A DNA stretch of 64,000 nucleotides, taken from contig NZ_CP039852.1 in the NCBI RefSeq assembly GCF_006228385.1, forward strand, positions 806,001 to 870,000, written 5' to 3'. Below, piece after piece: positions 1-64,000 of the stretch. Positions within the stretch are counted from its first letter, which is position 1. Each line of letters opens with the position of its first letter. Source of the DNA: Salinimonas iocasae. Its GTDB lineage: Bacteria > Pseudomonadota > Gammaproteobacteria > Enterobacterales > Alteromonadaceae. The notes below the pieces were generated by a model. It saw nothing but the letters and a program-made list of their open reading frames with translations. It was not told the DNA's origin and searched no databases. Both the position numbers and the translations under genes were made by a program.

Positions 1-1
1 T

Positions 2-154
2 ACCGTGAACGAGTCGGTTACCCAGGATGAACTGCGTGAATATTGTCGGGAACACCTGACTAACTATAAGGTGCCAAAACATATCGAGGTGCTTGAAGAG
101 CTGCCCAAATCCACCGTTGGCAAGATCTTACGCCGTGAATTGCGTAAGCGCTAA
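2..154 (+). CDS. Acyl-CoA synthetase (AMP-forming), C-terminal end only
   Basis: Only the last 50 codons are inside the window. The reading frame ends in the classic C-terminal subdomain of ANL-superfamily acyl-CoA/acyl-AMP ligases: a [20 protein letters not shown] block followed by ILRRELRKR. The lysine in the [11 protein letters not shown] motif is the residue that in this family catalyses adenylate formation. The enzyme would activate a fatty or other organic acid to its CoA thioester in the cytoplasm. Together with the acyl-CoA dehydrogenase, MaoC hydratase and SDR downstream it fits a dedicated acyl-CoA catabolic cluster. The chain length or substrate cannot be told from this fragment. 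Confidence 0.85.
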
Positions 155-172
155 GGTTTAAGGCCTCAGCGC

Positions 173-1030
173 TTATTCAGGTAAAAGCGGATGCCGATAA
201 CCCTGGGCATCCGCACCCGCGTGTTTCGCGGCGCTTTCAGGATAAAGCGTATTGATAGTAAGCCGCGGCTCTGAGACATAAGCTGTGGGACCCATAGCGC
301 CAACAGTCTGGCTGACACTGAAAAAACGTTCAGGCGAGCCATCTATCTGAAGTTCTACCCGAAAGCTGGCCATCGGATCCAGCTGCGCTGCTCGTCTGGC
401 CCAGTCATCAGGAACACCGGGGGTAGCGCACAATTGGGTCAGTCGCTGCTGCATCGCGTTATCTTGTGTAAGCAGCACATCCTGCTGAATGCTCATCAAA
501 ATTAGACACAGTGCATCGGTATAGGCTTTTGAGCCTGAGGTGGCATCGTGCAAGCTAAACAATAAATCAAAATGATTAGTCACACAGGCAAGGTGATGCT
601 CACCAATCAACCGGCTATAAAACGCAACCCAGCTTTCATTGACCATCAGAATATCGCCACTGCCGTCAATTAAGACCGTTGGGTGAGGATCTAATGCGCG
701 TAAGGTAAGTGCCATAGCTTTGCGCAACCACTTTAAATCGGCGGAGCGGAAGTCTGCTTTTTTTTCCTGCGCTCTGAATCCGGCGGCAATAAGTAAGTGG
801 TTACTGTCTCTTTCAAGCATGTCCAGTGCGACAGCGATAGCTTCAACCATCTCAAGGCTGGGTGACACATGGCTGTTTTCAAGCCGGCTGAGATGCCGGG
901 CAGATGAACCGGTGCGATAGGCGAGTTCTTCCTGACTAACCTGGTGCACACTGCGCCAGAAGCGAAGCAAACCGGAAAACGGTGAATCGTTATTAATTGA
1001 CGCATCAACGCGCATCTTTATTACCTGCAA
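173..1030 (-). CDS. XRE-family regulator with MmyB-like ligand-binding domain
   Basis: A 285-residue DNA-binding protein. Residues about 19-73 form a helix-turn-helix of the Cro/CI (XRE) type (SQEELAYRTGSSARHLSRLE). Residues about 105-275 resemble the MmyB-like, PAS-like ligand-binding domain found in actinobacterial and proteobacterial XRE regulators (for example PHPTVLIDGSGDILMVNESW, and DPMASFRVELQIDGSPERFF). Other members with this layout are often linked to fatty acyl or CoA metabolism, which suits the neighbours on both sides. It is transcribed divergently from the acyl-CoA dehydrogenase and the shared 160-bp gap holds a repeat/palindrome (1066-1104) that is its likely operator. The start could also be the internal Met at residue 6. 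The ligand is unknown. Confidence 0.85.
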   Translation of the reverse strand: MQVIKMRVDASINNDSPFSGLLRFWRSVHQVSQEELAYRTGSSARHLSRLENSHVSPSLEMVEAIAVALDMLERDSNHLLIAAGFRAQEKKADFRSADLKWLRKAMALTLRALDPHPTVLIDGSGDILMVNESWVAFYSRLIGEHHLACVTNHFDLLFSLHDATSGSKAYTDALCLILMSIQQDVLLTQDNAMQQRLTQLCATPGVPDDWARRAAQLDPMASFRVELQIDGSPERFFSVSQTVGAMGPTAYVSEPRLTINTLYPESAAKHAGADAQGYRHPLLPE

Positions 1031-1065
1031 AAGAATCTGAGGAAGCAGTCAGACGTTTATTCACA

Positions 1066-1104
1066 GACCTGACCTGACATGACCTGACCTGACATGTCAG
1101 GTCA
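1066..1104. promoter_or_regulatory. Tandem repeat plus 20-bp perfect palindrome, probable operator
   Basis: A 15-bp unit GACCTGACCTGACAT occurs twice head to tail (1066-1080, 1081-1095). The second unit runs into a perfect 20-bp palindrome, TGACCTGACATGTCAGGTCA, at 1085-1104. It lies between the divergent XRE regulator (start 1030) and the acyl-CoA dehydrogenase (start 1189). Dyad symmetry with reiterated half-sites is what a cooperative dimeric repressor would need. Assignment to the neighbouring regulator is inference. Confidence 0.7.
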
Positions 1105-1188
1105 TGTTATCTGTTGTTGGGTGGCGCAACAATACGCGCAGTTTATTAACGCATTTTACCAACCGCGCCCCGGCGCAATGAGGATACT

Positions 1189-2994
1189 ATGGCCGCATCG
1201 TTACTGAATGACCGCGATATCGCATTCATGTTGTATGAGCTGTTAGACGCAGAGTCACTGACCCGCCGCGAACGCTTCCGGGAGCACAGCAAAGAAACCT
1301 TTGAGGCAGCGATGGACACTGCCAGGAGTGTGGCCGAAAAATACCTGCTTCCAATACGACAGAAGACAGATCTGATCAGGCCAGAATTTGATGGTAAAGA
1401 TGCCCATCTTATTCCTGAAATTAAAACCGCGATGCAGGCGGTTATTGATGCCGGGCTGGCATCGGCTACCGCTGATTTTGATATGGGCGGGATGCAACTT
1501 CCCTCCACCATTGCCTGCGCGCTGAGTACCCACTTAACGGCAGCTGGCATGAGTACCATGGGATACACCACTCTGACTAACGCCAACGCCAATCTTATAG
1601 AAGCCCACGGTACTGCCGAACAAATTGAAAAGTGGGTCAGGCCAATGCGGGAAGGGCGCTTCACCGGAACGATGGCAATGACAGAGCCGGGCGCAGGCTC
1701 CGGCCTGGCTGACCTGATCACTAAAGCCGTACGTCAGGACGATGGCACGTATCGGATTACCGGTAATAAAGTTTATATTTCCGGGGGCGATCATGATTTG
1801 ACCGAAAACATTGTACACCTGGTACTGGCAAGGGTGCAGGGTGCACCGAAGGGCATCAAAGGCATATCACTATTTATCGTGCCTAAATTTCTGGTTGGCG
1901 ATAACGGCGAGATTGACGCGCGCAACGATGTCGCGCTGGCCGGGCTTTTTCATAAAATGGGCGGGCACGCGATTACCTCAACGTCCTTAAGCTTCGGTGA
2001 GAAAGACGGCGCGGTCGGATATCTGGTCGGCGAGGAAAATATGGGGCTGAGTTACATGTTCCATATGATGAATGAAGCGCGCTTATTTGTCGGAACCGGT
2101 GCCGCTGTCATGGCGCTTGCCGGTTATCAATATTCGCTGGACTACGCCAGGGAGCGTCCGCAGGGTAGACTGCTGGCAGAAAAGGACCCGCATTCTGCGC
2201 CAGTGAATATTATTGAACACAGTGATGTTAAGCGGATGCTTCTGGCTCAAAAAGCTTATGCAGAAGGCGCTCTGGCGTTATGTTTGTATGGTGCCAGATT
2301 GCATGATGATGAAAAAACTGCGCCCGAAGCAGAGCAAAGAGAACAGGCCCATCTGCTACTTGATTTTCTGACGCCGATTATCAAAACCTGGCCTTCTGAG
2401 TATGGGCTCAGGGCGAATCACTATGCTATTCAGGTTCTTGGAGGGGCCGGCTATACCAATGAGCATCCGGTAGAAATGTTTTACCGGGAAAACCGGTTGA
2501 ATCCGATACATGAAGGTACAACGGGTATCCAGTCGATGGATTTGTTAGGGCGTAAAGTTCCCCGTAACCAGTTTGCAGGATATAAAGCATGCATCAAGGC
2601 CATCACTGAAACTATCATTGCAGCGAAAAATGTCGCTGGCCTTGAAGACTATGCTGATACGCTTGAAAAAGCGTTAAAAACGTTGGATGACACTACTCAA
2701 ACTGTGTTGGGCGCATCCCGGTCGATGAACATTGATGCAGCATTCTCAAATTCTGTGAAGTACCTTGATGTATTCGGACACGTCGTCGTTGCCTGGATGT
2801 GGTTAAAACAGGGGCTGGTGGCGCAACGCGCCCTTGATACCCCCCTGCATGATAGCGATGAGGCCTTTTATCGCGGTAAGATTCAGGCTATGCGTTTTTT
2901 CTTTGTGAGTGAGCTACCTGAAATCAATCACTGGGCAACGCTGGTGCGAGAGCTGGATACGACCAATTTCGATATGCAACCGGAATGGTTCTGA
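1189..2994 (+). CDS. Acyl-CoA dehydrogenase with C-terminal extension
   Basis: A 601-residue FAD-dependent acyl-CoA dehydrogenase, longer than the classic 380-residue enzymes and typical of the roughly 600-residue subfamily with an added C-terminal helical domain. The flavin/substrate signature MAMTEPGAGSGL is near residue 165. The C-terminal catalytic region contains QVLGGAGYTNEHPVEMFYR and HEGTTGIQSMDLLGRK, where the Glu of HEGT is the expected catalytic base. It would introduce the trans-2 double bond into an acyl-CoA. The ATG at 1189 is preceded by GAGG at a sensible distance. The gene is followed 19 bp later by the MaoC hydratase, so the two are probably co-transcribed. The 191-codon antisense reading frame over it is a coding shadow. 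Confidence 0.93.
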   Translation: MAASLLNDRDIAFMLYELLDAESLTRRERFREHSKETFEAAMDTARSVAEKYLLPIRQKTDLIRPEFDGKDAHLIPEIKTAMQAVIDAGLASATADFDMGGMQLPSTIACALSTHLTAAGMSTMGYTTLTNANANLIEAHGTAEQIEKWVRPMREGRFTGTMAMTEPGAGSGLADLITKAVRQDDGTYRITGNKVYISGGDHDLTENIVHLVLARVQGAPKGIKGISLFIVPKFLVGDNGEIDARNDVALAGLFHKMGGHAITSTSLSFGEKDGAVGYLVGEENMGLSYMFHMMNEARLFVGTGAAVMALAGYQYSLDYARERPQGRLLAEKDPHSAPVNIIEHSDVKRMLLAQKAYAEGALALCLYGARLHDDEKTAPEAEQREQAHLLLDFLTPIIKTWPSEYGLRANHYAIQVLGGAGYTNEHPVEMFYRENRLNPIHEGTTGIQSMDLLGRKVPRNQFAGYKACIKAITETIIAAKNVAGLEDYADTLEKALKTLDDTTQTVLGASRSMNIDAAFSNSVKYLDVFGHVVVAWMWLKQGLVAQRALDTPLHDSDEAFYRGKIQAMRFFFVSELPEINHWATLVRELDTTNFDMQPEWF

Positions 2995-3013
2995 AAATAG
3001 GATAACGCCCATT

Positions 3014-3493
3014 ATGCAAACTGTTACACGCGAAGCGCTATTGGCAAGTGCCGGTCAAACTCTGCCAGTCACAGACTGGTTTACTATTACCCAGTCGCAG
3101 ATAGACAACTTTGCTGACTGTACCCACGATCACCAGTTTATTCATATTGACGCTGAAAAGGCTGCCCGGACACCCTTTGGCAGCACCATCGCACACGGAT
3201 TTCTGAGCTTATCGATGCTGTCTTATTTTGCGCAGTCCTTCGGGTTGCAGGCCGAAGGAGCGGTAATGGGAATAAACTATGGATTGAACAAAGTCAGGTT
3301 TATTACACCGGTTAAGGTGGACAGCCGTATTCGCTGTCATGCCAGCGTCGCGGAAGTAAGCCAGCCAAATCCTCAACAAATTTTTGTGACCTATGACATT
3401 ACTATTGAGCTTGAGGGCAGTGATAAACCAGCCCTGGTAGCACAATGGATTGGCGTTCAGGTTATTGATAATAACAATCAGCAGGAAAGTTAA
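3014..3493 (+). CDS. MaoC-family (R)-specific enoyl-CoA hydratase
   Basis: A 159-residue single hot-dog protein. The hydratase-2 signature is present: FADCTHDHQFIHID, containing the Asp/His catalytic pair, followed by GSTIAHGFLSLSML. It would add water to the enoyl-CoA made by the preceding dehydrogenase and give a (3R)-hydroxyacyl-CoA. The ATG at 3014 is chosen because the family starts a few residues before the conserved region; the open frame upstream overlaps the dehydrogenase and is not conserved-looking. Its stop codon overlaps the start of the SDR gene (TAATG), which indicates translational coupling. Confidence 0.92.
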   Translation: MQTVTREALLASAGQTLPVTDWFTITQSQIDNFADCTHDHQFIHIDAEKAARTPFGSTIAHGFLSLSMLSYFAQSFGLQAEGAVMGINYGLNKVRFITPVKVDSRIRCHASVAEVSQPNPQQIFVTYDITIELEGSDKPALVAQWIGVQVIDNNNQQES

Positions 3494-4410
3494 TGACAAT
3501 TTCATATGAAGGGCAAGTGGCCATTGTAACGGGCGCCGGTAATGGATTAGGTAAAACCCATGCGCTGAAATTGGCCGCGCGTGGAGCAAAAGTCATTGTA
3601 AATGATTTCGGTGGCGCCAGAGACGGCACCGGCGGTTCATCTGCTGCCGCGGAGGCGGTTGTTGCTCAGATAAAAGAAGCGGGTGGCGAGGCAATTGCCA
3701 ACGGCGCTAATGTCGCTGAGTTCTCGCAGGTACAGCAGATGGTAGATGCTGCTATGAATGCCTGGGGGCGTGTAGATATTCTTATTAATAACGCCGGCAT
3801 ACTACGTGATAAGTCCTTCGCCAAAATGGCGCTTGATGACTTTAAGACAGTGATGGATGTGCATGTTATGGGGTCGGTCAACTGCACCAAAGCCGTGTGG
3901 GATATTATGCGCGAGCAGCAGTACGGGCGAATCGTAATGACTACCTCTTCAAGTGGACTGTACGGCAACTTTGGTCAGGCGAATTATGGTGCTGCTAAAA
4001 TGGCTGTGATCGGCCTGATGAACACGCTGGTTCTGGAAGGGGCGAAGTATGGTATTCGGATAAATGCTCTGGCGCCTACTGCCGGGACCCGGATGACCGA
4101 GGATTTATTACCGCCAGAAGTTTTCGGACTACTGACCACTGAAGCTGTGACTGCCGGCGCGCTGACGCTGTGTGACAAAGACGCACCTAACCGCATGATT
4201 TTATGCGCCGGCGTTGGCGGCTATTCAGTAGCCCGTATTGTGGAAACTGACGGTATATTCCTTCCTGAGTCAGAACAGCAGCCGGAAGTAGTCAGAGCGC
4301 AAATGGAGGAGATTGAAGATTCCGAAGGACAACAAGCGCTGCGTGCTGGCGGTGAACAAGGAGAAAAGTTTCTCAAAAAGGCAATGGCATTTATGCAGTC
4401 CCAGTGCTGA
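3493..4410 (+). CDS. SDR-family (3R)-hydroxyacyl-CoA dehydrogenase-like protein
   Basis: A 305-residue classical short-chain dehydrogenase. Visible motifs are the Rossmann TGAGNGLG near residue 15, NNAG near residue 98, the catalytic serine region (TTSSSGLYGN) and the YGAAK active-site Tyr/Lys. The NDFGGARDGTG stretch after strand 2 is the pattern of the SDR half of peroxisomal multifunctional enzyme type 2, which oxidises (3R)-hydroxyacyl-CoA. This matches the upstream MaoC protein, so dehydrogenase, hydratase and SDR together make three consecutive beta-oxidation steps through the R-hydroxy intermediate. A thiolase is not in the window. Its start overlaps the hydratase stop by one base. Confidence 0.9.
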   Translation: MTISYEGQVAIVTGAGNGLGKTHALKLAARGAKVIVNDFGGARDGTGGSSAAAEAVVAQIKEAGGEAIANGANVAEFSQVQQMVDAAMNAWGRVDILINNAGILRDKSFAKMALDDFKTVMDVHVMGSVNCTKAVWDIMREQQYGRIVMTTSSSGLYGNFGQANYGAAKMAVIGLMNTLVLEGAKYGIRINALAPTAGTRMTEDLLPPEVFGLLTTEAVTAGALTLCDKDAPNRMILCAGVGGYSVARIVETDGIFLPESEQQPEVVRAQMEEIEDSEGQQALRAGGEQGEKFLKKAMAFMQSQC

Positions 4411-4563
4411 TACTTCGTTCGGGCACGGTATATCAATGGCGCTGCACCCTGAGGCTGAAGCGAATGGTGCTGTTCAAATTGCGGCGGTATTTGTATGATT
4501 TCCTTCCTGAAGATAAGCGCAACATATTGTTTGTGTAAGAAATTACTGTAAAAGGAAACAAAG

Positions 4564-4905
4564 ATGAAAGCAGGGAAATTATTAATTGCCGGTTTGATGG
4601 CAGGGATATTATCTGCATGTGGTGGCCACGGCTACGAAGGCACCTGGAAAGCAACATCGGATAATGCGATGCTGGAAAAGCTAATCAATCAGGCTGGCGG
4701 CGGCACAATGGTTATTGGCGAAGACTATATCGAAGCAAACGGACAGCGAAATCAGGTTGATGACATCTTCACCCGTGAAAGCGCTGGTAAGCAATACCTG
4801 GTATTTGCAAAAGATGGTGAGGAGCAGGTCTTCGAAATTAATGACGAGGATAATCTGGAGATTGGCCAGATGGGTGTAACATTAACCTATACCCGCGCTG
4901 ACTAA
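4564..4905 (+). CDS. Small secreted lipoprotein, unknown function
   Basis: A 113-residue protein with a lipoprotein signal peptide: MKAGKL, a hydrophobic stretch, then the lipobox LSAC near residue 19. It should be lipidated at that Cys and anchored in a membrane. The remainder (about 94 residues) is acidic and likely beta-rich, with no recognised domain. An AAAGGA ribosome-binding site precedes the ATG. It stands alone, between the SDR gene and a convergent pilin gene, with a hairpin after the stop. Confidence 0.75.
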   Translation: MKAGKLLIAGLMAGILSACGGHGYEGTWKATSDNAMLEKLINQAGGGTMVIGEDYIEANGQRNQVDDIFTRESAGKQYLVFAKDGEEQVFEINDEDNLEIGQMGVTLTYTRAD

Positions 4906-4915
4906 TTAAAGGCAC

Positions 4916-4935
4916 GCGCTGGCCCTCGCCAGCGC
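4916..4935. terminator. Hairpin between convergent genes
   Basis: GCGCTGGC (4916-4923) pairs perfectly with GCCAGCGC (4928-4935) around a 4-nt loop. It sits just after the lipoprotein stop and before the stop of the convergent pilE, so it can act on both strands, although there is no strong T-tract. Confidence 0.6.
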
Positions 4936-4964
4936 TTAGTGTCTTAAAACAACGTACAGATGGG

Positions 4965-5351
4965 TTACCAGCAGCCTGCCGGTAGTTTATTCATAGATTG
5001 GTCCAGGCTCAGCGATGTACAGCCTGTATCACCTGTCTGCCCACCTTTTGCTGCTGCACTTAATGTATACGTTGTGGCAGTCGCGTTACTCACGGTGAAG
5101 GTATAAAATTCAGAAGTTGGCATGCCGATTTCGCCGGTAGCGGCATAGCTATTATTCTCAAGTCGGTAAGATTCCTGCTGCATTTTCAATTGCAACAGCG
5201 CGTTCTGTGCATCCGCGCGTCGGGCATTGGTAAGGTGGGACTGGTAACTGGGAATCGCAATGGTTGCAATAATCCCTGCTATAGCGACCACAATCATCAG
5301 CTCGACCAGTGTCCAGCCTCCATCTTGTTTTTTGAACTTTGCGTGCTTCAT
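4965..5351 (-). CDS. pilE: Type IV (minor) prepilin, PilE-like
   Basis: A 128-residue prepilin. The leader MKHAKFKKQDGG is followed by WTLVELMIVVAIAGIIATI, a class III signal: cleavage after the second Gly, with Glu at mature position 5. The mature first residue is Trp instead of the usual Phe. The C-terminal part carries two cysteines (GCTSLSL and PAGCW) that probably form the pilin D-loop disulphide. The protein would be processed by PilD and assembled into the type IV pilus. It is on the opposite strand from, and divergent to, the fimT-pilW-pilX-pilV group, whereas pilE is more often the last gene of such clusters. Confidence 0.85.
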   Translation of the reverse strand: MKHAKFKKQDGGWTLVELMIVVAIAGIIATIAIPSYQSHLTNARRADAQNALLQLKMQQESYRLENNSYAATGEIGMPTSEFYTFTVSNATATTYTLSAAAKGGQTGDTGCTSLSLDQSMNKLPAGCW

Positions 5352-5503
5352 ACGTGAACATCACTTCTAATACTTAGGTTAGGAAAAATTTCGCTTAGTA
5401 TACTTCCTAAGAACCTGAACGTTTCTTTTTTGAGAACACAGAGCATAGACCACATTCCGCTGGAATAAGGTTTCAGGATTTATCCGAAGGTATAGGTGTC
5501 AGG

Positions 5504-6028
5504 GTGAGTAATCAAAAAGGGCTGTCTTTACTGGAACTCATGATAGCAGTCGCTATCGTTGCCATCGTCGTTACGCTTGGCGCGCCGGCTATATCTGATG
5601 TCCAGCGTAGTGCGGCACTGTCCGGTGCTGTTGAAAATGTGTATTTCGGTATGCAGCAGGCGCGCAGTCATGCTGTGCGTCAGTCGGCAGATATCCAGGT
5701 AGACTTTACTGCTGGCCAGAATTGGTGTGTAGGTACTACGGATCAAACAGATTGTGATTGTGCCGTAGCAAACAGTTGTACGGTGGATGGTGTTGAAAAT
5801 GTCCTGCGAGGCCAGGATTTCCCGGGCGTCACGTTGCCCGCACTTACTTTTGGCACGGATAATCAGACGACATTTGATGGTACCCGCGGCCTGACATTGA
5901 ATAACAGTGGTTCAGCCAATTTTTCTAATGGTACAGATACCGTCCGCATCAATTTAAATGAAGTTGGCAGGGTTCAAATCTGCGTGGTCTCCGGCGATCT
6001 GGGAGGTTATCCATCATGCGCAAGCTAA
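5504..6028 (+). CDS. fimT: FimT/GspH-type minor prepilin
   Basis: A 174-residue prepilin with MSNQKG followed by LSLLELMIAVAIVAIVVTL, matching the prepilin peptidase site with Glu5. The following region has the FimT/GspH pattern (AALSGAVENVYFGMQQARSHA). Cysteine pairs occur late in the protein (QTDCDCAVANSC, and CVVSGDLGGYPSC). It probably starts at a GTG, since no ATG lies upstream of the leader. Its end overlaps the start of pilW by 13 bases. Confidence 0.87.
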   Translation: MSNQKGLSLLELMIAVAIVAIVVTLGAPAISDVQRSAALSGAVENVYFGMQQARSHAVRQSADIQVDFTAGQNWCVGTTDQTDCDCAVANSCTVDGVENVLRGQDFPGVTLPALTFGTDNQTTFDGTRGLTLNNSGSANFSNGTDTVRINLNEVGRVQICVVSGDLGGYPSCAS

Positions 6029-6645
6029 ACGCACAGCACGGCTTTACTCTGGTTGAGTTAATGATAGGCATGGCACTGGGTATTGCTGCGCTTACCGCGT
6101 TGGGATCCCTGGTGGGATATGGCGTGGGCGTTAATGTTAACCTATTAAAAAGCGCACGGGTAAACGAAGAATCCTCTGTGGTCCTCTCCCTTTTGCAGCG
6201 AGACATCCGGCGGGCCGGTTATTCAGGTGACACGGTAGCGATGCTTACCGATCCTGCAGCCAATCCGTCTGACTTCTCAGATTCACTGGTTATCAGTGCA
6301 TATACCGGCGAGGCTGCTGGTAGCTGCATTCTTTTTTCTTACGATGCCAACGACAATGGCGTGCTGGACTCAACCGGAGACAGTGAAAATTTTGGTTACA
6401 GACTGCGAGGGCAAACGGTAGAAATGCGTCAGAATAACCTGACCTGCACGCAGGACGGCTGGCTACCGCTCACAGATAACAGCATCGTTCTTGTGGAAAG
6501 GCTGTCGTTCACTATGGGGCAGACGCTCAGCAATAATATTCCGACCACGTCAATTACCATCAATCTGCAGGCTGAACTTGAAGCCAATACTGATATATCA
6601 CGTCAGTTCACAACTGAAGTACTGGTGAGAAATTATGATGGATAA
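6016..6645 (+). CDS. pilW: PilW-type minor prepilin
   Basis: A 209-residue prepilin with the leader MRKLNAQHG and FTLVELMIGMALGIAALTAL. The PilW family pattern follows (SVVLSLLQRDIRRAGYSGD). The end overlaps the start of pilX by 11 bases, indicating tight translational coupling. PilW is part of the minor pilin priming complex at the pilus tip. Confidence 0.88.
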   Translation: MRKLNAQHGFTLVELMIGMALGIAALTALGSLVGYGVGVNVNLLKSARVNEESSVVLSLLQRDIRRAGYSGDTVAMLTDPAANPSDFSDSLVISAYTGEAAGSCILFSYDANDNGVLDSTGDSENFGYRLRGQTVEMRQNNLTCTQDGWLPLTDNSIVLVERLSFTMGQTLSNNIPTTSITINLQAELEANTDISRQFTTEVLVRNYDG

Positions 6646-7768
6646 AACCGCTACTTTTGTCAGGCCTGCCCAGCAGCGCGGTGCCATGATGCTTACTGCA
6701 GTTTTATTGCTGCTGATACTGGTTACATTAGTGACTTTGTCTACCGGTCGGGTAAAGTCCTTCGAGCACAAAATTATACTTAACGCGCAAAACTATCAGC
6801 TTGCCTTCAGTAGCGCTGAGGCTGGTCTGGCACGTGCTATTAGCCGGTTGACCGAAGATCCGGGATGGGATGGTTCTGAAATTACCGGAACCTTACCGGG
6901 GCAGGGCAGTTACAGTGTCCAGGGTGTCAGACAAACCATTACAAGACAGTCCACCGTGCTGCAACTGGTGACGCTCACCGCGCAGGGAAGCTCGCCTGAT
7001 TCATTATCTAACGTCGATCAGCAGCAACAGGTGATTCAGTATTCTGTTCTGGCCAACCCACCCGATGTACCGCTGATTGTTGCAGGTGGTCTAGGCGTGA
7101 GCGGTAACTTTGAGGTGGTGGCTAATCCTAATGGTGGTGGGGAAGGCGTGCCTTTATCTATCTGGACCGACAAACCCGTCAACATGCAAAGTGGTAGTGG
7201 TACCACCTGTGGATTACAGGAGTTCAGTGAAGGTAACTGCTCAACCTCACCGTATTCTGAAAAAGGCTTTAAAGACCTCGATATCCTGGATGATGACGCT
7301 AATTTCCCGCCAGACATGATGGAGTATCTTTTCAATATACCAGAGCCTGAATGGCCAACATTGCGCGCGGACGCCGATCTCAGACTGACTGACTGCAGCT
7401 CGCTGGGGCCGTCTTCAACCGGTTTATTGTGGGTAGATGGCGATTGTACTGTGAATTCAAATACCACCATCGGCAGCCCGGATGATCCGGTAGTTCTGGT
7501 CATCGCTGACGGTAATTTGAAAATGAACGGTGGTGCGCAAATCAACGGTATGGTTTTTCCGTTTCGTAAGCCTACTACAGTAGCAGATTTTGACATCGAT
7601 ATGGTCGGTAGCGCGCGGGTTAACGGCGTAGTTGCCTCAAACCATCCGGTAGGAAATTCTGGCGGTACCTACAACTCCGTTTACGATGCAGAGGTACTAC
7701 AGGGCCTGCGTCTGAGCGATGCGTTTCAACGGGTAGCCATTGTTCCTGGAAGCTGGCGGGATTTTTAG
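6635..7768 (+). CDS. pilX: PilX-type minor pilus assembly protein
   Basis: A 377-residue protein with a PilX N-terminal motif (RGAMMLTAVLLLLILVTLV then STGRVKSFEHKIILNAQNYQ). As in other PilX/GspK-like members the glycine before the helix is present but mature Glu5 is absent. The family is usually 170-200 residues; this one carries about 180 extra residues at the C-terminus with a Gly/Asn-rich region, so it is a large variant. ATG at 6635 or 6638 are both possible. It lies between pilW and the long pilV. Confidence 0.82.
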   Translation: MMDKTATFVRPAQQRGAMMLTAVLLLLILVTLVTLSTGRVKSFEHKIILNAQNYQLAFSSAEAGLARAISRLTEDPGWDGSEITGTLPGQGSYSVQGVRQTITRQSTVLQLVTLTAQGSSPDSLSNVDQQQQVIQYSVLANPPDVPLIVAGGLGVSGNFEVVANPNGGGEGVPLSIWTDKPVNMQSGSGTTCGLQEFSEGNCSTSPYSEKGFKDLDILDDDANFPPDMMEYLFNIPEPEWPTLRADADLRLTDCSSLGPSSTGLLWVDGDCTVNSNTTIGSPDDPVVLVIADGNLKMNGGAQINGMVFPFRKPTTVADFDIDMVGSARVNGVVASNHPVGNSGGTYNSVYDAEVLQGLRLSDAFQRVAIVPGSWRDF

Positions 7769-7781
7769 GAGTACTAACGTG

Positions 7782-9857
7782 ATGAGTCACAATAAAAATA
7801 TAAAAGGGTTCTCCCTGGTCGAAGTATTAATTGCCTCTTTGATAATCATGTTAGGTGTAACAGGCTTTGTCACGTTGCAAACCGAATATATGCGAAGCGA
7901 TGCAAAGCTCAATCTGCGTCAGGTAGCGTTACAACTGGCGCAGGAAAAGCTGGATGACTTGCGCCAGTTTGACGTGTTGCGCACTACTGCAGGCTTACCT
8001 GCCTATAACGATATTGGTGATGATGCTGGTGGTGGCCTGAATGCCGGAAGTGTGGTGGTTGATATCAAAACCGATGCTACCCGCACCTATACATTCACCA
8101 GAACCTGGGCGGTTGAGAATCAGTTTTACACCGATACTGACAGCGATGGCGTGCCGGATACCTGGTTGACCGAAGGCGACATCGGGATCCCAGTGCCTGC
8201 GCCGGATGTGCCCGGGCAAAAAATTGTGACGGTGAATGTGAGCTGGACGGACCCGCAGGGAGAAACGAAGTCCATCGCCGTAGAGGGCAATGTAGCCCCA
8301 GTATTATTGGCCAGAAGTTTTCAGGCTAACAATGAATCGGACGGCGCAAAAAATCAGCCAAAAGTGGCATACACACCGGGTCTGGCACCTGATGTTATCT
8401 CTTACGAACTGGGTAATGGCGAGAGTATCGAAACCAGCAAGCCGGTACCGGATATTGATAAGCAGGGCGATAACAATCTGGTTCAGTTTGAAACTATCCG
8501 CTATATCGATTTGCCCGATCAAACTGACAAGCTGGAGCAGGAAGATTTTCTGACGGTAAACTGCTCGTGCACGCTGGCAGGCACCGGAGAAGGTTACACG
8601 CCGAGCATGACGGACTATGATGGCAACGAGCTGGTGGTAAAGCCCGGCGAAAAAATACAAAAACAAACTGGCGAAGCAGACGGTAGTCAGCAGCCAGCAA
8701 TTTGCAACACCTGCTGTCGGGATCATCATGATACGCAGGCGATGATCGATCAGGAGCAGTATTACCGCAAAGAGGGCGGCGAACCACACGGCCATTATAA
8801 AAAAATGAACGATGGAAGCTACCTGCCAGCATCATCAGTGGGTGACGCTTACGACGAGGTATGCCGGTTTAAGCGGGTTGATGGTTACTTTCAAATGTAT
8901 CCCGACTGGCAGCTGCTGGATGTTATTCAGTTTAGCGACAGGTACTTGCTGGATACTGAAACGCTGGCTAATTACACCGCTTATACCGAATCAGCCATAG
9001 CTGCCAGCGTGATGGGCAGCGGTGCACCTTCAAAGCCCACTGATCGTTCTATTACAATGGGACCGGGTGGACAGCAACTGATTTCTCGTGGGATCTACCT
9101 TGACAGAATGACAACCAGCCATAAACAAGCACTCAAAGCGATGATTGAGGCCGGTAAGGAAGACTGGAAGGCCTATGCCCCATTTTATGATGTGAACCTG
9201 ACGTTATTGTCTCAGTGGAATTCAAAATACTCGGCGATTGCCACTGTTACTAATGAAAGTATTCAAACTATCCTGGACCCGGTGAATGATTTTTACGGTA
9301 CCTACAGTCGGGGCCGGGTCGAAGCGCTAAGCGATGGTACAACGGCTATTAGTAATTTTGCCATGGGGTATAACGCGGGCATAACAGGCACTGCGGGTAT
9401 CTCTCCCACGTACTTTTATGGCGGTAAGCTGGACAATTCGTTACTAGTGACGGTAAATAGTAAAGCCGCATCTGAAAAATTCTTTGCTTTAATTGGTAAC
9501 ATTAACTGTCTGATAACGTTAAACGGCGAAACGCAGCCTTGTGAAACTAATAACAGCAAAAAAGCCAGTTATGTCGATCTGTCTAATCTGGTGATTACTA
9601 ATTCACCATCGCAATTTACCTGTCCAATCACTATTCCTAAAGGAAAGTCGACGCCGTTCTTCAGTTGCGAAAATATGTCGGAAAACTGGAAAGGTGACAT
9701 AATCTTCGCGTTTGAGAAAAATTACTACAATGTCACGCTTAAGGTCCAGTATCCGGATGGCACGATTGTAGAGTCTGACAGAATCTCACTGACCACTGGT
9801 TTGAATGCGACCTCTAATCAGGAATACAGCCTGATTATCGAACTGACACAGATATAA
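7782..9857 (+). CDS. pilV: PilV-type prepilin with very long C-terminal extension
   Basis: A 691-residue protein starting MSHNKNIKG, then FSLVEVLIASLIIMLGVTGF, a class III leader with Glu5. Residues about 1-180 are a PilV-type minor pilin, normally the whole protein. About 500 further residues follow without a frameshift, including a Cys-rich patch near residues 255-320 (VNCSCTLAG, ICNTCCRDHHDTQ). The rest has no recognised domain. An AGGAG at 7767-7771 supports ATG 7782 (GTG 7779 is an alternative). No pilY1 tip adhesin gene follows, so the extension may take over a tip or adhesion role; that is inference. Confidence 0.82.
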   Translation: MSHNKNIKGFSLVEVLIASLIIMLGVTGFVTLQTEYMRSDAKLNLRQVALQLAQEKLDDLRQFDVLRTTAGLPAYNDIGDDAGGGLNAGSVVVDIKTDATRTYTFTRTWAVENQFYTDTDSDGVPDTWLTEGDIGIPVPAPDVPGQKIVTVNVSWTDPQGETKSIAVEGNVAPVLLARSFQANNESDGAKNQPKVAYTPGLAPDVISYELGNGESIETSKPVPDIDKQGDNNLVQFETIRYIDLPDQTDKLEQEDFLTVNCSCTLAGTGEGYTPSMTDYDGNELVVKPGEKIQKQTGEADGSQQPAICNTCCRDHHDTQAMIDQEQYYRKEGGEPHGHYKKMNDGSYLPASSVGDAYDEVCRFKRVDGYFQMYPDWQLLDVIQFSDRYLLDTETLANYTAYTESAIAASVMGSGAPSKPTDRSITMGPGGQQLISRGIYLDRMTTSHKQALKAMIEAGKEDWKAYAPFYDVNLTLLSQWNSKYSAIATVTNESIQTILDPVNDFYGTYSRGRVEALSDGTTAISNFAMGYNAGITGTAGISPTYFYGGKLDNSLLVTVNSKAASEKFFALIGNINCLITLNGETQPCETNNSKKASYVDLSNLVITNSPSQFTCPITIPKGKSTPFFSCENMSENWKGDIIFAFEKNYYNVTLKVQYPDGTIVESDRISLTTGLNATSNQEYSLIIELTQI

Positions 9858-10252
9858 AACCTGCTTAGCCCTCGCTTATCATATTGCTGATACGCGGGGG
9901 CCGACTTTATAAGTGTGAGCATATCGGTCTGTACTGCCCCGTTATCAGACCTACCAATACTTTTTATGGTGCCCAGGTTATCACTACGACCGGAGGGTTC
10001 AGGTAAACATAAAATTTCGTTCCGTTTCTTGAAATTGATAAAAGCTCGTCTACACTTTCGGTAGTCAATCATTAACGCGCTGCTTTTCACTGCTTAGTCG
10101 CGCTGAGATATCACTATATTTATCTTTCCTTCAATCCCGCTTACTGCCTGCTATTCTTCTTCCGGAATCTCTATTTACGTAATTTTACGAATAGGTCTGA
10201 AACGGACCGGCGCGTACATTGGCGGGTTCTCTAATAGGTAGAGCTTGTATTA
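9858..10252. other. Intergenic region after the pilin operon
   Basis: No gene can be supported in these 395 bases. An imperfect hairpin at 9868-9902 (two mismatches in 13 pairs) lies just after the pilV stop and may end the operon. The rest probably contains the promoter of the binding-protein gene at 10253. No clear regulatory motif is visible. Confidence 0.5.
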
Positions 10253-11059
10253 ATGCTTATTTCGTCGGTTATTCGAACAATTTTTTTGATAGTGGTAATC
10301 ATGCTATCTGGCTGTAGCCGAGAGACGCCGCCTGCCACACTTAAAATTGGATATACCCACGAACCTCCCTATTCTTATGTGAACGAAGTAGGGGAAGTAA
10401 GAGGGGTTTATCCAGATGTCGCTCGACAAATTACCCGGAAGATGGGAGTAGATAACGTCAAGTGGGTACTGCTCTCCTTTGACAGGCTGATTCCGGCGCT
10501 GCTGAACAATCGGATAGATGTCATTGCAGCGGGAATGGCGGTTACGCGAGCACGCACAGAGCAAAACCTTTGCTTCACAACACCACTATCCCAATCAAAT
10601 ACCGCGGTACTGTGGCGTAAAGATAACAATAACGTTATTTCCGAAGCCCCCCTTTCATCACAGGCGCTTCGCTTTGTCGTCATTGATGGCTCATCGGAAG
10701 AGTCTATATTGAAGCAGCATTATGAGCCAGAGGCGTTTTTGTCGGTTGAAGACATCCGGCTGGGATTATTAGCGCTTAAATCAGGCCGCGCAGATATGCT
10801 GGTAATGACACGTCCAACATTGATGCAAGTATCAGAGGAAAGCCCTGAACGTTATCAAATCAAGGATGGTCAGGGCATTCTGGAAAACCGTCAGGTATCG
10901 GCTTTTGTTATAAGAAAGGAGGATACCGAACTGGCGCAGCGCTGGAACACTGCACAGGCGTCTGTGAGTAAACAGGAAGATACGCTTAGTGCACTGACGC
11001 AAGGCGGAATGACTCCATTTGATGCCTCTTTACACAAAGAGCGGTGCTACACCCTATGA
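10253..11059 (+). CDS. Family 3 periplasmic solute-binding lipoprotein
   Basis: A 268-residue lipoprotein. After a hydrophobic signal segment the lipobox LSGC lies near residue 21. The body has the bacterial extracellular solute-binding family 3 pattern: GYTHEPPYSYVNEVGEVRGV, then GMAVTRARTEQNLCFTTPL and a DIRLGLLALKSGRADMLV hinge. Such proteins bind amino acids or similar small ligands. There is no ABC permease next to it. Its stop overlaps the start of the hybrid histidine kinase (ATGA), so it more likely acts as a sensory receptor for that kinase than as a transporter subunit. Confidence 0.85.
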   Translation: MLISSVIRTIFLIVVIMLSGCSRETPPATLKIGYTHEPPYSYVNEVGEVRGVYPDVARQITRKMGVDNVKWVLLSFDRLIPALLNNRIDVIAAGMAVTRARTEQNLCFTTPLSQSNTAVLWRKDNNNVISEAPLSSQALRFVVIDGSSEESILKQHYEPEAFLSVEDIRLGLLALKSGRADMLVMTRPTLMQVSEESPERYQIKDGQGILENRQVSAFVIRKEDTELAQRWNTAQASVSKQEDTLSALTQGGMTPFDASLHKERCYTL

Positions 11060-13164
11060 TGCTCACGCTTAGGTATTTGCGGGACCAAAGCCGCTGGATA
11101 TTATTCATTGTTCCGGCAATGCTCATTATTACTATAGCAACGGCGGTGGTTTTTCACATTCGTGAGAAGGAAATAGATTATCGGGTAAATATGGTATACG
11201 CCATTGAACAGGCCGAAAGCGATTTTACCAATGGTTTGATGCACTTCGCACTGAGCGGTGAAGCGGATAGCCCCTGGCAACGGCGCGTAGGGATGGCGTT
11301 GATTACACAATCGTTAAGTGAATATCAGACTATCGCGTATCAGCTCAACAGTAAAAGCTCGTCTGAGGACATGCTGAAGAATGTTGAGGAAATGTCGCTG
11401 AAACTCAATACGCTGGTCGATAGTGGCAGTAAGGTTGATGCGGAGCTTAGAGAAGAGATTTATCAGATTTCAAGCCAGGCGGATCGCATAGAGCGTCAAC
11501 TTGCCGAAAGCCTGGAAGAACGACGTATTCAGCAGCGCCACTGGTTTATGGTCATTATTGTATTGAGCAGTCTGTTACTTGCATTGCTCGGCCTGGCGTT
11601 ACTGCGTTCAGAACGATACCGGTTCGCGCTTAACTCCAGCCTGCAACTTAGTGAGCAGCGTTTTCTCCGCCTATTACAAAATACTGACGATGTGTTCTGG
11701 CTTGAAGCATTCGACAGCGAAAAAGTGCTGTATGTGTCTCAGGCATTCAGGAAGATGGTTGGCCGGGACGCCAAAGTGGTAATGAACCACAAATCAGCCT
11801 GGCGAAAGCTGGTGCACCCCGATGATCTCACCAAAATAGAACATGCCCGAAGGCAGGCTCATCACAGCCCAAGAGATATAGAGTGTCGTATTATTCGCCC
11901 GGACGGACAGATTCGCTGGATAGAGGGCAGAATATTCCCTATCTGGAAGGAGCAGAACGAAGAGTCAGGGCGTAAGCCAGATTTTATGGCATCTATCAGC
12001 CGTGATGTCACTGAAAAGCGGATTTTAGATCACAGGCTCTTCCAGGCGCAGAAGATGGAGTCACTGGGGCAACTGACCGGTGGTGTTGCACATGATTTTA
12101 ATAATCTGCTTACGGTTATTCTTATCAATACCCGGCATTTGATAGGTCGTTTACAGGACGCGCCGGATTTGGCAAGAATGATGACGCTTATTATGCGTGC
12201 CGCAGAACGGGGAGCACGTCTCAATCAGCGCCTTTTAGCATTTGCCAGTAAACAGCAGCTTCAGCCTGAGGTTATTCTCGTCGAAGACTTGATTGAAGAG
12301 TCTGTAGAGATGCTGGAACGCACCCTAGGTGAGAAGTACCGGCTTGTTTTCAATCGTCCTGCCAGTCCCTTGTGGGTAAAGGTTGATCCCGGCCAGTTGC
12401 AAAATGCACTGGTGAATTTATGCCTTAACTCCAGAGACGCGATGCCCGATGGCGGCAAAATAACGATCCGTCTGGAACAATCCTGTCATGAAAGCCTGTT
12501 CGGCATACAGGGTGATAAAGCACATATCTCCGTAAAAGATGATGGGGAGGGCATTGCCCAGGAGGTACTGGACAGAGTGTTGGAGCCTTTCTTCACTACC
12601 AAAACCTGTGATAAAGGCACAGGTTTAGGACTCAGTATGGTGTTTGGATTTGTACGACAGTCCGGGGGAAATATGCATATTAATTCCATGGTCGGGAAAG
12701 GGACCACGGTGCATATGGTATTACCTACCTGCGGTTCTCAAAGAGCACGTTTACCTGCCAAACCCTTACAGCCCACCGGAGGGGCTACCATTTTGCTGGT
12801 TGAGGACGATGAGCTGGTACGTGAAAGTACAACCTCTGTCTTACAAAAAGAGGGCTATCGCGTGATTCAGGCTGAGACAGCTGAGGACGCACTGGAAGTG
12901 CTGAACGTTAAACAGGATATTGATTTGGTATTGACCGACATTGTCATGCCTGGCGCATTATCAGGCTTTGAGCTGGCTGAACGTGTACAAACCACACACC
13001 CGGCGCTGCGAATTCTGGTTACGTCGGGTTTCATGGGGTACCAAAGCAATAGCCCGGAGGGGTGGTACTTTCTGCAAAAGCCGTTTTCCAGTCAGAGCCT
13101 GTTGGCACACGTCCAGGGGGCATTAACATCAGCGCGTTCAGCTACGAACAATGATATGCGATGA
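11056..13164 (+). CDS. Hybrid sensor histidine kinase (TM-PAS-HisKA-HATPase-REC)
   Basis: About 702 residues. A first membrane helix lies near residues 12-32 and a second near 165-185, enclosing a helical periplasmic sensor of about 130 residues. Then follow a PAS/PAC domain (about 205-325), a HisKA dimerisation helix with phospho-acceptor His in GGVAHDFNNLLTVI (near residue 346), a HATPase domain (DDGEGI, GTGLGLSMVFGFV) and a C-terminal receiver domain with Asp in VLTDIVMPG (near 628). The chosen ATG at 11056 overlaps the binding-protein stop; a GTG at 11044 is an alternative. Its 3' end overlaps the convergent response regulator by 27 bases. Confidence 0.9.
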   Translation: MMLTLRYLRDQSRWILFIVPAMLIITIATAVVFHIREKEIDYRVNMVYAIEQAESDFTNGLMHFALSGEADSPWQRRVGMALITQSLSEYQTIAYQLNSKSSSEDMLKNVEEMSLKLNTLVDSGSKVDAELREEIYQISSQADRIERQLAESLEERRIQQRHWFMVIIVLSSLLLALLGLALLRSERYRFALNSSLQLSEQRFLRLLQNTDDVFWLEAFDSEKVLYVSQAFRKMVGRDAKVVMNHKSAWRKLVHPDDLTKIEHARRQAHHSPRDIECRIIRPDGQIRWIEGRIFPIWKEQNEESGRKPDFMASISRDVTEKRILDHRLFQAQKMESLGQLTGGVAHDFNNLLTVILINTRHLIGRLQDAPDLARMMTLIMRAAERGARLNQRLLAFASKQQLQPEVILVEDLIEESVEMLERTLGEKYRLVFNRPASPLWVKVDPGQLQNALVNLCLNSRDAMPDGGKITIRLEQSCHESLFGIQGDKAHISVKDDGEGIAQEVLDRVLEPFFTTKTCDKGTGLGLSMVFGFVRQSGGNMHINSMVGKGTTVHMVLPTCGSQRARLPAKPLQPTGGATILLVEDDELVRESTTSVLQKEGYRVIQAETAEDALEVLNVKQDIDLVLTDIVMPGALSGFELAERVQTTHPALRILVTSGFMGYQSNSPEGWYFLQKPFSSQSLLAHVQGALTSARSATNNDMR

Positions 13165-15249
13165 GCGTGCTTTTTCCGGTTGACAGAAGATATGCTGTAA
13201 ACTATCACCAAACATATCATCGGGTGAATAGTGTGTAATACGCAGGCTATCGATCAGGGGAGACTGCCTTTCAAGGTCTTTCAGTGCTAACTCGGCTTTC
13301 ACTAATAGCTTCATTACCTCATCTTTACTTCTGCCGATGAATATAGCAGTGATTTGCGCCTCACCAGTGCGACCTAAATCATCAGCATCAAAAAAGGTAT
13401 TTCTGCCCAGTTTACTGACTCTTTGCAGCGCTTCGTTAACTGAAGACTGATGTGATAATGCAGTGATTTTTATCACTTGCACATTGTGTCCTGCATTAGC
13501 CGCAAAGGCTACAAGCGCGTCGGCACGTCGTGTGAAAGCTTCAACATTACTTATCTGGCTGACGACATCAATGCTGGATGCTGCGCTGTAACGGATCTCC
13601 TGCTCTACAAGGCGTGCCAGCATTTTAAACTGTGACTGGCGCTTGGCCGACCAGTTGCCTACACTGCGGTCTGACACAAATACACTCCCTACAATACAGC
13701 CATTGTTTGCCCTTAAGGCATGGGTAACAAATAACCGATAAGGCGGCTTGACGTGTACAAGTGGTGTGTCAGCAGCCTGCGCGTCTTCCATAAGGTCCGG
13801 TATAACAATCATATCGGTATCTGGCAGCAGGCGATAACACAATGAATTGTCTGCTGGTATCGATTTGGTACTTATACCAACTTTTGCTTTCAGGTAGCAC
13901 ATTTCTTCTTCAAGTATCGAAATTGCACTTACCGAGGTGTGCAGAATACGACTGATCAACCGTGTTAACCGGTCGAAGCGGTCTTCCGGTTGTAATGGCT
14001 GAGGGTTTAGTGCGCGCACGGTGGAGATACGATAGGGCAATTGCTCATTGGCGTGCTTCTCCAACCAGTGCGTAAACGTTTCAGGCGTCATTGCCGACGC
14101 AAAATGGAAACCTTGCGCAAAATGACAGCCTTTTTGCTCCAGCAATGCCACCGTATCAGCGTTTTCAACACCCACAGCGGTAACACTGAGGCCAAGCCCC
14201 TGGCCCATTTTAATAAGCGTACTGGTAATCAGTGAAGACTCATACGCGTGCATGGCAGAGGTGACAAAGCGACGATGAATTTTAAGCTCTGAAAAGGGCA
14301 GTCTGACCAGCTGCTCGATAGACGCAAGCCCGCTCCCCAGATCATCAACTGCCAGTCGGTATCCTCTTAATCGCAGGCGGGTCAGCACTTCTGGTGCTAC
14401 AGCGTGCTGGCCAATCGCGACTGATTCGCTCATTTCAAGCATCAGATGTGAAGGCTGAACGCGATAGTCACCAATAAGCGTGTCGAGCTTGTTCAAAAAA
14501 TTAGTGTCTTCCAGCGATTTGCCTGAGATATTGATCGACAGGTGAAAGTCCTGACTAACCAGCCCCGCAGGGTACCGTGTTTTGATTTTTAAAAATTCTG
14601 ACAACCATTGTATAGCGCTGATAAGCACATATTCTGTCAGCGCAATAATACCGTTACTGCGCTCAGCCATTGGAATGAAGTCATCAGGTGCGATGGTCCC
14701 GAATTTTTTACTGTGCCACCGGCAAAGTACTTCGGCGCCAGCCAGAGACTGCGTATTGATATCCAGCTTGGGCTGAAACACCAGCGATAGTTCACGGTTG
14801 AGAATTGCCTGATGAAGATCCTCAGCGGTAACAGGTTGTTCGCTGATTTTAGGGCGCGAGTGCGGTGTAATGCTTTTTTGTGTAGCCTCATTGATAAGCT
14901 GCACCAGGGTCTTAAGCGGGAACGGTTTCTTCAGCATACCGGCGACTGTTAAGCCCTGGGATGCTGCCGAGTGACTGGCTGCATCAATGACATCCATATC
15001 GGCACCACTGATAACAATGATTTTTGCTTTACTGTTGTGCTGAGCAAGTGCTGAAAAAGCGTCTAAACCATCTTCGGCCCCCAGGCACAGATCGACAAGA
15101 ATAATGTCGGGATTTAATGCGCTGTTAGCCTTAATTAGCTCATCAATACCTGAACATGCAGTACAGGCAAATCCTTCTATTGTGAGCGCGTGAAATAAGG
15201 AAAGACGAATTATTTGGTCATCATCCAGAACAAGCACTTTTGCGGACAT
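13138..15249 (-). CDS. Response regulator: REC-EAL-GAF-degenerate GGDEF
   Basis: About 703 residues. Residues 1-120 are a receiver domain (VLVLDDDQ, phospho-acceptor Asp in ILVDLCLG). Residues about 145-395 are an EAL domain: GAEVLCRW (EVL instead of EAL), LEMSES, VDDLGSG, LKIHRRF (usually LKIDRSF) and AVGVEN (usually AEGVET). Two normally conserved acidic positions are therefore changed and c-di-GMP phosphodiesterase activity is doubtful. Then come a GAF domain (about 415-545) and a GGDEF-like domain whose signature is replaced by RTGEAQ. ATG 15249 is preceded by AAGGGG; GTG 15255 is an alternative. It probably senses or scaffolds rather than turns over c-di-GMP. Confidence 0.85.
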   Translation of the reverse strand: MSAKVLVLDDDQIIRLSLFHALTIEGFACTACSGIDELIKANSALNPDIILVDLCLGAEDGLDAFSALAQHNSKAKIIVISGADMDVIDAASHSAASQGLTVAGMLKKPFPLKTLVQLINEATQKSITPHSRPKISEQPVTAEDLHQAILNRELSLVFQPKLDINTQSLAGAEVLCRWHSKKFGTIAPDDFIPMAERSNGIIALTEYVLISAIQWLSEFLKIKTRYPAGLVSQDFHLSINISGKSLEDTNFLNKLDTLIGDYRVQPSHLMLEMSESVAIGQHAVAPEVLTRLRLRGYRLAVDDLGSGLASIEQLVRLPFSELKIHRRFVTSAMHAYESSLITSTLIKMGQGLGLSVTAVGVENADTVALLEQKGCHFAQGFHFASAMTPETFTHWLEKHANEQLPYRISTVRALNPQPLQPEDRFDRLTRLISRILHTSVSAISILEEEMCYLKAKVGISTKSIPADNSLCYRLLPDTDMIVIPDLMEDAQAADTPLVHVKPPYRLFVTHALRANNGCIVGSVFVSDRSVGNWSAKRQSQFKMLARLVEQEIRYSAASSIDVVSQISNVEAFTRRADALVAFAANAGHNVQVIKITALSHQSSVNEALQRVSKLGRNTFFDADDLGRTGEAQITAIFIGRSKDEVMKLLVKAELALKDLERQSPLIDSLRITHYSPDDMFGDSLQHIFCQPEKARSSHIIVRS

Positions 15250-15337
15250 CTTCACCCCTTTGAAACAAGAGGCTGAAATATAGTGAACATCCGCAAAACA
15301 GTGTATTCGGGAAATTACGTAATTTAGTCAGAAACCG

Positions 15338-15946
15338 TCATCGTTGCGCCTGTAATACCACGCGGGTGAGTGATGCCACTGAGTGAACGTCAAGCTTGCT
15401 AAAGATATTAGACTTATGCGCTTCTACGGTACGGTGACTGATGTACAGCATTTCGGCGATTTCTGAGGCAGAGTATCCTTCGGAAACCAGTTTAGCGACA
15501 TCTAACTCGCGCTCGGTAAGCTGGGCTACAAGCATCTTAGCCTTGCGTGTTTTATCCAGCTCCTGAAGCAGCGATTTACGCTGATCGATAGCTTCCTGCG
15601 CTTTTCTAATCAGTCGCTCTGGTGTTGCCGATTTTTGTATAAGGGTTACGGCGCCATCTTCCATAGCTTTAACAGCCGTGATTACATCGGCTTTTCCCGA
15701 GTAGATAAGAACGGGCAAACCGGGATGTGATTGTTTCAATGCGGCAAGCACATCAAGCCCGGTATGATAGGGCATATTGAGGTCAAGAATGACACACGCA
15801 TTGTGCGTGTCTATATCACTATTTAAAAAGGCACGGGTATCACTGAAGGTGTGAACAGAGAATTGGGACTCGTTAAAGATCCTGGCCAGCGTCTCTAAAA
15901 TCAGCTTGTCGTCATCTACCAGATACACCTTGGAAGGCGTGGTCAT
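15338..15946 (-). CDS. FixJ/NarL-type response regulator
   Basis: A 202-residue two-domain regulator. The receiver domain occupies residues 1-120 with VYLVDDDK and phospho-acceptor Asp55 in CVILDLNMPYHTG. A linker with coiled-coil character is followed by a LuxR-type HTH (about 143-190: LTERELDVAKLVSEGYSASE, then ISHRTVEAHKSNI). It is the probable output of the adjacent hybrid kinase. It is upstream of and on the same strand as the REC-EAL protein gene (gap 88 bp), so they may share a transcript. An AGGA precedes the ATG. Confidence 0.9.
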   Translation of the reverse strand: MTTPSKVYLVDDDKLILETLARIFNESQFSVHTFSDTRAFLNSDIDTHNACVILDLNMPYHTGLDVLAALKQSHPGLPVLIYSGKADVITAVKAMEDGAVTLIQKSATPERLIRKAQEAIDQRKSLLQELDKTRKAKMLVAQLTERELDVAKLVSEGYSASEIAEMLYISHRTVEAHKSNIFSKLDVHSVASLTRVVLQAQR

Positions 15947-16153
15947 GAGAGGATCCTTGGTTGAATATAAATGTTTTAAAAATCAATGTCTTGCGTTTAA
16001 TTGGTAGTACCCATTAAGACATGTCGGCGATGAGATGTCAAATTAGGTATTTCTACTCATGGTTGTAGTCACTAAAGTTAACTACATTTGTAAATATAAA
16101 GGAATTGTATAGCTTTTATCTACTGCTTTTTATGCAATTTTATAGTCCCCTTA

Positions 16154-16217
16154 GAGGTTGGTAAGCCCGATAATGTTCCGAGTCGGGCATTTTACCCTAA
16201 AGGTAGTTACCAACCTC
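16154..16217. repeat. Nested inverted repeats, possible three-way-junction RNA or DNA element
   Basis: An outer perfect 11-bp stem pairs GAGGTTGGTAA (16154-16164) with TTACCAACCTC (16207-16217). Inside it are GCCCGA/TCGGGC (16165-16170 with 16183-16188) and TACC/GGTA around 16193-16205. On the plus strand it is followed by a run of T (ATTTTTTCC), so it could be a complex terminator or a small structured RNA. No gene ends directly upstream on the plus strand. Confidence 0.55.
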
Positions 16218-16335
16218 ATTTTTTCCTGCGCAAGACGATTTAAAATGATTTTAGCGATCTTTGAAAAACGTATCTGGAAATTTTAAGAAGTGACGGACAC
16301 AAGGTTTAGAAAGGGGGGAGAGGCCGATTGGAAGA

Positions 16336-16368
16336 TAGCCCGTACAACAGAAGGTATTGAACGGGCTA
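16336..16368 (-). terminator. Hairpin downstream of DUF547 gene
   Basis: TAGCCCGT (16336-16343) pairs with ACGGGCTA (16361-16368) with a 17-nt loop. It lies 19 bases past the stop of the minus-strand DUF547 gene. No T-tract follows, so termination strength is uncertain. Confidence 0.4.
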
Positions 16369-16386
16369 CCGGCTTAGGTGGTGTAC

Positions 16387-17568
16387 CTACTTATTGTCTG
16401 ATGAAGATTTTGCCTCTTCTTCGCTAATATCTTTAACGTCTACAGTACCGCTATTCATCTCATGCTGCGCTTTTAGCTTCTGCAACATTTCCAGCTGAAT
16501 TGCGGGGAATCTGGTCGCCATCCGGGCTTTTTGTACCATTGACTGGTCCAGCGATGTCTCGACACCGGTCATACCTCCACTAGAGCCTTCGTTATACATC
16601 ATCTGCTCAGAGCGCACAGCATCCAGCAAAGCAGCACTATTAATCATTGCCGAACCGCCATAGTTTCGTGCGCCTCCGGTCAAATCAGCAATTTGCCAGT
16701 CGCTCATCTCAAACTCCAATTCGCGGGCGTTCACGATTTCTTCATAATAACGGTCGTCATCGACATAATTCAGAATGTGGGTTTTTAGTTTGACTTTATC
16801 GTTATCAAAGAAGGGGAGATTGTGCTTGTAGTACACTGAAATCTCACCATCGTAATAGGTCCCACGGTTTGAGTTTATAAATTCAACCGCGTTATCTTCC
16901 AGTTGCCGCCATACTCGACTACCCGTATAGGCTTCGTCACGAATGCTTGGGCCACCTATGTTGCCCTGAAACAGACCATAGATAACCACCGGCTGCTCGA
17001 ACTTTTCTTTTAAAATGGTAAAGTGGATGTCATGCAGGCTTAGCTCTTCACCCGCTACGGTAAGCACCTTATCGTGCAGCAGGGGGCTTTTCTCATCGTA
17101 GGCCAGCGCATCCTGCAGGCTACCGTTAAGCTCACGCTGTCCTATCTCATACAACATCGTAAAGTTGTAAAGATTCAGCCAATAAGCCAGCTGTTCGTCT
17201 TCAGACAGCATCGAAAGGGGCACCTGACTAGGTAATACCTCCAGGCTTTCCTTCAATGTGGTCAGCACTTTCATGACTTCCTCGTCTTGTAACGACTCAA
17301 AATGAAACCTGTTTCCCTCGAGTGCTGTTAGCCTGTTTATCCGGGAACGCATCCTGGTACCCGTAGTGGCCTGACGGGATACTTTTTTGCGGGTGGATCG
17401 ACCCACCACTAATACTTCTGCTTCCAGAAAGGCGTTCAAATCATCGTAGCTGACTTCCAGGTTTGAATCTTCCGTTGCACCTCTGAAAAGCTCAGGTAGC
17501 TTTTCTTCTGCTGCAAAGGACAGTGGGGTACTCAATGACAGGAAAAGTGCGAGGTATATCGGTTTCAT
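16387..17568 (-). CDS. Secreted DUF547-domain protein, copy 2
   Basis: A 393-residue protein with a Sec signal peptide (cleavage likely after PLSFAAE region). The DUF547 core is recognisable from the AYWLNLYNFTMLYEI motif (about residues 130-145), FQGNIGGPSIRDEAY and VKLKTHILNYVDDDRY. It acts in the periplasm or is exported; the biochemical role of DUF547 is not established. It is a close paralogue of the gene at 17780-18943 on the same strand; signal peptide and C-terminal tail (KAQHEMNSGTVDVKDISEEE) are the least conserved parts but still alignable. AAGGAG precedes the ATG. Confidence 0.8.
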   Translation of the reverse strand: MKPIYLALFLSLSTPLSFAAEEKLPELFRGATEDSNLEVSYDDLNAFLEAEVLVVGRSTRKKVSRQATTGTRMRSRINRLTALEGNRFHFESLQDEEVMKVLTTLKESLEVLPSQVPLSMLSEDEQLAYWLNLYNFTMLYEIGQRELNGSLQDALAYDEKSPLLHDKVLTVAGEELSLHDIHFTILKEKFEQPVVIYGLFQGNIGGPSIRDEAYTGSRVWRQLEDNAVEFINSNRGTYYDGEISVYYKHNLPFFDNDKVKLKTHILNYVDDDRYYEEIVNARELEFEMSDWQIADLTGGARNYGGSAMINSAALLDAVRSEQMMYNEGSSGGMTGVETSLDQSMVQKARMATRFPAIQLEMLQKLKAQHEMNSGTVDVKDISEEEAKSSSDNK

Positions 17569-17733
17569 TTGAACTCCTTTTATAGATATTCCGCATTAAT
17601 TCTGAATTTTATAATACACGGTATGCACAAAAAATGAACTAATAAAAGGAGGAGAATAAAACGGGGGATTGTCGGGCAATTTATTCAAGTTGTGAGCGGA
17701 TACGCAGCGAGAATTGGTTGGTTATACTATTTT

Positions 17734-17769
17734 GTTGTCACTCACAATTTGTAGATAGTGAGTGACAAC
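17734..17769. terminator. 12-bp stem hairpin between the two DUF547 genes
   Basis: GTTGTCACTCAC (17734-17745) pairs perfectly with GTGAGTGACAAC (17758-17769) around 12 nt. It sits 11 bases after the stop of the upstream paralogue (minus strand). It may terminate or protect that transcript. Confidence 0.5.
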
Positions 17770-17779
17770 TGTCCCATCA

Positions 17780-18943
17780 TTATTGCGTTTTAGATTTATT
17801 ACGCGCTTCTTCTTGCGAAATATCTTTCACCTCTACTGAGCCGTTGTTAATTTTATGCTTCACTTTCAATTTATTTAGCAACTCAATCTGGGCAGGTGAA
17901 AATCTTCCGACAAGCGGTGAACGCTGCACAAGCGAATCAGCTAGGGAGTTCTGAACATTGCCTGCCACCCCTTGCTGGTCTGAACGCACAGAGTCCATAA
18001 GTGCTGCGCTGTTGTTCATGACCGAGCCGCCGTATGATCGTGCACCACCTGTCAAATCGGCAATTTGCCAATCGCTCATCGCAAACTCAAGTTCGTCGGC
18101 AGACTCTATTTCCTCGTAATAGCGGTCTTCATCGATATAATTAAGTAGGTGTGTCTTCAGCTTTTGCTGGTTGTTATCAAAAAACGGCATATTATGCTCA
18201 TAGAAGACAGAAATTTTGCCATCGTAATAGGTGCCCCGGTTAGAGTTTATAAACTCCATGGCATTATCTTCCAGTTGACGCCAAACCCGTTTGCCGGTGT
18301 ACGCCTCATCACGAATGCTCGGACCGCCGATATTGCCCTGAAACAACCCATAAATAACCACTGGTTCGTCGTACTTTTCTTTTAAAATAGCAAACTGAAT
18401 ATCATTCAGGCTGAGTTGCTCACCCGCAACAGTGAGCACTTTGTCATTGAGCAATCCACCGTTTTCATCATAACCCAAATCATCTTTCAAACTTCCCGTA
18501 ATCTGGCGTTTAGAAATTTCATGTAGCATGGTGAAATTGTAAAGGTTCAGCCAGTAAGCCAACTGCTCATTTTTCGAAAGCAACGACAGCGGTACCTGAT
18601 CAGGTAATGTTTCCAGACTCTCTTTTAACGTGGTGAGTACATTGCTGACTTTTTCATCATCCAGGGAGTCAAAATGAAAGCGATTGGCCTCTAATGCAGT
18701 AAGGCGATTTACCCGGGAGCGCATAAGTGTTCCGGTCGTCACTTGTCTTTTCGCTTTTTCACGGGTAGAGCGGCCGATGACCAAAACTTCTGCATCTAAG
18801 AATGCATCGAGGTCGTCATAGCTCACGGCGAGCTGTGAATTTTCAGTAGCGCCTTTAAAAGCAGTCGGTAAGGCTGTTTCCGCCGCCATAGAAGAAGCTG
18901 AGAGCAACATAGTTGTGAGTAGACACAGATATCTTGAACGCAT
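17780..18943 (-). CDS. Secreted DUF547-domain protein, copy 1
   Basis: A 387-residue protein with a Sec signal peptide (MRSRYLCLLTTMLLSASSMA, cleavage after Ala-Ala region) and the same architecture as the neighbour: ATENSQLAVSYDDLDAFLDA at the N-terminus, AYWLNLYNFTMLHEI in the core, GLFQGNIGGPSIRDEAYTG, and KDISQEEARNKSKTQ at the end. The pair clearly arose by tandem duplication. Each gene has its own ribosome-binding site and 200 bp separates them, so they could be expressed independently. An AAGGAA precedes the ATG. Function is unknown. Confidence 0.8.
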   Translation of the reverse strand: MRSRYLCLLTTMLLSASSMAAETALPTAFKGATENSQLAVSYDDLDAFLDAEVLVIGRSTREKAKRQVTTGTLMRSRVNRLTALEANRFHFDSLDDEKVSNVLTTLKESLETLPDQVPLSLLSKNEQLAYWLNLYNFTMLHEISKRQITGSLKDDLGYDENGGLLNDKVLTVAGEQLSLNDIQFAILKEKYDEPVVIYGLFQGNIGGPSIRDEAYTGKRVWRQLEDNAMEFINSNRGTYYDGKISVFYEHNMPFFDNNQQKLKTHLLNYIDEDRYYEEIESADELEFAMSDWQIADLTGGARSYGGSVMNNSAALMDSVRSDQQGVAGNVQNSLADSLVQRSPLVGRFSPAQIELLNKLKVKHKINNGSVEVKDISQEEARNKSKTQ

Positions 18944-19080
18944 AGCAATTATTCCTTAATAGTCGATTCCTTTTTAAAGAGCGGCTGCTCAACATCGACT
19001 ATATATAAATGCTTTGTAATTTAAAACATAAAAAAGTGTTAAATTATGGTCAAAGAGTAGGCGGAAAAGGCAGTAGAAAT

Positions 19081-19114
19081 AAATAAAAAGCCCGACAGAA
19101 AGCGTATGCCGGGC
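19081..19114 (-). terminator. Rho-independent terminator
   Basis: On the minus strand a GCCCG...CGGGC stem is followed by TTTTTATTT, directly after the stop of the small secreted repeat protein at 19125. This is a textbook intrinsic terminator. Confidence 0.75.
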
Positions 19115-19124
19115 AGGCTGGGGA

Positions 19125-19607
19125 CTATTGCTTAACTACTAACGCGTTGTCGGCGATAAGTGCAAAGTTTTTGCTAATCAGGCGATTATGTGAGGCCAGA
19201 TCATTAGCTTGTTTAAGATCCTGATGGCACGCAGCGGGTTCTCCATTGGCGCACTTAAAGATAGCCCGGTTATTCAATGCTATTGCTTTATTATTCGCCG
19301 TTTTTACTGCCTGGTCACACGCAGATTCTGCTGAGGCAGCGTTGCCGCTGGCGACATGCGCTACGCATAGGTTGTTCAACAGGGGGGCACGACGCGAATC
19401 GATAGTGGTTTTCGCCAGCGCTGCCTCTGTTTTACGGATGCCGGCATTATAGTTACCCGATTCGATTTCTCTTACGCCATTTACATCCTCTACACTGGTT
19501 TTAAGCTGCAGACTGGTTTGTGCAGCGCTTGCAAGAGCACCAGGTGCTGCACAAACTGATGCAACAAGGAAGCTACTGACTAATAGTTTACGACGTAGTA
19601 ATTTCAT
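19125..19607 (-). CDS. Secreted tetratricopeptide-like protein
   Basis: About 160 residues with a Sec signal peptide (MKLLRRKLLVSSFLVASVCA..., Ala-rich cleavage region near residue 28). The mature part has three helix pairs with TPR-like spacing: VREIESGNYNAGIRKTEAAL, LNNLCVAHVASGNAASAESA and LNNRAIFKCANGEPAACHQD. Cysteines in these repeats may form disulphides in the periplasm. The second ATG (19607) is preferred over 19613 because GAGGA would otherwise abut the start. It is divergent from the CadC-like TPR regulator at 19820, suggesting regulation by it. Confidence 0.75.
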   Translation of the reverse strand: MKLLRRKLLVSSFLVASVCAAPGALASAAQTSLQLKTSVEDVNGVREIESGNYNAGIRKTEAALAKTTIDSRRAPLLNNLCVAHVASGNAASAESACDQAVKTANNKAIALNNRAIFKCANGEPAACHQDLKQANDLASHNRLISKNFALIADNALVVKQ

Positions 19608-19819
19608 GACCATTCCTCAACGTGTTGTAATTAGTAATGAATTCATCAATCAGGTAATCGCGAATCGCGTTAACTTTTATTGTGAGTCACTGTGCAAATG
19701 AGTATGGTGTGACGGTGTTTAACCCGCCTGATGAATGGGTGCGTAAAAGCTAATGGTTTTCTAAGGTTTGTTTAACACTCTGAATTGTTAAAGTTTTTTG
19801 TTTTGCTGGAAGCGCTAAC

Positions 19820-22138
19820 GTGTACGAAAAATTTAAAATAAACCATTTTTCGATCGACCCTGATGACAATACCGTCACCTGTGACGGCGATAAACGACAC
19901 GTTGAGCCTAAAGCCATGCAGGTGTTGTTAGCGCTGTCAGAGTTTGCAGAAAAGACGGTAAGTCGGCAGTATTTACTGGAGACCGCCTGGGGCAACAGGG
20001 TCGTTGTGGATGAGGCGCTTACGCGTATCATTTCACAGCTTCGTAATGTGTTAGATGACAGCAAGTCAAGAACACTTATTCAGACTGTGCCGAAGAAAGG
20101 GTACCGGTTAAACGCGCCTGTTATTCCTGTCACAGATGCGGTGGAGGATGCAGGCACAGCCGCGACACACATTGATGCAACGTCGCAGGCTGATGATACC
20201 CAGACAACCGCACAGGTTGAGGCACTTCATGCAGATGAGCCATCACAGCAAATGGCAGAACACAGAGCCGGCGATGCACAGCCGGTCTCCGGTGAAACCG
20301 CGCCAGCCCCTCGAGGTTCCCGCAAATCGATCATAATGCTGATTGAGGTGTTGTGTGTAATCGTTCTTATTATGCTTTGGTTCAGCACTAAAGACCCAGA
20401 TAGAGCGACGCCGCAAACCCAGTCAGTAGCCGTTTTACCCTTAAAGCCGATTGGTGATAGCCAACAAACAATATACCTCGCGCAAGGCTTGTCAGAGGAA
20501 TTGCAGGGCGCGCTATCTGGTTCTGAGGGACTCAGGGTGCCTTCACGTTATTCAACATTTGCTCAGGCAGACAACTATGACACGCCGTCAGATATCGCCC
20601 GGGCTCTGGAGGTTGAGTATCTTATTGAAGGTTCAATCGCAAAGCAGGCCGATGCCTTTAAGGTGGTTTATCGTCTTATCGATGCCGGGCTGGATAAAAC
20701 ATTGTGGTCACATTCTTATGAAGGTGAGGCCGTTGCGTTACCACAGATTACACAAAATGTTGCTGAACAGGTGAAGCAGTATCTGCAACCTGATTTATCG
20801 ACATTACCTACAGCGTCAGAGCCTGCCAACAGCACGTCGGTAGCTGCTTATCAGGCCTACATGCGCGGAAAATACTGGCTTATGAATGGTAAAACCAGTG
20901 AGTGGTTTATGCAGGCCAGTGCCGCGTTCAACCAGGCTATTGAAGCGGACCCTGATTACGCGCAGGCCTACGGTAGTCTTGCCTATATTTACGCACGATA
21001 TAATTTTCATGACGCTTATCTGCAACCTGATGATGCTATCGAAAAAGCGAGATGGGCTATTAATAAAGCGCTGGCCCTTGATCCGGATGAGCGAAATGCA
21101 CTGTTTGCGACAGCAATTTTGTCTACTGCCGGACAAGCGTTTAAAGAAGCCGAATCATCACTGGATAAAGTCCTGAACAAACATGGCGAGGACAGCACGG
21201 CCCTGTATCTGTATTCTGAATTACGTCTTGCGCAAAATCAGTATGATAAAGCCCTGAACCTGGCTCTGAAAGCTAAGCAGGTGGATCCGCTTTCTCCATG
21301 GATTAACGTTAACCTCGCAATAGTCTACTTTCATCGAGGTGAGTACTCACTCGCGCTCGAGGCTTCAAATTCCGCTATAAACGTTGATAAAAGTTATACC
21401 TGGGCTTATGTGTGGAAAGCTAAGGTTTTATTTGAATCCGGACGGCTCGATGAGGCGGTTCAGAGTATGACGGCCTGTCTGGAAATAGATGATGGCTCCC
21501 CGGTTAACACTGCGTTTACAGGGATCTTGTTTCTTGAGCTGGACATGCCAGATAAGGCCGACTCGTATTTCAGGCAAACGGCGGCGCTGTTCGGAGATTC
21601 AACAGACGCCAGATTCTGGAAAAGCTTTTTGCGCTTTGGTTATCGCCATAAAGATCCGGAGATAGCCAGGCAGTTGTTATCAGATTTACGACTACTGGAT
21701 AATCGAATCTTTACGCTAATGCCGCTATTTACTGCCTTATATCTTAAGGACGGACTGTCTGATGAGGGAGCAGAGCAAATTGTATCTCGCTTCGGTGAAT
21801 CAGCAATTAACGAACAGCAGCCTAACCATCTCAATAAAGAGATTCTCGCAGCTTACACTGTACTGACGAAGGGAGAAGCAGACTTCAGCTCCCTTTACCC
21901 TGAGGATAAAAAATCAAAACTTCAGATTCCGGTGATTTATCCGCTGCTGGCGGGTACGAAGCAAGATGTAGCTATGCCATTTACTACACGCGGAGCTGAC
22001 GACTTGAACTGGTGGCCATACATGTGGGTAGCGCAAGACTTTACCGCCAGGCAGTTCAGCGAGCAGATTAAGAAAAGCTATCAACAATTTATATTATTGA
22101 GAAAGGAGCAGCGCGAGCAAATAGAAACTTCGCGCTGA
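19820..22138 (+). CDS. CadC/ToxR-like membrane regulator with TPR domain
   Basis: A 772-residue protein. Residues 1-105 are an OmpR/ToxR-type winged helix (DNTVTCDGDKRHVEPKAMQV, then LIQTVPKKGYRL). A Gln/Ala-rich linker leads to one membrane helix (about 172-190, IIMLIEVLCVIVLIMLWF). The outer part begins with a TolB-like/adenylate-cyclase-associated segment (SVAVLPLKPIGDSQQTIYLA...) and continues with at least six TPRs (for example AFNQAIEADPDYAQAYGSLA). Such proteins bind DNA from the membrane in response to a periplasmic signal. It starts at GTG with a weak ribosome-binding site. It is divergent from the secreted TPR-like protein gene. Confidence 0.87.
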   Translation: MYEKFKINHFSIDPDDNTVTCDGDKRHVEPKAMQVLLALSEFAEKTVSRQYLLETAWGNRVVVDEALTRIISQLRNVLDDSKSRTLIQTVPKKGYRLNAPVIPVTDAVEDAGTAATHIDATSQADDTQTTAQVEALHADEPSQQMAEHRAGDAQPVSGETAPAPRGSRKSIIMLIEVLCVIVLIMLWFSTKDPDRATPQTQSVAVLPLKPIGDSQQTIYLAQGLSEELQGALSGSEGLRVPSRYSTFAQADNYDTPSDIARALEVEYLIEGSIAKQADAFKVVYRLIDAGLDKTLWSHSYEGEAVALPQITQNVAEQVKQYLQPDLSTLPTASEPANSTSVAAYQAYMRGKYWLMNGKTSEWFMQASAAFNQAIEADPDYAQAYGSLAYIYARYNFHDAYLQPDDAIEKARWAINKALALDPDERNALFATAILSTAGQAFKEAESSLDKVLNKHGEDSTALYLYSELRLAQNQYDKALNLALKAKQVDPLSPWINVNLAIVYFHRGEYSLALEASNSAINVDKSYTWAYVWKAKVLFESGRLDEAVQSMTACLEIDDGSPVNTAFTGILFLELDMPDKADSYFRQTAALFGDSTDARFWKSFLRFGYRHKDPEIARQLLSDLRLLDNRIFTLMPLFTALYLKDGLSDEGAEQIVSRFGESAINEQQPNHLNKEILAAYTVLTKGEADFSSLYPEDKKSKLQIPVIYPLLAGTKQDVAMPFTTRGADDLNWWPYMWVAQDFTARQFSEQIKKSYQQFILLRKEQREQIETSR

Positions 22139-22178
22139 AAAACAGGTATTAAATGCAAAGTGCCTGAAAGACTGGAGG

Positions 22179-22736
22179 TTAGTTTTTGGCAAATTTGCTC
22201 GTGCTGCCAAATGTTCTTTGATGCGACGCTTCATATTTTTGCTTTGCCGTAAGCATTTTTATAAAACTATCCCGAAAATGCGCGTTTTCCGAGTAGAGCT
22301 TTTTCATCAATGTCAGCTTTCGCGCTTTAAGCGTTTCCAGCTCCTTTGAGCCCAGTTGTGCAGAAGCACTACCCATGTTCAGGTTCGCCATTACATCACC
22401 CGGGCGGTTACTGTACTCCTGAAGCAGTTCACGGCGAATTCTGATATCAAACGCGTCACGGCATACTTTCTGCCGGGTATTAGAGCCCTTACGCTTTTCC
22501 CGGGTGCAAACATAGTGCATATCCGGGTCTTCCATTAGCGTGTTAAACGTGTCAAAAAGCGCATACTGGGCAAGCATAAACTCTTCTTTTAGTAATGAAA
22601 GAGGGCGCTGGCCGATAACTTGTATATTCTCGACATCGGGTTCGGCGCGTTGTTCCTGTGCTTCAGCAAAAGTGAGTGGGCTTAGCAAAGTTAAACTCAG
22701 GGAAAGTGATATAGTGCGAAAAAATCTATATTTCAT
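22179..22736 (-). CDS. Hypothetical secreted protein
   Basis: A 185-residue protein with a Sec signal peptide (MKYRFFRTISLSLSLTLLSP, cleavage after TFA). The mature part is charged and helical, with two cysteines (HYVCTREKRKGSNTRQKVC) that may pair. The segment IQVIGQRPLSLLKEEFMLAQ near the mature N-terminus recalls a short N-terminal motif seen in other alteromonad secreted proteins, but no domain is recognised. It is convergent with the CadC-like gene. AGGA precedes the ATG. Confidence 0.7.
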   Translation of the reverse strand: MKYRFFRTISLSLSLTLLSPLTFAEAQEQRAEPDVENIQVIGQRPLSLLKEEFMLAQYALFDTFNTLMEDPDMHYVCTREKRKGSNTRQKVCRDAFDIRIRRELLQEYSNRPGDVMANLNMGSASAQLGSKELETLKARKLTLMKKLYSENAHFRDSFIKMLTAKQKYEASHQRTFGSTSKFAKN

Positions 22737-22974
22737 GTGGACATCCTGTCGGTGAAAGCATCAAGTCATATTGAGTGATTAAGTACGTAACGCTGTGTGC
22801 AGCCCTTACAGAAAAATAGATTCAGTATCTGCCCGGACTGAGCGTTAGATGTATAGCTTAGCATATGACATTAACACTAAAACCTGTACCAAAGAGCCGA
22901 ATTAATATGGCTTATTTGTCGTATAATATGTTTAAATGCTGTTAAACATTTTCAGTTAACCTGAGAGGTGACGA

Positions 22975-23976
22975 ATGACATCTGGCACCAACGAACCACT
23001 TGTAGAACAAAGGGCTGATCCATTTATACATAAGCATACCGATGGCTACTACTACTTTACTGGTTCAGTTCCTACCTATGACCGTATCGAGCTTCGAAAA
23101 TCTAAAACGCTGGAAGGATTAAAAGACGCTGACACAGCGGATATCTGGTTCAAGCACGATAGCGGCCCGATGAGCCGACATATATGGGCGCCTGAAATAC
23201 ATTACCTGGATGGTAAATGGTACATCTATTTTGCCGCCAGCGAAGAAGAAGATATCTGGGCATTGCGCCCTTATGTGCTTGAATGCACAGGCCAGGATCC
23301 GCTCAATGATGAGTGGCAGGAGCTGGGCATGATGCAGGCTGCAGATGGCGATGACAAATCGTTTACCGACTTTTCTCTTGATGCGACGATTTTTGACAAT
23401 AACGGTAAACGCTATTTCTGCTGGGCTGAAAAGACCGGCGGGCAGTTTGCTGCATCTAACTTGTACCTGGCGGAGATGGAATCACCGATAAAGCTTAAAA
23501 CCGTTCAGTTTATGCTAACAACACCAGACTATGACTGGGAGCGGGTGGATTTTTGGGTGAATGAAGGTCCGGCTGTTATTAAACATGGAGGTAAAATCTT
23601 CATCACTTTTTCAGCCAGTGCAACGGGGGCATGCTATTGCATGGGTTACATGGAAGCGGATGAAAACGCAGATTTACTCGATCGTAACGCGTGGACGAAA
23701 ACTCGTCACCCTGTGCTTGAAACCGACTATGAGAAAAGTATCTACGGCCCCGGTCATAACTGCTTCACGATAGCTGAAGACGGCACAACGCCGTTATGTG
23801 TTTACCATGCCAGGGACTATGAAAAAGCTGTGGGCGAGCCTGCGGTAGTGCCCAAAACCGATACCCGGCCCCATGATGAAATCGTTAAGGATCCACTTTA
23901 CGATCCTAATCGTCATGCCCGGGTGCTAGAGGTTAAATTTGACGGGCAGGGTAAGCCGGTTTTTGAGCTTTATTAG
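22975..23976 (+). CDS. Glycoside hydrolase family 43 protein
   Basis: A 333-residue five-bladed beta-propeller glycosidase. GH43 hallmarks are RADPFIHKH near the N-terminus (general base Asp), SRHIWAPEIHYLDGKWYIYF, FSLDATIF (pKa-modulating Asp) and VNEGPAV (acid Glu). Closest functional types are alpha-L-arabinofuranosidase/beta-xylosidase-like enzymes acting on plant or algal polysaccharides. There is no signal peptide, so it probably acts on imported oligosaccharides. The sequence C-terminal to the catalytic domain is short. GAGGTGA precedes the ATG. It stands alone without transporters or other glycosidases. Confidence 0.88.
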   Translation: MTSGTNEPLVEQRADPFIHKHTDGYYYFTGSVPTYDRIELRKSKTLEGLKDADTADIWFKHDSGPMSRHIWAPEIHYLDGKWYIYFAASEEEDIWALRPYVLECTGQDPLNDEWQELGMMQAADGDDKSFTDFSLDATIFDNNGKRYFCWAEKTGGQFAASNLYLAEMESPIKLKTVQFMLTTPDYDWERVDFWVNEGPAVIKHGGKIFITFSASATGACYCMGYMEADENADLLDRNAWTKTRHPVLETDYEKSIYGPGHNCFTIAEDGTTPLCVYHARDYEKAVGEPAVVPKTDTRPHDEIVKDPLYDPNRHARVLEVKFDGQGKPVFELY

Positions 23977-24017
23977 TATAAGGTGGCTGCATCTAACTTC
24001 TGAAGCTATATCGTTAG

Positions 24018-24707
24018 TTAAGTTAAAGTCTGGTTATTTTGCTCGATAGTTTTTATAACCAGACTACCAAGCTGGCGAGTGTTATAAGGATTACCATTAC
24101 TGTTGAGTATACTGATTCTGAGTTGTTCTGCTAAATCACGAAGTACAGGCTTTGAAGGAGATACAAGTTTTCCTTTATCATAAACTTCGATAGTGCCGTT
24201 TTCTAATTCTTTTACAATGTAGTTACCCTTACTTACCGTTTTTATAGCAACAACATCTGATTTAGGTATAACCGATGTAACAAGTTTCGATAATGAAATA
24301 CAGGCTTTTCCTCTCTTGTCATCGGTACAGTTCATCAAGTCGATGACATTTTCTGTCTTATCGAAGAGCAATGTTTCTATTTGCATTTCTGCAGTGTTAA
24401 TCCGAAGAATGAGTATTTTGTCAACGATATTTAAAGTATTTAGATTGAAGGCGATGTGACCTGAACTATTCATCATTGCCGTAGTTTTAACTGATATTTT
24501 TTCACCATCAGCACCGACTACATCATAGCCTTTCTGATTAACTTCAGTGGCCATCTGGCCGTTTGAAATCAACGCTGCATATAACTCACCTATGCGCCCT
24601 ATCAAATGTCTCAACTCGGTTGGAGGTACACCCCAAGCCAGTTCCCGCTCAAACCATGACATGGCCTCACCCAGAGACTGAATTATCTGCATTTGAGTAA
24701 GTGCCAT
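24018..24707 (-). CDS. Probable PD-(D/E)xK-fold protein (DUF6998-like)
   Basis: A 229-residue protein. Residues about 34-76 show the restriction-endonuclease-like pattern IGRIGELYAALISNG, KGYDVVGADG, KISVKTT, giving a candidate Glu41 - Asp62 - Ser72-Val-Lys74 site. DUF6998 proteins have the same order with Glu/Gln in the xK motif, so catalysis here is plausible but not certain. The C-terminal 120 residues are unassigned. The gene is AT-rich relative to its surroundings and stands next to a NYN-domain gene on the same strand, which suggests acquired DNA. GGAG precedes the ATG. Confidence 0.6.
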   Translation of the reverse strand: MALTQMQIIQSLGEAMSWFERELAWGVPPTELRHLIGRIGELYAALISNGQMATEVNQKGYDVVGADGEKISVKTTAMMNSSGHIAFNLNTLNIVDKILILRINTAEMQIETLLFDKTENVIDLMNCTDDKRGKACISLSKLVTSVIPKSDVVAIKTVSKGNYIVKELENGTIEVYDKGKLVSPSKPVLRDLAEQLRISILNSNGNPYNTRQLGSLVIKTIEQNNQTLT

Positions 24708-24886
24708 ACACGCTCCGTGTGACGTTATAAATAAACCCGTTGTATATAGGTATAGCAGGAAACTAATTTAAGTGCCGCGTACTTTAGTCGACAGAGAGAA
24801 TAGATATGACAGCGGCTTAAAATTAAACTTTCGAAAGCCACCAAGTTTATATGACTACCGCTTTTTATGAAAATTACGTTGGGAAT

Positions 24887-25642
24887 TCAAACCGTTTTTA
24901 TCTTAGGACGGTAACGGACAAGTGACGCAGTTCCCTTACCTTTCTTTCGAGTTAACTCAAAGACTGTCGACAGGTTCACAATTACATCGGTAACTTTTTT
25001 TTCACCGTATGTTCGAGGGTCAAAGTCTGGTTTTGCTCTTTTCAGGAAACTTCCTGCCGGACCAACATTCACCCATCCATCTTCGTTTTGATAGAGTTCC
25101 CATGCCTTTAAAAAAGCAGGAATTAGCTCTTCTGCTCCATTAGAACTGTTTATAGGAGAGGTGGTTTGAGTGCTTTTATTCTTTTCGGATATCTGTTCAG
25201 AAGTCAGGTTTTCGGTGAAGACAAAATCATCACAAGCGTTTCTGAAAGAAACAGGCGTTTTTTTCTCACCCACCCCAAATACAAATTTTTCTGATTCCCG
25301 GAGGCGAGATGCCAAATTTGTAAAATCGCTGTCGCTGCTGACCAGAACAAAAGCATCAATGCGATTCGAATATAATAAGTCCATGGCATCGATAATCATT
25401 GAAGCATCCGTAGCGTTCTTGCCAGTGGTATACGCGAACTGCTGTATAGGCTGAATAGCAAGCTCGTTTAATGGTTTTTTCCAGTTTTTGAGTGAATCTA
25501 CAGACCAGTCGCCATATGCTCTTTTAATTAATACGTGGCCGTGTGCAGAAATCTCATCAAGTATTGCTGATAGCTTGCATAGCTGCGCATTATCCGCATC
25601 AACCAGAACAGCTATTTTTTTATGTCCGTCTAAATTTTTCAT
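24887..25642 (-). CDS. NYN-domain (LabA-like) RNase with LOTUS/OST-HTH domain
   Basis: A 251-residue protein. Residues about 9-155 form a NYN (PIN-like) nuclease domain: IAVLVDADNAQL, TTGKNATDASMIIDAMDLLY and LVSSDSDFTNLASRLRE supply the conserved acidic metal ligands. Residues about 175-245 are a LOTUS/OST-HTH RNA-binding domain (EELIPAFLKAWELYQNEDGW to VNLSTVFEL). This NYN-LOTUS layout is common in bacteria and is predicted to cut structured RNA; a role in stress or phage defence is often suggested but not proven. AAGGA precedes the ATG. Confidence 0.85.
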   Translation of the reverse strand: MKNLDGHKKIAVLVDADNAQLCKLSAILDEISAHGHVLIKRAYGDWSVDSLKNWKKPLNELAIQPIQQFAYTTGKNATDASMIIDAMDLLYSNRIDAFVLVSSDSDFTNLASRLRESEKFVFGVGEKKTPVSFRNACDDFVFTENLTSEQISEKNKSTQTTSPINSSNGAEELIPAFLKAWELYQNEDGWVNVGPAGSFLKRAKPDFDPRTYGEKKVTDVIVNLSTVFELTRKKGKGTASLVRYRPKIKTV

Positions 25643-25897
25643 AGTTGTCCTTGCCTATGAATCGAATAAACCTGAAGTAAGTGAGAAAGTCATAATGAAC
25701 ATAAGCTTACACTTAGTAATTTACTGATTCTTTATATTATCTTTATTCTGAGAAATTTAGGTATCAGTTCCGCGTCAAATGTATAGCATTGGTAGTTGAT
25801 TGTCGGATTTAGAAAATCTTAATTGCATCATCGTTTTCAGACTTTTATAGTCGAACGAGACCTACTCCTACCAACTGATCGTGATTTTAAATTTCAT

Positions 25898-26344
25898 ATG
25901 GCTTCCTTAAATGAGCAGCGCGAATTTTTCGAAACAATATGCCTTGCAGACTTCGCCGGTAAATGGCGCATCACCCGGGAAATAGAGGATCATTCTGGCG
26001 GCACAACCACTTTTAATGGTGAAGCGAATTTGAGCGGGTGTGACGACCAAATGAGATATAGCGAGTCAGGGCAGGTTACGCTATTGAATAATAAAACAAT
26101 ACAGGCTGAGCGTACCTATTTATGGCGAAAGGGCTCGGATGGACAGATTGATGTCTATTTTGATGACGGGCGTTTTTTTCACCGCTTTTCAGCTGGCAAA
26201 CCGTACGCTGAGCACCTGTGTGGCGATGATCTTTATAAAGTTAGTTATGATTTTACGCAGTGGCCGGTCTGGCGCTCAACCTGGCGGGTCAACGGGCCCC
26301 GAAAGGACTATACTATGGTGAGTTGCTATTCGCCCTTTAGCTGA
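25898..26344 (+). CDS. DUF6314-like lipocalin-fold protein
   Basis: About 148 residues from ATG 25898 (an upstream TTG at 25823 is less likely). The pattern DFAGKWRITREIED, then a repeated strand layout with ERTYLWRKGSDGQIDVYFDD and GRFFHRFS, and late WRSTWRVNGPRKDYTM matches DUF6314, a cytoplasmic lipocalin-like barrel of unknown ligand. It is convergent with the DMT transporter gene (gap 42 bp). Confidence 0.7.
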   Translation: MASLNEQREFFETICLADFAGKWRITREIEDHSGGTTTFNGEANLSGCDDQMRYSESGQVTLLNNKTIQAERTYLWRKGSDGQIDVYFDDGRFFHRFSAGKPYAEHLCGDDLYKVSYDFTQWPVWRSTWRVNGPRKDYTMVSCYSPFS

Positions 26345-26385
26345 ACTTATCAAGCTATGCAGGCTATACAGGTGCCAAAGCCGGC

Positions 26386-27258
26386 TCAAGAAATAACTTG
26401 CTCGCGTGAATGTTTACTGTGGCGGTGAGACAGCCACAGTGCCGCAGCAATTATTCCGCCACCTAATGCGAGTCGGCCAAAATCTACGTCTTTTTGCCAG
26501 AACAGCAGGTTTACCAGCAAGCCTGCGGGTATCAGGGCGTTATTCATAATTGCGAGCGTTCCTGCTGAGACTTTCAGTGCGCCCTGATTCCAGAGATAAT
26601 AGCCTAATCCTGATGCAACAACGCCAAGCCAGACGAGCACGCCCCATTGTGTCGCTGTGCCGGGAAGCTGGCTGATATTTCCAAACAGGAAAAAGGCGGG
26701 AAGCGCAATGGCCAGCGCCCCTAAATAAAACCAGCCGAATATCTGATAATGTGCAACCGGCACACAGAAGCTTGCGATAAACTTTCGGTATCCGACCTGA
26801 CCCAGTGCAAAGCAGATATTGGCGGCCTGAACAATAATAAAGCCAGCCCAAAAATCCGTACTCACCCCTTGAAAGCGAATGACCGCTGCTCCGCCCATTG
26901 CAATCAGTGCACACACAATATGAAACGGTGTAAAGCGCCGGAAGAGGGCGTCGTTCAGAATGGCGATGTAAAGAGGAGTGATGATAGTAAAAAGAAGTAC
27001 TTCAGGGACGGATAAATACAAAAACGAATGATAGAAAAAAATATACATCAGGCCCAGTTGCAGCGCCCCCATCGCGGCCAGCGTGAGTTTTTGAAGACCG
27101 GTAAGTACTGAAAATTTAAGAAAGGGTAAGAATAGTAAAGAAGCAAGTAGTACACGTGTGAAAACAGAAAAGTAGCTGTCTACACTGCCAGCGAGATATT
27201 CACCTATCAGCGAAAATGAAAATGCCCATAACAGGGTAACTGCCACCAGTTGAAACAT
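26386..27258 (-). CDS. EamA/DMT-family inner-membrane transporter
   Basis: About 290 residues from the ATG at 27258, chosen because GAGAG precedes it and the family starts at the first helix (MFQLVAVTLLWAFSFSLIGE). Ten hydrophobic helices in two EamA repeats are visible (for example FWAGFIIVQAANICFALGQ and WGVLVWLGVVASGLGYYLWN). It is likely an exporter of amino acids or other small metabolites. The longer open frame upstream of the ATG has no recognisable family continuation. Confidence 0.85.
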   Translation of the reverse strand: MFQLVAVTLLWAFSFSLIGEYLAGSVDSYFSVFTRVLLASLLFLPFLKFSVLTGLQKLTLAAMGALQLGLMYIFFYHSFLYLSVPEVLLFTIITPLYIAILNDALFRRFTPFHIVCALIAMGGAAVIRFQGVSTDFWAGFIIVQAANICFALGQVGYRKFIASFCVPVAHYQIFGWFYLGALAIALPAFFLFGNISQLPGTATQWGVLVWLGVVASGLGYYLWNQGALKVSAGTLAIMNNALIPAGLLVNLLFWQKDVDFGRLALGGGIIAAALWLSHRHSKHSREQVIS

Positions 27259-27461
27259 GTTGCTACTCTCTTGCCATTCATTGCGCGCTAACCTATTGCA
27301 TTTGAAAAGGTGAATCAATAACAACGACAATAAATAAAAGGGCAGGGCGCGAAATGAATACCGGTATAGCACCTGAAATTATTAATACGCCCGGCAACCT
27401 TTGTGAGTACACAGTCTGTCGGTAAAGCATGCCATGGGCACTTGCCCAGGCTCAGCGTCGC

Positions 27462-28112
27462 TTATTCGATTGCCGTTGAGCCCGCGCTGTACGGTGAGGG
27501 ACTCTCTGTTTTTTTCACAATTCTGCCACCCAGAGGCAAGCGGCTTGCAAATTTAGCTTCAAGCAGACCCGCTATTAAAAAGAAACCTGCGGTGCACAGA
27601 TACGCCTGCACGGCAACGCCATCAGAGAAGGGGGGGAGTTCATGATCAAAGCGCCAGATAAATACCGGTACCACACTGACAAAGCCTGCCAGTATGGCAT
27701 AACAACTGTTACGCACTAGTCGATACAAAAGCAGCAGGGAAGAAGATATATCACTGGCGCAACCGGCATTGAAAATCAGATAAAAAGTACCGCTATGAAT
27801 AGCGCCGGCGGCGACCACCGTACAAAAAAACGTATCAATACGGTGCGTTTCATACAGCGTGTTGCCCAGCAGCATTTCAATACCGGCTGCCAGAATCAGC
27901 ACACACGCCACTCGCACGATAAGCTCAATGGATACAACGCAGTAGGTTGGAAGGCTCGCAAGCTCTCCGTTGTGCGTGCTTTCTTTGTGCTTGATATCAA
28001 ACGCGCGGGGCGGCGCTATCATCATCACATATAATAATGCGTAGGCCGGACTATAATTTTCAAACCGTGAGTTACACACTTTCTGGCTTACAGACTTCAG
28101 TAAGTTTCCCAT
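27462..28112 (-). CDS. Hypothetical multi-pass membrane protein of the polysaccharide operon
   Basis: A 216-residue protein with about four hydrophobic helices (near residues 60-80, 95-115, 140-160 and 175-192). It is not recognised. It begins 3 bases after the stop of the Wzz-like gene on the same strand, so it is probably the last gene of the vWA-Wza-Wzz unit and may assist polysaccharide export or assembly; that is inference from position. Confidence 0.65.
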   Translation of the reverse strand: MGNLLKSVSQKVCNSRFENYSPAYALLYVMMIAPPRAFDIKHKESTHNGELASLPTYCVVSIELIVRVACVLILAAGIEMLLGNTLYETHRIDTFFCTVVAAGAIHSGTFYLIFNAGCASDISSSLLLLYRLVRNSCYAILAGFVSVVPVFIWRFDHELPPFSDGVAVQAYLCTAGFFLIAGLLEAKFASRLPLGGRIVKKTESPSPYSAGSTAIE

Positions 28113-28115
28113 AAT

Positions 28116-29075
28116 TTACTCTCCGGTATATTGAACGGGTCTGGGAGGATTCAATTTTTTAGGCTCATGGCGCAGGGCGTAGTCTTTTAGGTCACGGCGC
28201 AGTGCATTGAACACATTCATTGAAACAACAAACGCAATACCTAAAAATATCAGCAGGACCAGGGTCAGTGCTGCCCACTGTTTACGCGCCGGGTAAGATT
28301 CAAACAGCGGAACCGTCGCTGGTTCTATGACTTCCAGGGGGTAGTTGGCGCGAGCGTTGATAAGTGATTCAACAGCAAGTTGTGTTTCCAGCAACCGAAA
28401 AATAGAGCGTTGTATTTCAGAGTTTTTAATTTCATTTAAACGCTGTTCCAGATAATTCCGGCGATTTTTAATTTCCTCTAAATCCAGTGTGCGTAAATAG
28501 TCATTAAACGATTTCACAAAGGTGTTGGCCAGGTTTGCTGAAAAGTCCGGCGAACTGGACGTAATGCGGATATTGAGTAAGTCTGTCTTTTTATCGATAA
28601 ATACGTAAAGGGCTTCAGACTTAAACTTCTTGACCGCCTCGCGCATATCCGGCTCAAAATCCTCAGTCCATTCACTGGTGTCGGCGTTCCAGAATTCCTC
28701 ATAGAGCCATGGCAGCAAATTCTGCTGGTTGATGAAGGTGCTGATATAACTGAAAGATTCCATTCTGGCCAGTAACCGCTCCCGCTCATTAGCCTGAATA
28801 CCATCAATGATGAAGTCATATTCCAGCACACCAATGGTATTTACCCCACGGTAATTATTAGGTTGCACGCCGCCGGGATCTTCGCTGATATTAATAGCAA
28901 CCGTTGCCTGTGCAGAGAACTTATCCTCTAATAGCAACGACAGACCAAAAACAATCCCTGCGCCCAGAATCGCAACCAGAGCAATGCGGAATTTATAACG
29001 AGAGAGCTGGTTGAGAAATTTCAGCAGCAGCTCGTACTCTGCAACGTGTGGACTTGAATCATTACGACGCGCCAT
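28116..29075 (-). CDS. Wzz/PCP-type polysaccharide chain-length or co-polymerase protein
   Basis: A 319-residue inner-membrane protein with TM1 near residues 30-52 (FRIALVAILGAGIVFGLSLL) and TM2 near 268-292 (ALTLVLLIFLGIAFVVSMNV), enclosing a periplasmic alpha-helical region with a Wzz N-terminal domain and a coiled-coil (EIKNRRNYLEQRLNEIKNSE). There is no fused tyrosine kinase domain. It would control polymer length and connect the polymerase with the Wza-like outer-membrane channel. It follows the Wza-like gene by 12 bases. Confidence 0.85.
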   Translation of the reverse strand: MARRNDSSPHVAEYELLLKFLNQLSRYKFRIALVAILGAGIVFGLSLLLEDKFSAQATVAINISEDPGGVQPNNYRGVNTIGVLEYDFIIDGIQANERERLLARMESFSYISTFINQQNLLPWLYEEFWNADTSEWTEDFEPDMREAVKKFKSEALYVFIDKKTDLLNIRITSSSPDFSANLANTFVKSFNDYLRTLDLEEIKNRRNYLEQRLNEIKNSEIQRSIFRLLETQLAVESLINARANYPLEVIEPATVPLFESYPARKQWAALTLVLLIFLGIAFVVSMNVFNALRRDLKDYALRHEPKKLNPPRPVQYTGE

Positions 29076-29087
29076 GGTGGTCTCTCC

Positions 29088-31919
29088 CTAGTCCAGTAAG
29101 TTAGCTAACATTGCGGTTGAAATGATATTTTTATACAAAATATCGACCCACTTTTCTGCCGACTCTCTGCCGTTGATACGGTCCACGCTCAGGGGCACGA
29201 AGATGGTCGAACCGGGGGTAACCTTGACGTTTGCAGGTGAATTAAACCAGCCCCATGAACTGGTGCTTGAGCGCACTGACATCACTTCGCCATTCGCCTG
29301 AACGATGTAGGCGTGCTCGTATTGCGCTAACTCTTTCACGCCACCGCTCAGGCCGATGTAGTCCAGCGCTGCACGGTCATTGCGATATTTGTGCGATGTG
29401 GGGAAGTAGACCTGTCCGATGACACTTACGTCATCCTGATACTTAGGTACAACAATACGGTCGCCGTTTTCCAGCACAATATCCGATGACTCATCACAGC
29501 GGGTCACTGCACTGTGAACATCAACTACCATACGACCCAGGGCTTTTTCAGGAGACATCTTTTTAAGCACTGAATAAACATCGTCAGCCCGCTGATCTTT
29601 AGGCATTTTCTCGTCCTTATTGACGCCCTGCGACACGTGGCTGTCTGCCAGCAGACGCTCTAATTGATCAAACATTCTGTCCAGCGCCTGCTGTTCTTTC
29701 TGGCGTACACTTTCCCGCAGGAACACGGCGCCAAACAGGTAGGCATCTTCGGTGAAACCACCTACCTTTTGCATCAGCGAGCAAAGGGTTTCCCGCTTAT
29801 CGATACGATATTTGCCAGGGAATTTAATCTCGCCTTCAATCTGCACAAACTTCGGCGTCTGCACCCATTCAGGCTTTTGACGCAGAATCAGATGATCTTT
29901 GGGATGCAGAATCAGTGACGTTGTATCCAGCAGCGGATCGTTGCGGGTCAGACTGATAGCTCTGGAGTCAGTCCGGCTGAACTCACTGTCCAGCAGCACC
30001 TGACGCGACAATGTTGCAGCAAGTCCATAAGCTTCTTCTTTCATGCCGCCCGCTGCAGCAATCAGATCGGCCACACGCATTCCCGGTACCATTGGGTATG
30101 CGCCCGGGCTGAATACCGAGCCGCTGACCTGAACGACCGGTGCCTGCTGCCCAAACTGCGTCTCACGCTTAATACGCTCTAAGGGCGTTTTAATCAGCTC
30201 TGCACGATCGCTGTCTTTATTAAACAGGTACACTTTATCTTTAGGCTGCAATACCGGGTTGTGATCGGCCTTATTGGCAAGCGCATCTTTCAACGAAATA
30301 CGGATGAAATAAAGACGGTCCGATTGCAGATCAGTACGAGCCAGCAGTGCATAGTTAAGGTCAACGCCTGCTTCCAGGCCGCCTGCATAACTGACCATAT
30401 CGAGCAAGCGGGTGCCTGTGTGAAGCGGATAGGTGCCCGGATGCGGAATGGCACCTTTAAAGTCAACGACCTTGACCGGCGAGTCTGCAGTGGCTTCGTT
30501 CTCCAGCTTCTTGACCACTTTTTCAAGCTGGCCGGCACGCGGAGAATGCGTATCAAAAATGATAATTTGATCGCGCGGGTGAAGGGCAATGTTGTCTTTC
30601 GAGTATTTGTCGGTAATCGCATTGCGAAGGTTGAAATAAATTGCTTCGGTACGTTTGTTGTTACGGTTTTCACGCTGAATCATCGCCGCGTCGAACTCCG
30701 CGCCCTGACGTAAAATATTCTTGGATTGAATAAGGTCTGAGACCCGCATTCCTTTTGACCACTGAAAGCCGCCAGGTGTTAACACGTGGCCAGACAGCAA
30801 TACCACGTCATCCATTTTATCCAGTACCGGAAACACGCGGATGAGGTCACCATTTTTTACATTTGTCTTGTCACCGTTTTTGTGTAAATCGGCCTGCATC
30901 AGGGTGTACATACCATTTGCTGACACACGCTCAATCTGCGCGTTTTGTTTATTGGCGGTGGGCAGCAACCCGCCGGCCAAAGCCAGAATTTCAGATACGC
31001 TTTGCTCTTTGGCTATTTCATAAATTGCCGGGCGCAGAATTTCTCCTGCAATACCCACGGTGGCGCCCACGGGCGGAACAAAGATTAAATCGCCTTGGCG
31101 CAGATAGATATTGGCGCTGTCATCACCTTTAAGCAGTAATTCGTACAGATCCAACGTGGCTACCAGACGTCCGTGGCGTTTTACCTGGATGTTTCTTAGC
31201 GAACCGGTGCGTTTCACACCACCGCTGGAAACCAGTGCGTTAATCAGGGTAGAGAATCCACTGACAGCATAACTGCCGGGTTTTGACACTTCCCCAACCA
31301 GCATAATTTGAATCGAGCGGAACTCTGATAGCGTAACAATGGTTTTAATACCAATACGCTTTACCTCAATGGCCTCGGAAATAGCCAGTTTTGCTTCTTC
31401 AAAAGTTAGTCCGCTGACGGTGACAGCGCCGGCATCAGGAATGAGCAGCATGCCTTCGCGGGTTACGGTCAAATCATACTGCACGTTAGTTGCGGCGAAT
31501 GCCTGAATGGTAAAGGTATCGCCGGGGCCAATTACATAATCATAAGGAACCGGCATATCTGATACAGGCGCAAATGTTGTAGAGACTCCGGCAAACATAT
31601 CGTAGCCAAAAAGTTCAAGTTTGCTTTGGACGCGCTGCTGCTGAATTTCCTCTTCAAGCGTGACTGGCCGAAGCGACTGCGACACGTTTTGTTCCAGCTG
31701 CGTAGGTGCTTCGTCCTGAGTACCAACCACCGGTTGAACAGATATCTGATAGTTAGGACTTATCTGGGTGGCGTCAGATGTCTGAGCCGAAACAACCGCC
31801 TGGCGACGCTGCTGCTGCTCGTACGTGATGACCCCCGCACGCTCTTCCTGCGCCTGACTAAAACCACACACAACCGTAGCACCCAACACACTTACCATTA
31901 ACTGTTTGATGAATTTCAT
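29088..31919 (-). CDS. Large SLBB-domain polysaccharide export protein (Wza-like)
   Basis: A 943-residue exporter, much longer than E. coli Wza (379 residues). After a signal peptide (MKFIKQLMVSVLGATVV...) there is a Poly_export domain (YDYVIGPGDTFTIQAFAATN) followed by repeated SLBB domains (for example VMLVGEVSKPGSYAVSGFST-like, VLTPGGFQWSKGMRVSDLIQ, GAIPHPGTYPLHTGTRLLDM and SGSVFSPGAYPMVPGMRVAD). It would form the outer-membrane/periplasmic export conduit. Extra SLBB repeats indicate a longer periplasmic stack, as in some marine-bacterial EPS loci. GGAG precedes the ATG; it begins 14 bases after the vWA lipoprotein gene. Confidence 0.9.
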   Translation of the reverse strand: MKFIKQLMVSVLGATVVCGFSQAQEERAGVITYEQQQRRQAVVSAQTSDATQISPNYQISVQPVVGTQDEAPTQLEQNVSQSLRPVTLEEEIQQQRVQSKLELFGYDMFAGVSTTFAPVSDMPVPYDYVIGPGDTFTIQAFAATNVQYDLTVTREGMLLIPDAGAVTVSGLTFEEAKLAISEAIEVKRIGIKTIVTLSEFRSIQIMLVGEVSKPGSYAVSGFSTLINALVSSGGVKRTGSLRNIQVKRHGRLVATLDLYELLLKGDDSANIYLRQGDLIFVPPVGATVGIAGEILRPAIYEIAKEQSVSEILALAGGLLPTANKQNAQIERVSANGMYTLMQADLHKNGDKTNVKNGDLIRVFPVLDKMDDVVLLSGHVLTPGGFQWSKGMRVSDLIQSKNILRQGAEFDAAMIQRENRNNKRTEAIYFNLRNAITDKYSKDNIALHPRDQIIIFDTHSPRAGQLEKVVKKLENEATADSPVKVVDFKGAIPHPGTYPLHTGTRLLDMVSYAGGLEAGVDLNYALLARTDLQSDRLYFIRISLKDALANKADHNPVLQPKDKVYLFNKDSDRAELIKTPLERIKRETQFGQQAPVVQVSGSVFSPGAYPMVPGMRVADLIAAAGGMKEEAYGLAATLSRQVLLDSEFSRTDSRAISLTRNDPLLDTTSLILHPKDHLILRQKPEWVQTPKFVQIEGEIKFPGKYRIDKRETLCSLMQKVGGFTEDAYLFGAVFLRESVRQKEQQALDRMFDQLERLLADSHVSQGVNKDEKMPKDQRADDVYSVLKKMSPEKALGRMVVDVHSAVTRCDESSDIVLENGDRIVVPKYQDDVSVIGQVYFPTSHKYRNDRAALDYIGLSGGVKELAQYEHAYIVQANGEVMSVRSSTSSWGWFNSPANVKVTPGSTIFVPLSVDRINGRESAEKWVDILYKNIISTAMLANLLD

Positions 31920-31933
31920 GATTTACTTCTCCA

Positions 31934-32899
31934 TTAACGGTTCGTTGGAAAACGAGGACAACCGCTAAAGTCAACAATCTTGCCCGGTGGCGTGTGCGGG
32001 CATCTGTCCTGATAGTCATAAATGCCATCGCTGTCTTCATCTGAAGGGCCTTTATAAAGCACCGTTTCAACGAAGTTAGCCATGGTGCTCGGTTGTGCAA
32101 CCTTGTCTACTGCTGAAGAGAACCCGCAGCTATCAGCGCTTTCAAGACGACTACGGGACATTCTGTTACCCACGCCAATAGTATAGAAGCATAGACCAGC
32201 ATTACTTTGCGGCCAGGTTATTGCTGCAGATTCTGGCAAAACAACGTGTGCCCTGGTGCCAAATGTGACCCGCTGGCGCATGCGCATAACAGCCTGTTCC
32301 ACGGAGGCATCGATTTGAGACCATGCCGTAACCAGAATAACGGCTGACGGGCCTGACAGATTGCCGACTAGTTCTGATACAAAATCCAGTGCTACCGACA
32401 GCGTTTGCACCTCAATATGTTGCTGCGCCTGATGGCTGGCCAGTGACTGTTCAAGTTCGTGCGGAAATACACTGTTCACACTGAACCGGGCATCAAGTGG
32501 TGCGAATAGTTGTGGGTTTATAGCATCCTTATAAGTAATGACGGTGCTGCTAAAGCGCTGGTTTGGCATTGTTTTTACAAAGCGGCGTACCACCTCCTGC
32601 GCATAAAAACGTGTATCCAATCCTCTGAATGTATTATCCAGCGCTGAGCTTTGATCGATAACAAAAATAATGTGTTCGACACGAGGGGCGAGCCTGAATT
32701 CAGCTACACGTCTGTCTATCGGCATGGGATTAAAAATGTGAACTGACTGGCGATGCAAGCTTGTGTCGTAATCATCGACTTTTGCCATATGGGTATGTTC
32801 GGGAATATGAACCAGATTTTCTGTAGCGATACATCCCCACAAGCTTATTATCACCATGGCTGAAAAAATGAATCTTATCCCTTGCTGCACTTTCATCAT
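31934..32899 (-). CDS. vWA-domain lipoprotein with TSP3-type tail, no OmpA domain
   Basis: About 321 residues. The signal segment ends at a lipobox-like SLWGC near residue 25. A von Willebrand A-like domain starts near residue 78 (HIIFVIDQSSALDNT) and runs to about 270. The tail ends with a thrombospondin type-3/OmpA-linker motif (DEDSDGIYDYQDRCPHTPPG) and stops soon after. In related proteins an OmpA peptidoglycan-binding domain follows; here it is missing. ATG 32899 follows AAGGTG; GTG 32905 is possible. It is the first gene of the export operon. Confidence 0.78.
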   Translation of the reverse strand: MMKVQQGIRFIFSAMVIISLWGCIATENLVHIPEHTHMAKVDDYDTSLHRQSVHIFNPMPIDRRVAEFRLAPRVEHIIFVIDQSSALDNTFRGLDTRFYAQEVVRRFVKTMPNQRFSSTVITYKDAINPQLFAPLDARFSVNSVFPHELEQSLASHQAQQHIEVQTLSVALDFVSELVGNLSGPSAVILVTAWSQIDASVEQAVMRMRQRVTFGTRAHVVLPESAAITWPQSNAGLCFYTIGVGNRMSRSRLESADSCGFSSAVDKVAQPSTMANFVETVLYKGPSDEDSDGIYDYQDRCPHTPPGKIVDFSGCPRFPTNR

Positions 32900-33097
32900 G
32901 TTCACCTTCGAAGATTAATGCGGTGTCGTGACTTCACCCGCTACGACTGTCTTCCGCTAGTAAGTATTGAGCAAGAAGTAATCCTGGAAAGTCGATAGAG
33001 CGGAAAAAGTGCTGGTTAGAATATATGTCTCTGATATTTAAAGAGATAAAAAGCGAAATGTTTTTCTCACTAAAGACGGAATCGCGTTTACATTCTG

Positions 33098-33160
33098 TTT
33101 TGCAAACTGCAAAAAACGAATTTTTCCCATTTTTAAAATTGAATTTCGCATTGTGCGAAA
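33098..33160. promoter_or_regulatory. Two 7-3-7 dyads, likely activator binding sites
   Basis: TTTTGCA-AAC-TGCAAAA at 33098-33114 and TTTCGCA-TTG-TGCGAAA at 33144-33160 are perfect inverted repeats with the same half-site layout. They lie about 90-150 bp upstream of the -24/-12 box at 33248, the usual place for enhancer-binding protein sites. Confidence 0.6.
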
Positions 33161-33247
33161 ACACAAAGGCGTAATGTGGTTTCTCTTAAGGCTATGTATT
33201 TAATGACTATTTTAGTCTTTTATTGAATGGGTTGAAGAGATCGTTGG

Positions 33248-33264
33248 CTGGCACAGTTCTGGCA
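33248..33264 (+). promoter_or_regulatory. Sigma-54-type (-24/-12) promoter candidate
   Basis: CTGGCACAGTTCTGGCA matches the -24 element TGGCAC exactly and keeps GG-N10-GC spacing (GG 33250-33251, GC 33262-33263), with one mismatch in the -12 TTGC. Transcription would start near 33275, giving a leader of about 200 nt before the sulfotransferase. Confidence 0.55.
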
Positions 33265-33471
33265 GATAGCTCTAAACACAAACGGCTGATAAATAGCAGT
33301 AACAAATCAGCGTTAATGAAAACACCGTTTTGCTTATTGCCGTCTATACTGTTTGATTGTTGTCCTTCAGCGTGAGTGCTGGTGTGGCACGTCAGTCAAA
33401 GTAAGTAATCTTAAATGGCGCAATAGTAAGCGGTTTGGAATACGCAAAACGTATACAGAAGGGGAAGTAAC

Positions 33472-34359
33472 GTGCCAGACGTATTTATTTTAGGCTTCAC
33501 CAAATGCGCCACCACCAGTTTATATAACCAGTTGATGCAACACCCTGGCGTGTCCCGAACTAAAAGAAAAGAACCCCATTATCACTTCGCAAATGTTATT
33601 GGCGATAAGTTTGCCGGTCCCGCAGACCAGGATACGGTTCGCCAGATGTTTGTTGCCGACAGAGAAAAATATCAGTCGCTGTACGAGCCGGGAAAGGTTT
33701 CGATTGATGGCTCGGCAATGTCTGTTGAACATCCTGAAGTGCTGAAAAGCATTAATGCAGATTTCCCGCAGGCTAAATTCATCATCATGCTGCGCGATCC
33801 CATCGACAGAGCATTCTCTGCCTATGCCCATCTGGTTCGCGATGCCCGTGAAGCCCGGACATTTAAACAGGCAATTGAGCATGAGCTTTCAGGGGGAAGA
33901 GCGGACTATTTGCCAATCTGGCAGAATATTCAGTCAAGTCGGTTTGTGGAAGCCACACAGTTCGCTCGTACTCTATTTGGCGACCGGTTACAGGTAATCA
34001 GCTACCACGATTATGCCAGCGACAACCAGCAGGTAATGAATAAGATTGCGCATTTCATTGGCCTGTCGCCTATCCAGTGGAAGCAGGACTTCGCGAATCG
34101 CTCCGGCATACCACGCTCTAAAGTATTTCAGAAAATATTAATGCGTCGCTCGCTGGCCAAAACATTATTCGTATCGCTGTTCCCTGAAACATTTGTGGTT
34201 TCGCTTAAACGTGCGCTGGTTGAGCGCAATACGGGGAAGAAGCCGGCACTTACCACTGAGGAGCGCGACTATTTTGCGCAGTTACTGATCGACGAGCGCC
34301 AGAAAATATTGCCCGGCACACCTGACACCCAGCTACTTGAGTCGTTGTATACGTTATGA
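33472..34359 (+). CDS. Sulfotransferase of the polysaccharide locus
   Basis: A 295-residue PAPS-dependent sulfotransferase. The 5'-phosphosulfate loop is GFTKCATTSLYNQLMQHP at residues 6-23; the 3'-phosphate site is IIMLRDPIDRAFSAYAHL near 104-121. These are the two hallmarks of the family. It would add sulfate to a sugar hydroxyl of the polymer being made. It starts at GTG with a strong AAGGGGAAG site and overlaps the next gene by ATGA, so it is the first gene of the biosynthesis operon. Confidence 0.87.
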   Translation: MPDVFILGFTKCATTSLYNQLMQHPGVSRTKRKEPHYHFANVIGDKFAGPADQDTVRQMFVADREKYQSLYEPGKVSIDGSAMSVEHPEVLKSINADFPQAKFIIMLRDPIDRAFSAYAHLVRDAREARTFKQAIEHELSGGRADYLPIWQNIQSSRFVEATQFARTLFGDRLQVISYHDYASDNQQVMNKIAHFIGLSPIQWKQDFANRSGIPRSKVFQKILMRRSLAKTLFVSLFPETFVVSLKRALVERNTGKKPALTTEERDYFAQLLIDERQKILPGTPDTQLLESLYTL

Positions 34360-35621
34360 ACGATGCAAAGCAGGTCTCAATCGTACCTCATATTCTGTTC
34401 GGAATGTTCATTCTGGAACTGATTTTTTTGATGGTAAAAAAGGTGAGTCTTGCTCTGTATAGTCCGTTCGATTTATTTGAAAAGCTGTTTCCGATTATTG
34501 CCATCGGTTTATTAGTGGCAGTTATCAAACCTCGCCTGAATTACAAATGGTGGGCGGCATTGATGCTGTATCTGGGGTATTTGATGTATGGCATCGCCAT
34601 CTCACTGGCGAATCAGAAAGGCATAAAAATCATACTGGTCCAGCTTTACCATGAGCTTAAGTTTTTTCCGATGGTGATGCTGTTTGCCGTAGCCAGATGC
34701 GATGAAATATGGACAAAACGAACAATTAAGATGATCAAACCACTGATTTTACTTTGCATATTGCTCATCTTTTTTCAGGCCGGTGCACCGGGAGCCTATG
34801 ACGCAGTATTTTCCAGCGGTGGACACTTTGAGCCGGGCCACCTTGGCGGACGACTGGTTCCTCGTTTTGTCGGATGGTTCTGGCATCCCGGGCAATCGGC
34901 GTTGTTTTTTACCATCGCGGCAGTGTTGATCAGTGTTGAATACCATAAAGGTAATCTTCGCTTTGGTAACTCTCTGGTGTTTTTGTGCATTGTGTTTGTG
35001 TTTTGCGCTATCCAGCGTCTGGAACTGATGCTGCTATTTATGGCACTGATGGCGCTGAAAGTGCAGCGCGCTTTTAATATCGATTATCGTTTTATTCTGG
35101 CCGTTATCGTGTTTGCCTTTTTCACCTGGCTGATCAGCTACCTTAGCTGGGATAAGGATAACGTCTGGTATGTGCTGGAAAACTTTGAGTCGCCCCGGGT
35201 GATATTTTTGGTAGAGGCTGTCTTTGTATTGTTTGAAAGCAATTTCTGGGGCGGCGGCTGGGGCACTATCGGCAGTCACGCGGCGGCAGATGTCGCTAAT
35301 GTCTATGAATATAACGCAATGAAAGATTTGTGGTGGGTGAAGTTAGGCCAATACTTTTATGACACCTATTGGCCTCATGTAATTGGCGAAACCGGTGTGC
35401 CAGGCTACTTTCTTTTGCTCTTATCAATGACGTTTATGGTATGCGCGCTGGAACGACCCGAAGCCAGTTTGTTGTTGTTTTTACTGTTACTGACCAGTGC
35501 GTTGTCGTCGAACGCACAGTCACTTTATCACCTTACTATTTTCGGCTGGTTTATTACTTTGTTTGAAAGTGACCCTTACGGGTGGCGGCATTCAAAGTCG
35601 CAGGCAGCCAACCATTATTAA
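34356..35621 (+). CDS. Wzy-like polysaccharide polymerase/ligase
   Basis: A 421-residue integral membrane protein with about ten to twelve helices and a larger periplasmic loop near residues 290-345 (SNFWGGGWGTIGSHAAADVA...). Length, topology and position between transferases and export genes indicate an O-antigen polymerase-like (Wzy) role, though this family has little sequence conservation. Its ATG overlaps the sulfotransferase stop. Confidence 0.75.
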   Translation: MNDAKQVSIVPHILFGMFILELIFLMVKKVSLALYSPFDLFEKLFPIIAIGLLVAVIKPRLNYKWWAALMLYLGYLMYGIAISLANQKGIKIILVQLYHELKFFPMVMLFAVARCDEIWTKRTIKMIKPLILLCILLIFFQAGAPGAYDAVFSSGGHFEPGHLGGRLVPRFVGWFWHPGQSALFFTIAAVLISVEYHKGNLRFGNSLVFLCIVFVFCAIQRLELMLLFMALMALKVQRAFNIDYRFILAVIVFAFFTWLISYLSWDKDNVWYVLENFESPRVIFLVEAVFVLFESNFWGGGWGTIGSHAAADVANVYEYNAMKDLWWVKLGQYFYDTYWPHVIGETGVPGYFLLLLSMTFMVCALERPEASLLLFLLLLTSALSSNAQSLYHLTIFGWFITLFESDPYGWRHSKSQAANHY

Positions 35622-35643
35622 GTTACTCTGAAGGGGACTGACT

Positions 35644-36750
35644 ATGGATCGTAAAACCAAAGCAAAAGGTATCGCCATCATTGGTACAAAAGCGCGTGGA
35701 GGCATCCATGCAGTTATAGAAAACCATATTCAGGCAGGCGTTTACGACAATTATCCGCGCTATCTGATTGTCTCCCATGATGATGGTAACTTGCTCAAGC
35801 GTTTCTATGTTTATATTTGTGCTGTATTCAGCTTACTGGGGCTGCTTGTGGCCGGCAAAATTGGTATTTGTCATTTGCATGGGTCGCATAAAGGAAGCAT
35901 TTATCGTAAAGCATTACTGGTAGCACTGTGCAGAGCGTTCCATTGTAAAGTTATTTTCCATTTGCATGGTTCGGTGTTTGCCCGTACCTACGATAACGCG
36001 GGTGGCTTCTATAAAGCATGGGTCAGATATGTTCTGAACAGTGCCGATAGCGTTTTTGTGCTTTCCCAGTATTGGGCCGATTATGTTCGCGGCATCTCAA
36101 CCAATACTGATATTCAGATCATCAACAACTTTCCTTCTCCCGTTTATGAGAATTTATTCAGCGAGCGTCGTTTTGACAGTCAGCAGTCGATAAAGCTACT
36201 TTTCTTAGGCTATATCGGTGAACGTAAAGGTATATATGACCTGGTAGAGGCGGTTGATTTACTCAAACAGCGCGGTGTGTCCGGTTTTACCATCACCGTA
36301 GGCGGAAATGGAGAGATTGAAAAGCTTAAGACGCTGATTAACGCGCGCCAGCTGAACGATTACTTTGATGTTGTAGGCTGGGTAACGGGCGAACAAAAAT
36401 ACCAGCTGATGAAAGAGTCTGATTTACTATTATTACCTTCTCACAATGAAGGACTGCCGATAGCAATTTTAGAGGCGATGTCAGCCGGACTGGCAGTACT
36501 GAGCACCACGGTGGGCGGTATTCCCGAAGCCATTCCCGATGAAGATTCGGGTTTATTGATTGAACCGGGTGATACCACGGCCCTGGCCAATGCTATTGCA
36601 AGATACGTTAGTAGCCCGATGCTTATAGAGTGCGCCGCAAAAAACTCGCGCAAGCGTTATGATGCAGCGTACTCCTCAGCGGCAAACCTCACTATTATAA
36701 GAAGCGTGCTGGATGATCTCTCAGACTCTGAGCTTTCTGCTTGCCGCTGA
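35644..36750 (+). CDS. Glycosyltransferase family 4
   Basis: A 368-residue GT-B transferase. The N-terminal half begins with KGIAIIGTKARGGIHAVIEN; the C-terminal half has LFLGYIGERKGIYDLVEAV and the nucleotide-sugar motif PSHNEGLPIAILEAMSAG (an E-x7-E type site). It transfers a sugar from an NDP-donor to the lipid-linked repeat unit at the inner membrane. AAGGGG precedes the ATG. It is 22 bases after the polymerase gene. Confidence 0.88.
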   Translation: MDRKTKAKGIAIIGTKARGGIHAVIENHIQAGVYDNYPRYLIVSHDDGNLLKRFYVYICAVFSLLGLLVAGKIGICHLHGSHKGSIYRKALLVALCRAFHCKVIFHLHGSVFARTYDNAGGFYKAWVRYVLNSADSVFVLSQYWADYVRGISTNTDIQIINNFPSPVYENLFSERRFDSQQSIKLLFLGYIGERKGIYDLVEAVDLLKQRGVSGFTITVGGNGEIEKLKTLINARQLNDYFDVVGWVTGEQKYQLMKESDLLLLPSHNEGLPIAILEAMSAGLAVLSTTVGGIPEAIPDEDSGLLIEPGDTTALANAIARYVSSPMLIECAAKNSRKRYDAAYSSAANLTIIRSVLDDLSDSELSACR

Positions 36751-36773
36751 CATAAAATAGGTGGGGGCACAAA

Positions 36774-37697
36774 ATGAGTTCGACAAAAGTATCGATAATC
36801 ATTGCGGCTTACAATGTACAAAACACGTTACCCAGAGCCATTGAATCGTCGCTCAGCCAAACTCACGATAATACGGAGATTATTGTGGTGGACGATTGCT
36901 CCACCGATAACACACTGTCGGTTGCCAACGCATATGCCAGCAAAGATAAACGAGTTCACGTATTACAAACCAATGTTAATTCAGGCCCTGGTGCAGCGCG
37001 AAATCAGGGCATTAACAGTGCCTCGGGTCAGTGGCTGACAATGCTGGACGCTGATGACTGGATCGCGCCGGATCGTATTGCGACACTGTTATACGTGGCT
37101 CAGGCACACAGTGTCGATATGGTGATTGACAGTTACTGGCTGGCAGATGAAAAGACCGGGCAGTGCTATGCAGCCAGATTCAGTCAGTTATGTTCTGCGT
37201 ATACCCAGTTCAATATGGATGCTGAATACTTTATTCGCCATGGTATGGGAGCCACCAAACCACTACTCAATGCGTCGGTCGTGCGCGATCACGGATTGAT
37301 GTTCAGCGAAAATATCAGGTTCGGTGAGGACATGTTGCTATACAGTCAGTTGTTACTTGCCGGAATGACCTGTCGCTTCATTAACAAGCCAACATATTTT
37401 CGTACCGAGGCCCGCACTTCGTTATCCAGATATGACCGGGTTACTTTCCTGAGCGAGTTATTGCATGTATTGACGCTGATAGCCGAGCAAATTAGTACCA
37501 GTAAACATGGCGATACTGGTTTGAGCAATGCCATAGCGTATCGGCAAAAGATTACCGAGGACGCTCTAGTATCTGCACAATGGAAGGTATGGTTACTTCG
37601 TCATAAGCAAAAAGCGAAGCCCTCTTTTCTCAGTTTACCCAAACTGATTCGCCATTTGTGGCATCGCAACGTGCGATACAGCATTAATCCGTTGTGA
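36774..37697 (+). CDS. Glycosyltransferase family 2
   Basis: A 307-residue GT-A transferase starting VSIIIAAYNVQNTLPRAIES with EIIVVDDCSTDNT and the metal-binding LDADDW near residue 93. The C-terminal 80 residues are basic and helical, probably membrane-associated. GGTGGGGG precedes the ATG. It is the last gene before a 197-bp gap that contains a second -24/-12 box. Confidence 0.88.
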   Translation: MSSTKVSIIIAAYNVQNTLPRAIESSLSQTHDNTEIIVVDDCSTDNTLSVANAYASKDKRVHVLQTNVNSGPGAARNQGINSASGQWLTMLDADDWIAPDRIATLLYVAQAHSVDMVIDSYWLADEKTGQCYAARFSQLCSAYTQFNMDAEYFIRHGMGATKPLLNASVVRDHGLMFSENIRFGEDMLLYSQLLLAGMTCRFINKPTYFRTEARTSLSRYDRVTFLSELLHVLTLIAEQISTSKHGDTGLSNAIAYRQKITEDALVSAQWKVWLLRHKQKAKPSFLSLPKLIRHLWHRNVRYSINPL

Positions 37698-37712
37698 TTT
37701 TCGCCTTTCGCC

Positions 37713-37760
37713 TTTCGCATTTTGAAACGGATTTTCTTAACGCATTTTTATATTGCGAAA
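37713..37760. promoter_or_regulatory. Degenerate dyads upstream of pssD
   Basis: TTTCGCA-TTT-TGAAACG at 37713-37729 and a right half-site TGCGAAA at 37754-37760 repeat the half-sites of the dyads at 33098-33160, again 60-110 bp upstream of a -24/-12 box. Preceding TTTCGCC repeats (37698-37712) may be further half-sites. Confidence 0.4.
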
Positions 37761-37819
37761 TCCCTCGCCGAAAAAGTAACAAAAACCAGTAAGGCTATGA
37801 ATTTATTGTGTAATTAAAA

Positions 37820-37836
37820 TTGGCGCGTCCTTTGCC
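37820..37836 (+). promoter_or_regulatory. Second sigma-54-type promoter candidate
   Basis: TTGGCGCGTCCTTTGCC keeps GG-N10-GC (GG 37822-37823, GC 37834-37835) with one mismatch from TGGCACG and a TTGC -12 element. It lies 59 bases before the pssD start. Confidence 0.55.
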
Positions 37837-37894
37837 ATTACTCTTGTAGAGGTTGTACAACGTTTTATGACCGTTGCTTATCAGGAGTATCACC

Positions 37895-38338
37895 ATGAAA
37901 AAGAAAAAACTGTTAGCTGTAGCTTCTCAGGGCGGGCATCTGATTCAACTGCTTCGACTTAAGCCGGTCTTTGACCGATACCAGACCAGTTATGTTTCAA
38001 ACCAGTACCGCGAGGGCATGGAAGATGACTTTTCTCAGGTAATTGATGCCAACAGCGATGAGAAGCTTAAGTTGCTGGTCTTATTTGCGCAAATGGCCTG
38101 GATAATCTTTACCAAGCGCCCCGATGTGGTTATTTCAAGTGGTGCCGCGCCGGGCCTGATAGCCATTATGCTGGGCAAGATGGTGGGGGCTAAAACCATT
38201 TGGATCGACAGTATTGCCAATGCTGAAGAACTATCTTTATCGGGTAAAAAAGCTGGCGCGTTTGCTGATTTATGGCTGACACAGTGGCCAAATCTGGTTC
38301 AACCAACAGGGCCTCAATATCAGGGAAGAGTATTATGA
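37895..38338 (+). CDS. pssD: PssD/Alg14-like glycosyltransferase membrane subunit
   Basis: About 147 residues from ATG 37895, preceded by AGGAG (an upstream ATG at 37874 lacks one). It has the Alg14 pattern: LLAVASQGGHLIQLLRLKPV, then VISSGAAPGLIAIMLGKMVG and KTIWIDSIANAEE. Proteins of this type recruit the catalytic PssE/Alg13 partner to the membrane. The stop overlaps the pssE start (ATGA), so the two are coupled. Confidence 0.87.
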   Translation: MKKKKLLAVASQGGHLIQLLRLKPVFDRYQTSYVSNQYREGMEDDFSQVIDANSDEKLKLLVLFAQMAWIIFTKRPDVVISSGAAPGLIAIMLGKMVGAKTIWIDSIANAEELSLSGKKAGAFADLWLTQWPNLVQPTGPQYQGRVL

Positions 38339-38814
38339 TTTTTCTTACCGTCGGTACGCAGTTACCTTTTGACCGTTTTGTTGAATTGGTGGATACCTGG
38401 GCAGAGGCTAATCCTCACATGGAAATCTTCGCGCAGATAGGCCACGGCGACTATCAACCCAAACACATGAAGTATTGTGCATTTCTGGACGAGCAGTCTT
38501 ATAAGCGAGAGTTTGAAAAAGCGTCAATTGTTCTTGCTCATGCCGCGATGGGCTCAATAATCACCTCCTTAATGGAAGCGAAGCCGGTATTGGTGTTCCC
38601 GCGCATTGCCGCATTGGGTGAGCACCGTAACGAGCATCAGCTGGCCACCTGCCGCAACTTTGAAAAGCTGGACGGGTGTTACGTCAGCTATGACAAAGAG
38701 CAACTGTTTGCCACGCTGGATGATATCACCACCCTACGGGCCGGTTCATTGGGGCAGTACGCTAACCCGGCGTTGCTCAACAGTATCGATAATTTTATTT
38801 CAACCCAGTGCTGA
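38335..38814 (+). CDS. pssE: PssE/Alg13-like glycosyltransferase catalytic subunit
   Basis: A 159-residue protein corresponding to the C-terminal half of a GT28/GT1 transferase: MIFLTVGTQLPFDRFVELVD, then HAAMGSIITSLMEAKPVLVF and RIAALGEHRNEHQLATCRNF, the UDP-sugar binding region. Together with PssD it would form a split transferase adding one sugar to the repeat unit. The start at 38335 is fixed by the overlap with pssD. Confidence 0.88.
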   Translation: MIFLTVGTQLPFDRFVELVDTWAEANPHMEIFAQIGHGDYQPKHMKYCAFLDEQSYKREFEKASIVLAHAAMGSIITSLMEAKPVLVFPRIAALGEHRNEHQLATCRNFEKLDGCYVSYDKEQLFATLDDITTLRAGSLGQYANPALLNSIDNFISTQC

Positions 38815-38817
38815 TGA

Positions 38818-40140
38818 GTGACACTTATGGTTAGAGTACTCAACTGGCAGGCCAGCCTTGCCGAGCCTCATATGAGAGAAGTGATTCTGGGCAGTCTTGC
38901 CGGACTCGTGGTGAAAGTGCTGGCAGCGGTTAGTCTGTTTGCGATGAACGTTGTTGTTACCCGAACCGTGGGTCCCAGCCAGGCTGGTCTTTTCTTTCTC
39001 GCTTTTACGCTGGTGACGATTCTTGCCACTGTCGGGCGAAGCGGTCTGGATCAGGCTATAGTGCGCTTTGTGGCAAAAGATCGGGCGTGTAGCGGCGGTA
39101 GCGCACTTCACAATATTTATTGTAAAGCGACGGTCTGGGCTTTTGCTTTCACCACAGTATTGGCCGCGTTAGTGTACAACAGTGCAGGCTGGATTAATCA
39201 AAGCGTATTTTCCCTGAGTGGCTTTGAGGATGTACTCAAAGTTGCGGTGGTTGCGGCACCGTTTATGGCGCTGTATATCGTGCAGGCGCAAGCCTTGCAG
39301 GGGCTAAAGCAGGTTTCAAAATCCATGTTTGTGGCCAGTGTCTCGTTGCCAGTGATCATTCTTGCATGTGTGCTGGCGTCTGGTCACAGTCAGGCAACAG
39401 ACATAGCCATCTATTTTATTATCGCCGCAGCGGTAAGTGCACTGATAGGTGGCTACCTTTGGTTTCAGTCAGCACCGAAGATTTGCCAGCCTCAACCGTT
39501 TGCATCATCAGTTTTGCGCCGTGCATGCATGCCATTATGGACAGTGGCCATTGTTCACCAAGTCATTCAGTGGTCTTCACAATTAATTCTGGGAATCGGG
39601 GAAGACGCCGAGTCAGTTGCGTTTTACGCTACCGCCCAGCGCACGGCTATGCTGACAAGCTTTATTTTGTTTGCCGTCAATACAATTGTAGCGCCTAAAT
39701 TCGCTGCTATGCATGCCACGGGGGACATGGAAGGTATCAAACGTACCGCTTTGTTGTCTGTTCGTATTATGCTTCTGGTTTCGGTGCCGGTTACACTATT
39801 CATACTGCTTTTTCCTGAATGGCTGATGAGCATGTTCGGTGACGCATTTACTGCGGCAGCTACAGCGCTGATGATCCTGACTATCGGCCAGTTTGTGAAT
39901 ATTGCTACCGGTTCGGTGGGTTATTTGCTAAGCATGACCGGTAACGAGACAAAAGTGCGCGATAACGTCGTTATAAGCGGCATTCTGAGCGTTGCGTTGG
40001 GTATTATTCTGATTCCGCACTTCGGCGTAATTGGTGCCGCCATCGCCTATGCCTGTGGCGTTGCATCGCAGAATTTGCTGGGCGTTTATCAGGTCAAAAA
40101 ATATCTGGGCTTCAATACCCTGTGTTTCTGGAAAGCATAA
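38818..40140 (+). CDS. Polysaccharide flippase (Wzx-like, MOP superfamily)
   Basis: A 440-residue protein with about 12 membrane helices and the Polysacc_synt N-terminal pattern (LAGLVVKVLAAVSLFAMNVV, GPSQAGLFFLAFTLVTILAT). It would flip the lipid-linked repeat to the periplasm. Starts are GTG 38818 or ATG 38827; neither has a strong ribosome-binding site, and it lies 3 bases after pssE. It is the last gene of the locus. No priming glycosyl-1-phosphate transferase is in the window. Confidence 0.85.
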   Translation: MTLMVRVLNWQASLAEPHMREVILGSLAGLVVKVLAAVSLFAMNVVVTRTVGPSQAGLFFLAFTLVTILATVGRSGLDQAIVRFVAKDRACSGGSALHNIYCKATVWAFAFTTVLAALVYNSAGWINQSVFSLSGFEDVLKVAVVAAPFMALYIVQAQALQGLKQVSKSMFVASVSLPVIILACVLASGHSQATDIAIYFIIAAAVSALIGGYLWFQSAPKICQPQPFASSVLRRACMPLWTVAIVHQVIQWSSQLILGIGEDAESVAFYATAQRTAMLTSFILFAVNTIVAPKFAAMHATGDMEGIKRTALLSVRIMLLVSVPVTLFILLFPEWLMSMFGDAFTAAATALMILTIGQFVNIATGSVGYLLSMTGNETKVRDNVVISGILSVALGIILIPHFGVIGAAIAYACGVASQNLLGVYQVKKYLGFNTLCFWKA

Positions 40141-40273
40141 GTAGGACGGTAGAAACGCGAAGGGCAGTGGAGTAAGCCTTAACAGATGCCGACGAATTAT
40201 GAACCGGTGGCTATTAATCAAACAGTAGTGCCGTTACACTTGATTTCCCCACTTAATTTAATCAGGGATGTAA

Positions 40274-41185
40274 GTGTTCAAATTCTCAATAAAATATTTA
40301 CTTCTTATAGTGTTCATAGCCATCAGCCCTGCTGGCATAGCTCAAACAAAGGATGAGCAGACTGACACATCACCCAATCGCAACCTGACCGGGTTTGAAG
40401 CCCTGGATGAGAAGCAGCCACTGTGGGAGGTGGGTATAGGTGGCGGCGCGATTGAGGTGCCTGATTACCCTGCATCCGGTGAGCGAAACACTGTTGCGTT
40501 AGCGCTGCCTTATGCAATCTACCGGGGTGACATTATTCGAATTGGCGGGCAGGGCGGGGCGCGCGCTGTTGTAGTAGAAAACCAAAAGCTGGAACTCGAT
40601 ATCAGTTTTGGCGGCGCATTTGCTGCAGACAGTGACGATAATACGGTGCGCGAAGGTATGCCTGAACTGGATTATTTATTCGAGGTCGGGCCGCAACTGA
40701 TTTATAAAATTCAAGACTATTCGTTCAATGGTGGTGGCAACGCGCGGCTTGCTGCCCAGTTGCAGACAAGAGCTGTGTTTTCCACAGATTTTGGTCACAT
40801 TGATGCCAGAGGCTACGTGTTCGAGCCAACATTACGGTATCAGCAACGCGGTGTATTTACGCCCGATACCGGTTTTAGTCTTTCCGCCCGAATGACATGG
40901 GCTACCGAAAAACTACACGACTATTTTTATCAGGTTACTCCTGAGTTCGAGACCGGATTCAGGCCTGCTTATAATGCTGGTGGTGGATACCTTGGCGCTG
41001 AAGTATCGGCCGGTTTGGCTTTTCCGGTAATGAAGAACTTGCGTGGGTTCTTTGGGGCATCAATGCAGCTTCATCATGGCGCGAGTAATGAGGAAAGCCC
41101 GTTATACGAAAAAGATGTTACTTACAGCGTCGGGGTGGGTTTTGTCTGGCGCGGCTATAAGAGCGATGCCAAAGCCAGCTGGTGA
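40274..41185 (+). CDS. MipA/OmpV-family outer-membrane protein
   Basis: A 303-residue protein with a signal peptide (MFKFSIKYLLLIVFIAISPA, cleavage after IAQ). The MipA/OmpV pattern is seen in WEVGIGGGAIEVPDYPASGE, ALPYAIYRGDIIRIGGQGG and the closing YSVGVGFVWRGYKSDAKA strand ending in an aromatic residue. It likely forms a beta-barrel that in some species interacts with peptidoglycan enzymes. It starts at GTG. It is followed by a bidirectional terminator shared with the convergent barrel gene. Confidence 0.85.
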   Translation: MFKFSIKYLLLIVFIAISPAGIAQTKDEQTDTSPNRNLTGFEALDEKQPLWEVGIGGGAIEVPDYPASGERNTVALALPYAIYRGDIIRIGGQGGARAVVVENQKLELDISFGGAFAADSDDNTVREGMPELDYLFEVGPQLIYKIQDYSFNGGGNARLAAQLQTRAVFSTDFGHIDARGYVFEPTLRYQQRGVFTPDTGFSLSARMTWATEKLHDYFYQVTPEFETGFRPAYNAGGGYLGAEVSAGLAFPVMKNLRGFFGASMQLHHGASNEESPLYEKDVTYSVGVGFVWRGYKSDAKASW

Positions 41186-41250
41186 TTGGCGGGCCATTTA
41201 AACGAAGCGAACGAAACAACACAAAGTAACTGTTTATAGAACAATGAAAA

Positions 41251-41269
41251 AGCGGGCCTTTGGCCCGCT
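41251..41269. terminator. Bidirectional Rho-independent terminator
   Basis: AGCGGGCC (41251-41258) and GGCCCGCT (41262-41269) form a perfect stem with a 3-nt loop. A-rich sequence lies to the left and GTTTTA to the right, so it can terminate both the MipA gene (+) and the barrel gene (-). Confidence 0.85.
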
Positions 41270-41274
41270 GAGTT

Positions 41275-41874
41275 TTAGAAAGCGTAACGCAGGTGTGCAC
41301 CGGTAAAGGTGAACTCATCGCGATCTTCATAAGTCGCACCGATCGCAAGAGCGGGCGTGAAGTAATAGTTTATTCCAGCCTCGAAGCCGGTTGTAGACGT
41401 CTCGTCTAATTCGATTTGTTTAACTTGTGCAGATAGCTCAAGCTGGTCGATAACCATAGAGCGAACGCCTATAGCAACACCGAAACCATTTTCATCACCC
41501 TCGACAAAACTGTCACCATCGAGCTTAGCTTCTGCGTTTAGGTTTTCAAAGCTGACAGCTGCAAATAAGTCAGTGCTTTTAGTCATACCGTAACGATAGC
41601 CAACACCCAGGCTCAACTGACTCAGCTCCAGCTCCACTGTCATTTCTTCATCGCTAAGGTTGCGATAAGCACCATTTACAAAAAAGTTTTCGCCAACTGA
41701 CACAGATCCTTCCAGGTTGATACCTGATGGTTCGAAAATATCGATATCGTCTACATCTGCCTTGCTATAGCCAGCCTCAACGAAATCCCACGTAGGGCCA
41801 TTGGAAAAAGTCTGAGCAGAAAATGCGTTCATTGAGAAGGTAGTGATAGCAGCTGCAACTAACATACGTTTCAT
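41275..41874 (-). CDS. Small outer-membrane beta-barrel protein
   Basis: A 199-residue protein with signal peptide (MKRMLVAAAITTFSMNAFSA) and an eight-strand barrel pattern: alternating hydrophobic strands such as LSLGVGYRYGMTKSTDLFAA and FGVAIGVRSMVIDQLELSAQ, ending in FTGAHLRYAF with a C-terminal Phe needed for BAM insertion. It resembles the OmpA-like/Ail-type porin superfamily; the ligand or role is unknown. AAGGA precedes the ATG. Confidence 0.78.
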   Translation of the reverse strand: MKRMLVAAAITTFSMNAFSAQTFSNGPTWDFVEAGYSKADVDDIDIFEPSGINLEGSVSVGENFFVNGAYRNLSDEEMTVELELSQLSLGVGYRYGMTKSTDLFAAVSFENLNAEAKLDGDSFVEGDENGFGVAIGVRSMVIDQLELSAQVKQIELDETSTTGFEAGINYYFTPALAIGATYEDRDEFTFTGAHLRYAF

Positions 41875-42355
41875 TAAATAAGTCCTTTATATATTGCTTG
41901 TCATTTTTGACGGCGCAACTTTAGAGAACATTCCTAAGAAAAAACAGAGATTGATGACAATTAATCGTTCCCGATGGGTATGTTAAGTTATACCGCGGTA
42001 TTGCTCCTGTGAGTTCCAATGGTTTTTAAATAAGTACTAACCTGAAAATGCTTATACGCTTCAGTTTGTCTGTAAAAGTGACTGCCGAGTTGGATGTATA
42101 GTGCGAAAAAGAGTGTTAATTTATGCTTTGGCTATAAAAGCCAAGTGCCACCAGTGTGATAACAACTGATAATCAAATCTGAGCAAAATTTCGACAAGGC
42201 GGTTGGTACAACGTGGAGCTGGAAATAGAAAACAAAACCAGGTTGGCAGGGGCATGTGATGCAGAAACCTGGCGTAGCTATTTGATGCGCGACGGTATTT
42301 ACCCTTACGCTTTTTTATGAGCGCGGTGCATCTTAAACGACTAGCACATACCGGC
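41875..42355. other. Intergenic region
   Basis: The part next to 41874 should hold the promoter of the barrel gene. A 35-codon GTG-started frame ending near 42320 has no recognisable features or ribosome-binding site and is not called. Nothing else is visible. Confidence 0.4.
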
Positions 42356-42523
42356 TCAGCTTTTATCTTTTTTACCTACTTCGGCCACGATGATCCAGTA
42401 TAAAACCAGCATAATGACAATAAAGACGACCGTAAAAATCATACCTAGCATGGTATCTCCCCGAGCATGGACAGGCGCGATGATAAGCAGCGCCAATAGT
42501 AGTAAATAGAATTTTATAGTCAA
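42356..42523 (-). CDS. Small membrane protein (31-55 residues)
   Basis: A minus-strand frame encodes 55 residues from TTG 42523: a Sec-signal-like segment (LLLLALLIIAPVHA) followed by RGDT and a single membrane helix (MIFTVVFIVIMLVLYWIIVA) with a Lys-rich end (EVGKKDKS). An internal ATG at 42451 has a strong GGGGAG ribosome-binding site 6 bases upstream and would give a 31-residue single-helix protein alone. Two hydrophobic segments plus a positive tail and a real ribosome-binding site make coding likely. No family is recognised. Confidence 0.5.
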   Translation of the reverse strand: MTIKFYLLLLALLIIAPVHARGDTMLGMIFTVVFIVIMLVLYWIIVAEVGKKDKS

Positions 42524-42740
42524 TCCTATTTTCGCTCTGTTGCTACGCTGTAGTGATGACTTGCATAAATAGAGTTCTTAATTGTGAACACAGCGTGTAA
42601 CACGCTATGTTAGTGCAAATGACTTGACCATTACAGACACAGAGTCCCGATTAACCAAGTACGTGTACTTAGTCAGGCTGATAACGGTTGAAAGAGACTG
42701 GTAGGCCGTCAGGGGAGCTGTAAATAGTCAGATTGATTAG

Positions 42741-43043
42741 TCAACGCCTTACCTGAATCAGATTAGCGAAAGGAAATCCAAGTCGAGCCACACACATACA
42801 AACGCTGAAGCCTAAAAAAAGTCTCACGAATTTGTGGATATCAATAGTCGTCAGGAGTTCGTCGAATAACAGCCAGGCGGGTACACCCAATAAGCAGGTT
42901 GCGAGCACAGCTGAAAAAATACTAACGACTAACGTAGCTTCACAACAATGGCATGTGACTGTTTCATGTAACAATAGTTTTAGTTTTGCTCGCAGACCTA
43001 TCTGACTGTCGCAGCACGGACAGTGACACTCATTTATACGCAT
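42741..43043 (-). CDS. Small CxxC zinc-ribbon protein with two membrane helices
   Basis: About 100 residues from ATG 43043, preceded by TTGGAG. The N-terminus has CHCPCC and, 20 residues later, TCHCC, a cxxc_20_cxxc zinc-ribbon-like arrangement. Two hydrophobic helices follow (VSIFSAVLATCLLGVPAWLL and VRLFLGFSVCMCVARLGFPF). It starts 48 bases after the stop of the double-glycine-leader peptide gene on the same strand, so it is likely co-transcribed and is a candidate immunity or accessory protein; that function is inference. Confidence 0.7.
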   Translation of the reverse strand: MRINECHCPCCDSQIGLRAKLKLLLHETVTCHCCEATLVVSIFSAVLATCLLGVPAWLLFDELLTTIDIHKFVRLFLGFSVCMCVARLGFPFANLIQVRR

Positions 43044-43091
43044 ACTTACACTCCAAAAAGCGCGTACGGATTTGGCCGTACGCGTGTACAA

Positions 43092-43265
43092 TTATGGAAT
43101 CATTGACTTTGCGCCATCGTACAAGGCTCCTCCAGCCATTGCTTGCGAAACAAATCGTACTGTTTTATATGAACGATAAGCCCATACTGCTCCTACTCCT
43201 ACCCAATAAAGCGCCACTATTCCACCGCTTACATAATTTGCTTCGTCGAAAGTTAGTTCTCTCAT
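43092..43265 (-). CDS. Double-glycine-leader peptide, class II microcin/bacteriocin-like
   Basis: A 57-residue gene too short for ordinary calling. The leader MRELTFDEANYVSGG is a textbook class II microcin leader (compare the MRxLTxxExxxVSGG type of microcin V), to be cut after GG by a peptidase-containing ABC exporter. The mature 42-residue peptide is hydrophobic and Gly-rich (IVALYWVGVGAVWAYRSYKT, then VRFVSQAMAGGALYDGAKSM and IP), with no Cys. An AAAGGA ribosome-binding site sits 7 bases before the ATG. No peptidase-ABC exporter is in the window, so export must use one encoded elsewhere. Confidence 0.75.
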   Translation of the reverse strand: MRELTFDEANYVSGGIVALYWVGVGAVWAYRSYKTVRFVSQAMAGGALYDGAKSMIP

Positions 43266-43607
43266 TCAAATTTCCTTTTGATAGAATCCCAATAGTTTGC
43301 TAATCAGATGAACGTTAGCGGAATAAACTTACAACTGCTTGAAGTCAAAAGTAACTGAACTTTTGGTCAATATTTTTAGATGAAGTAGATAGTCAGCTGT
43401 TTTTAAATTTCACAAAGTAAAAGAAACTTTTTGGCGAACAGTATTTATTTGTACGGTCTGCAGACAAATAGTATGAAAATGATAGTTCTGTTGGAGTGCA
43501 TATGAAGAGCGATGCCTAGACAAAGGAAGCTGGATAGTTATTACAGAGAAAATACAAAAACCAGAAAGCATTTGCCGAGTGCAAGTCATCCTGACCGCGG
43601 GACGTTA
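43266..43607. other. Upstream region of the peptide gene
   Basis: This 342-bp AT-rich stretch should contain the promoter of the peptide gene (minus strand). No operator or other gene is supported. Confidence 0.4.
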
Positions 43608-45647
43608 TTATTGCTCATTCAAATCAAGACTGATTGCCATTAATCTGTTTTTAGGACGTTGTCGCGCCACTCTGACGCAATAGTCTTCGGCCAAGCCATA
43701 TACAACATTACACTGATGATTAAGCTCTACAGGTAGCGGGTCGCCGGTCACTATATCAAATCTCTTTATCTGCGCGTCCGAAGTTGTTTGAGTGTATAGA
43801 CTATCACCGACAATTTCCCACTCAAAACTAAGTGGAGTGGTATTCGTAGCTATTAATCTTTCCTCATCACTATCGTTTACCCGCCATATTCCATCTATAT
43901 TTTGCTTTTGTATGAAAAGGCCATGCTCGGTATTTGCAATTCGCCGGGCAGGGGGCAAACCGACTTTGTGATGCTCATTAGTCCGCGGGTTCATTCTGTA
44001 AACCACACCCTGCGCATCTTGCTCTTTTATATATAAAACAGAGTGAGAATCAAATGTGGGCGATCGGCCTTCAAACTGCGCGCCCAGTGTCAATGCCTTC
44101 TGTGTCAAGTCGCACAGGGTGATTCGGCCCCGACGGATGAGCGCGCACTTGCTGCCATCTGAGCTGATGTACATTTGAAGCGCATCAACGCCTAGCGGGG
44201 CGCGTGTGAGCTGAACATGTGAGTCGGTATCTATATCGAACTTCCAGATTTGATTTGTGCCAGTTCTGTCCGAACTGTAAAAAATATCATTTTTATGAAC
44301 AGCCAAAAGGTAATTTGCAGATGACTCGTCAGCTGTTACCGGCTTATTAACCGGGGCCATTCTTTTATTGCCGCTCATCAATAGATTGCTGGCGCTGAAA
44401 TTACCATCAATAAACGCGAACCCATCCGGGTGGTAGGTAGGATAATAGGCCGGGTGTGTTAGTGTTATCAGGGGAGTAAGCTGTAAATTGTGGTATTTTA
44501 GCCCCGTAAATACCCCGTTATCACGTTTAAAAACAAGATAGGTATTGTGCATTGCTATACTAAACATCGTAAAGTCGATATCAGTTCGCCAGAGATTTTC
44601 GTATAGGTTGTCTGAATCGTAAAGCTCTACAATAGTGGAGAAATTATCTTCTGTTCGCAGTGTTGTTAGAAACTTTCCGTCAGGAGATGTATATACTGCA
44701 TAAATGCCAATGCCTTTTTTACCTGGTGCTCGCTGAGACAATAGCTCACCAGTCGAGTAATCATACACATAAAGTTGGGATTGGCTATTGCCGGGCGGAA
44801 TCTGCGCAAGCAAAATGCGGTCACCTTTTAGATAAGCGATATCTATTGTAATGCTAGCAGGGTTACAGGATATAATCGGTTTGCTGCTGTATGTAGCTTG
44901 CTCATAATCAAGGCTAGCCTGCATTAACTCACAGGATTTTGCGCTTTTCTCGACGTACAGTAGCTGCTTTTTGCCAATCCATACGGGCTCTCTTATATCT
45001 GCATTCGGGGCTATTATTTCTATACTGCCAGCATTTGAAGACTCAAATGCGAGAACATGCCAGTATTCATCGCCATCGCTTTTCACGCCATAAGCATACT
45101 CATCACTAAATGATGAGAATGCAGGTTCGCGCTTATCGTTCGAGGAATCAACATAACCAACAGCCGCTCCGGCTGTGAATTCTGACAGGTCTTTATTAAA
45201 ATAAAACGCGCTTACTATGGCGGTTAAAATGACGCAGGCAATTGGCAACAGTAGCCATTGAACTAACCTTGAAGCCTTGCTTTTATGTTCAGGTTCATCA
45301 GGCTCCGCCGTCGATTCATTTGAGACAATCTGAACATGTGCAATAAATTCGTACCCAACGTTCTGCACCGCTTTAATAAAGTGGACGCCAGGTTCGCCGG
45401 TTGCCTGATTAAAATTTTTGCGAAGCCTTGATATTGCAGTGGCAAGTTGTTGCTCTGAAGCTATACTCTGTGCTGGCCATAGTTCGAATAACGCTTCTTT
45501 GGTAACAGGGGCGCCATTGTTCGATAAAAACAACTCCAGAATTTGTCGCTGGAGGTTTGCCAGTTCAATTTTCCCACCATCATAAATGATGATCCCGCGT
45601 TTTGGGATATAGGTGAGATTGTGGGCAATTATGTACTTCTGCTCCAT
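43608..45647 (-). CDS. CadC-like membrane regulator with beta-propeller
   Basis: A 679-residue protein. Residues 1-105 are an OmpR/CadC-type winged helix (GKIELANLQRQILELFLSNN, then AVQNVGYEFIAHV). A membrane helix lies near 132-156 (LVQWLLLPIACVILTAIVSA). The periplasmic part consists of TolB/WD-like blades (VHKNDIFYSSDRTGTNQIWK; QLTRAPLGVDALQMYISSDG). It would sense an extracytoplasmic signal through the propeller and act on DNA. It is divergent from the small secreted peptide gene at 45813, its probable target. AGGA precedes the ATG. Confidence 0.87.
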   Translation of the reverse strand: MEQKYIIAHNLTYIPKRGIIIYDGGKIELANLQRQILELFLSNNGAPVTKEALFELWPAQSIASEQQLATAISRLRKNFNQATGEPGVHFIKAVQNVGYEFIAHVQIVSNESTAEPDEPEHKSKASRLVQWLLLPIACVILTAIVSAFYFNKDLSEFTAGAAVGYVDSSNDKREPAFSSFSDEYAYGVKSDGDEYWHVLAFESSNAGSIEIIAPNADIREPVWIGKKQLLYVEKSAKSCELMQASLDYEQATYSSKPIISCNPASITIDIAYLKGDRILLAQIPPGNSQSQLYVYDYSTGELLSQRAPGKKGIGIYAVYTSPDGKFLTTLRTEDNFSTIVELYDSDNLYENLWRTDIDFTMFSIAMHNTYLVFKRDNGVFTGLKYHNLQLTPLITLTHPAYYPTYHPDGFAFIDGNFSASNLLMSGNKRMAPVNKPVTADESSANYLLAVHKNDIFYSSDRTGTNQIWKFDIDTDSHVQLTRAPLGVDALQMYISSDGSKCALIRRGRITLCDLTQKALTLGAQFEGRSPTFDSHSVLYIKEQDAQGVVYRMNPRTNEHHKVGLPPARRIANTEHGLFIQKQNIDGIWRVNDSDEERLIATNTTPLSFEWEIVGDSLYTQTTSDAQIKRFDIVTGDPLPVELNHQCNVVYGLAEDYCVRVARQRPKNRLMAISLDLNEQ

Positions 45648-45812
45648 GCAATTCCTGTCTCAATATGAATAAGTAAGCTTCATGTAATAAAATGTAATGT
45701 ACTGTCAGGACTTATTATCACTTTGTAATGATTGGTAAAGATAACGTCAAGCAGCGTTTGAATTGCCATAGTATAACTTGCGCTCTCAAAATAAAAATTA
45801 AGGAGCGTCACA

Positions 45813-45995
45813 ATGACCAATCTTATCAAAGTACCTGCAGCAGCATTATTTTTCACTTTATTTTCTCTTCCTGCATTCGCAACCGGCGATAAAGAGAAGA
45901 CTTCGTCTGAAACAGTTATAACGACCAGTGGAATGGAAACGATAGGTCGCTGTTCGAGCTATCCAGAGTGTAACAAAAGATTTACTGGTAATTAG
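45813..45995 (+). CDS. Small secreted peptide, 60 residues
   Basis: A Sec signal peptide (MTNLIKVPAAALFFTLFSLP, cleavage after AFA) is followed by a short hydrophilic mature region of about 37 residues with two cysteines (RCSSYPECNKR) that may form one disulphide. AAGGAG precedes the ATG. There is no homology I recognise. It is divergent from the CadC-like regulator, and its intergenic promoter region is the natural target of that protein. Confidence 0.6.
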   Translation: MTNLIKVPAAALFFTLFSLPAFATGDKEKTSSETVITTSGMETIGRCSSYPECNKRFTGN

Positions 45996-45997
45996 AA

Positions 45998-46294
45998 ATG
46001 GCCGGAGAAGGGCATCGCTTTATATGGCGTGTCGAAGACGTACTGGCTTCGGGTGACAGCCGAGTAGTAGCTGAAACAACAGATTTAAGAGATTTATTAA
46101 GCTATCGGGACATGAATTTAGAACTTGTTCTGGTGGTTTTATATTACGACTCCGAGGGGATCACGGATGAGGACCCTCTTTTTATTCAAGATGACGAGAT
46201 ACCTTCGAGGGCTCGTCATGACCTGGATGTCCCCCTTACCTATCAATTTGAGTATAACGAAGTGTGGTCAAACGTATCTGATAACGTTATGTAA
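45998..46294 (+). CDS. Hypothetical 98-residue protein
   Basis: It begins 2 bases after the stop of the secreted peptide and has no signal peptide or membrane helix. It is acidic (GITDEDPLFIQDDEIPSRAR) with a plausible beta-rich content. There is no ribosome-binding site of its own, so translation would rely on coupling. It could be a chance frame. Confidence 0.4.
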   Translation: MAGEGHRFIWRVEDVLASGDSRVVAETTDLRDLLSYRDMNLELVLVVLYYDSEGITDEDPLFIQDDEIPSRARHDLDVPLTYQFEYNEVWSNVSDNVM

Positions 46295-46582
46295 AAGTCA
46301 CTTTGCAGATGTGCTCAATCTTATAGTGAAAGAGCAGCCCGGTTTAGTAGATAGAGTTTGAATTAATATCTATCCCGGGCAATGCTCTATTAATATCTCG
46401 CAATATCATCACAACTATTCACCATCAAACTCGGGTATTGGAATTCCCGTTTGTCAGCTGACGAGCCAAAAGCATTGGCATCAGCTTCATTGGAAGCCGA
46501 AAATAACCGCTCGCAGCAGTTTTGTTGGAAAAGGCTCTGATTAGCGAAGAAACCTTTGAACAGAATTCGTACCAGCAGACAC

Positions 46583-46612
46583 AAAAAAACCGACTTGCGT
46601 CGGCTTATTTTT
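46583..46612. terminator. tRNA-associated bidirectional terminator, copy A
   Basis: CCGAC (46590-46594) and GTCGG (46599-46603) form a stem with A7 on one side and TTATTTTT on the other. On the minus strand it follows the tRNA-Leu fragment, as a natural tRNA terminator would. Confidence 0.75.
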
Positions 46613-46637
46613 CTCTTTCCTGTAGACTTGAAAAGAG

Positions 46638-46707
46638 TGGTACCAGTGGGCGGACTTGATTGGACCGACACTCGGACGCCACGCCCGAAGGCAACGGATT
46701 TTGAAAA
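46638..46707 (-). other. Chimeric 3' fragment of tRNA-Leu(CAA), att-site copy A
   Basis: Read on the minus strand: anticodon loop TTCAAAA, TCCGTTGCCTTCGGGCGTGG, and at the end TCAAGTCCGCCCACTGGTAC-CA, i.e. the 3' half of a tRNA-Leu with CCA end. Between GGCG and TCAAG it carries about 17 extra bases resembling the separate fragment at 49588-49619, so the copy is a hybrid of two tRNA-derived sequences. It cannot fold as a tRNA and marks an old integration site. Confidence 0.75.
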
Positions 46708-46760
46708 CGTTGCTTTTAATTTAATATAAATAAATCAACACGTTAATTTTACGAGTTAGT

Positions 46761-46783
46761 GCTTTGCAAAATCTTTGCAAAGC
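46761..46783. repeat. Inverted repeat next to tRNA fragment A
   Basis: GCTTTGCAAA-ATC-TTTGCAAAGC, a perfect 10-3-10 dyad, lies 53 bp from the fragment end. An almost identical dyad lies at the same distance from fragment B (49797-49819). A conserved arm-type integrase site is likely. Confidence 0.6.
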
Positions 46784-46917
46784 ACAACTACCCGTATTCA
46801 GTCTTTTTCCAGCCATCTATCAAACCCCACCATGATGTCTACTGTTAAGATAATCCGGTGAGGTGCCATGTTTCTGACTTTCCACGACAAAGATGGCCAG
46901 ATGAGAACGAATCCCTG

Positions 46918-47466
46918 TTACCTATTGATATAGGAGTTGACGCTACTGACGGTACCATAAGCAAACTCAATACCCGCCATTATGGTTGCATGGACCTGGG
47001 ATGCGGCAACCTTGATGCCGTTAAACTCAAGATCCATCGTGGTACAGGCATCTTCCAGAATAGTGACATTATAACCGAAATCCGAAGCTGCCCTTGCCGT
47101 TGCCTCGATACACATGTGGCTCATCGCGCCAATGATCACCACTTCTTCAATATTATGCTGGTCCAAAAGCTCTTTGAGATTGGTTTTCAAAAACGCATTT
47201 GGGTAATTTTTAAGAATAACCGTTTCGTCGTTTTTCGGTGCCACAGATTCATGGATCTTCACGCCTTCCGATCCCGGCGTGAATAGAGGTGCGTCCGGGT
47301 CGGGAAACTCATGATGAATATGTATCAGCAAATTCTGTTGCTGACGGGCATGTTCTATCGCTTTAGCAGCATTGCCAGCGGTTTTTTCAATGTTTACCTG
47401 CGGCAGTTTTCCTGACGGGAAGTACTCATTCTGTATGTCAACAACAATCAGTGCCTGCTTACTCAT
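46918..47466 (-). CDS. Isochorismatase-family cysteine hydrolase
   Basis: A 182-residue hydrolase with the expected triad: Asp in LIVVDIQNEYF, a Lys in the NYPNAFLKTNL region, and Cys in IIGAMSHMCIEATARAASDF after the cis-peptide element. Members hydrolyse amides or isochorismate; related stand-alone enzymes are nicotinamidase-like. AGAGGA precedes the ATG. It is 40 bases after the MBL hydrolase gene on the same strand and next to a GlxA-type regulator, a frequent arrangement. Confidence 0.88.
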   Translation of the reverse strand: MSKQALIVVDIQNEYFPSGKLPQVNIEKTAGNAAKAIEHARQQQNLLIHIHHEFPDPDAPLFTPGSEGVKIHESVAPKNDETVILKNYPNAFLKTNLKELLDQHNIEEVVIIGAMSHMCIEATARAASDFGYNVTILEDACTTMDLEFNGIKVAASQVHATIMAGIEFAYGTVSSVNSYINR

Positions 47467-47506
47467 AGTGTAAATCCTCTTTGTGGTAAGTAAATAAATG
47501 TTCTTT

Positions 47507-48388
47507 TTACTTGAAGGTCAGTGTTTCACCATCGGCCGGAATTTTAGTGGCTTTTTCAATGCCTTCCTGCTCAACGTATTCTCTTAATTCTTTTCGGCTT
47601 ACAGTCATATGATTTACCGCATCCATGTGAACAGCAACGATAGTGGCATCAGGTGCTGCGCGATGCGCACGCAATGTGTCCTGTTTACCCATGATAATCG
47701 GGTCGTCTTTAAATCCTGTGACCTCTGCAGCGCCGGTATTCAGGACAATCACGCCAGGCTGGTATTGCTGTATGGCGTGTTCAACGTCTGAACGCCAAAG
47801 CGTATCGCCAACGATATAGGTCGTCTCATAACCGGATGCTTCAAACACTACGCCCATAACATTGCCAAGGATTTCAGCCAAAGCAGGCACAGAATAAATA
47901 GCATCAGAGCCATGTTGTCCCCCCGTTTTATGAAGGGTTACACCACTAAAGCTATCTTCATTACTGAGCACCCGCACATCGGTAAAGCCCTGTGAGCGAA
48001 TTAGCCCGGCATCAGTGGTATTTTGAACAAATAACGGAATATCTTTGGCTATGTGCTGTTGAGCTGCATCATCCCAGTGATCAAGGTGCGTGTGCGTGAC
48101 AATCACGGCATCTACATCCTTGAGTAGTGTTTCAACGGGCATGGGTAAGGTCACCATCGGGTTACGTAAATCGCTTCGATAGGTGTTCTCAAACCCCGGG
48201 TAAGCGCCTTTATCGGCAAGCATGGGATCAACAAGAAACGTTGTATCGCCGTAGGTTACTTTTAGGGTGGCGTTGCGAATGTGTTGAATTGTATGTGTGG
48301 CGTCTTGTAACGCAGGTTCGGTCTGTGCTTTGCCAGGCAAAGCCACAGTCGCCAAGATGAGTGAACCAATTATTGCTGTTTTGAACAT
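47507..48388 (-). CDS. Secreted MBL-fold metallo-hydrolase (UlaG-like)
   Basis: About 293 residues from ATG 48388, chosen because it begins a signal peptide (MFKTAIIGSLILATVALPGK). The metal-binding motif is VTHTHLDHWDD near residue 95; further ligands are in GGQHGSD and YIVGDTLW. UlaG-like enzymes act on lactones or phosphoesters; substrate unknown. Upstream residues of the longer frame do not look like a leader. Confidence 0.85.
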   Translation of the reverse strand: MFKTAIIGSLILATVALPGKAQTEPALQDATHTIQHIRNATLKVTYGDTTFLVDPMLADKGAYPGFENTYRSDLRNPMVTLPMPVETLLKDVDAVIVTHTHLDHWDDAAQQHIAKDIPLFVQNTTDAGLIRSQGFTDVRVLSNEDSFSGVTLHKTGGQHGSDAIYSVPALAEILGNVMGVVFEASGYETTYIVGDTLWRSDVEHAIQQYQPGVIVLNTGAAEVTGFKDDPIIMGKQDTLRAHRAAPDATIVAVHMDAVNHMTVSRKELREYVEQEGIEKATKIPADGETLTFK

Positions 48389-48532
48389 ATTATTGTCTCC
48401 GGTACGATTGTTTCGATAACGCAAGCAATAATATAAAAGGCAATGTGTTAAAAACATTGACCCTGATGACAATGTTCGAAACTATTGGGCCAATAGGTAG
48501 ACGGCGGACAATCGTTTTGAAGGAGGTGGAGT

Positions 48533-49483
48533 ATGCCATTACCAAAAGTCGGGCTCGTTGTGCATCCCGGTTTCAGCCCTTTTCATTTTTCTGTTCCCTA
48601 TATGATATTTGGTATGCTTTTGCCGGATAGTCCGTTATTTGAACTTAAAATTGTTTCACCGGACGGACAACCGCTGGCTTCAGAGAGAGCGATGACGCTC
48701 ACCCCCGATGGAGGACTGGCGCTATTAAATGATATGGATATTGTTGTCGTACCCGGCTGGCACGATCTCAATGAGCCACCGTCAAAAGAACTGGTCGATG
48801 CGTTACAGCGCTGCTACCACCGGGGTGCCTACGTCGTGGGACTTTGCTATGGTACTTACGCGCTAGCGTATGCCGGCTTATTGGACGGTAAATGCGCTTC
48901 CACGCACTGGTTGGCTGAGCAAGATTTCAGCCGTCGATTTCCAAATGTAAACTTAGATACCAATGCGCTGTATATCGAAGATGACCGCATAGTGACGTCG
49001 GCAGGTACCGCAGCAGGGTTAGATTGTTGCTTGTTTTTAGTGCGCGAATATCACGGTGGTAAAGTGGCTAACTCAGTGGCCCGCGTGATGGTGACCCCTC
49101 CGCACAGGGAAGGTGGACAGGCGCAGTTCATTGAGCAGCCTGTTGCTATCTCTACTCAGGATGCGCATATCAACCGGCTATTGGACTATTTACGAAAAAA
49201 CATCGCAGTATCACACACCATTGATGACCTCGCCGCGCGCACGGCCATGAGTCGGCGGACGTTTACGCGACACTTCCAAAGAGCGACAGGTATGTCGGTA
49301 ATGGCGTGGTTGATTGGGGAGCGATTACGACAAGGGCGTGAATTGTTAGAAATGACCTCATTGTCGATAGATGCGATAGCAGAAAAGGTTGGCTTTCAAA
49401 CCGCGACATCGTTTCGCCAGCACTTTAAGCAACGTCACAGGCTGAGTCCAAGAGATTGGCGAAACAGTTTCAGACATGAGTAG
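48533..49483 (+). CDS. GlxA-type regulator (DJ-1/PfpI + AraC HTH)
   Basis: A 316-residue regulator. Residues about 5-175 are a DJ-1/PfpI domain (VVVPGWHD, nucleophile-elbow Cys in VVGLCYGTYALAYAGLLDGK). Residues about 215-312 are an AraC HTH (IDDLAARTAMSRRTFTRHFQ and KVGFQTATSFRQHFKQRHRL). It is divergent from the hydrolase pair and probably controls it. GGAGG precedes the ATG. Confidence 0.9.
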   Translation: MPLPKVGLVVHPGFSPFHFSVPYMIFGMLLPDSPLFELKIVSPDGQPLASERAMTLTPDGGLALLNDMDIVVVPGWHDLNEPPSKELVDALQRCYHRGAYVVGLCYGTYALAYAGLLDGKCASTHWLAEQDFSRRFPNVNLDTNALYIEDDRIVTSAGTAAGLDCCLFLVREYHGGKVANSVARVMVTPPHREGGQAQFIEQPVAISTQDAHINRLLDYLRKNIAVSHTIDDLAARTAMSRRTFTRHFQRATGMSVMAWLIGERLRQGRELLEMTSLSIDAIAEKVGFQTATSFRQHFKQRHRLSPRDWRNSFRHE

Positions 49484-49587
49484 GGTTGTAAGAATAGGTG
49501 GTTAAGCGGATTATATTATCGATGTGGTTGTCTGCCGAAATTGAGATAAGGCACGAACAATAAAAGGGACAGTCACGCTTTACATTT

Positions 49588-49619
49588 GGCTGGGCCGATA
49601 CTCGAACGCCACGCCGTGC
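49588..49619 (-). repeat. Degenerate tRNA-derived fragment C
   Basis: Minus strand reads CGTGGCGTTCGAGTATCGGC-CCAGCC; the same motif with a few changes is embedded inside fragment A (46657-46687). It contains a TTCGAGT-like T-loop and looks like a relic of another tRNA 3' end left by an earlier recombination. Confidence 0.5.
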
Positions 49620-49641
49620 TTTTGTATTTCAGACACAAAAA

Positions 49642-49661
49642 AACCGACTCAAAGGTCGGTT
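49642..49661. terminator. tRNA-associated terminator, copy B
   Basis: AACCGAC (49642-49648) pairs with GTCGGTT (49655-49661), with seven As to the left, giving a T-tract on the minus strand. It is the counterpart of the terminator beside fragment A. Confidence 0.75.
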
Positions 49662-49688
49662 GATTGTTTCTTCCGCTAGGGAAAAGAG

Positions 49689-49742
49689 TGGTACCAGTGG
49701 GCGGACTTGAACCGCCACGCCCGAAGGCAACGGATTTTGAAA
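49689..49742 (-). other. Clean 3' fragment of tRNA-Leu(CAA), att-site copy B
   Basis: On the minus strand: TTTCAAAATCCGTTGCCTTC, GGGCGTGGCGGTTCAAGTCC, GCCCACTGGTACCA. This is the anticodon loop (CAA), 3' anticodon strand, variable arm, T-arm, acceptor strand and CCA of a tRNA-Leu, without the 5' half. Such 3' half-copies are left when an element integrates into the tRNA gene. Confidence 0.82.
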
Positions 49743-49796
49743 TTAATGCGCATATATTACTTTATTGAAATCATGGGTATATGTTTACATTGAGAA

Positions 49797-49819
49797 GCTT
49801 TGCAAATTCTTTGCAAAGT
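49797..49819. repeat. Inverted repeat next to tRNA fragment B
   Basis: GCTTTGCAAA-TTC-TTTGCAAAGT, 54 bp from the fragment end. It matches the dyad at 46761-46783 in sequence and distance. Confidence 0.6.
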
Positions 49820-50019
49820 CAGGCCTCATTCCTACGAACAATGTCAAGAAATCTCTTCCGCTTACTTATCAGGTTGTAATAGTAAAAATCATCAAATGTA
49901 ATAGTCTTCCGGAACACCTCATCCTGCCAACGGAAGCACGTCACCAACAGAATATGACAGGCAGTATTTTAAGGACATAGAAAGTGTCTAGGAAAGTCAG
50001 GCCTTGCCAAATGATCCCC

Positions 50020-50139
50020 GCACCAATAGTTAAAGTACAAATACGCAACAATCCATAAAGCCATTAATTGAATCAGGGATGGATTAACATCGCCAAAAAC
50101 GAGGGAACAATGAGTGAGTTTTTAACGCAATGGCAAGAG
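50020..50139 (+). repeat. 120-bp direct repeat, copy 1
   Basis: 50020-50139 and 51541-51660 are the same length and largely identical, covering the 5' leader and the first ten codons (MSEFLTQWQE) of two genes. The repeat suggests duplication of a promoter/start region followed by decay of both genes. Confidence 0.7.
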
Positions 50140-50291
50140 ACTGCTCATACTACCTTGGCACTGTTTATATGGCTTTTTAGGTTTTCGTGCTTGGCTACCT
50201 AATAAGCTCAATGAGCCAAGTCTTTGTCAACAAAAAGCGAACGCAAAAACCTATGGAAAAATTGGAGCCAAGAGAGCCCGCCTACCTCTAG
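50110..50291 (+). pseudogene. Frameshifted small membrane protein
   Basis: It starts MSEFLTQWQETAHTTLALFI, then the frame is lost near 50180. In the next frame it continues VFVLGYLISSMSQVFVNKKR and TQKPMEKLEPREPAYL to a stop at 50291. The hydrophobic pattern suggests the start of a permease-like or small membrane protein. Confidence 0.6.
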
Positions 50292-50396
50292 TCTAAGGGT
50301 ACTGCACTCTAAGGTCTATGATGGTTCAATTTGACGTCATTATGGCTTTGCCGGTTTACATAAATGCGGGTGGTTCAATTAGGGAGTACATAAATC

Positions 50397-50540
50397 ATGA
50401 TGAATTGTATGGGAGAGACGATGGGGGTTGAAATGATGATAGGTATGGGTTTGATCTGGCTACTGGTAGTGATGGTCCTAATCGGGGCAGTGGCTGCGTT
50501 GTAGAAATACTTACGTTCAGATAAAGCGCGTGATGAATAG
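50397..50540 (+). CDS. Met-rich small membrane protein with in-frame amber codon
   Basis: MMNCMGETMGVEMMIGMGLI then WLLVVMVLIGAVAAL, stop TAG at 50502, after which the same frame continues KYLRSDKARDE to TAG 50538-50540. Met-rich single-helix proteins ending in KYLRxDKA are common beside copper/heavy-metal efflux genes. The TAG therefore looks like a recent nonsense mutation in a 47-codon gene. Confidence 0.5.
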
Positions 50541-50794
50541 AATTAAACATTTGTCTGCAAGCCCGCAAGCAAATGTCATTTCTTTTCCTTTTTAGTAAAT
50601 GTTGTCTGGAAAATGTGGTAGGCCCCTTTTATAAAACCTGGTCACAATGGACCCCATGTACGCAGTGCTTATCTGTACTCAGGCAAGTTTTGGAAATGGC
50701 GTAATTAGCTTACTTGACTTCTAAAGAAACAAGTATAGAACGAGTGCGAAAAAATATGAAGATTTTATTGGATGGAATATATAAAAGTTAAAAT

Positions 50795-51427
50795 ATGGAA
50801 CCAACAAGAAAAAGTGATTTAAAAAAGGCCAGAACGCTTCAAATATTAAATGTCATCTATGATGCAATTGAAGTCATAGTAGCTTTAATCGCAGGAATAA
50901 TTGCTAATAGTTCAGCGCTCATAGGGTGGGCATTGGACAGTACAATAGAGGTGTTAAGCGCTACCACGCTAGGCTGGCGTCTACACGGCGAACTTAAGGG
51001 AATTGATAAAAAACAAGTAAATAGACGGAAGAAAATCACTCTCTACGTGATTGCCGTATCATTTACTTTGGTCTGCATATTTATATCTTATGATTCCGTT
51101 ACAAAACTTCTTAGTCAGCAAACGTCAAGCTGGAGCACTATGGGGTTAATCATTTTAGTTACTTCCTTGCTTATCAACCCGATTTTAATTCATTTCAAAA
51201 GAAAATATGGCCGCAAGCTGGATAGCCCGGCGTTACTCGCCGATGCTAAAGATACCTTTATCTGCTTATACCAAACGATCGTTGTCCTTGCCGGTTTGCT
51301 ATTGGTAAATTGGTTTGGTTGGTGGTGGGCTGATCCTGTGGCGGCATTGCTCATTGTACCTTATGCAGCAAAAGAAGGTTGGGAAGCTTACACTAAAGCA
51401 AGAGACATCAGTATTGATGAGAAGTAA
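50795..51427 (+). CDS. Cation-efflux (CDF-like) transporter, short form
   Basis: A 210-residue membrane protein with about six helices. ALIGWALDSTIEVLSATTLG and LLADAKDTFICLYQTIVVLA carry the acidic metal-site positions of CDF proteins, and WWADPVAALLIVPYAAKEGW closes TM6. The family has a short version lacking the cytoplasmic dimer domain, so it appears intact. It would export divalent metal. It lies between two decayed metal-related genes. Confidence 0.8.
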   Translation: MEPTRKSDLKKARTLQILNVIYDAIEVIVALIAGIIANSSALIGWALDSTIEVLSATTLGWRLHGELKGIDKKQVNRRKKITLYVIAVSFTLVCIFISYDSVTKLLSQQTSSWSTMGLIILVTSLLINPILIHFKRKYGRKLDSPALLADAKDTFICLYQTIVVLAGLLLVNWFGWWWADPVAALLIVPYAAKEGWEAYTKARDISIDEK

Positions 51428-51540
51428 TACCCGCATCACCTTAAATAATTCATTCTCTTAGCACTGACTTGTTTCGTCACGTATCAACCAAGTGCTTCAG
51501 GCTCAGGCATCATGATACAGCACAGAATGTAATGTTCCAT

Positions 51541-51660
51541 GCACCGATGGTTGAGATACAAATACGCAGCAATCCATAAAGCCATTAATTGAATCGGCGA
51601 TTGATTAACATTGTCTTAAAGGAGAGAACAATGAGTGAGTTTTTAACGCAATGGCAAGAG
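51541..51660 (+). repeat. 120-bp direct repeat, copy 2
   Basis: Second copy of the repeat described at 50020, ending at codon 10 of the MSEFL start of the decayed cation transporter. Confidence 0.7.
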
Positions 51661-52306
51661 GCGGCTGAGCTTACTCGGGGCGCTGATAAACGGCATTGTT
51701 TTAATCGTTGGTTCTGCCTGGGTCCTTTATGAGGCAGTGCCACGGCTGAGTAATCCAGAGATGCCAGAAACAGAAGGCATGATTGCACTGGCTATTCTTG
51801 GCGTACTGGTCAACGGCTTCGCCGCGTATAAATTACAAGGTGGTAAATCGCTGAATGAAAAAGTTCTGAACTGGCATTTACTCGAAGACGTTTTAGGTTG
51901 GGTAGCGGTACTCATTGTCGCTATTGTTATGCAGTTCAAAGACTGGCCTGTTCTGGATCCGGTTCTTTCTATCGGATTTACGCTTTTCATTCTGTTCAAC
52001 GTTATCCGAAATCTTATCAGCACCGTAAAACTGTTTTTTCAGGCGTCACCAGACAACGACCTTTTACAAAACGTGACTGATAAATTGCTTGAACTTGATG
52101 CTGTTAGCAATCTGCATCACCTGCATATCTGGTCACTAGATGGTGAGCATCATGTCGCGACAGTTCACATCGTTAGTCAATTTGAGTCGAAAGCTGAATA
52201 CCTAATGTTGAAAGAAAGCATAGCGAATGCTTTGGATGAATTTGAATTGTCACATACAACCATAGAGGTTGAGAATGGTCTAGAAGATTGTCGTGACACC
52301 AAATAG
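51631..52306 (+). pseudogene. Decayed CDF zinc/cation transporter, N-terminus lost
   Basis: The C-terminal part is intact from the frame LLGALINGIVLIVGSAWVLY through two more helices to the ZT-dimer domain (HHLHIWSLDGEHHVATVHIV). The first helices are gone: the 5' end now reads MSEFLTQWQEAAEL in another frame, taken from the 120-bp repeat. A CzcD-type transporter has been truncated by recombination, probably inactive. Confidence 0.7.
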
Positions 52307-52440
52307 CTAAAGAAGCGATAGGTCACGTTAATGTGTATTAACATGACTTATTATTTTCTATTTGGAAACAGATAGATATTTTCATTTAGCCGTTTATACT
52401 CGTCGTAAGCGCAGTATTTATTCTTTGCAAGCGGACGGCT

Positions 52441-53727
52441 ATGGCAACACAAATCGCACGACATAATGTAGACGACTCTCTCTACGTATTTCTCCAAGAC
52501 AACAGCAAGAAGTGGTATGCACGCTTTCAGCTATTCGGGACTTGGTATTGCAAGTCAACCAAGCAAGTAGATAAAGACGAAGCTATCGCGGCAGCGCGTC
52601 TGCTACGTATGGAATGGAAGATAAAGGCCGAAACCGGAACGCTGACCAGGAGTAAGCGGTTTCGAGATGTCGCGAACCTTGCTATTACCAATATGGAACA
52701 TGCGCTATTACACGGCGGCGGTAAGGTAAGCTTTAAAGATTACATCGGCGCGCTGAAGCGCTATCACATCCCATTCTTCGACAGAACCTATGTCACATCG
52801 ATAGATCAGCAAAAGGTAAAAGAGTTTGAAATCTGGCGGATCAAGAAAGCCGGTCGGCTACTTAACAAGTCAACGCTGCTTAATCACAATGCCGCATTGC
52901 AGATGGTCTTTAAGGAAGCCGTTGAAAAGCAATGGATGCTAGCAGTACAAGTTCCGGTGCTTAGTGCTACAGGAGAGCAGGGCGCAAGAAGAGCGGCTTT
53001 CACGCGTGAAGAATACGAGCAGGTATTAGAAACTATAGAGTCGATGCGTGATAACAGTCGAAAAGATAAGACTCGCCAGATCCGTGAGCTATTACTGGAT
53101 TATGCAGAAATTGTTGTTAACACCGGTATTCGGCCTGGAACTGAGATGGAAGAACTGACCTGGGGTGACATTGAGATGACACGCCAAGACCACCAAGTCA
53201 TCTTCAAAATCAAAATCCGAAAGGGCAAGACGACAAAGCATACCGGTACAAGAACGGTCGTGTGTAAAGACGATATTGTATATCCGCTCATGGAGCTGAG
53301 AGATCGCTTTCCAAATCGAAAGCCCAATGACAAACTGTTCAGGCTTGCTGATGGAAGCACTACAAAAGAACTGGGACGGACGTTCAGCGCTGCACTTGAT
53401 GAATGTGAGTTAAGAAGTAGCTCTGACGGCCCCAGATCGCTTTATTCGTTACGACATACCTACATCACTTGGCAGTTACTGAGCCGTCACCTACGCATTG
53501 ACGTGCTTGCGAGGCAATGCGGAACCAGTACAGCCATGATTGAGCAGCACTATAGCCACGTTGTGCCAAGCATGTTTGAAGAAGAACTATCTGGCGTGAC
53601 CTTCGACAAACAGGCTGCTAAAAAGAAAAGTAAACGAGCATTAGCTCGTGAGAGAAAAACTAAAGATGTCCTACTCAAACGCTTTGCAGAATGGGAAGCG
53701 GAGTATAGAAAGCGAGGCTGTATTTAA
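52441..53727 (+). CDS. Tyrosine recombinase (phage-type integrase)
   Basis: A 428-residue integrase. N-terminal residues about 15-60 are an arm-binding-like region (KKWYARFQLFGTWYCKST); a core-binding SAM-like domain follows (about 80-170). Catalytic residues: Arg in NTGIRPGTEMEELTW (near 229), Lys in KIRKGKTTKHTGTR, YSLRHTY (HxxR box, with Tyr in place of the first His), and nucleophile Tyr in EQHYSHV (near 370). It is the best candidate for the integrase of island 2 at tRNA-Leu. Ribosome-binding site is weak. Confidence 0.88.
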   Translation: MATQIARHNVDDSLYVFLQDNSKKWYARFQLFGTWYCKSTKQVDKDEAIAAARLLRMEWKIKAETGTLTRSKRFRDVANLAITNMEHALLHGGGKVSFKDYIGALKRYHIPFFDRTYVTSIDQQKVKEFEIWRIKKAGRLLNKSTLLNHNAALQMVFKEAVEKQWMLAVQVPVLSATGEQGARRAAFTREEYEQVLETIESMRDNSRKDKTRQIRELLLDYAEIVVNTGIRPGTEMEELTWGDIEMTRQDHQVIFKIKIRKGKTTKHTGTRTVVCKDDIVYPLMELRDRFPNRKPNDKLFRLADGSTTKELGRTFSAALDECELRSSSDGPRSLYSLRHTYITWQLLSRHLRIDVLARQCGTSTAMIEQHYSHVVPSMFEEELSGVTFDKQAAKKKSKRALARERKTKDVLLKRFAEWEAEYRKRGCI

Positions 53728-54189
53728 GTGGCTGATGCGATTAATCTCAGTGATTTTAACTCGATATGTCAAATGTACTGAAAAAGTCGCGGCCTAGCCA
53801 GACAGGCAGCAATGAGCGTATATCATGCCACGGTTTCCTAATATGGTCTATTTTTAGCCCCTAAATAACCGCCGCGTCAAAAGTATTGAAATTGGCGCCG
53901 GCCACTCATGGTAAGCTCATCTCTACAAAATTGTACACTTAGCTATTGTTTTGGGTAATTAAGTCGTTTAGTGTCACTTAGATAAAGAAAAATAGAAATC
54001 AGATACTCTGCCTCATTGAAGCTTACTGAGCATGCTAAAATTACTTTTGGTTGTCACAAGAATTTGAGGGATAAATGTTGTATTTATCAGTAGCTTGATA
54101 TCGTATTTTTCGATTGAATGAATTATATGATAAGCATCCACGGTATGCGTAGGTGGTATAGAAAAAATTTGACTCTAGAAGGAAAAATT
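53728..54189. other. Intergenic region
   Basis: No gene or clear motif is visible between the integrase and the SIR2-domain gene. It probably contains the promoter of the latter. Confidence 0.4.
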
Positions 54190-55764
54190 GTGACTTTTAA
54201 AAAGCTTCTTTCCGATCATTTTAATAAGTTTTCCGCGTCTCCTTTCCTGTTTGTAGGATCAGGCATGTCTCGTCGCTATTTGGGCGCGGAAAACTGGGAA
54301 GATCTTTTGAAGAAGTTTTGTGAAATAATTGGTGAAAATTACACAAAAATTAGATCACAAGCTGATGGGGATTTGACAAAAATAGCGAGTGTTCTATCCA
54401 AATCCTACAGCGAAAAGTGGTGGGACAGTGAGATTAAAGGCGAAAAAGATATTCAATATTCTGAACATCTTTTGAAATCAGACTCGCCATTGAAAGTGGA
54501 AATATCAAGCTATTTAAAAGAAATTCATGAGAACGTAAACGAAGATTATAGGGAGGAAATAGAACTCTTAAAGTCAAGTAAAATTGATGGTGTTATAACT
54601 ACCAATTGGGATCTTTTTTTGGAGTCAATTTTCAGTGAATTTTCTGTCTTTATTGGACAGGAAGGATTGTTTGCAAGTAGAAATTATGGGGTCGCCGAAA
54701 TATACAAGATTCATGGTAGTTGCAATGACCCAAACAGTCTAGTTTTAACTCAAGAGGACTATGAAAAGTTTAAAAAAAAGAATCCATATTTATCATCTAA
54801 GTTGTTAACAATATTTGTTGAGCACCCCATTATATTTCTCGGGTACTCTCTTACAGATCCGCACATATTAGGAATTTTAGAAGAGATTGTTGAGTGTATG
54901 CCAGAAAGCAAAATGGATGCTCTTAAGGAGAACATCATCTTTGTTGAATGGGATCCTGACTTGGATGAGCCAACTTTGACAGAGTCAGTTTTGCTAAAAA
55001 CATTGCCAGTAAATCTTATCCGGGCTGCGTCTTATCGAGATATATTTGAAGTTTTGTCTGAGGTCAAGCGTCGGATACCAGCGCATATCTTTCGACAGAT
55101 TAAAGATGAGTTATATGAGCTCATAATAACCAACGACCCCAAAGGGAAGTTGTATGTTAAAGAGGCCCAAGATATAGGAGCTTTAGAGGGACAACAAGAG
55201 TTTGTGGTTGGATACGGTGCCATTAGCAAGATAAAAAAGTCTGAGGAAATGGCGAAGCAAGGTCTCGTTGGTTTATCACGAGAAGATATTGTACGAGATG
55301 TTATTTTTGACAATGGTGGTTACGACTCAGCTTCGATCGTCTTTGATGTTTTTCCAAAACTGATTAAAGGTCAGATAAATATCCCTGTATTTAAGTATCT
55401 TAACACTGCAGGTTTAATTGACGAAGATGGTAAGGTAAATGAAAGCGGTCTCTGTGATTCATTGGCAATTAGGGTAGGACATAACGTCGAACATTATCGG
55501 CCCCGAGGCTCCGAAGAAAGGCGAGCGGGTACAATTCCACAAGTCAAAAAAGGTATTGAAGAGTTATATAACACTGTCGGTTTTAATCTTTTTTTGCGCA
55601 TGGCGGTGTTCGTACCGCCGAGGATCTTAGACTTGGATGCTCTCGAAAAAATTCTTAAAAAGCATGCAGATGATGACTTTTCACCGGGCGAAAAAAGTCA
55701 ATTTATTAAGATCGTATGTGTTTACGATTTGGTTAAATATTCACGAAGATATGGTTTTGCATAA
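54190..55764 (+). CDS. SIR2-domain protein, probable anti-phage NADase
   Basis: About 524 residues from GTG 54190, chosen because GAAGGA lies 6 bases upstream and no ribosome-binding site precedes ATG 54118. The SIR2-like domain (about 1-290) has FLFVGSGMSRRYLG (NAD loop), ITTNWDLFLE, KIHGSCNDPNSLVL (catalytic His) and IFLGYSLTDPHILG. The C-terminal 230 residues have no recognised domain. Stand-alone SIR2 proteins of this layout deplete NAD+ after phage sensing. The gene is AT-rich and in an island, as expected for defence. Confidence 0.8.
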   Translation: MTFKKLLSDHFNKFSASPFLFVGSGMSRRYLGAENWEDLLKKFCEIIGENYTKIRSQADGDLTKIASVLSKSYSEKWWDSEIKGEKDIQYSEHLLKSDSPLKVEISSYLKEIHENVNEDYREEIELLKSSKIDGVITTNWDLFLESIFSEFSVFIGQEGLFASRNYGVAEIYKIHGSCNDPNSLVLTQEDYEKFKKKNPYLSSKLLTIFVEHPIIFLGYSLTDPHILGILEEIVECMPESKMDALKENIIFVEWDPDLDEPTLTESVLLKTLPVNLIRAASYRDIFEVLSEVKRRIPAHIFRQIKDELYELIITNDPKGKLYVKEAQDIGALEGQQEFVVGYGAISKIKKSEEMAKQGLVGLSREDIVRDVIFDNGGYDSASIVFDVFPKLIKGQINIPVFKYLNTAGLIDEDGKVNESGLCDSLAIRVGHNVEHYRPRGSEERRAGTIPQVKKGIEELYNTVGFNLFLRMAVFVPPRILDLDALEKILKKHADDDFSPGEKSQFIKIVCVYDLVKYSRRYGFA

Positions 55765-55859
55765 TCATAGTGAAAAATCCGAGTGCCTATGCATAAACAG
55801 CCCATCAGTACATTTTTCGCTATTGATGTCTTATATGTTCTGTTTTTTTGTGCTGACTA

Positions 55860-55893
55860 TTATTAACAGTCGCGAATTCGCGACTGTTAATAA
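55860..55893. repeat. 34-bp perfect palindrome, left copy
   Basis: TTATTAA + core CAGTCGCGAATTCGCGACTG + TTAATAA, perfectly self-complementary over 34 bp. It sits between the ends of the convergent SIR2 gene and replication-initiator gene. The core is identical to that at 60303-60322; the arms are different but again complementary. Confidence 0.9.
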
Positions 55894-55902
55894 CGAATGG
55901 AA

Positions 55903-56862
55903 CTAGGCTACGACAAGTAGCTCTTTCAGTTGGCCTAACTGCTCCTGAAATGAATTTTCTATTTTGGACTTGAACTCTGAACTTTTAATTAATTTTCGCT
56001 TGGTCATGCGTTTTGAAAGTATTCTGTGATCTTCGTCGTCCAGCAATGTAAGTGCTTTTCCGATACCGTATTTGATGATTAGTGCATAAATCCTTTCTGG
56101 CATTTTGAGCAAGATTTTAGGATCATAAAAAGATACACCCTGGAAGGAATACTTCTGCTCATCCATTTCGGCCACTTTGAACATTGATTTAGCCCCTCTA
56201 GCTCTTGGTTTATGCTGCTTTTCAATCCGTGTGTACTCGCGATAGCTGCGATAACCGCCTCCTTGCTCAAGCACTTTGTCATAAAAAATAATAGGGCAGC
56301 CAAGTTTTGTGCCGTAGCGAAAGCCTGTAAATATGGTCTTATTAAAAAATGCTTCGTAAGGCGAGCGGTAGGCGTAGTCTGTAATGATATGTTGTATAGG
56401 AATGTCTGGAAGATCCATAGCATAATCGACTCGTGTTACGTTCGCCCGTAACATCCAGAGTCTATAATTACTCTCACCCCATAAGTCCATGATCAAGCCA
56501 AGACTTGTTGCCATTCTGCCGGGCCCAACAGAGTTGGGGTTGAATACGATTTTCACTTGGTTCTGGCGTTTATTAAGACCGAAGAGGAGTACACTTAAAG
56601 TTGAGTCATTGGAGAAGTGGAAATCAAGCCTTCTCTTAAACTTTTGACTGCCAGCATCCTTCCCAGTTAGGTTTGTGAGCTTGACTGAATAGTCAGCTGT
56701 TCTTTGCCTCTGCAAGGCCAACAGTTTCTTTGCCTCATCCTCAGGTACTGGTAATGTGATTGACAACATATCTATTGATATATGTCCATATACATCAGGC
56801 CTGTCGAGTATCTGAGATAATAAAAACGAACTTCTTTCAACTTTCTTTAAACTTGTATTCAC
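55903..56862 (-). CDS. Probable replication-initiation protein (Rep_trans-like)
   Basis: A 319-residue protein starting at GTG 56862. The pattern NVTRVDYAMDLPD (middle), PIIFYDKVLEQ and EYTRIEKQHKPR is characteristic of replication initiation factors of the pT181/CTX-type (Rep_trans) group, which nick the origin with a tyrosine for rolling-circle replication. The N- and C-terminal 90 residues are unassigned. It ends 10 bases from the left palindrome, which could be its target or its terminator. Confidence 0.6.
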   Translation of the reverse strand: MNTSLKKVERSSFLLSQILDRPDVYGHISIDMLSITLPVPEDEAKKLLALQRQRTADYSVKLTNLTGKDAGSQKFKRRLDFHFSNDSTLSVLLFGLNKRQNQVKIVFNPNSVGPGRMATSLGLIMDLWGESNYRLWMLRANVTRVDYAMDLPDIPIQHIITDYAYRSPYEAFFNKTIFTGFRYGTKLGCPIIFYDKVLEQGGGYRSYREYTRIEKQHKPRARGAKSMFKVAEMDEQKYSFQGVSFYDPKILLKMPERIYALIIKYGIGKALTLLDDEDHRILSKRMTKRKLIKSSEFKSKIENSFQEQLGQLKELLVVA

Positions 56863-56927
56863 AATAATCTCACTATTAGTACAGCGTTAATAATGAAATT
56901 ATTATTTTTAAAATATTTAGTTGATTT

Positions 56928-57332
56928 TTAACCTCCTAGTTTTTCAAGTAAAGACTTGTACTCTGCTCTCTTTAGCAGTTTTATCTTTACTCCCCTTTTC
57001 TCACCATGTTTGTCTATCAGGTTTGCTTTTTCATACTCGTAAACCAAAAATCCATGATGATTTAGTGATTTAAGGGCCTCGGACATTCCATTGTTTGAAA
57101 ACTTTTCTCTACCAGAGAAACCTTGCACCTTTTCAGCTATATGCGAAAGGCTTTTAATAAAGTACTTGTACTTCAAAAAACCTACTTTTCCCTGAAGAGT
57201 AAGATATAAACCTACTTCAAGCCCCTGTTTAGTTAACCGGTATGCGTCATCTTCTAGGTTAGATAACTTTACAAGACACTGAATCATAAGTCCTCGACGG
57301 GATCGCATAAAAGTTCTTGATGTTAGTTTCAC
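56928..57332 (-). CDS. Small helix-turn-helix-like protein
   Basis: A 134-residue basic protein starting at GTG 57332 after GAGGAAAGG. Segments NNGMSEALKSLNHHGFLVYE and YEKANLIDKHGEKRGVKIKL suggest a winged helix (replicative or regulatory). It is 65 bases upstream of the initiator gene on the same strand. It may be a copy-number regulator or replication accessory; unrecognised. Confidence 0.5.
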   Translation of the reverse strand: MKLTSRTFMRSRRGLMIQCLVKLSNLEDDAYRLTKQGLEVGLYLTLQGKVGFLKYKYFIKSLSHIAEKVQGFSGREKFSNNGMSEALKSLNHHGFLVYEYEKANLIDKHGEKRGVKIKLLKRAEYKSLLEKLGG

Positions 57333-57509
57333 AAACCTTTCCTCATAAAGTCCATATCTTCTTTACGTTATCAACTAATGGCTCGACTTGTTAATCGAAT
57401 CAGTAGGAAAAGTCAAGATTTGAGTAAAGCTTCGAGATTTCCGAAGCCTCAGCAGCGCGGTTGCATTCAATGTAGTCTTAACTTTTGCCGGAACAATGTT
57501 GGAGGACGT

Positions 57510-58277
57510 ATGACGAACAATATCATCAATGAGTGGGAGCCTATTAGGCAGATAAGGAACAATAAAGTAATGTCAGATGAACTTTACTGGTCACATAAGA
57601 AATTGATTTCAACTTCGCCACCAGACCTATGCAGAAGAGCGTTGTTCGATATCCATACGTTCTCAGGGTTTGAAAAGGAGAGATTTAAAACAATTACTGA
57701 TTTTCTTAAAAGTATTCACGGGTTGTATGCAAGATCCTATATGGACAGTCTCCTGGCAGCGAACGCCGAAGCTACCGTCTTCGATGAAAACGCTGTTGGG
57801 AATATTGATGTAGCAGCAGCTATTGCATTGAGACAAATCATGCATTGTAGGACCTCTATCAACAAAGTTAAAAGTTACATGGCTGATAAAGGGCTAGATT
57901 GGTCATTCGTAAATACTCAAGAGGCTATTGATATGTCTTGTGACTTGTCAGAGGTAAAAAGCAAAAAGAAAACTTCCGTATGCAGAAGAAAACGTTTATC
58001 CGAGAGAGAAAGAGTAAGTAAATACATTAACAGCCTAACTCCTATGGAAAAAGTAAGCTTTCTTGAAAGTTTTATTGAAGAGACTAGTCTCAAGGATATA
58101 GCAAATAATCTAAGTTCATTGATTAATGCTAAGTCAAGAATAATCCAAACAATTAATTGCTGCGAAAAAATGCTACGCGAAAATGCGCAAATGATTTTAG
58201 ACCCATCTTTATGTGATAATGCCACATATTACGTTAACACTGAATTGCTTAACCATTTAGGAGATAGAAATGAATGA
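57510..58277 (+). CDS. Hypothetical protein of the replication module
   Basis: A 255-residue protein from ATG 57510, where GGAGG precedes it. It is basic in the middle (SKKKTSVCRRKRLSERERVS) and helical. No family is recognised. It is divergent from the initiator pair and overlaps the next gene by 8 bases, so the two are translationally coupled. Confidence 0.6.
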   Translation: MTNNIINEWEPIRQIRNNKVMSDELYWSHKKLISTSPPDLCRRALFDIHTFSGFEKERFKTITDFLKSIHGLYARSYMDSLLAANAEATVFDENAVGNIDVAAAIALRQIMHCRTSINKVKSYMADKGLDWSFVNTQEAIDMSCDLSEVKSKKKTSVCRRKRLSERERVSKYINSLTPMEKVSFLESFIEETSLKDIANNLSSLINAKSRIIQTINCCEKMLRENAQMILDPSLCDNATYYVNTELLNHLGDRNE

Positions 58278-58506
58278 GATAGATCAGCTAGCTGAAAATG
58301 ATGAAGAACTTAAAAACTTATGCGATATCAACTCTGTGGACTATTCCTATCAAAATGAGGATAAATCTTTATTGCTCGAAAGAATTAATTCAATCGATGA
58401 GAATGCAGAAAAGGAAAGAAAAATACTATATTGTGTTGCTATGTTTCGACTCTACGAAATATTAGGTTTCGAAAGTCTAAAGTCATTGCTCCCGAATTCA
58501 GATAAT
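58270..58506 (+). pseudogene. 5' part of gene split by IS30-family element
   Basis: Starts MNEIDQLAENDEELKNLCDI after TAGGAG and runs 79 codons (to LLPNSDN) before the IS. The same frame, resumed after the IS, continues as the protein at 59564-60269. Acidic and helical; unrecognised. Confidence 0.6.
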
Positions 58507-59563
58507 AAGTGCACCACTCATGGTTAACGGGTGATAGATGATCAACTGCCTGTTGGTGGTATTCTAAAGTCGCCAAACAATTAGAGTATTACCATGAGTT
58601 ACAAGCAGTTGATCGAGGGACAACGATACCAGATTGAGGCCTACTTACGCGAGGGTTTCAGTTATCGGGAGATCGGAAAACGTCTGAGCGTGAGTCACAG
58701 CACAATCAGCCGGGAAGTAAATCGCAATAGAATTCGGGATAACCACTATTTGCCGGAAGTCGCTCAGGCAAAAGCACTGAAGCGCCGCAGCCAGGCCGCA
58801 AAGTTCAGGATATCTGAACTGACGATTACCTTTGTTGAGTTCGGGCTGAACCAGAAATGGAGCCCTGAGCAGATTGCTGGTGTAGGTAAAATCATCGGTC
58901 ATCACGTCAGTCACGAATGGATTTATCGCTACGTCCAGCGTGATAAATTACGTGGCGGTAGGTTGTACAAACAGCTGCGCCAGAGTCACAGAAGGTATCG
59001 TAAAGGTGACCGTGCGAAGCGGATAATTATCCCGAATCGCGTTGGCATTGAGCATCGTCCCGCTATCGTGAACAAGAAAAAGCGGTTCGGTGACTGGGAA
59101 GCTGACACGGTTCTGGGCAAGCAAGGAACGGGCGCGATTGTTAGTTTAGTCGAGCGCAAAAGTAAGCTTTACCTGATACGCAAAGTGCCAGCGAAAAGCG
59201 CAGCAGACGTGGCCCGAGCCATGGTTGGGATGCTCTGGAAATATCGAGGTCATGTCCGAACAATCACAGCGGACAACGGCAGCGAATTCTGTGACCACGC
59301 GCTGGTCGCTGAGAAGCTCAAAACCAATATCTACTTCGCGAATCCGTACTCATCATGGGAACGCGGACTGAATGAGAACTTCAACGGTTTACTGCGCCAG
59401 TACATCCGGAAAGGCACCGATTTACGGACGGTATCGGATAGGCAAATTAGTGAAATAGAGCGGGCATTAAATGCCAGACCGAGAAAGTGCCTCGGCTTCA
59501 GGCAACCTGTTGCGGTATTCAATGAATTACGCAAGGCTGCCTAATTTAGCGAGTGGTGCACTT
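58507..59563 (+). mobile_element. IS30-family insertion sequence
   Basis: About 1057 bp with 13-bp perfect terminal inverted repeats: AAGTGCACCACTC at 58507-58519 and GAGTGGTGCACTT at 59551-59563. No target duplication is visible. It encodes one transposase and interrupts a gene. Confidence 0.85.
58594..59544 (+). CDS. IS30-family transposase
   Basis: A 316-residue transposase. An N-terminal HTH (FSYREIGKRLSVSHSTISRE) is followed by the DDE catalytic domain: GDWEADTVLG (Asp), TITADNGSEF (Asp) and SSWERGLNENFNGLLRQYI (Glu), the last being the IS30 hallmark. Intact, so the element may be active. Confidence 0.93.
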   Translation: MSYKQLIEGQRYQIEAYLREGFSYREIGKRLSVSHSTISREVNRNRIRDNHYLPEVAQAKALKRRSQAAKFRISELTITFVEFGLNQKWSPEQIAGVGKIIGHHVSHEWIYRYVQRDKLRGGRLYKQLRQSHRRYRKGDRAKRIIIPNRVGIEHRPAIVNKKKRFGDWEADTVLGKQGTGAIVSLVERKSKLYLIRKVPAKSAADVARAMVGMLWKYRGHVRTITADNGSEFCDHALVAEKLKTNIYFANPYSSWERGLNENFNGLLRQYIRKGTDLRTVSDRQISEIERALNARPRKCLGFRQPVAVFNELRKAA

Positions 59564-60269
59564 CGGAGTTGAATTCGCGCTTCATTCAAATTATATTACC
59601 TCTAAATGCGCCCAAGAATGTTACAAACAAATAAATAGGGCAAAGTTCGAGCTAATGATTCATGGAGGTGATTTTAATAGTGTCGGTCGAATGCCTTCTT
59701 CTCATTTAGATATGTTCTCTTTAATACCCACAGACAGTAAGACATCGTCTGAGCTTACTGCGAGAGTAAAATCGGTTTATAACGAGCTTTATGTGGAAAA
59801 GTGTAAAGGTGATACCGTTACAGCAAGTCTCGTAAAGGAACACATATTGGAGAAATTTCAGGAAAAAAAAGCCTCGAAAATTGCTTCAAACACATCCCGC
59901 AATAATGATACTGAATGTAGCCCGAAGGACCCAACATTAGACTGGGAGGAGGATGACCTGAAAGCCCCCTGCCAAAGCGATAGTGACAAAACAGTTACAA
60001 GCTTAAATACTTTAGATAACGGTTCCACATCTAAGTCTCCTGAAGAATTAGTTGTTACTAAGGAAAGCCTTCCAACCTTGATAGATCACCTTTCCAATAC
60101 TTTGGATAACGATGGGAAGATAAGGCTCGCTTTCAAACTCAATCAAAGTCTTTTGAACTCGGGAGATGTAACATTGCAACTTCTTCTAAAAGACAATCGC
60201 TGTAAGGTTAAATCAAAGAAAGATGCACTGTTAAAAATGATTGAATATCGAAATAAATTGGCATCATAA
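59564..60269 (+). pseudogene. 3' part of the IS-split gene
   Basis: About 235 codons in frame with GVEFALHSNYITSKCAQECY. If the IS is removed between 58507 and 59563 (with about one base ambiguity) it joins in frame to the 58270 segment, giving a protein of about 315 residues. The C-terminal half is Ser/Thr-rich then helical. No family is recognised and no start codon with ribosome-binding site is visible here. Confidence 0.55.
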
Positions 60270-60296
60270 GATAGTTTGGAAATTCTATATATTCTG

Positions 60297-60328
60297 ATAT
60301 GTCAGTCGCGAATTCGCGACTGACATAT
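60297..60328. repeat. 32-bp perfect palindrome, right copy
   Basis: ATATGT + core CAGTCGCGAATTCGCGACTG + ACATAT. It lies between the split gene and the recombinase gene, both plus-strand. See the left copy at 55860. Confidence 0.9.
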
Positions 60329-60449
60329 GTATACTAGTTTGATACAAAATCACCGTATATCTGCTCAATACCCGCTGCTATTCTGTCTACAGCTTATTCA
60401 AGCAATTCAATCACTTCATTCATTTAAACGTCATAATCGGAACAAACAC

Positions 60450-61367
60450 ATGGATACAGCATGTCCTTACACGCTGTACTTAGGGCGACTTGCGCCCAAT
60501 AGTCAGCGCTCCATTGCGTCACAACTGAATAGCATTGCAGAACTTCTGAATTGGCCTGAACAGGGTAGGGCAGACTTGTTTGCTGGTATCGATTACCAGC
60601 AGGCCAGCCACATTCAAGCGTTATTGCTTAAGAAAGGCTGGTCTGCACGTTCAATCAACAGAGCCATGGCCGCGATACGCAATATCGTAAAAATCGCGGT
60701 AATGTCTGGCAAAGCACCTGAAATGCAAGCGCTACAACTGCAGACAATATCAAAGGTTAAACATGGTAGTCACCGTGGCACGCCATTGTCGGTTATACAG
60801 GTTGAAAAGCTCTTCGATACATTGAGTAGAAATGACTCACTTATTGGCATTCGTGACAGTACCATTTTCTCGGTGTTACTCGGCACAGGTCTACGGCGTA
60901 GCGAACTGGTTGCACTTTCGTATGCTGATTACTCACCAGAGAACAAGACATTATTCATTCGCCAGGGTAAAGGCAACAAAAGCCGGATCGTATATTTGCC
61001 TGACTGGGTGAAACGGTCTGTCAGTCAATGGCTCACAATCAGAGGTACTGGGCGAGGCCCATTATTTGTGCGTATCGCCAGAGGCGGTCACGTTCAGCTT
61101 GAAAGCCCACTCTCAGCGAGTTTCATCTATTCACTGGTACGAAAGACATTGGCCTCTATTGGTGTAGAAGGTGTATCCCCGCATGACTTGCGCCGGACCT
61201 TTATTACCCGCCTTCTTGAACAAAATGTTGATTTAAACACGGCTCGTCAGATGGCAGGCCATGCTGATGTGTCAACTACCGTTGTGTATGACAAGCGCCA
61301 TGAAAAAGTGATGAAGGCTGCTGCGGCCAACCTTGCATACGATAGCAATGGTGACAAGCATGAATAG
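60450..61367 (+). CDS. Tyrosine recombinase (XerC/D-like) of the AAA+ operon
   Basis: About 305 residues from ATG 60450 (upstream ATG 60327 lies in the palindrome and adds no domain). The core-binding domain is about 25-105; catalytic residues are Arg in LLGTGLRRSELVALS, Lys in RQGKGNKSRIVYLP, HDLRRTF, His in MAGHADVS and Tyr in TTVVYDKR. It is smaller than the integrase at 52441 and lacks an arm-binding extension. It overlaps the AAA+ gene by 8 bases. It may recombine at the palindrome or act as a resolvase for the element. Confidence 0.87.
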   Translation: MDTACPYTLYLGRLAPNSQRSIASQLNSIAELLNWPEQGRADLFAGIDYQQASHIQALLLKKGWSARSINRAMAAIRNIVKIAVMSGKAPEMQALQLQTISKVKHGSHRGTPLSVIQVEKLFDTLSRNDSLIGIRDSTIFSVLLGTGLRRSELVALSYADYSPENKTLFIRQGKGNKSRIVYLPDWVKRSVSQWLTIRGTGRGPLFVRIARGGHVQLESPLSASFIYSLVRKTLASIGVEGVSPHDLRRTFITRLLEQNVDLNTARQMAGHADVSTTVVYDKRHEKVMKAAAANLAYDSNGDKHE

Positions 61368-63384
61368 GTTTCGAGAACGGTATAAGCTCAATTATCTCGC
61401 GTGCGCATGGGCAAAAAGGTTACTTGAGTATATAGATAAGCCCGACAGCGATCTGCTGGATGCTACCACGCTTTGCGCTATAACCGGACAACGTCAATTA
61501 AGTGGTGAGCAGCTAAAAGTAAACTCAAAACGCAGTGCGGTTAACTTCTTTTCTATTACTGACAAGCGCCCAGCGACCACACAGCTTTGCGTTACCAATT
61601 GCCAGTTTATTGAGAAAGAGCTGGCATTAGCGAAGAACGCTGCTCTTCTTATTGAATATGTTGTCGTCGCGCATGCCAACCCTGCTTTTCTCCAATTCTC
61701 AGACTTGTTGGTCGGGCAGTTACATTACGCACAGGTGAGTACGTTACTACAGGATATATGTAAGCTTACCTCTGATGATTACGAGCGCACGCTCAAACAA
61801 CTTACCAGAGCTGGCATATTACGAAAGCCTAATCTGAATGTACTGTTTGGTGATGAACTACCGGACTACCTGTTACATAGCCTGCTCACGCAGAAAGTTG
61901 AGAACAAACAGCAGCTCATCGCACCGTTACTGCATAAAAGCCAAACTGCGCAATTCAGCTTAAACGCGTTTCCACAAGTTGATGGGTTTCGCATAAGGGA
62001 CTATTTCAAATCAGCCGTAAAACAAGGGCTCAAAGGCATCAATGTATTGCTTTACGGTGAATCCGGTACCGGCAAAACGGAGCTTGCCCGTACATTGGCC
62101 AAAGAGCTTGGACATGTACTTTACGAGGTTCGGTCGACGGCACTGAATGAGACGAAAAGTACCGATGATTTCGAGACTAAGTATCCAGATAAGGAGCGGT
62201 TACGCTACCTATCTATGATCAGTAACTTGCTATCAAGCAGCTCAAAGTCTCTGCTACTGATTGATGAATGCGAGACGATTTTTGAACATGCCTGCTACCA
62301 GTACAGCAAAGAGCACCTTCAGCGATTGGTAGAAGATAATGATATTCCATGTATCTGGATAACCAATCACATCGATTATCTGGAGCCCAGCTTTATTCGG
62401 CGCTTCAAGCTTATCACTGAAGTACCACGACCAACGCCTGAAGATATCGCGGCCATTTGCAAGCCACACTTCAAAGGCTTGTCGTTGTCATCGGACTTTA
62501 AACGAACGGTAACGCGCGTGAACAATATTTCGCCTGCCATAATAGCAAATGCTGCACATGTAGCTAAAACCCTGCATACAGCGTATACCGAAGCGGAGAA
62601 CGTTATATACGAAACCGTTGAGGCAACACTGCGTGCAGCCGGACAGTGGGAAAGTAAACTTCAGTATCAACACGCCCTGAAGTTCGACTTTCCACTATTT
62701 AACATCAAGCAGTCCAGAAGCTACCTCGATGACATCCAGCACGCGTTAGACAATGATTCTTCAGTACGTGTGTTGCTATCAGGGCCACCTGGTACTGGCA
62801 AAACTGCGTTTGTTCATCATCTGGCAGAACAACATCACCGTGAGCTTATTCACGTAAAAGCATCGGATGTGCTTAGCAAGTGGGTGGGCGAGAGTGAGCA
62901 AAACATTGCCGCCATATTTGAAGCAGCGCACACCGACGAAAAGATGATCCTTTTAGACGAGGTAGATAGTTTACTCACTAGCCGTGAGTCGTTGAACGCT
63001 CATCATGAGCTGCAATTGGTGAACGAGTTGCTTACTCAGATTGAATCGTGCTCACAACCGCTTTTCGCAGCGACCAACCTTGAAAGCCGACTGGATCACG
63101 CCGTGCTCCGGCGCTTCGACTTCAAACTGCAATGTACTTATCTAACGTTCGCTCAAGTGCTTCAGTTGTACAAGCAATCGCTCGGTATCAAAACGGTTAA
63201 GAAAGCTGAGCAACAGGCCTTGGCTGAGCTAACTCAACTAACACCCGGCGACTTTGCCATTCTGACAAGACGCAAACAATTTAGAACCAAACAAAATCAC
63301 AGACTATCTGCCATCACCTTGTTGGCAGAAGAAAACCAGCGCAAGCAAACCAAACCACAAATGGGCTTTATTCGCCCGAACTAA
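61360..63384 (+). CDS. Tandem double-AAA+ ATPase
   Basis: About 674 residues. The N-terminal 220 residues are helical and unassigned. AAA+ domain 1 has Walker A GESGTGKT (near residue 233), Walker B LLLIDECE and RRF (arginine finger region); domain 2 has GPPGTGKT (near 475), Walker B MILLDEVDSLL and RRFDFKL. Both look active. The layout resembles FtsH/VPS4/Cdc48-like remodelling ATPases. ATG 61360 overlaps the recombinase stop, so it is translated with it; ATG 61348 is an alternative. Confidence 0.85.
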   Translation: MNRFRERYKLNYLACAWAKRLLEYIDKPDSDLLDATTLCAITGQRQLSGEQLKVNSKRSAVNFFSITDKRPATTQLCVTNCQFIEKELALAKNAALLIEYVVVAHANPAFLQFSDLLVGQLHYAQVSTLLQDICKLTSDDYERTLKQLTRAGILRKPNLNVLFGDELPDYLLHSLLTQKVENKQQLIAPLLHKSQTAQFSLNAFPQVDGFRIRDYFKSAVKQGLKGINVLLYGESGTGKTELARTLAKELGHVLYEVRSTALNETKSTDDFETKYPDKERLRYLSMISNLLSSSSKSLLLIDECETIFEHACYQYSKEHLQRLVEDNDIPCIWITNHIDYLEPSFIRRFKLITEVPRPTPEDIAAICKPHFKGLSLSSDFKRTVTRVNNISPAIIANAAHVAKTLHTAYTEAENVIYETVEATLRAAGQWESKLQYQHALKFDFPLFNIKQSRSYLDDIQHALDNDSSVRVLLSGPPGTGKTAFVHHLAEQHHRELIHVKASDVLSKWVGESEQNIAAIFEAAHTDEKMILLDEVDSLLTSRESLNAHHELQLVNELLTQIESCSQPLFAATNLESRLDHAVLRRFDFKLQCTYLTFAQVLQLYKQSLGIKTVKKAEQQALAELTQLTPGDFAILTRRKQFRTKQNHRLSAITLLAEENQRKQTKPQMGFIRPN

Positions 63385-63402
63385 CCTAACGAGGTAAACA
63401 AC

Positions 63403-63870
63403 ATGACTACATCAGTATTGAGTTCGCTCAAGGTCACCGCTCGTCCAAAACTTGAGTCCAAGCCGCCCGTTATCGGTAAACGCATGAAGCTCATCGAGAA
63501 GCTGGAACAGCAGCAGGAGATGGCAACATGCATGATTGAAAGACGGCCTTTCGAAGCCTATCGCGAGAAAATGATCAAAGACCCAGAGACCGGCGAGCGC
63601 AAAAAGGAACGTCGTCAAATCACCGTCCGGCCTTGGTACTACGACAGTGATGGTCACTTTTACTTAGAAGTTAAAGTCAACAACAAACCGATAGAGTTTG
63701 ATACCGGGAAGCCAGCAATCGATGTCGGTGAAGCCAGTAAGATCCCTGAGACAATCGCTACAGTGATTGAGGCAGTTGAAAAAGGTGAGCTTGATACGTA
63801 TTTGCTCGCTCCGGCCAAAAGCACTAAAAAGCCCGCCAACGAGAAGCAACCTGCCAAACCCAAAAGCTAA
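63403..63870 (+). CDS. DUF6641-like small protein
   Basis: A 155-residue basic protein. The pattern SLKVTARPKLESKPPVIGKR, then KLIEKLEQQQEMATCMIERR, RPWYYDSDGHFYLEVKVNNK and PIEFDTGKPAIDVGEASKIP fits DUF6641 as I recall it, a small plasmid/ICE-borne family. The C-terminal tail is Lys/Pro-rich. GAGGT precedes the ATG. It follows the AAA+ gene by 18 bases and probably works with it. Confidence 0.6.
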   Translation: MTTSVLSSLKVTARPKLESKPPVIGKRMKLIEKLEQQQEMATCMIERRPFEAYREKMIKDPETGERKKERRQITVRPWYYDSDGHFYLEVKVNNKPIEFDTGKPAIDVGEASKIPETIATVIEAVEKGELDTYLLAPAKSTKKPANEKQPAKPKS

Positions 63871-63967
63871 AACACAACTTTATCAGTCCGCCCTTTTAGC
63901 AGTGTTTACTTAAATTAGTAATCCACGCTGTCAGGGCGTTTTATTTCAAAATTTCTACGGTGTATTT

Positions 63968-64000
63968 ATGGATATTAACTATAAGAACTTGGCGCTGCCA
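63968..64000 (+). CDS. Start of next operon gene, truncated by window edge
   Basis: Begins MDINYKNLALP and runs off the window. Nothing can be said of its function; it probably continues the AAA+ operon (gap 97 bp). Confidence 0.4.
   Translation, partial: MDINYKNLALP

Follow-up and report, generated by a model that had tools for sequence, protein, structure and literature searches.

Two perfect palindromes with a common core bracket a replication module in a 64-kb stretch of Salinimonas iocasae DNA (the whole stretch analyzed, hereafter the window). Judging from sequence comparisons, we give even chances to the reading that these palindromes are sequence-specific sites for p318 and/or p299, module proteins with a putative ParB/KorB-like HTH, and that they are neither element ends nor the nick site of the Rep protein. 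We were led to this reading because the core is kept exactly, because p299 and p318 occur together with it, and because some sister modules carry palindromes of another sequence.

Twin palindromes around a replication module

The left palindrome (34 bp, 55860-55893, no strand assigned) lies 3′ of rep, and the right one (32 bp, 60297-60328, likewise unstranded) lies 3′ of p318, 4.4 kb away. The recombinase starts 121 bp further on, at the ATG that alignment with relatives places at 60450. The two palindromes share the 20-bp core CAGTCGCGAATTCGCGACTG and have a central spacer of zero, while their arms are unlike in sequence and self-complementary within each copy, with 8 and 7 pairs past an 18-bp core. 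The first-pass annotation had described the pair, its differing but paired arms, the recombinase start, and a Rep-like gene with further module genes in between, and all of these points were borne out; an IS30 insertion that also lies there had gone unmentioned. Among 14 inverted repeats listed for the window (arms of at least 14 nt, distance of at most 60), only these two were fully complementary. The core was found twice in the window with up to three mismatches, versus 0 times in 100 shuffles, and with up to two mismatches the 4.16-Mb genome contained only the two places in the window; by these counts, the palindromes fall far outside chance expectation.

On the minus strand, the module encodes a Rep_trans-like replication initiator of 319 aa (rep, 55903-56862; assigned by clustering and motif residues), a conserved noncoding block directly upstream of it that is a candidate origin or leader (56860-56901; from cross-locus comparison), and p134, a predicted winged-helix DNA-binding protein (56928-57332). 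On the plus strand follow p299 (57378-58277), a remote relative of a ParB-like accessory family (hhalign 87%, cluster c8 versus c2) whose true start codon may lie further inside the open reading frame, and p318, which is cut by IS30 into an N-terminal piece (58270-58527) and a C-terminal piece (59553-60269) whose homology starts shortly ahead of an HTH-like segment. The plus-strand IS30-family element, with approximate ends at 58493-59577, was recognized by DNA match, Pfam, and inverted repeats (58493-58519/59551-59577); its transposase (58594-59544) matches Pfam HTH_38 and rve, and its DNA matches an Alteromonas sp. RKMC-009 plasmid at 97.3%. Because this insertion interrupts the p318 gene, the palindromes are spaced 4.4 kb apart in the window (4436 bp from core to core, compared with 3298-3387 bp in three relatives).

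Beyond the right palindrome lies a plus-strand module junction signature (60340-60353, defined by a homology break in close pairs), found as TCGGTACAAAACAGCCG in several relatives. It is followed, all on the plus strand, by a XerC-like tyrosine recombinase (60450-61367, start by alignment; PF00589, 1.9e-29; NCBIfam XerC, 6e-38, which is under the family cutoff), an AAA ATPase with two AAA matches (61333-63384; PF00004, 4.8e-43), and a DUF6641 protein (63403-63870; PF20346, 4.5e-7). Defense-type genes are also found near the recombinase, SIR2-like ones by Pfam and restriction-like ones by eye.

Conserved order, differing modules, and palindromes of other sequence

The same module, which we refer to as type A, was found in Alteromonas marina, Paraglaciecola algarum, and Planctobacterium marinum as well as in the window. 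In all four loci the order is palindrome, rep (−), p134 (−), p299 (+), p318 (+), palindrome, and then the recombinase, so that bracketing of a rep/recombinase module in related genomes, which the first-pass annotation had suggested checking, holds for this type. The 18-bp core is exact in seven of the eight type A copies, the Planctobacterium right copy having one mismatch. Across 295 family genomes, the exact core occurred in three, the same three that have a strong Rep homologue, and any Rep match at E ≤ 1e-3 in ten. A wider search of the order for further type A loci gave 7 of 394 by Rep alignment (its own genome plus six weak matches) and 2 of 394 by p134 alignment (its own genome plus one weak match).

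A contig-wide scan for the core returned nine stretches, five from relatives (including the A. marina pair) and four from unrelated taxa; we discarded the latter four, since by our own arithmetic ~3.7 are expected by chance in 257 Gb. One stretch in viral contigs contained the 16-mer. The core is also no common repeat of the genus, a possibility that had been raised against its significance: The exact 16-mer was present in only 4 of 59 genus genomes, two of which have paired modules. Single 16-mer copies lie inside the AAA gene, where they are read as codons, in G680 and in contig C2 of G691; L066 has such a copy as well, and in L068 it is the second one. We regard these AAA-gene copies as a coding coincidence, because the neighboring codons are equally conserved there.

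Together with a gene of 136 aa, the XerC-like recombinase, the AAA ATPase, and the DUF6641 protein make up a conserved backbone. The recombinase was found at E ≤ 1e-60 in 24 of the 295 family genomes and 14 of the 59 genus genomes (overlapping sets), and among 28 recombinase loci compared, every one has DUF6641 next to the recombinase, 26 have the AAA gene, and likewise 26 have the 136-aa gene there. In seven close pairs of loci, whose backbone DNA is 89.7-95.5% identical, the upstream replication module is wholly different: Likeness begins sharply ~103-128 bp upstream of the recombinase, and the genes to the left are unlike. For the window and G278, homology starts at 60343, with an equally sharp break in the six other pairs, which puts the junction ~11-22 bp past the right core; the right palindrome does adjoin the recombinase, near a real module junction. 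In three flagellin-adjacent loci (L071, L072, and L076), likeness returns only at the flagellin stop codon. Counter to universal exchange, L058 and L109-L111 appear to have one module in common. The modules hold Rep_trans-like Reps, some of them UvrD-type helicase fusions and some beside DUF3987 proteins. PLSDB gave no Rep match that would indicate a free plasmid form, neither Rep nor the recombinase had confirmed relatives in viral contigs, the 136-aa protein was absent from the phage records searched, and the DUF6641 protein was not found among the plasmids searched; 150 phage records contained recombinase matches, each below 60% identity and the listed ones at about 24-33%.

Palindromes are not confined to type A. 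Across 32 modules totaling 111.8 kb, with left limits set by hand, we counted 17 perfect palindromes that were 18 bp or longer, distributed over 12 modules, versus an average of 0.525 and at most 2 in 40 shuffles; 140 kb of backbone contained none of that length, although the AAA genes of four backbones include the 16-bp core copy. The 32 were drawn from 37 oriented loci, omitting AMAR (a duplicate of L116), L109-L111 (which seem to have the L058 module), and L069 (which has no recognized Rep upstream). L069 has two GAGCTC-centered palindromes 5.1-5.4 kb downstream. The center was GAATTC or GAGCTC in 14 of the 17, and perfect palindromes with such a center occurred in 7 of the 28 modules other than type A. 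Examples are AGTCGCGAATTCGCGACT in type A, AACTGTGAGCTCACAGTT in L057, AATCCTGAGCTCAGGATT in L059 (L062 has a version with one central mismatch), CAATCGCGAGCTCGCGATTG in L073, and AATTGCGAGCTCGCAATT in L072. Many module palindromes lie 3′ of a gene; those of L057, L059, and L073 lie upstream of the rep operon.

Candidate partners of the palindrome and competing readings

Two loci separate the palindrome from Rep. L114 encodes a Rep 46-48% identical to those of type A and, by profile check, a distant relative of p134 (hhalign 74%); it has no palindrome, and the profile check found no p299, p318, or c2 relatives there (at most 0.5%). Conversely, the Rep of L068 is only 23-27% identical to type A over part of its length, and this locus has p134, p299, and p318 homologues together with one 32-bp palindrome, located internally between rep and the p134 homologue (p125). 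With one locus each way, the palindrome appears to co-occur with p299/p318 rather than with Rep, a natural experiment that speaks against both element ends and a Rep nick site. Across the 32 modules, GARYTC-centered perfect palindromes were found in 9 of the 14 with ParB-like accessory proteins (clusters c2, c5, c8, and c14) versus 2 of the 18 others (Fisher 0.0025, or 0.018 when type A is collapsed and 0.043 when four short modules are removed as well). There are exceptions in both directions: Five of the 14 ParB-like modules have no such palindrome, and L078 and L081 have one with no detectable ParB-like protein.

A rolling-circle origin is an unlikely alternative, in which Rep would nick, or a single strand would fold, at the palindromes as dso/sso hairpins, and two copies would free a 3.4-kb circle. 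The module does have a Rep_trans-like initiator. The window Rep matches no Pfam family at E ≤ 0.1 and groups with 27 further Rep-like proteins, A. marina being counted once. Of these, the L076 Rep matches PF02486 at 1.7e-4; the L057 Rep matches it at 0.0059, and both values are under the curated cutoff. In PMC5714925, the Rep_trans active-site motifs are given as RxD, T/SxY/ExG, YxKxxE, and W/LxRxE; here, RVD, YDK..E, and TR.E are invariant in an alignment of only three rows, while motif II is altered (FRYG or FRFG) and motif IV has Y instead of W/L. Rep_trans origins work through an extruded hairpin with the nick motif CT′AA, according to PMC5775427 and PMC9371924, and RNA folding turned both window palindromes and that of L068 into long hairpins.

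The symmetry of the arms bears on the same point. Past the core, the two window copies add 8 and 7 complementary pairs, the L068 copy adds 8, and the other six copies add 2, 4, 3, 0, 2, and 0; pooled over the nine, 46 of 90 flanking positions pair, versus a mean of 23.7 for random centers, with 0 of 20,000 as high. The symmetry past the core is real overall, yet strong in only three copies. It could have arisen via template-switching correction or by selection for a hairpin. The first-pass argument from compensatory arms to a functional hairpin loses force, since six of the nine copies add only 0-4 pairs, even if symmetry over the full set exceeds chance.

Against a role as Rep’s own site, CT′AA is missing from the palindromes, and L114 does without them despite its similar Rep. 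The better origin candidate is the noncoding block directly upstream of rep, which shows strong likeness in the four type A loci and weaker likeness in L114, where the palindrome is absent; the block goes with Rep and is the more plausible origin or leader. In this family, CT′AA would be expected in the G/C-rich loop of an origin hairpin. CTAA occurs in the block in the window, A. marina, and Planctobacterium and is missing from it in L027 and L114; in the A. marina and Planctobacterium blocks it sits within a 6-bp inverted repeat made up of A/T only. A Rep nick site at the palindromes is unlikely.

We give little credence to the proposal that the palindromes mark the limits of a mobile element or serve the neighboring recombinase for crossover. 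It would fit the bracketing of the module in 4/4 type A loci, the sharp junction between close relatives about 11-22 bp off the right core, and the Planctobacterium left core, which lies 22 bp past the flagellin stop and whose flanks form a 43-nt inverted repeat (74%). Termini are nevertheless unlikely because L068 has just one palindrome, an internal one that lies between rep and p125. A Xer-type core has inverted arms around a 6-8 bp center, whereas the palindromes have no central spacer; moreover, other module types reach the same junction with no palindrome there, and all four close Rep homologues lie beside the recombinase. Sites of 26 bp with a 6-bp center do occur elsewhere in the islands. 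A CCGAG-N14-core flank is seen in Planctobacterium only.

Equally doubtful is a role as bidirectional terminators of transcription for the 3′ ends of the two divergent operons. The type A copies follow the rep and p318 stops, the L068 copy follows p125, and a gap of 13 bp separates the left palindrome from a weak terminator-like match on the plus strand (55906-55922). No such match overlaps any palindrome, however, and only 1 of 18 eight-base tails (nine copies) has 5 T, which speaks against the intrinsic terminator that the first-pass annotation had named as a refuting case. Terminators would also keep pairing, whereas it is the exact 16-18 bp sequence that is kept, and the L057, L059, and L073 palindromes lie upstream of operons. 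Binding of the type A palindrome by p134 instead of p299/p318 is very improbable: p134 is found in 5/5 modules with the core, has a predicted winged-helix fold with DNA-binding structural neighbors, and has a conserved segment (residues 73-87), but L114, despite its remote p134 relative, lacks a palindrome, and phmmer clustering found no p134 relative in L059, L062, and L073, each with palindromes of its own.

Proposed role and comparison with known systems

In the p318/p299 reading, these proteins would bind the palindromes as operators or loading sites. With the pair bracketing the module and the right copy just upstream of the recombinase, a KorB-operator-like arrangement might keep the replication module and recombinase silent, or coordinate them, in the integrated state of the element; binding and silencing are what we infer from the analysis. 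A broader scheme, which we consider quite unlikely, is a chromosomal, integron-like platform (recombinase-AAA-DUF6641-p136) whose recombinase would swap entire rolling-circle modules at a fixed position ~110 bp upstream of its own gene, the module palindrome and cognate ParB-like protein serving as an identity and silencing tag by which an acquired replicon would stay inactive. Like p299, p318 is a remote relative of the ParB-like accessory family; its A. marina model weakly resembles the ParB/Noc/KorB DNA-binding domain, and solved structures searched by sequence gave nothing credible. Since the matched domain starts at residue 28-46 of p318, there is no room for the N-terminal CTP domain of ParB. 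A literature search, mostly outside subscription journals, found nothing on DUF6641 and no published description of this Alteromonadaceae element.

These comparisons suggest that marine Alteromonadaceae harbor a family of integrated elements in which the replication module as a whole differs from one close relative to another. Certain modules have their own palindromic site and a putative DNA-binding partner, natural protein-site pairs that would be useful for studying the evolution of ParB/KorB-like specificity and the silencing of integrated replicons.

KorB operators (OB, RK2 IncP) and parS-Noc sites are likewise palindromic or nearly so and bound by HTH proteins, binding being predicted here; relative to the OB and parS sequences in PMC11790492 and PMC7022226, the module palindromes are unrelated and vary by module type. 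A Pfam scan gave no ParA-type match among the window module proteins. In contrast to ParB systems, p318 lacks the N-terminal CTP domain, and because of this and because site binding is only predicted, we do not claim ParB/KorB membership.

Gamma-Mobile-Trio is a modular integrative element with defense cargo. The window resembles it in having a tyrosine recombinase and defense-type genes close by, whereas the GmtY and GmtZ profiles score far below their cutoffs on the window recombinase, the backbone genes differ, and the replication module is variable.

Relative to Rep_trans replicons (the pT181 family and the ICEBs1/Tn916/ICESt3 MobT elements), the window Rep lacks a Pfam hit and the palindromes are without CT′AA and do not follow Rep in their occurrence, while RxD, YxKxxE, and RxE are present in the module Rep as well. 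IMEs and ICEs include integrated elements with their own RCR initiator, according to PMC5704250.

Genes beside and within the module

A SIR2-like gene (54118-55764) lies between the gene for a 428-aa integrase and the left palindrome (55860-55893). At the equivalent position, Paraglaciecola algarum carries an RT (reverse transcriptase)-protease fusion and Alteromonas marina a pair of ATPase and HNH-like genes, both recognized as defence-like by eye; restriction-endonuclease-like and HipA-like genes, likewise recognized by eye, lie 3′ of the 136-aa backbone gene at locus L030 (L030:4730-6388). Within the module of the window, the gene for the accessory protein p318, a remote relative of the ParB-like family, is split by an IS30 element (58493-59577), shortly ahead of its HTH-like segment.

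Backbone genes and flagellin genes in relatives

Matches to the XerC-like recombinase spanned a single in-frame TAA in six loci of relatives (L036, L046, L047, L056, L104, and L105), which belong to genomes G149, G146 (two loci), G242, G666, and G688. The 16-bp core of the palindromes was also found within the AAA gene of four backbones (L066, L068, L115, and L098), where it is read as codons, and we judge these copies to be probably coincidental. Flagellin genes precede the modules in L028, L071, L072, L073, and L076; the mutual likeness of L071, L072, and L076 has its boundary at the flagellin stop codon.

An inverted site at the integrase gene

Left of the module, a 26-bp inverted site (52322-52347; GTCACGTTAA-N6-TTAACATGAC) adjoins the 428-aa integrase gene (52441-53727). 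Akin sites were observed in A. marina, where the site adjoins the left palindrome, and in L058, L059, L063, L076, and L079. The inverted site of the window resembles the core site of a tyrosine recombinase.
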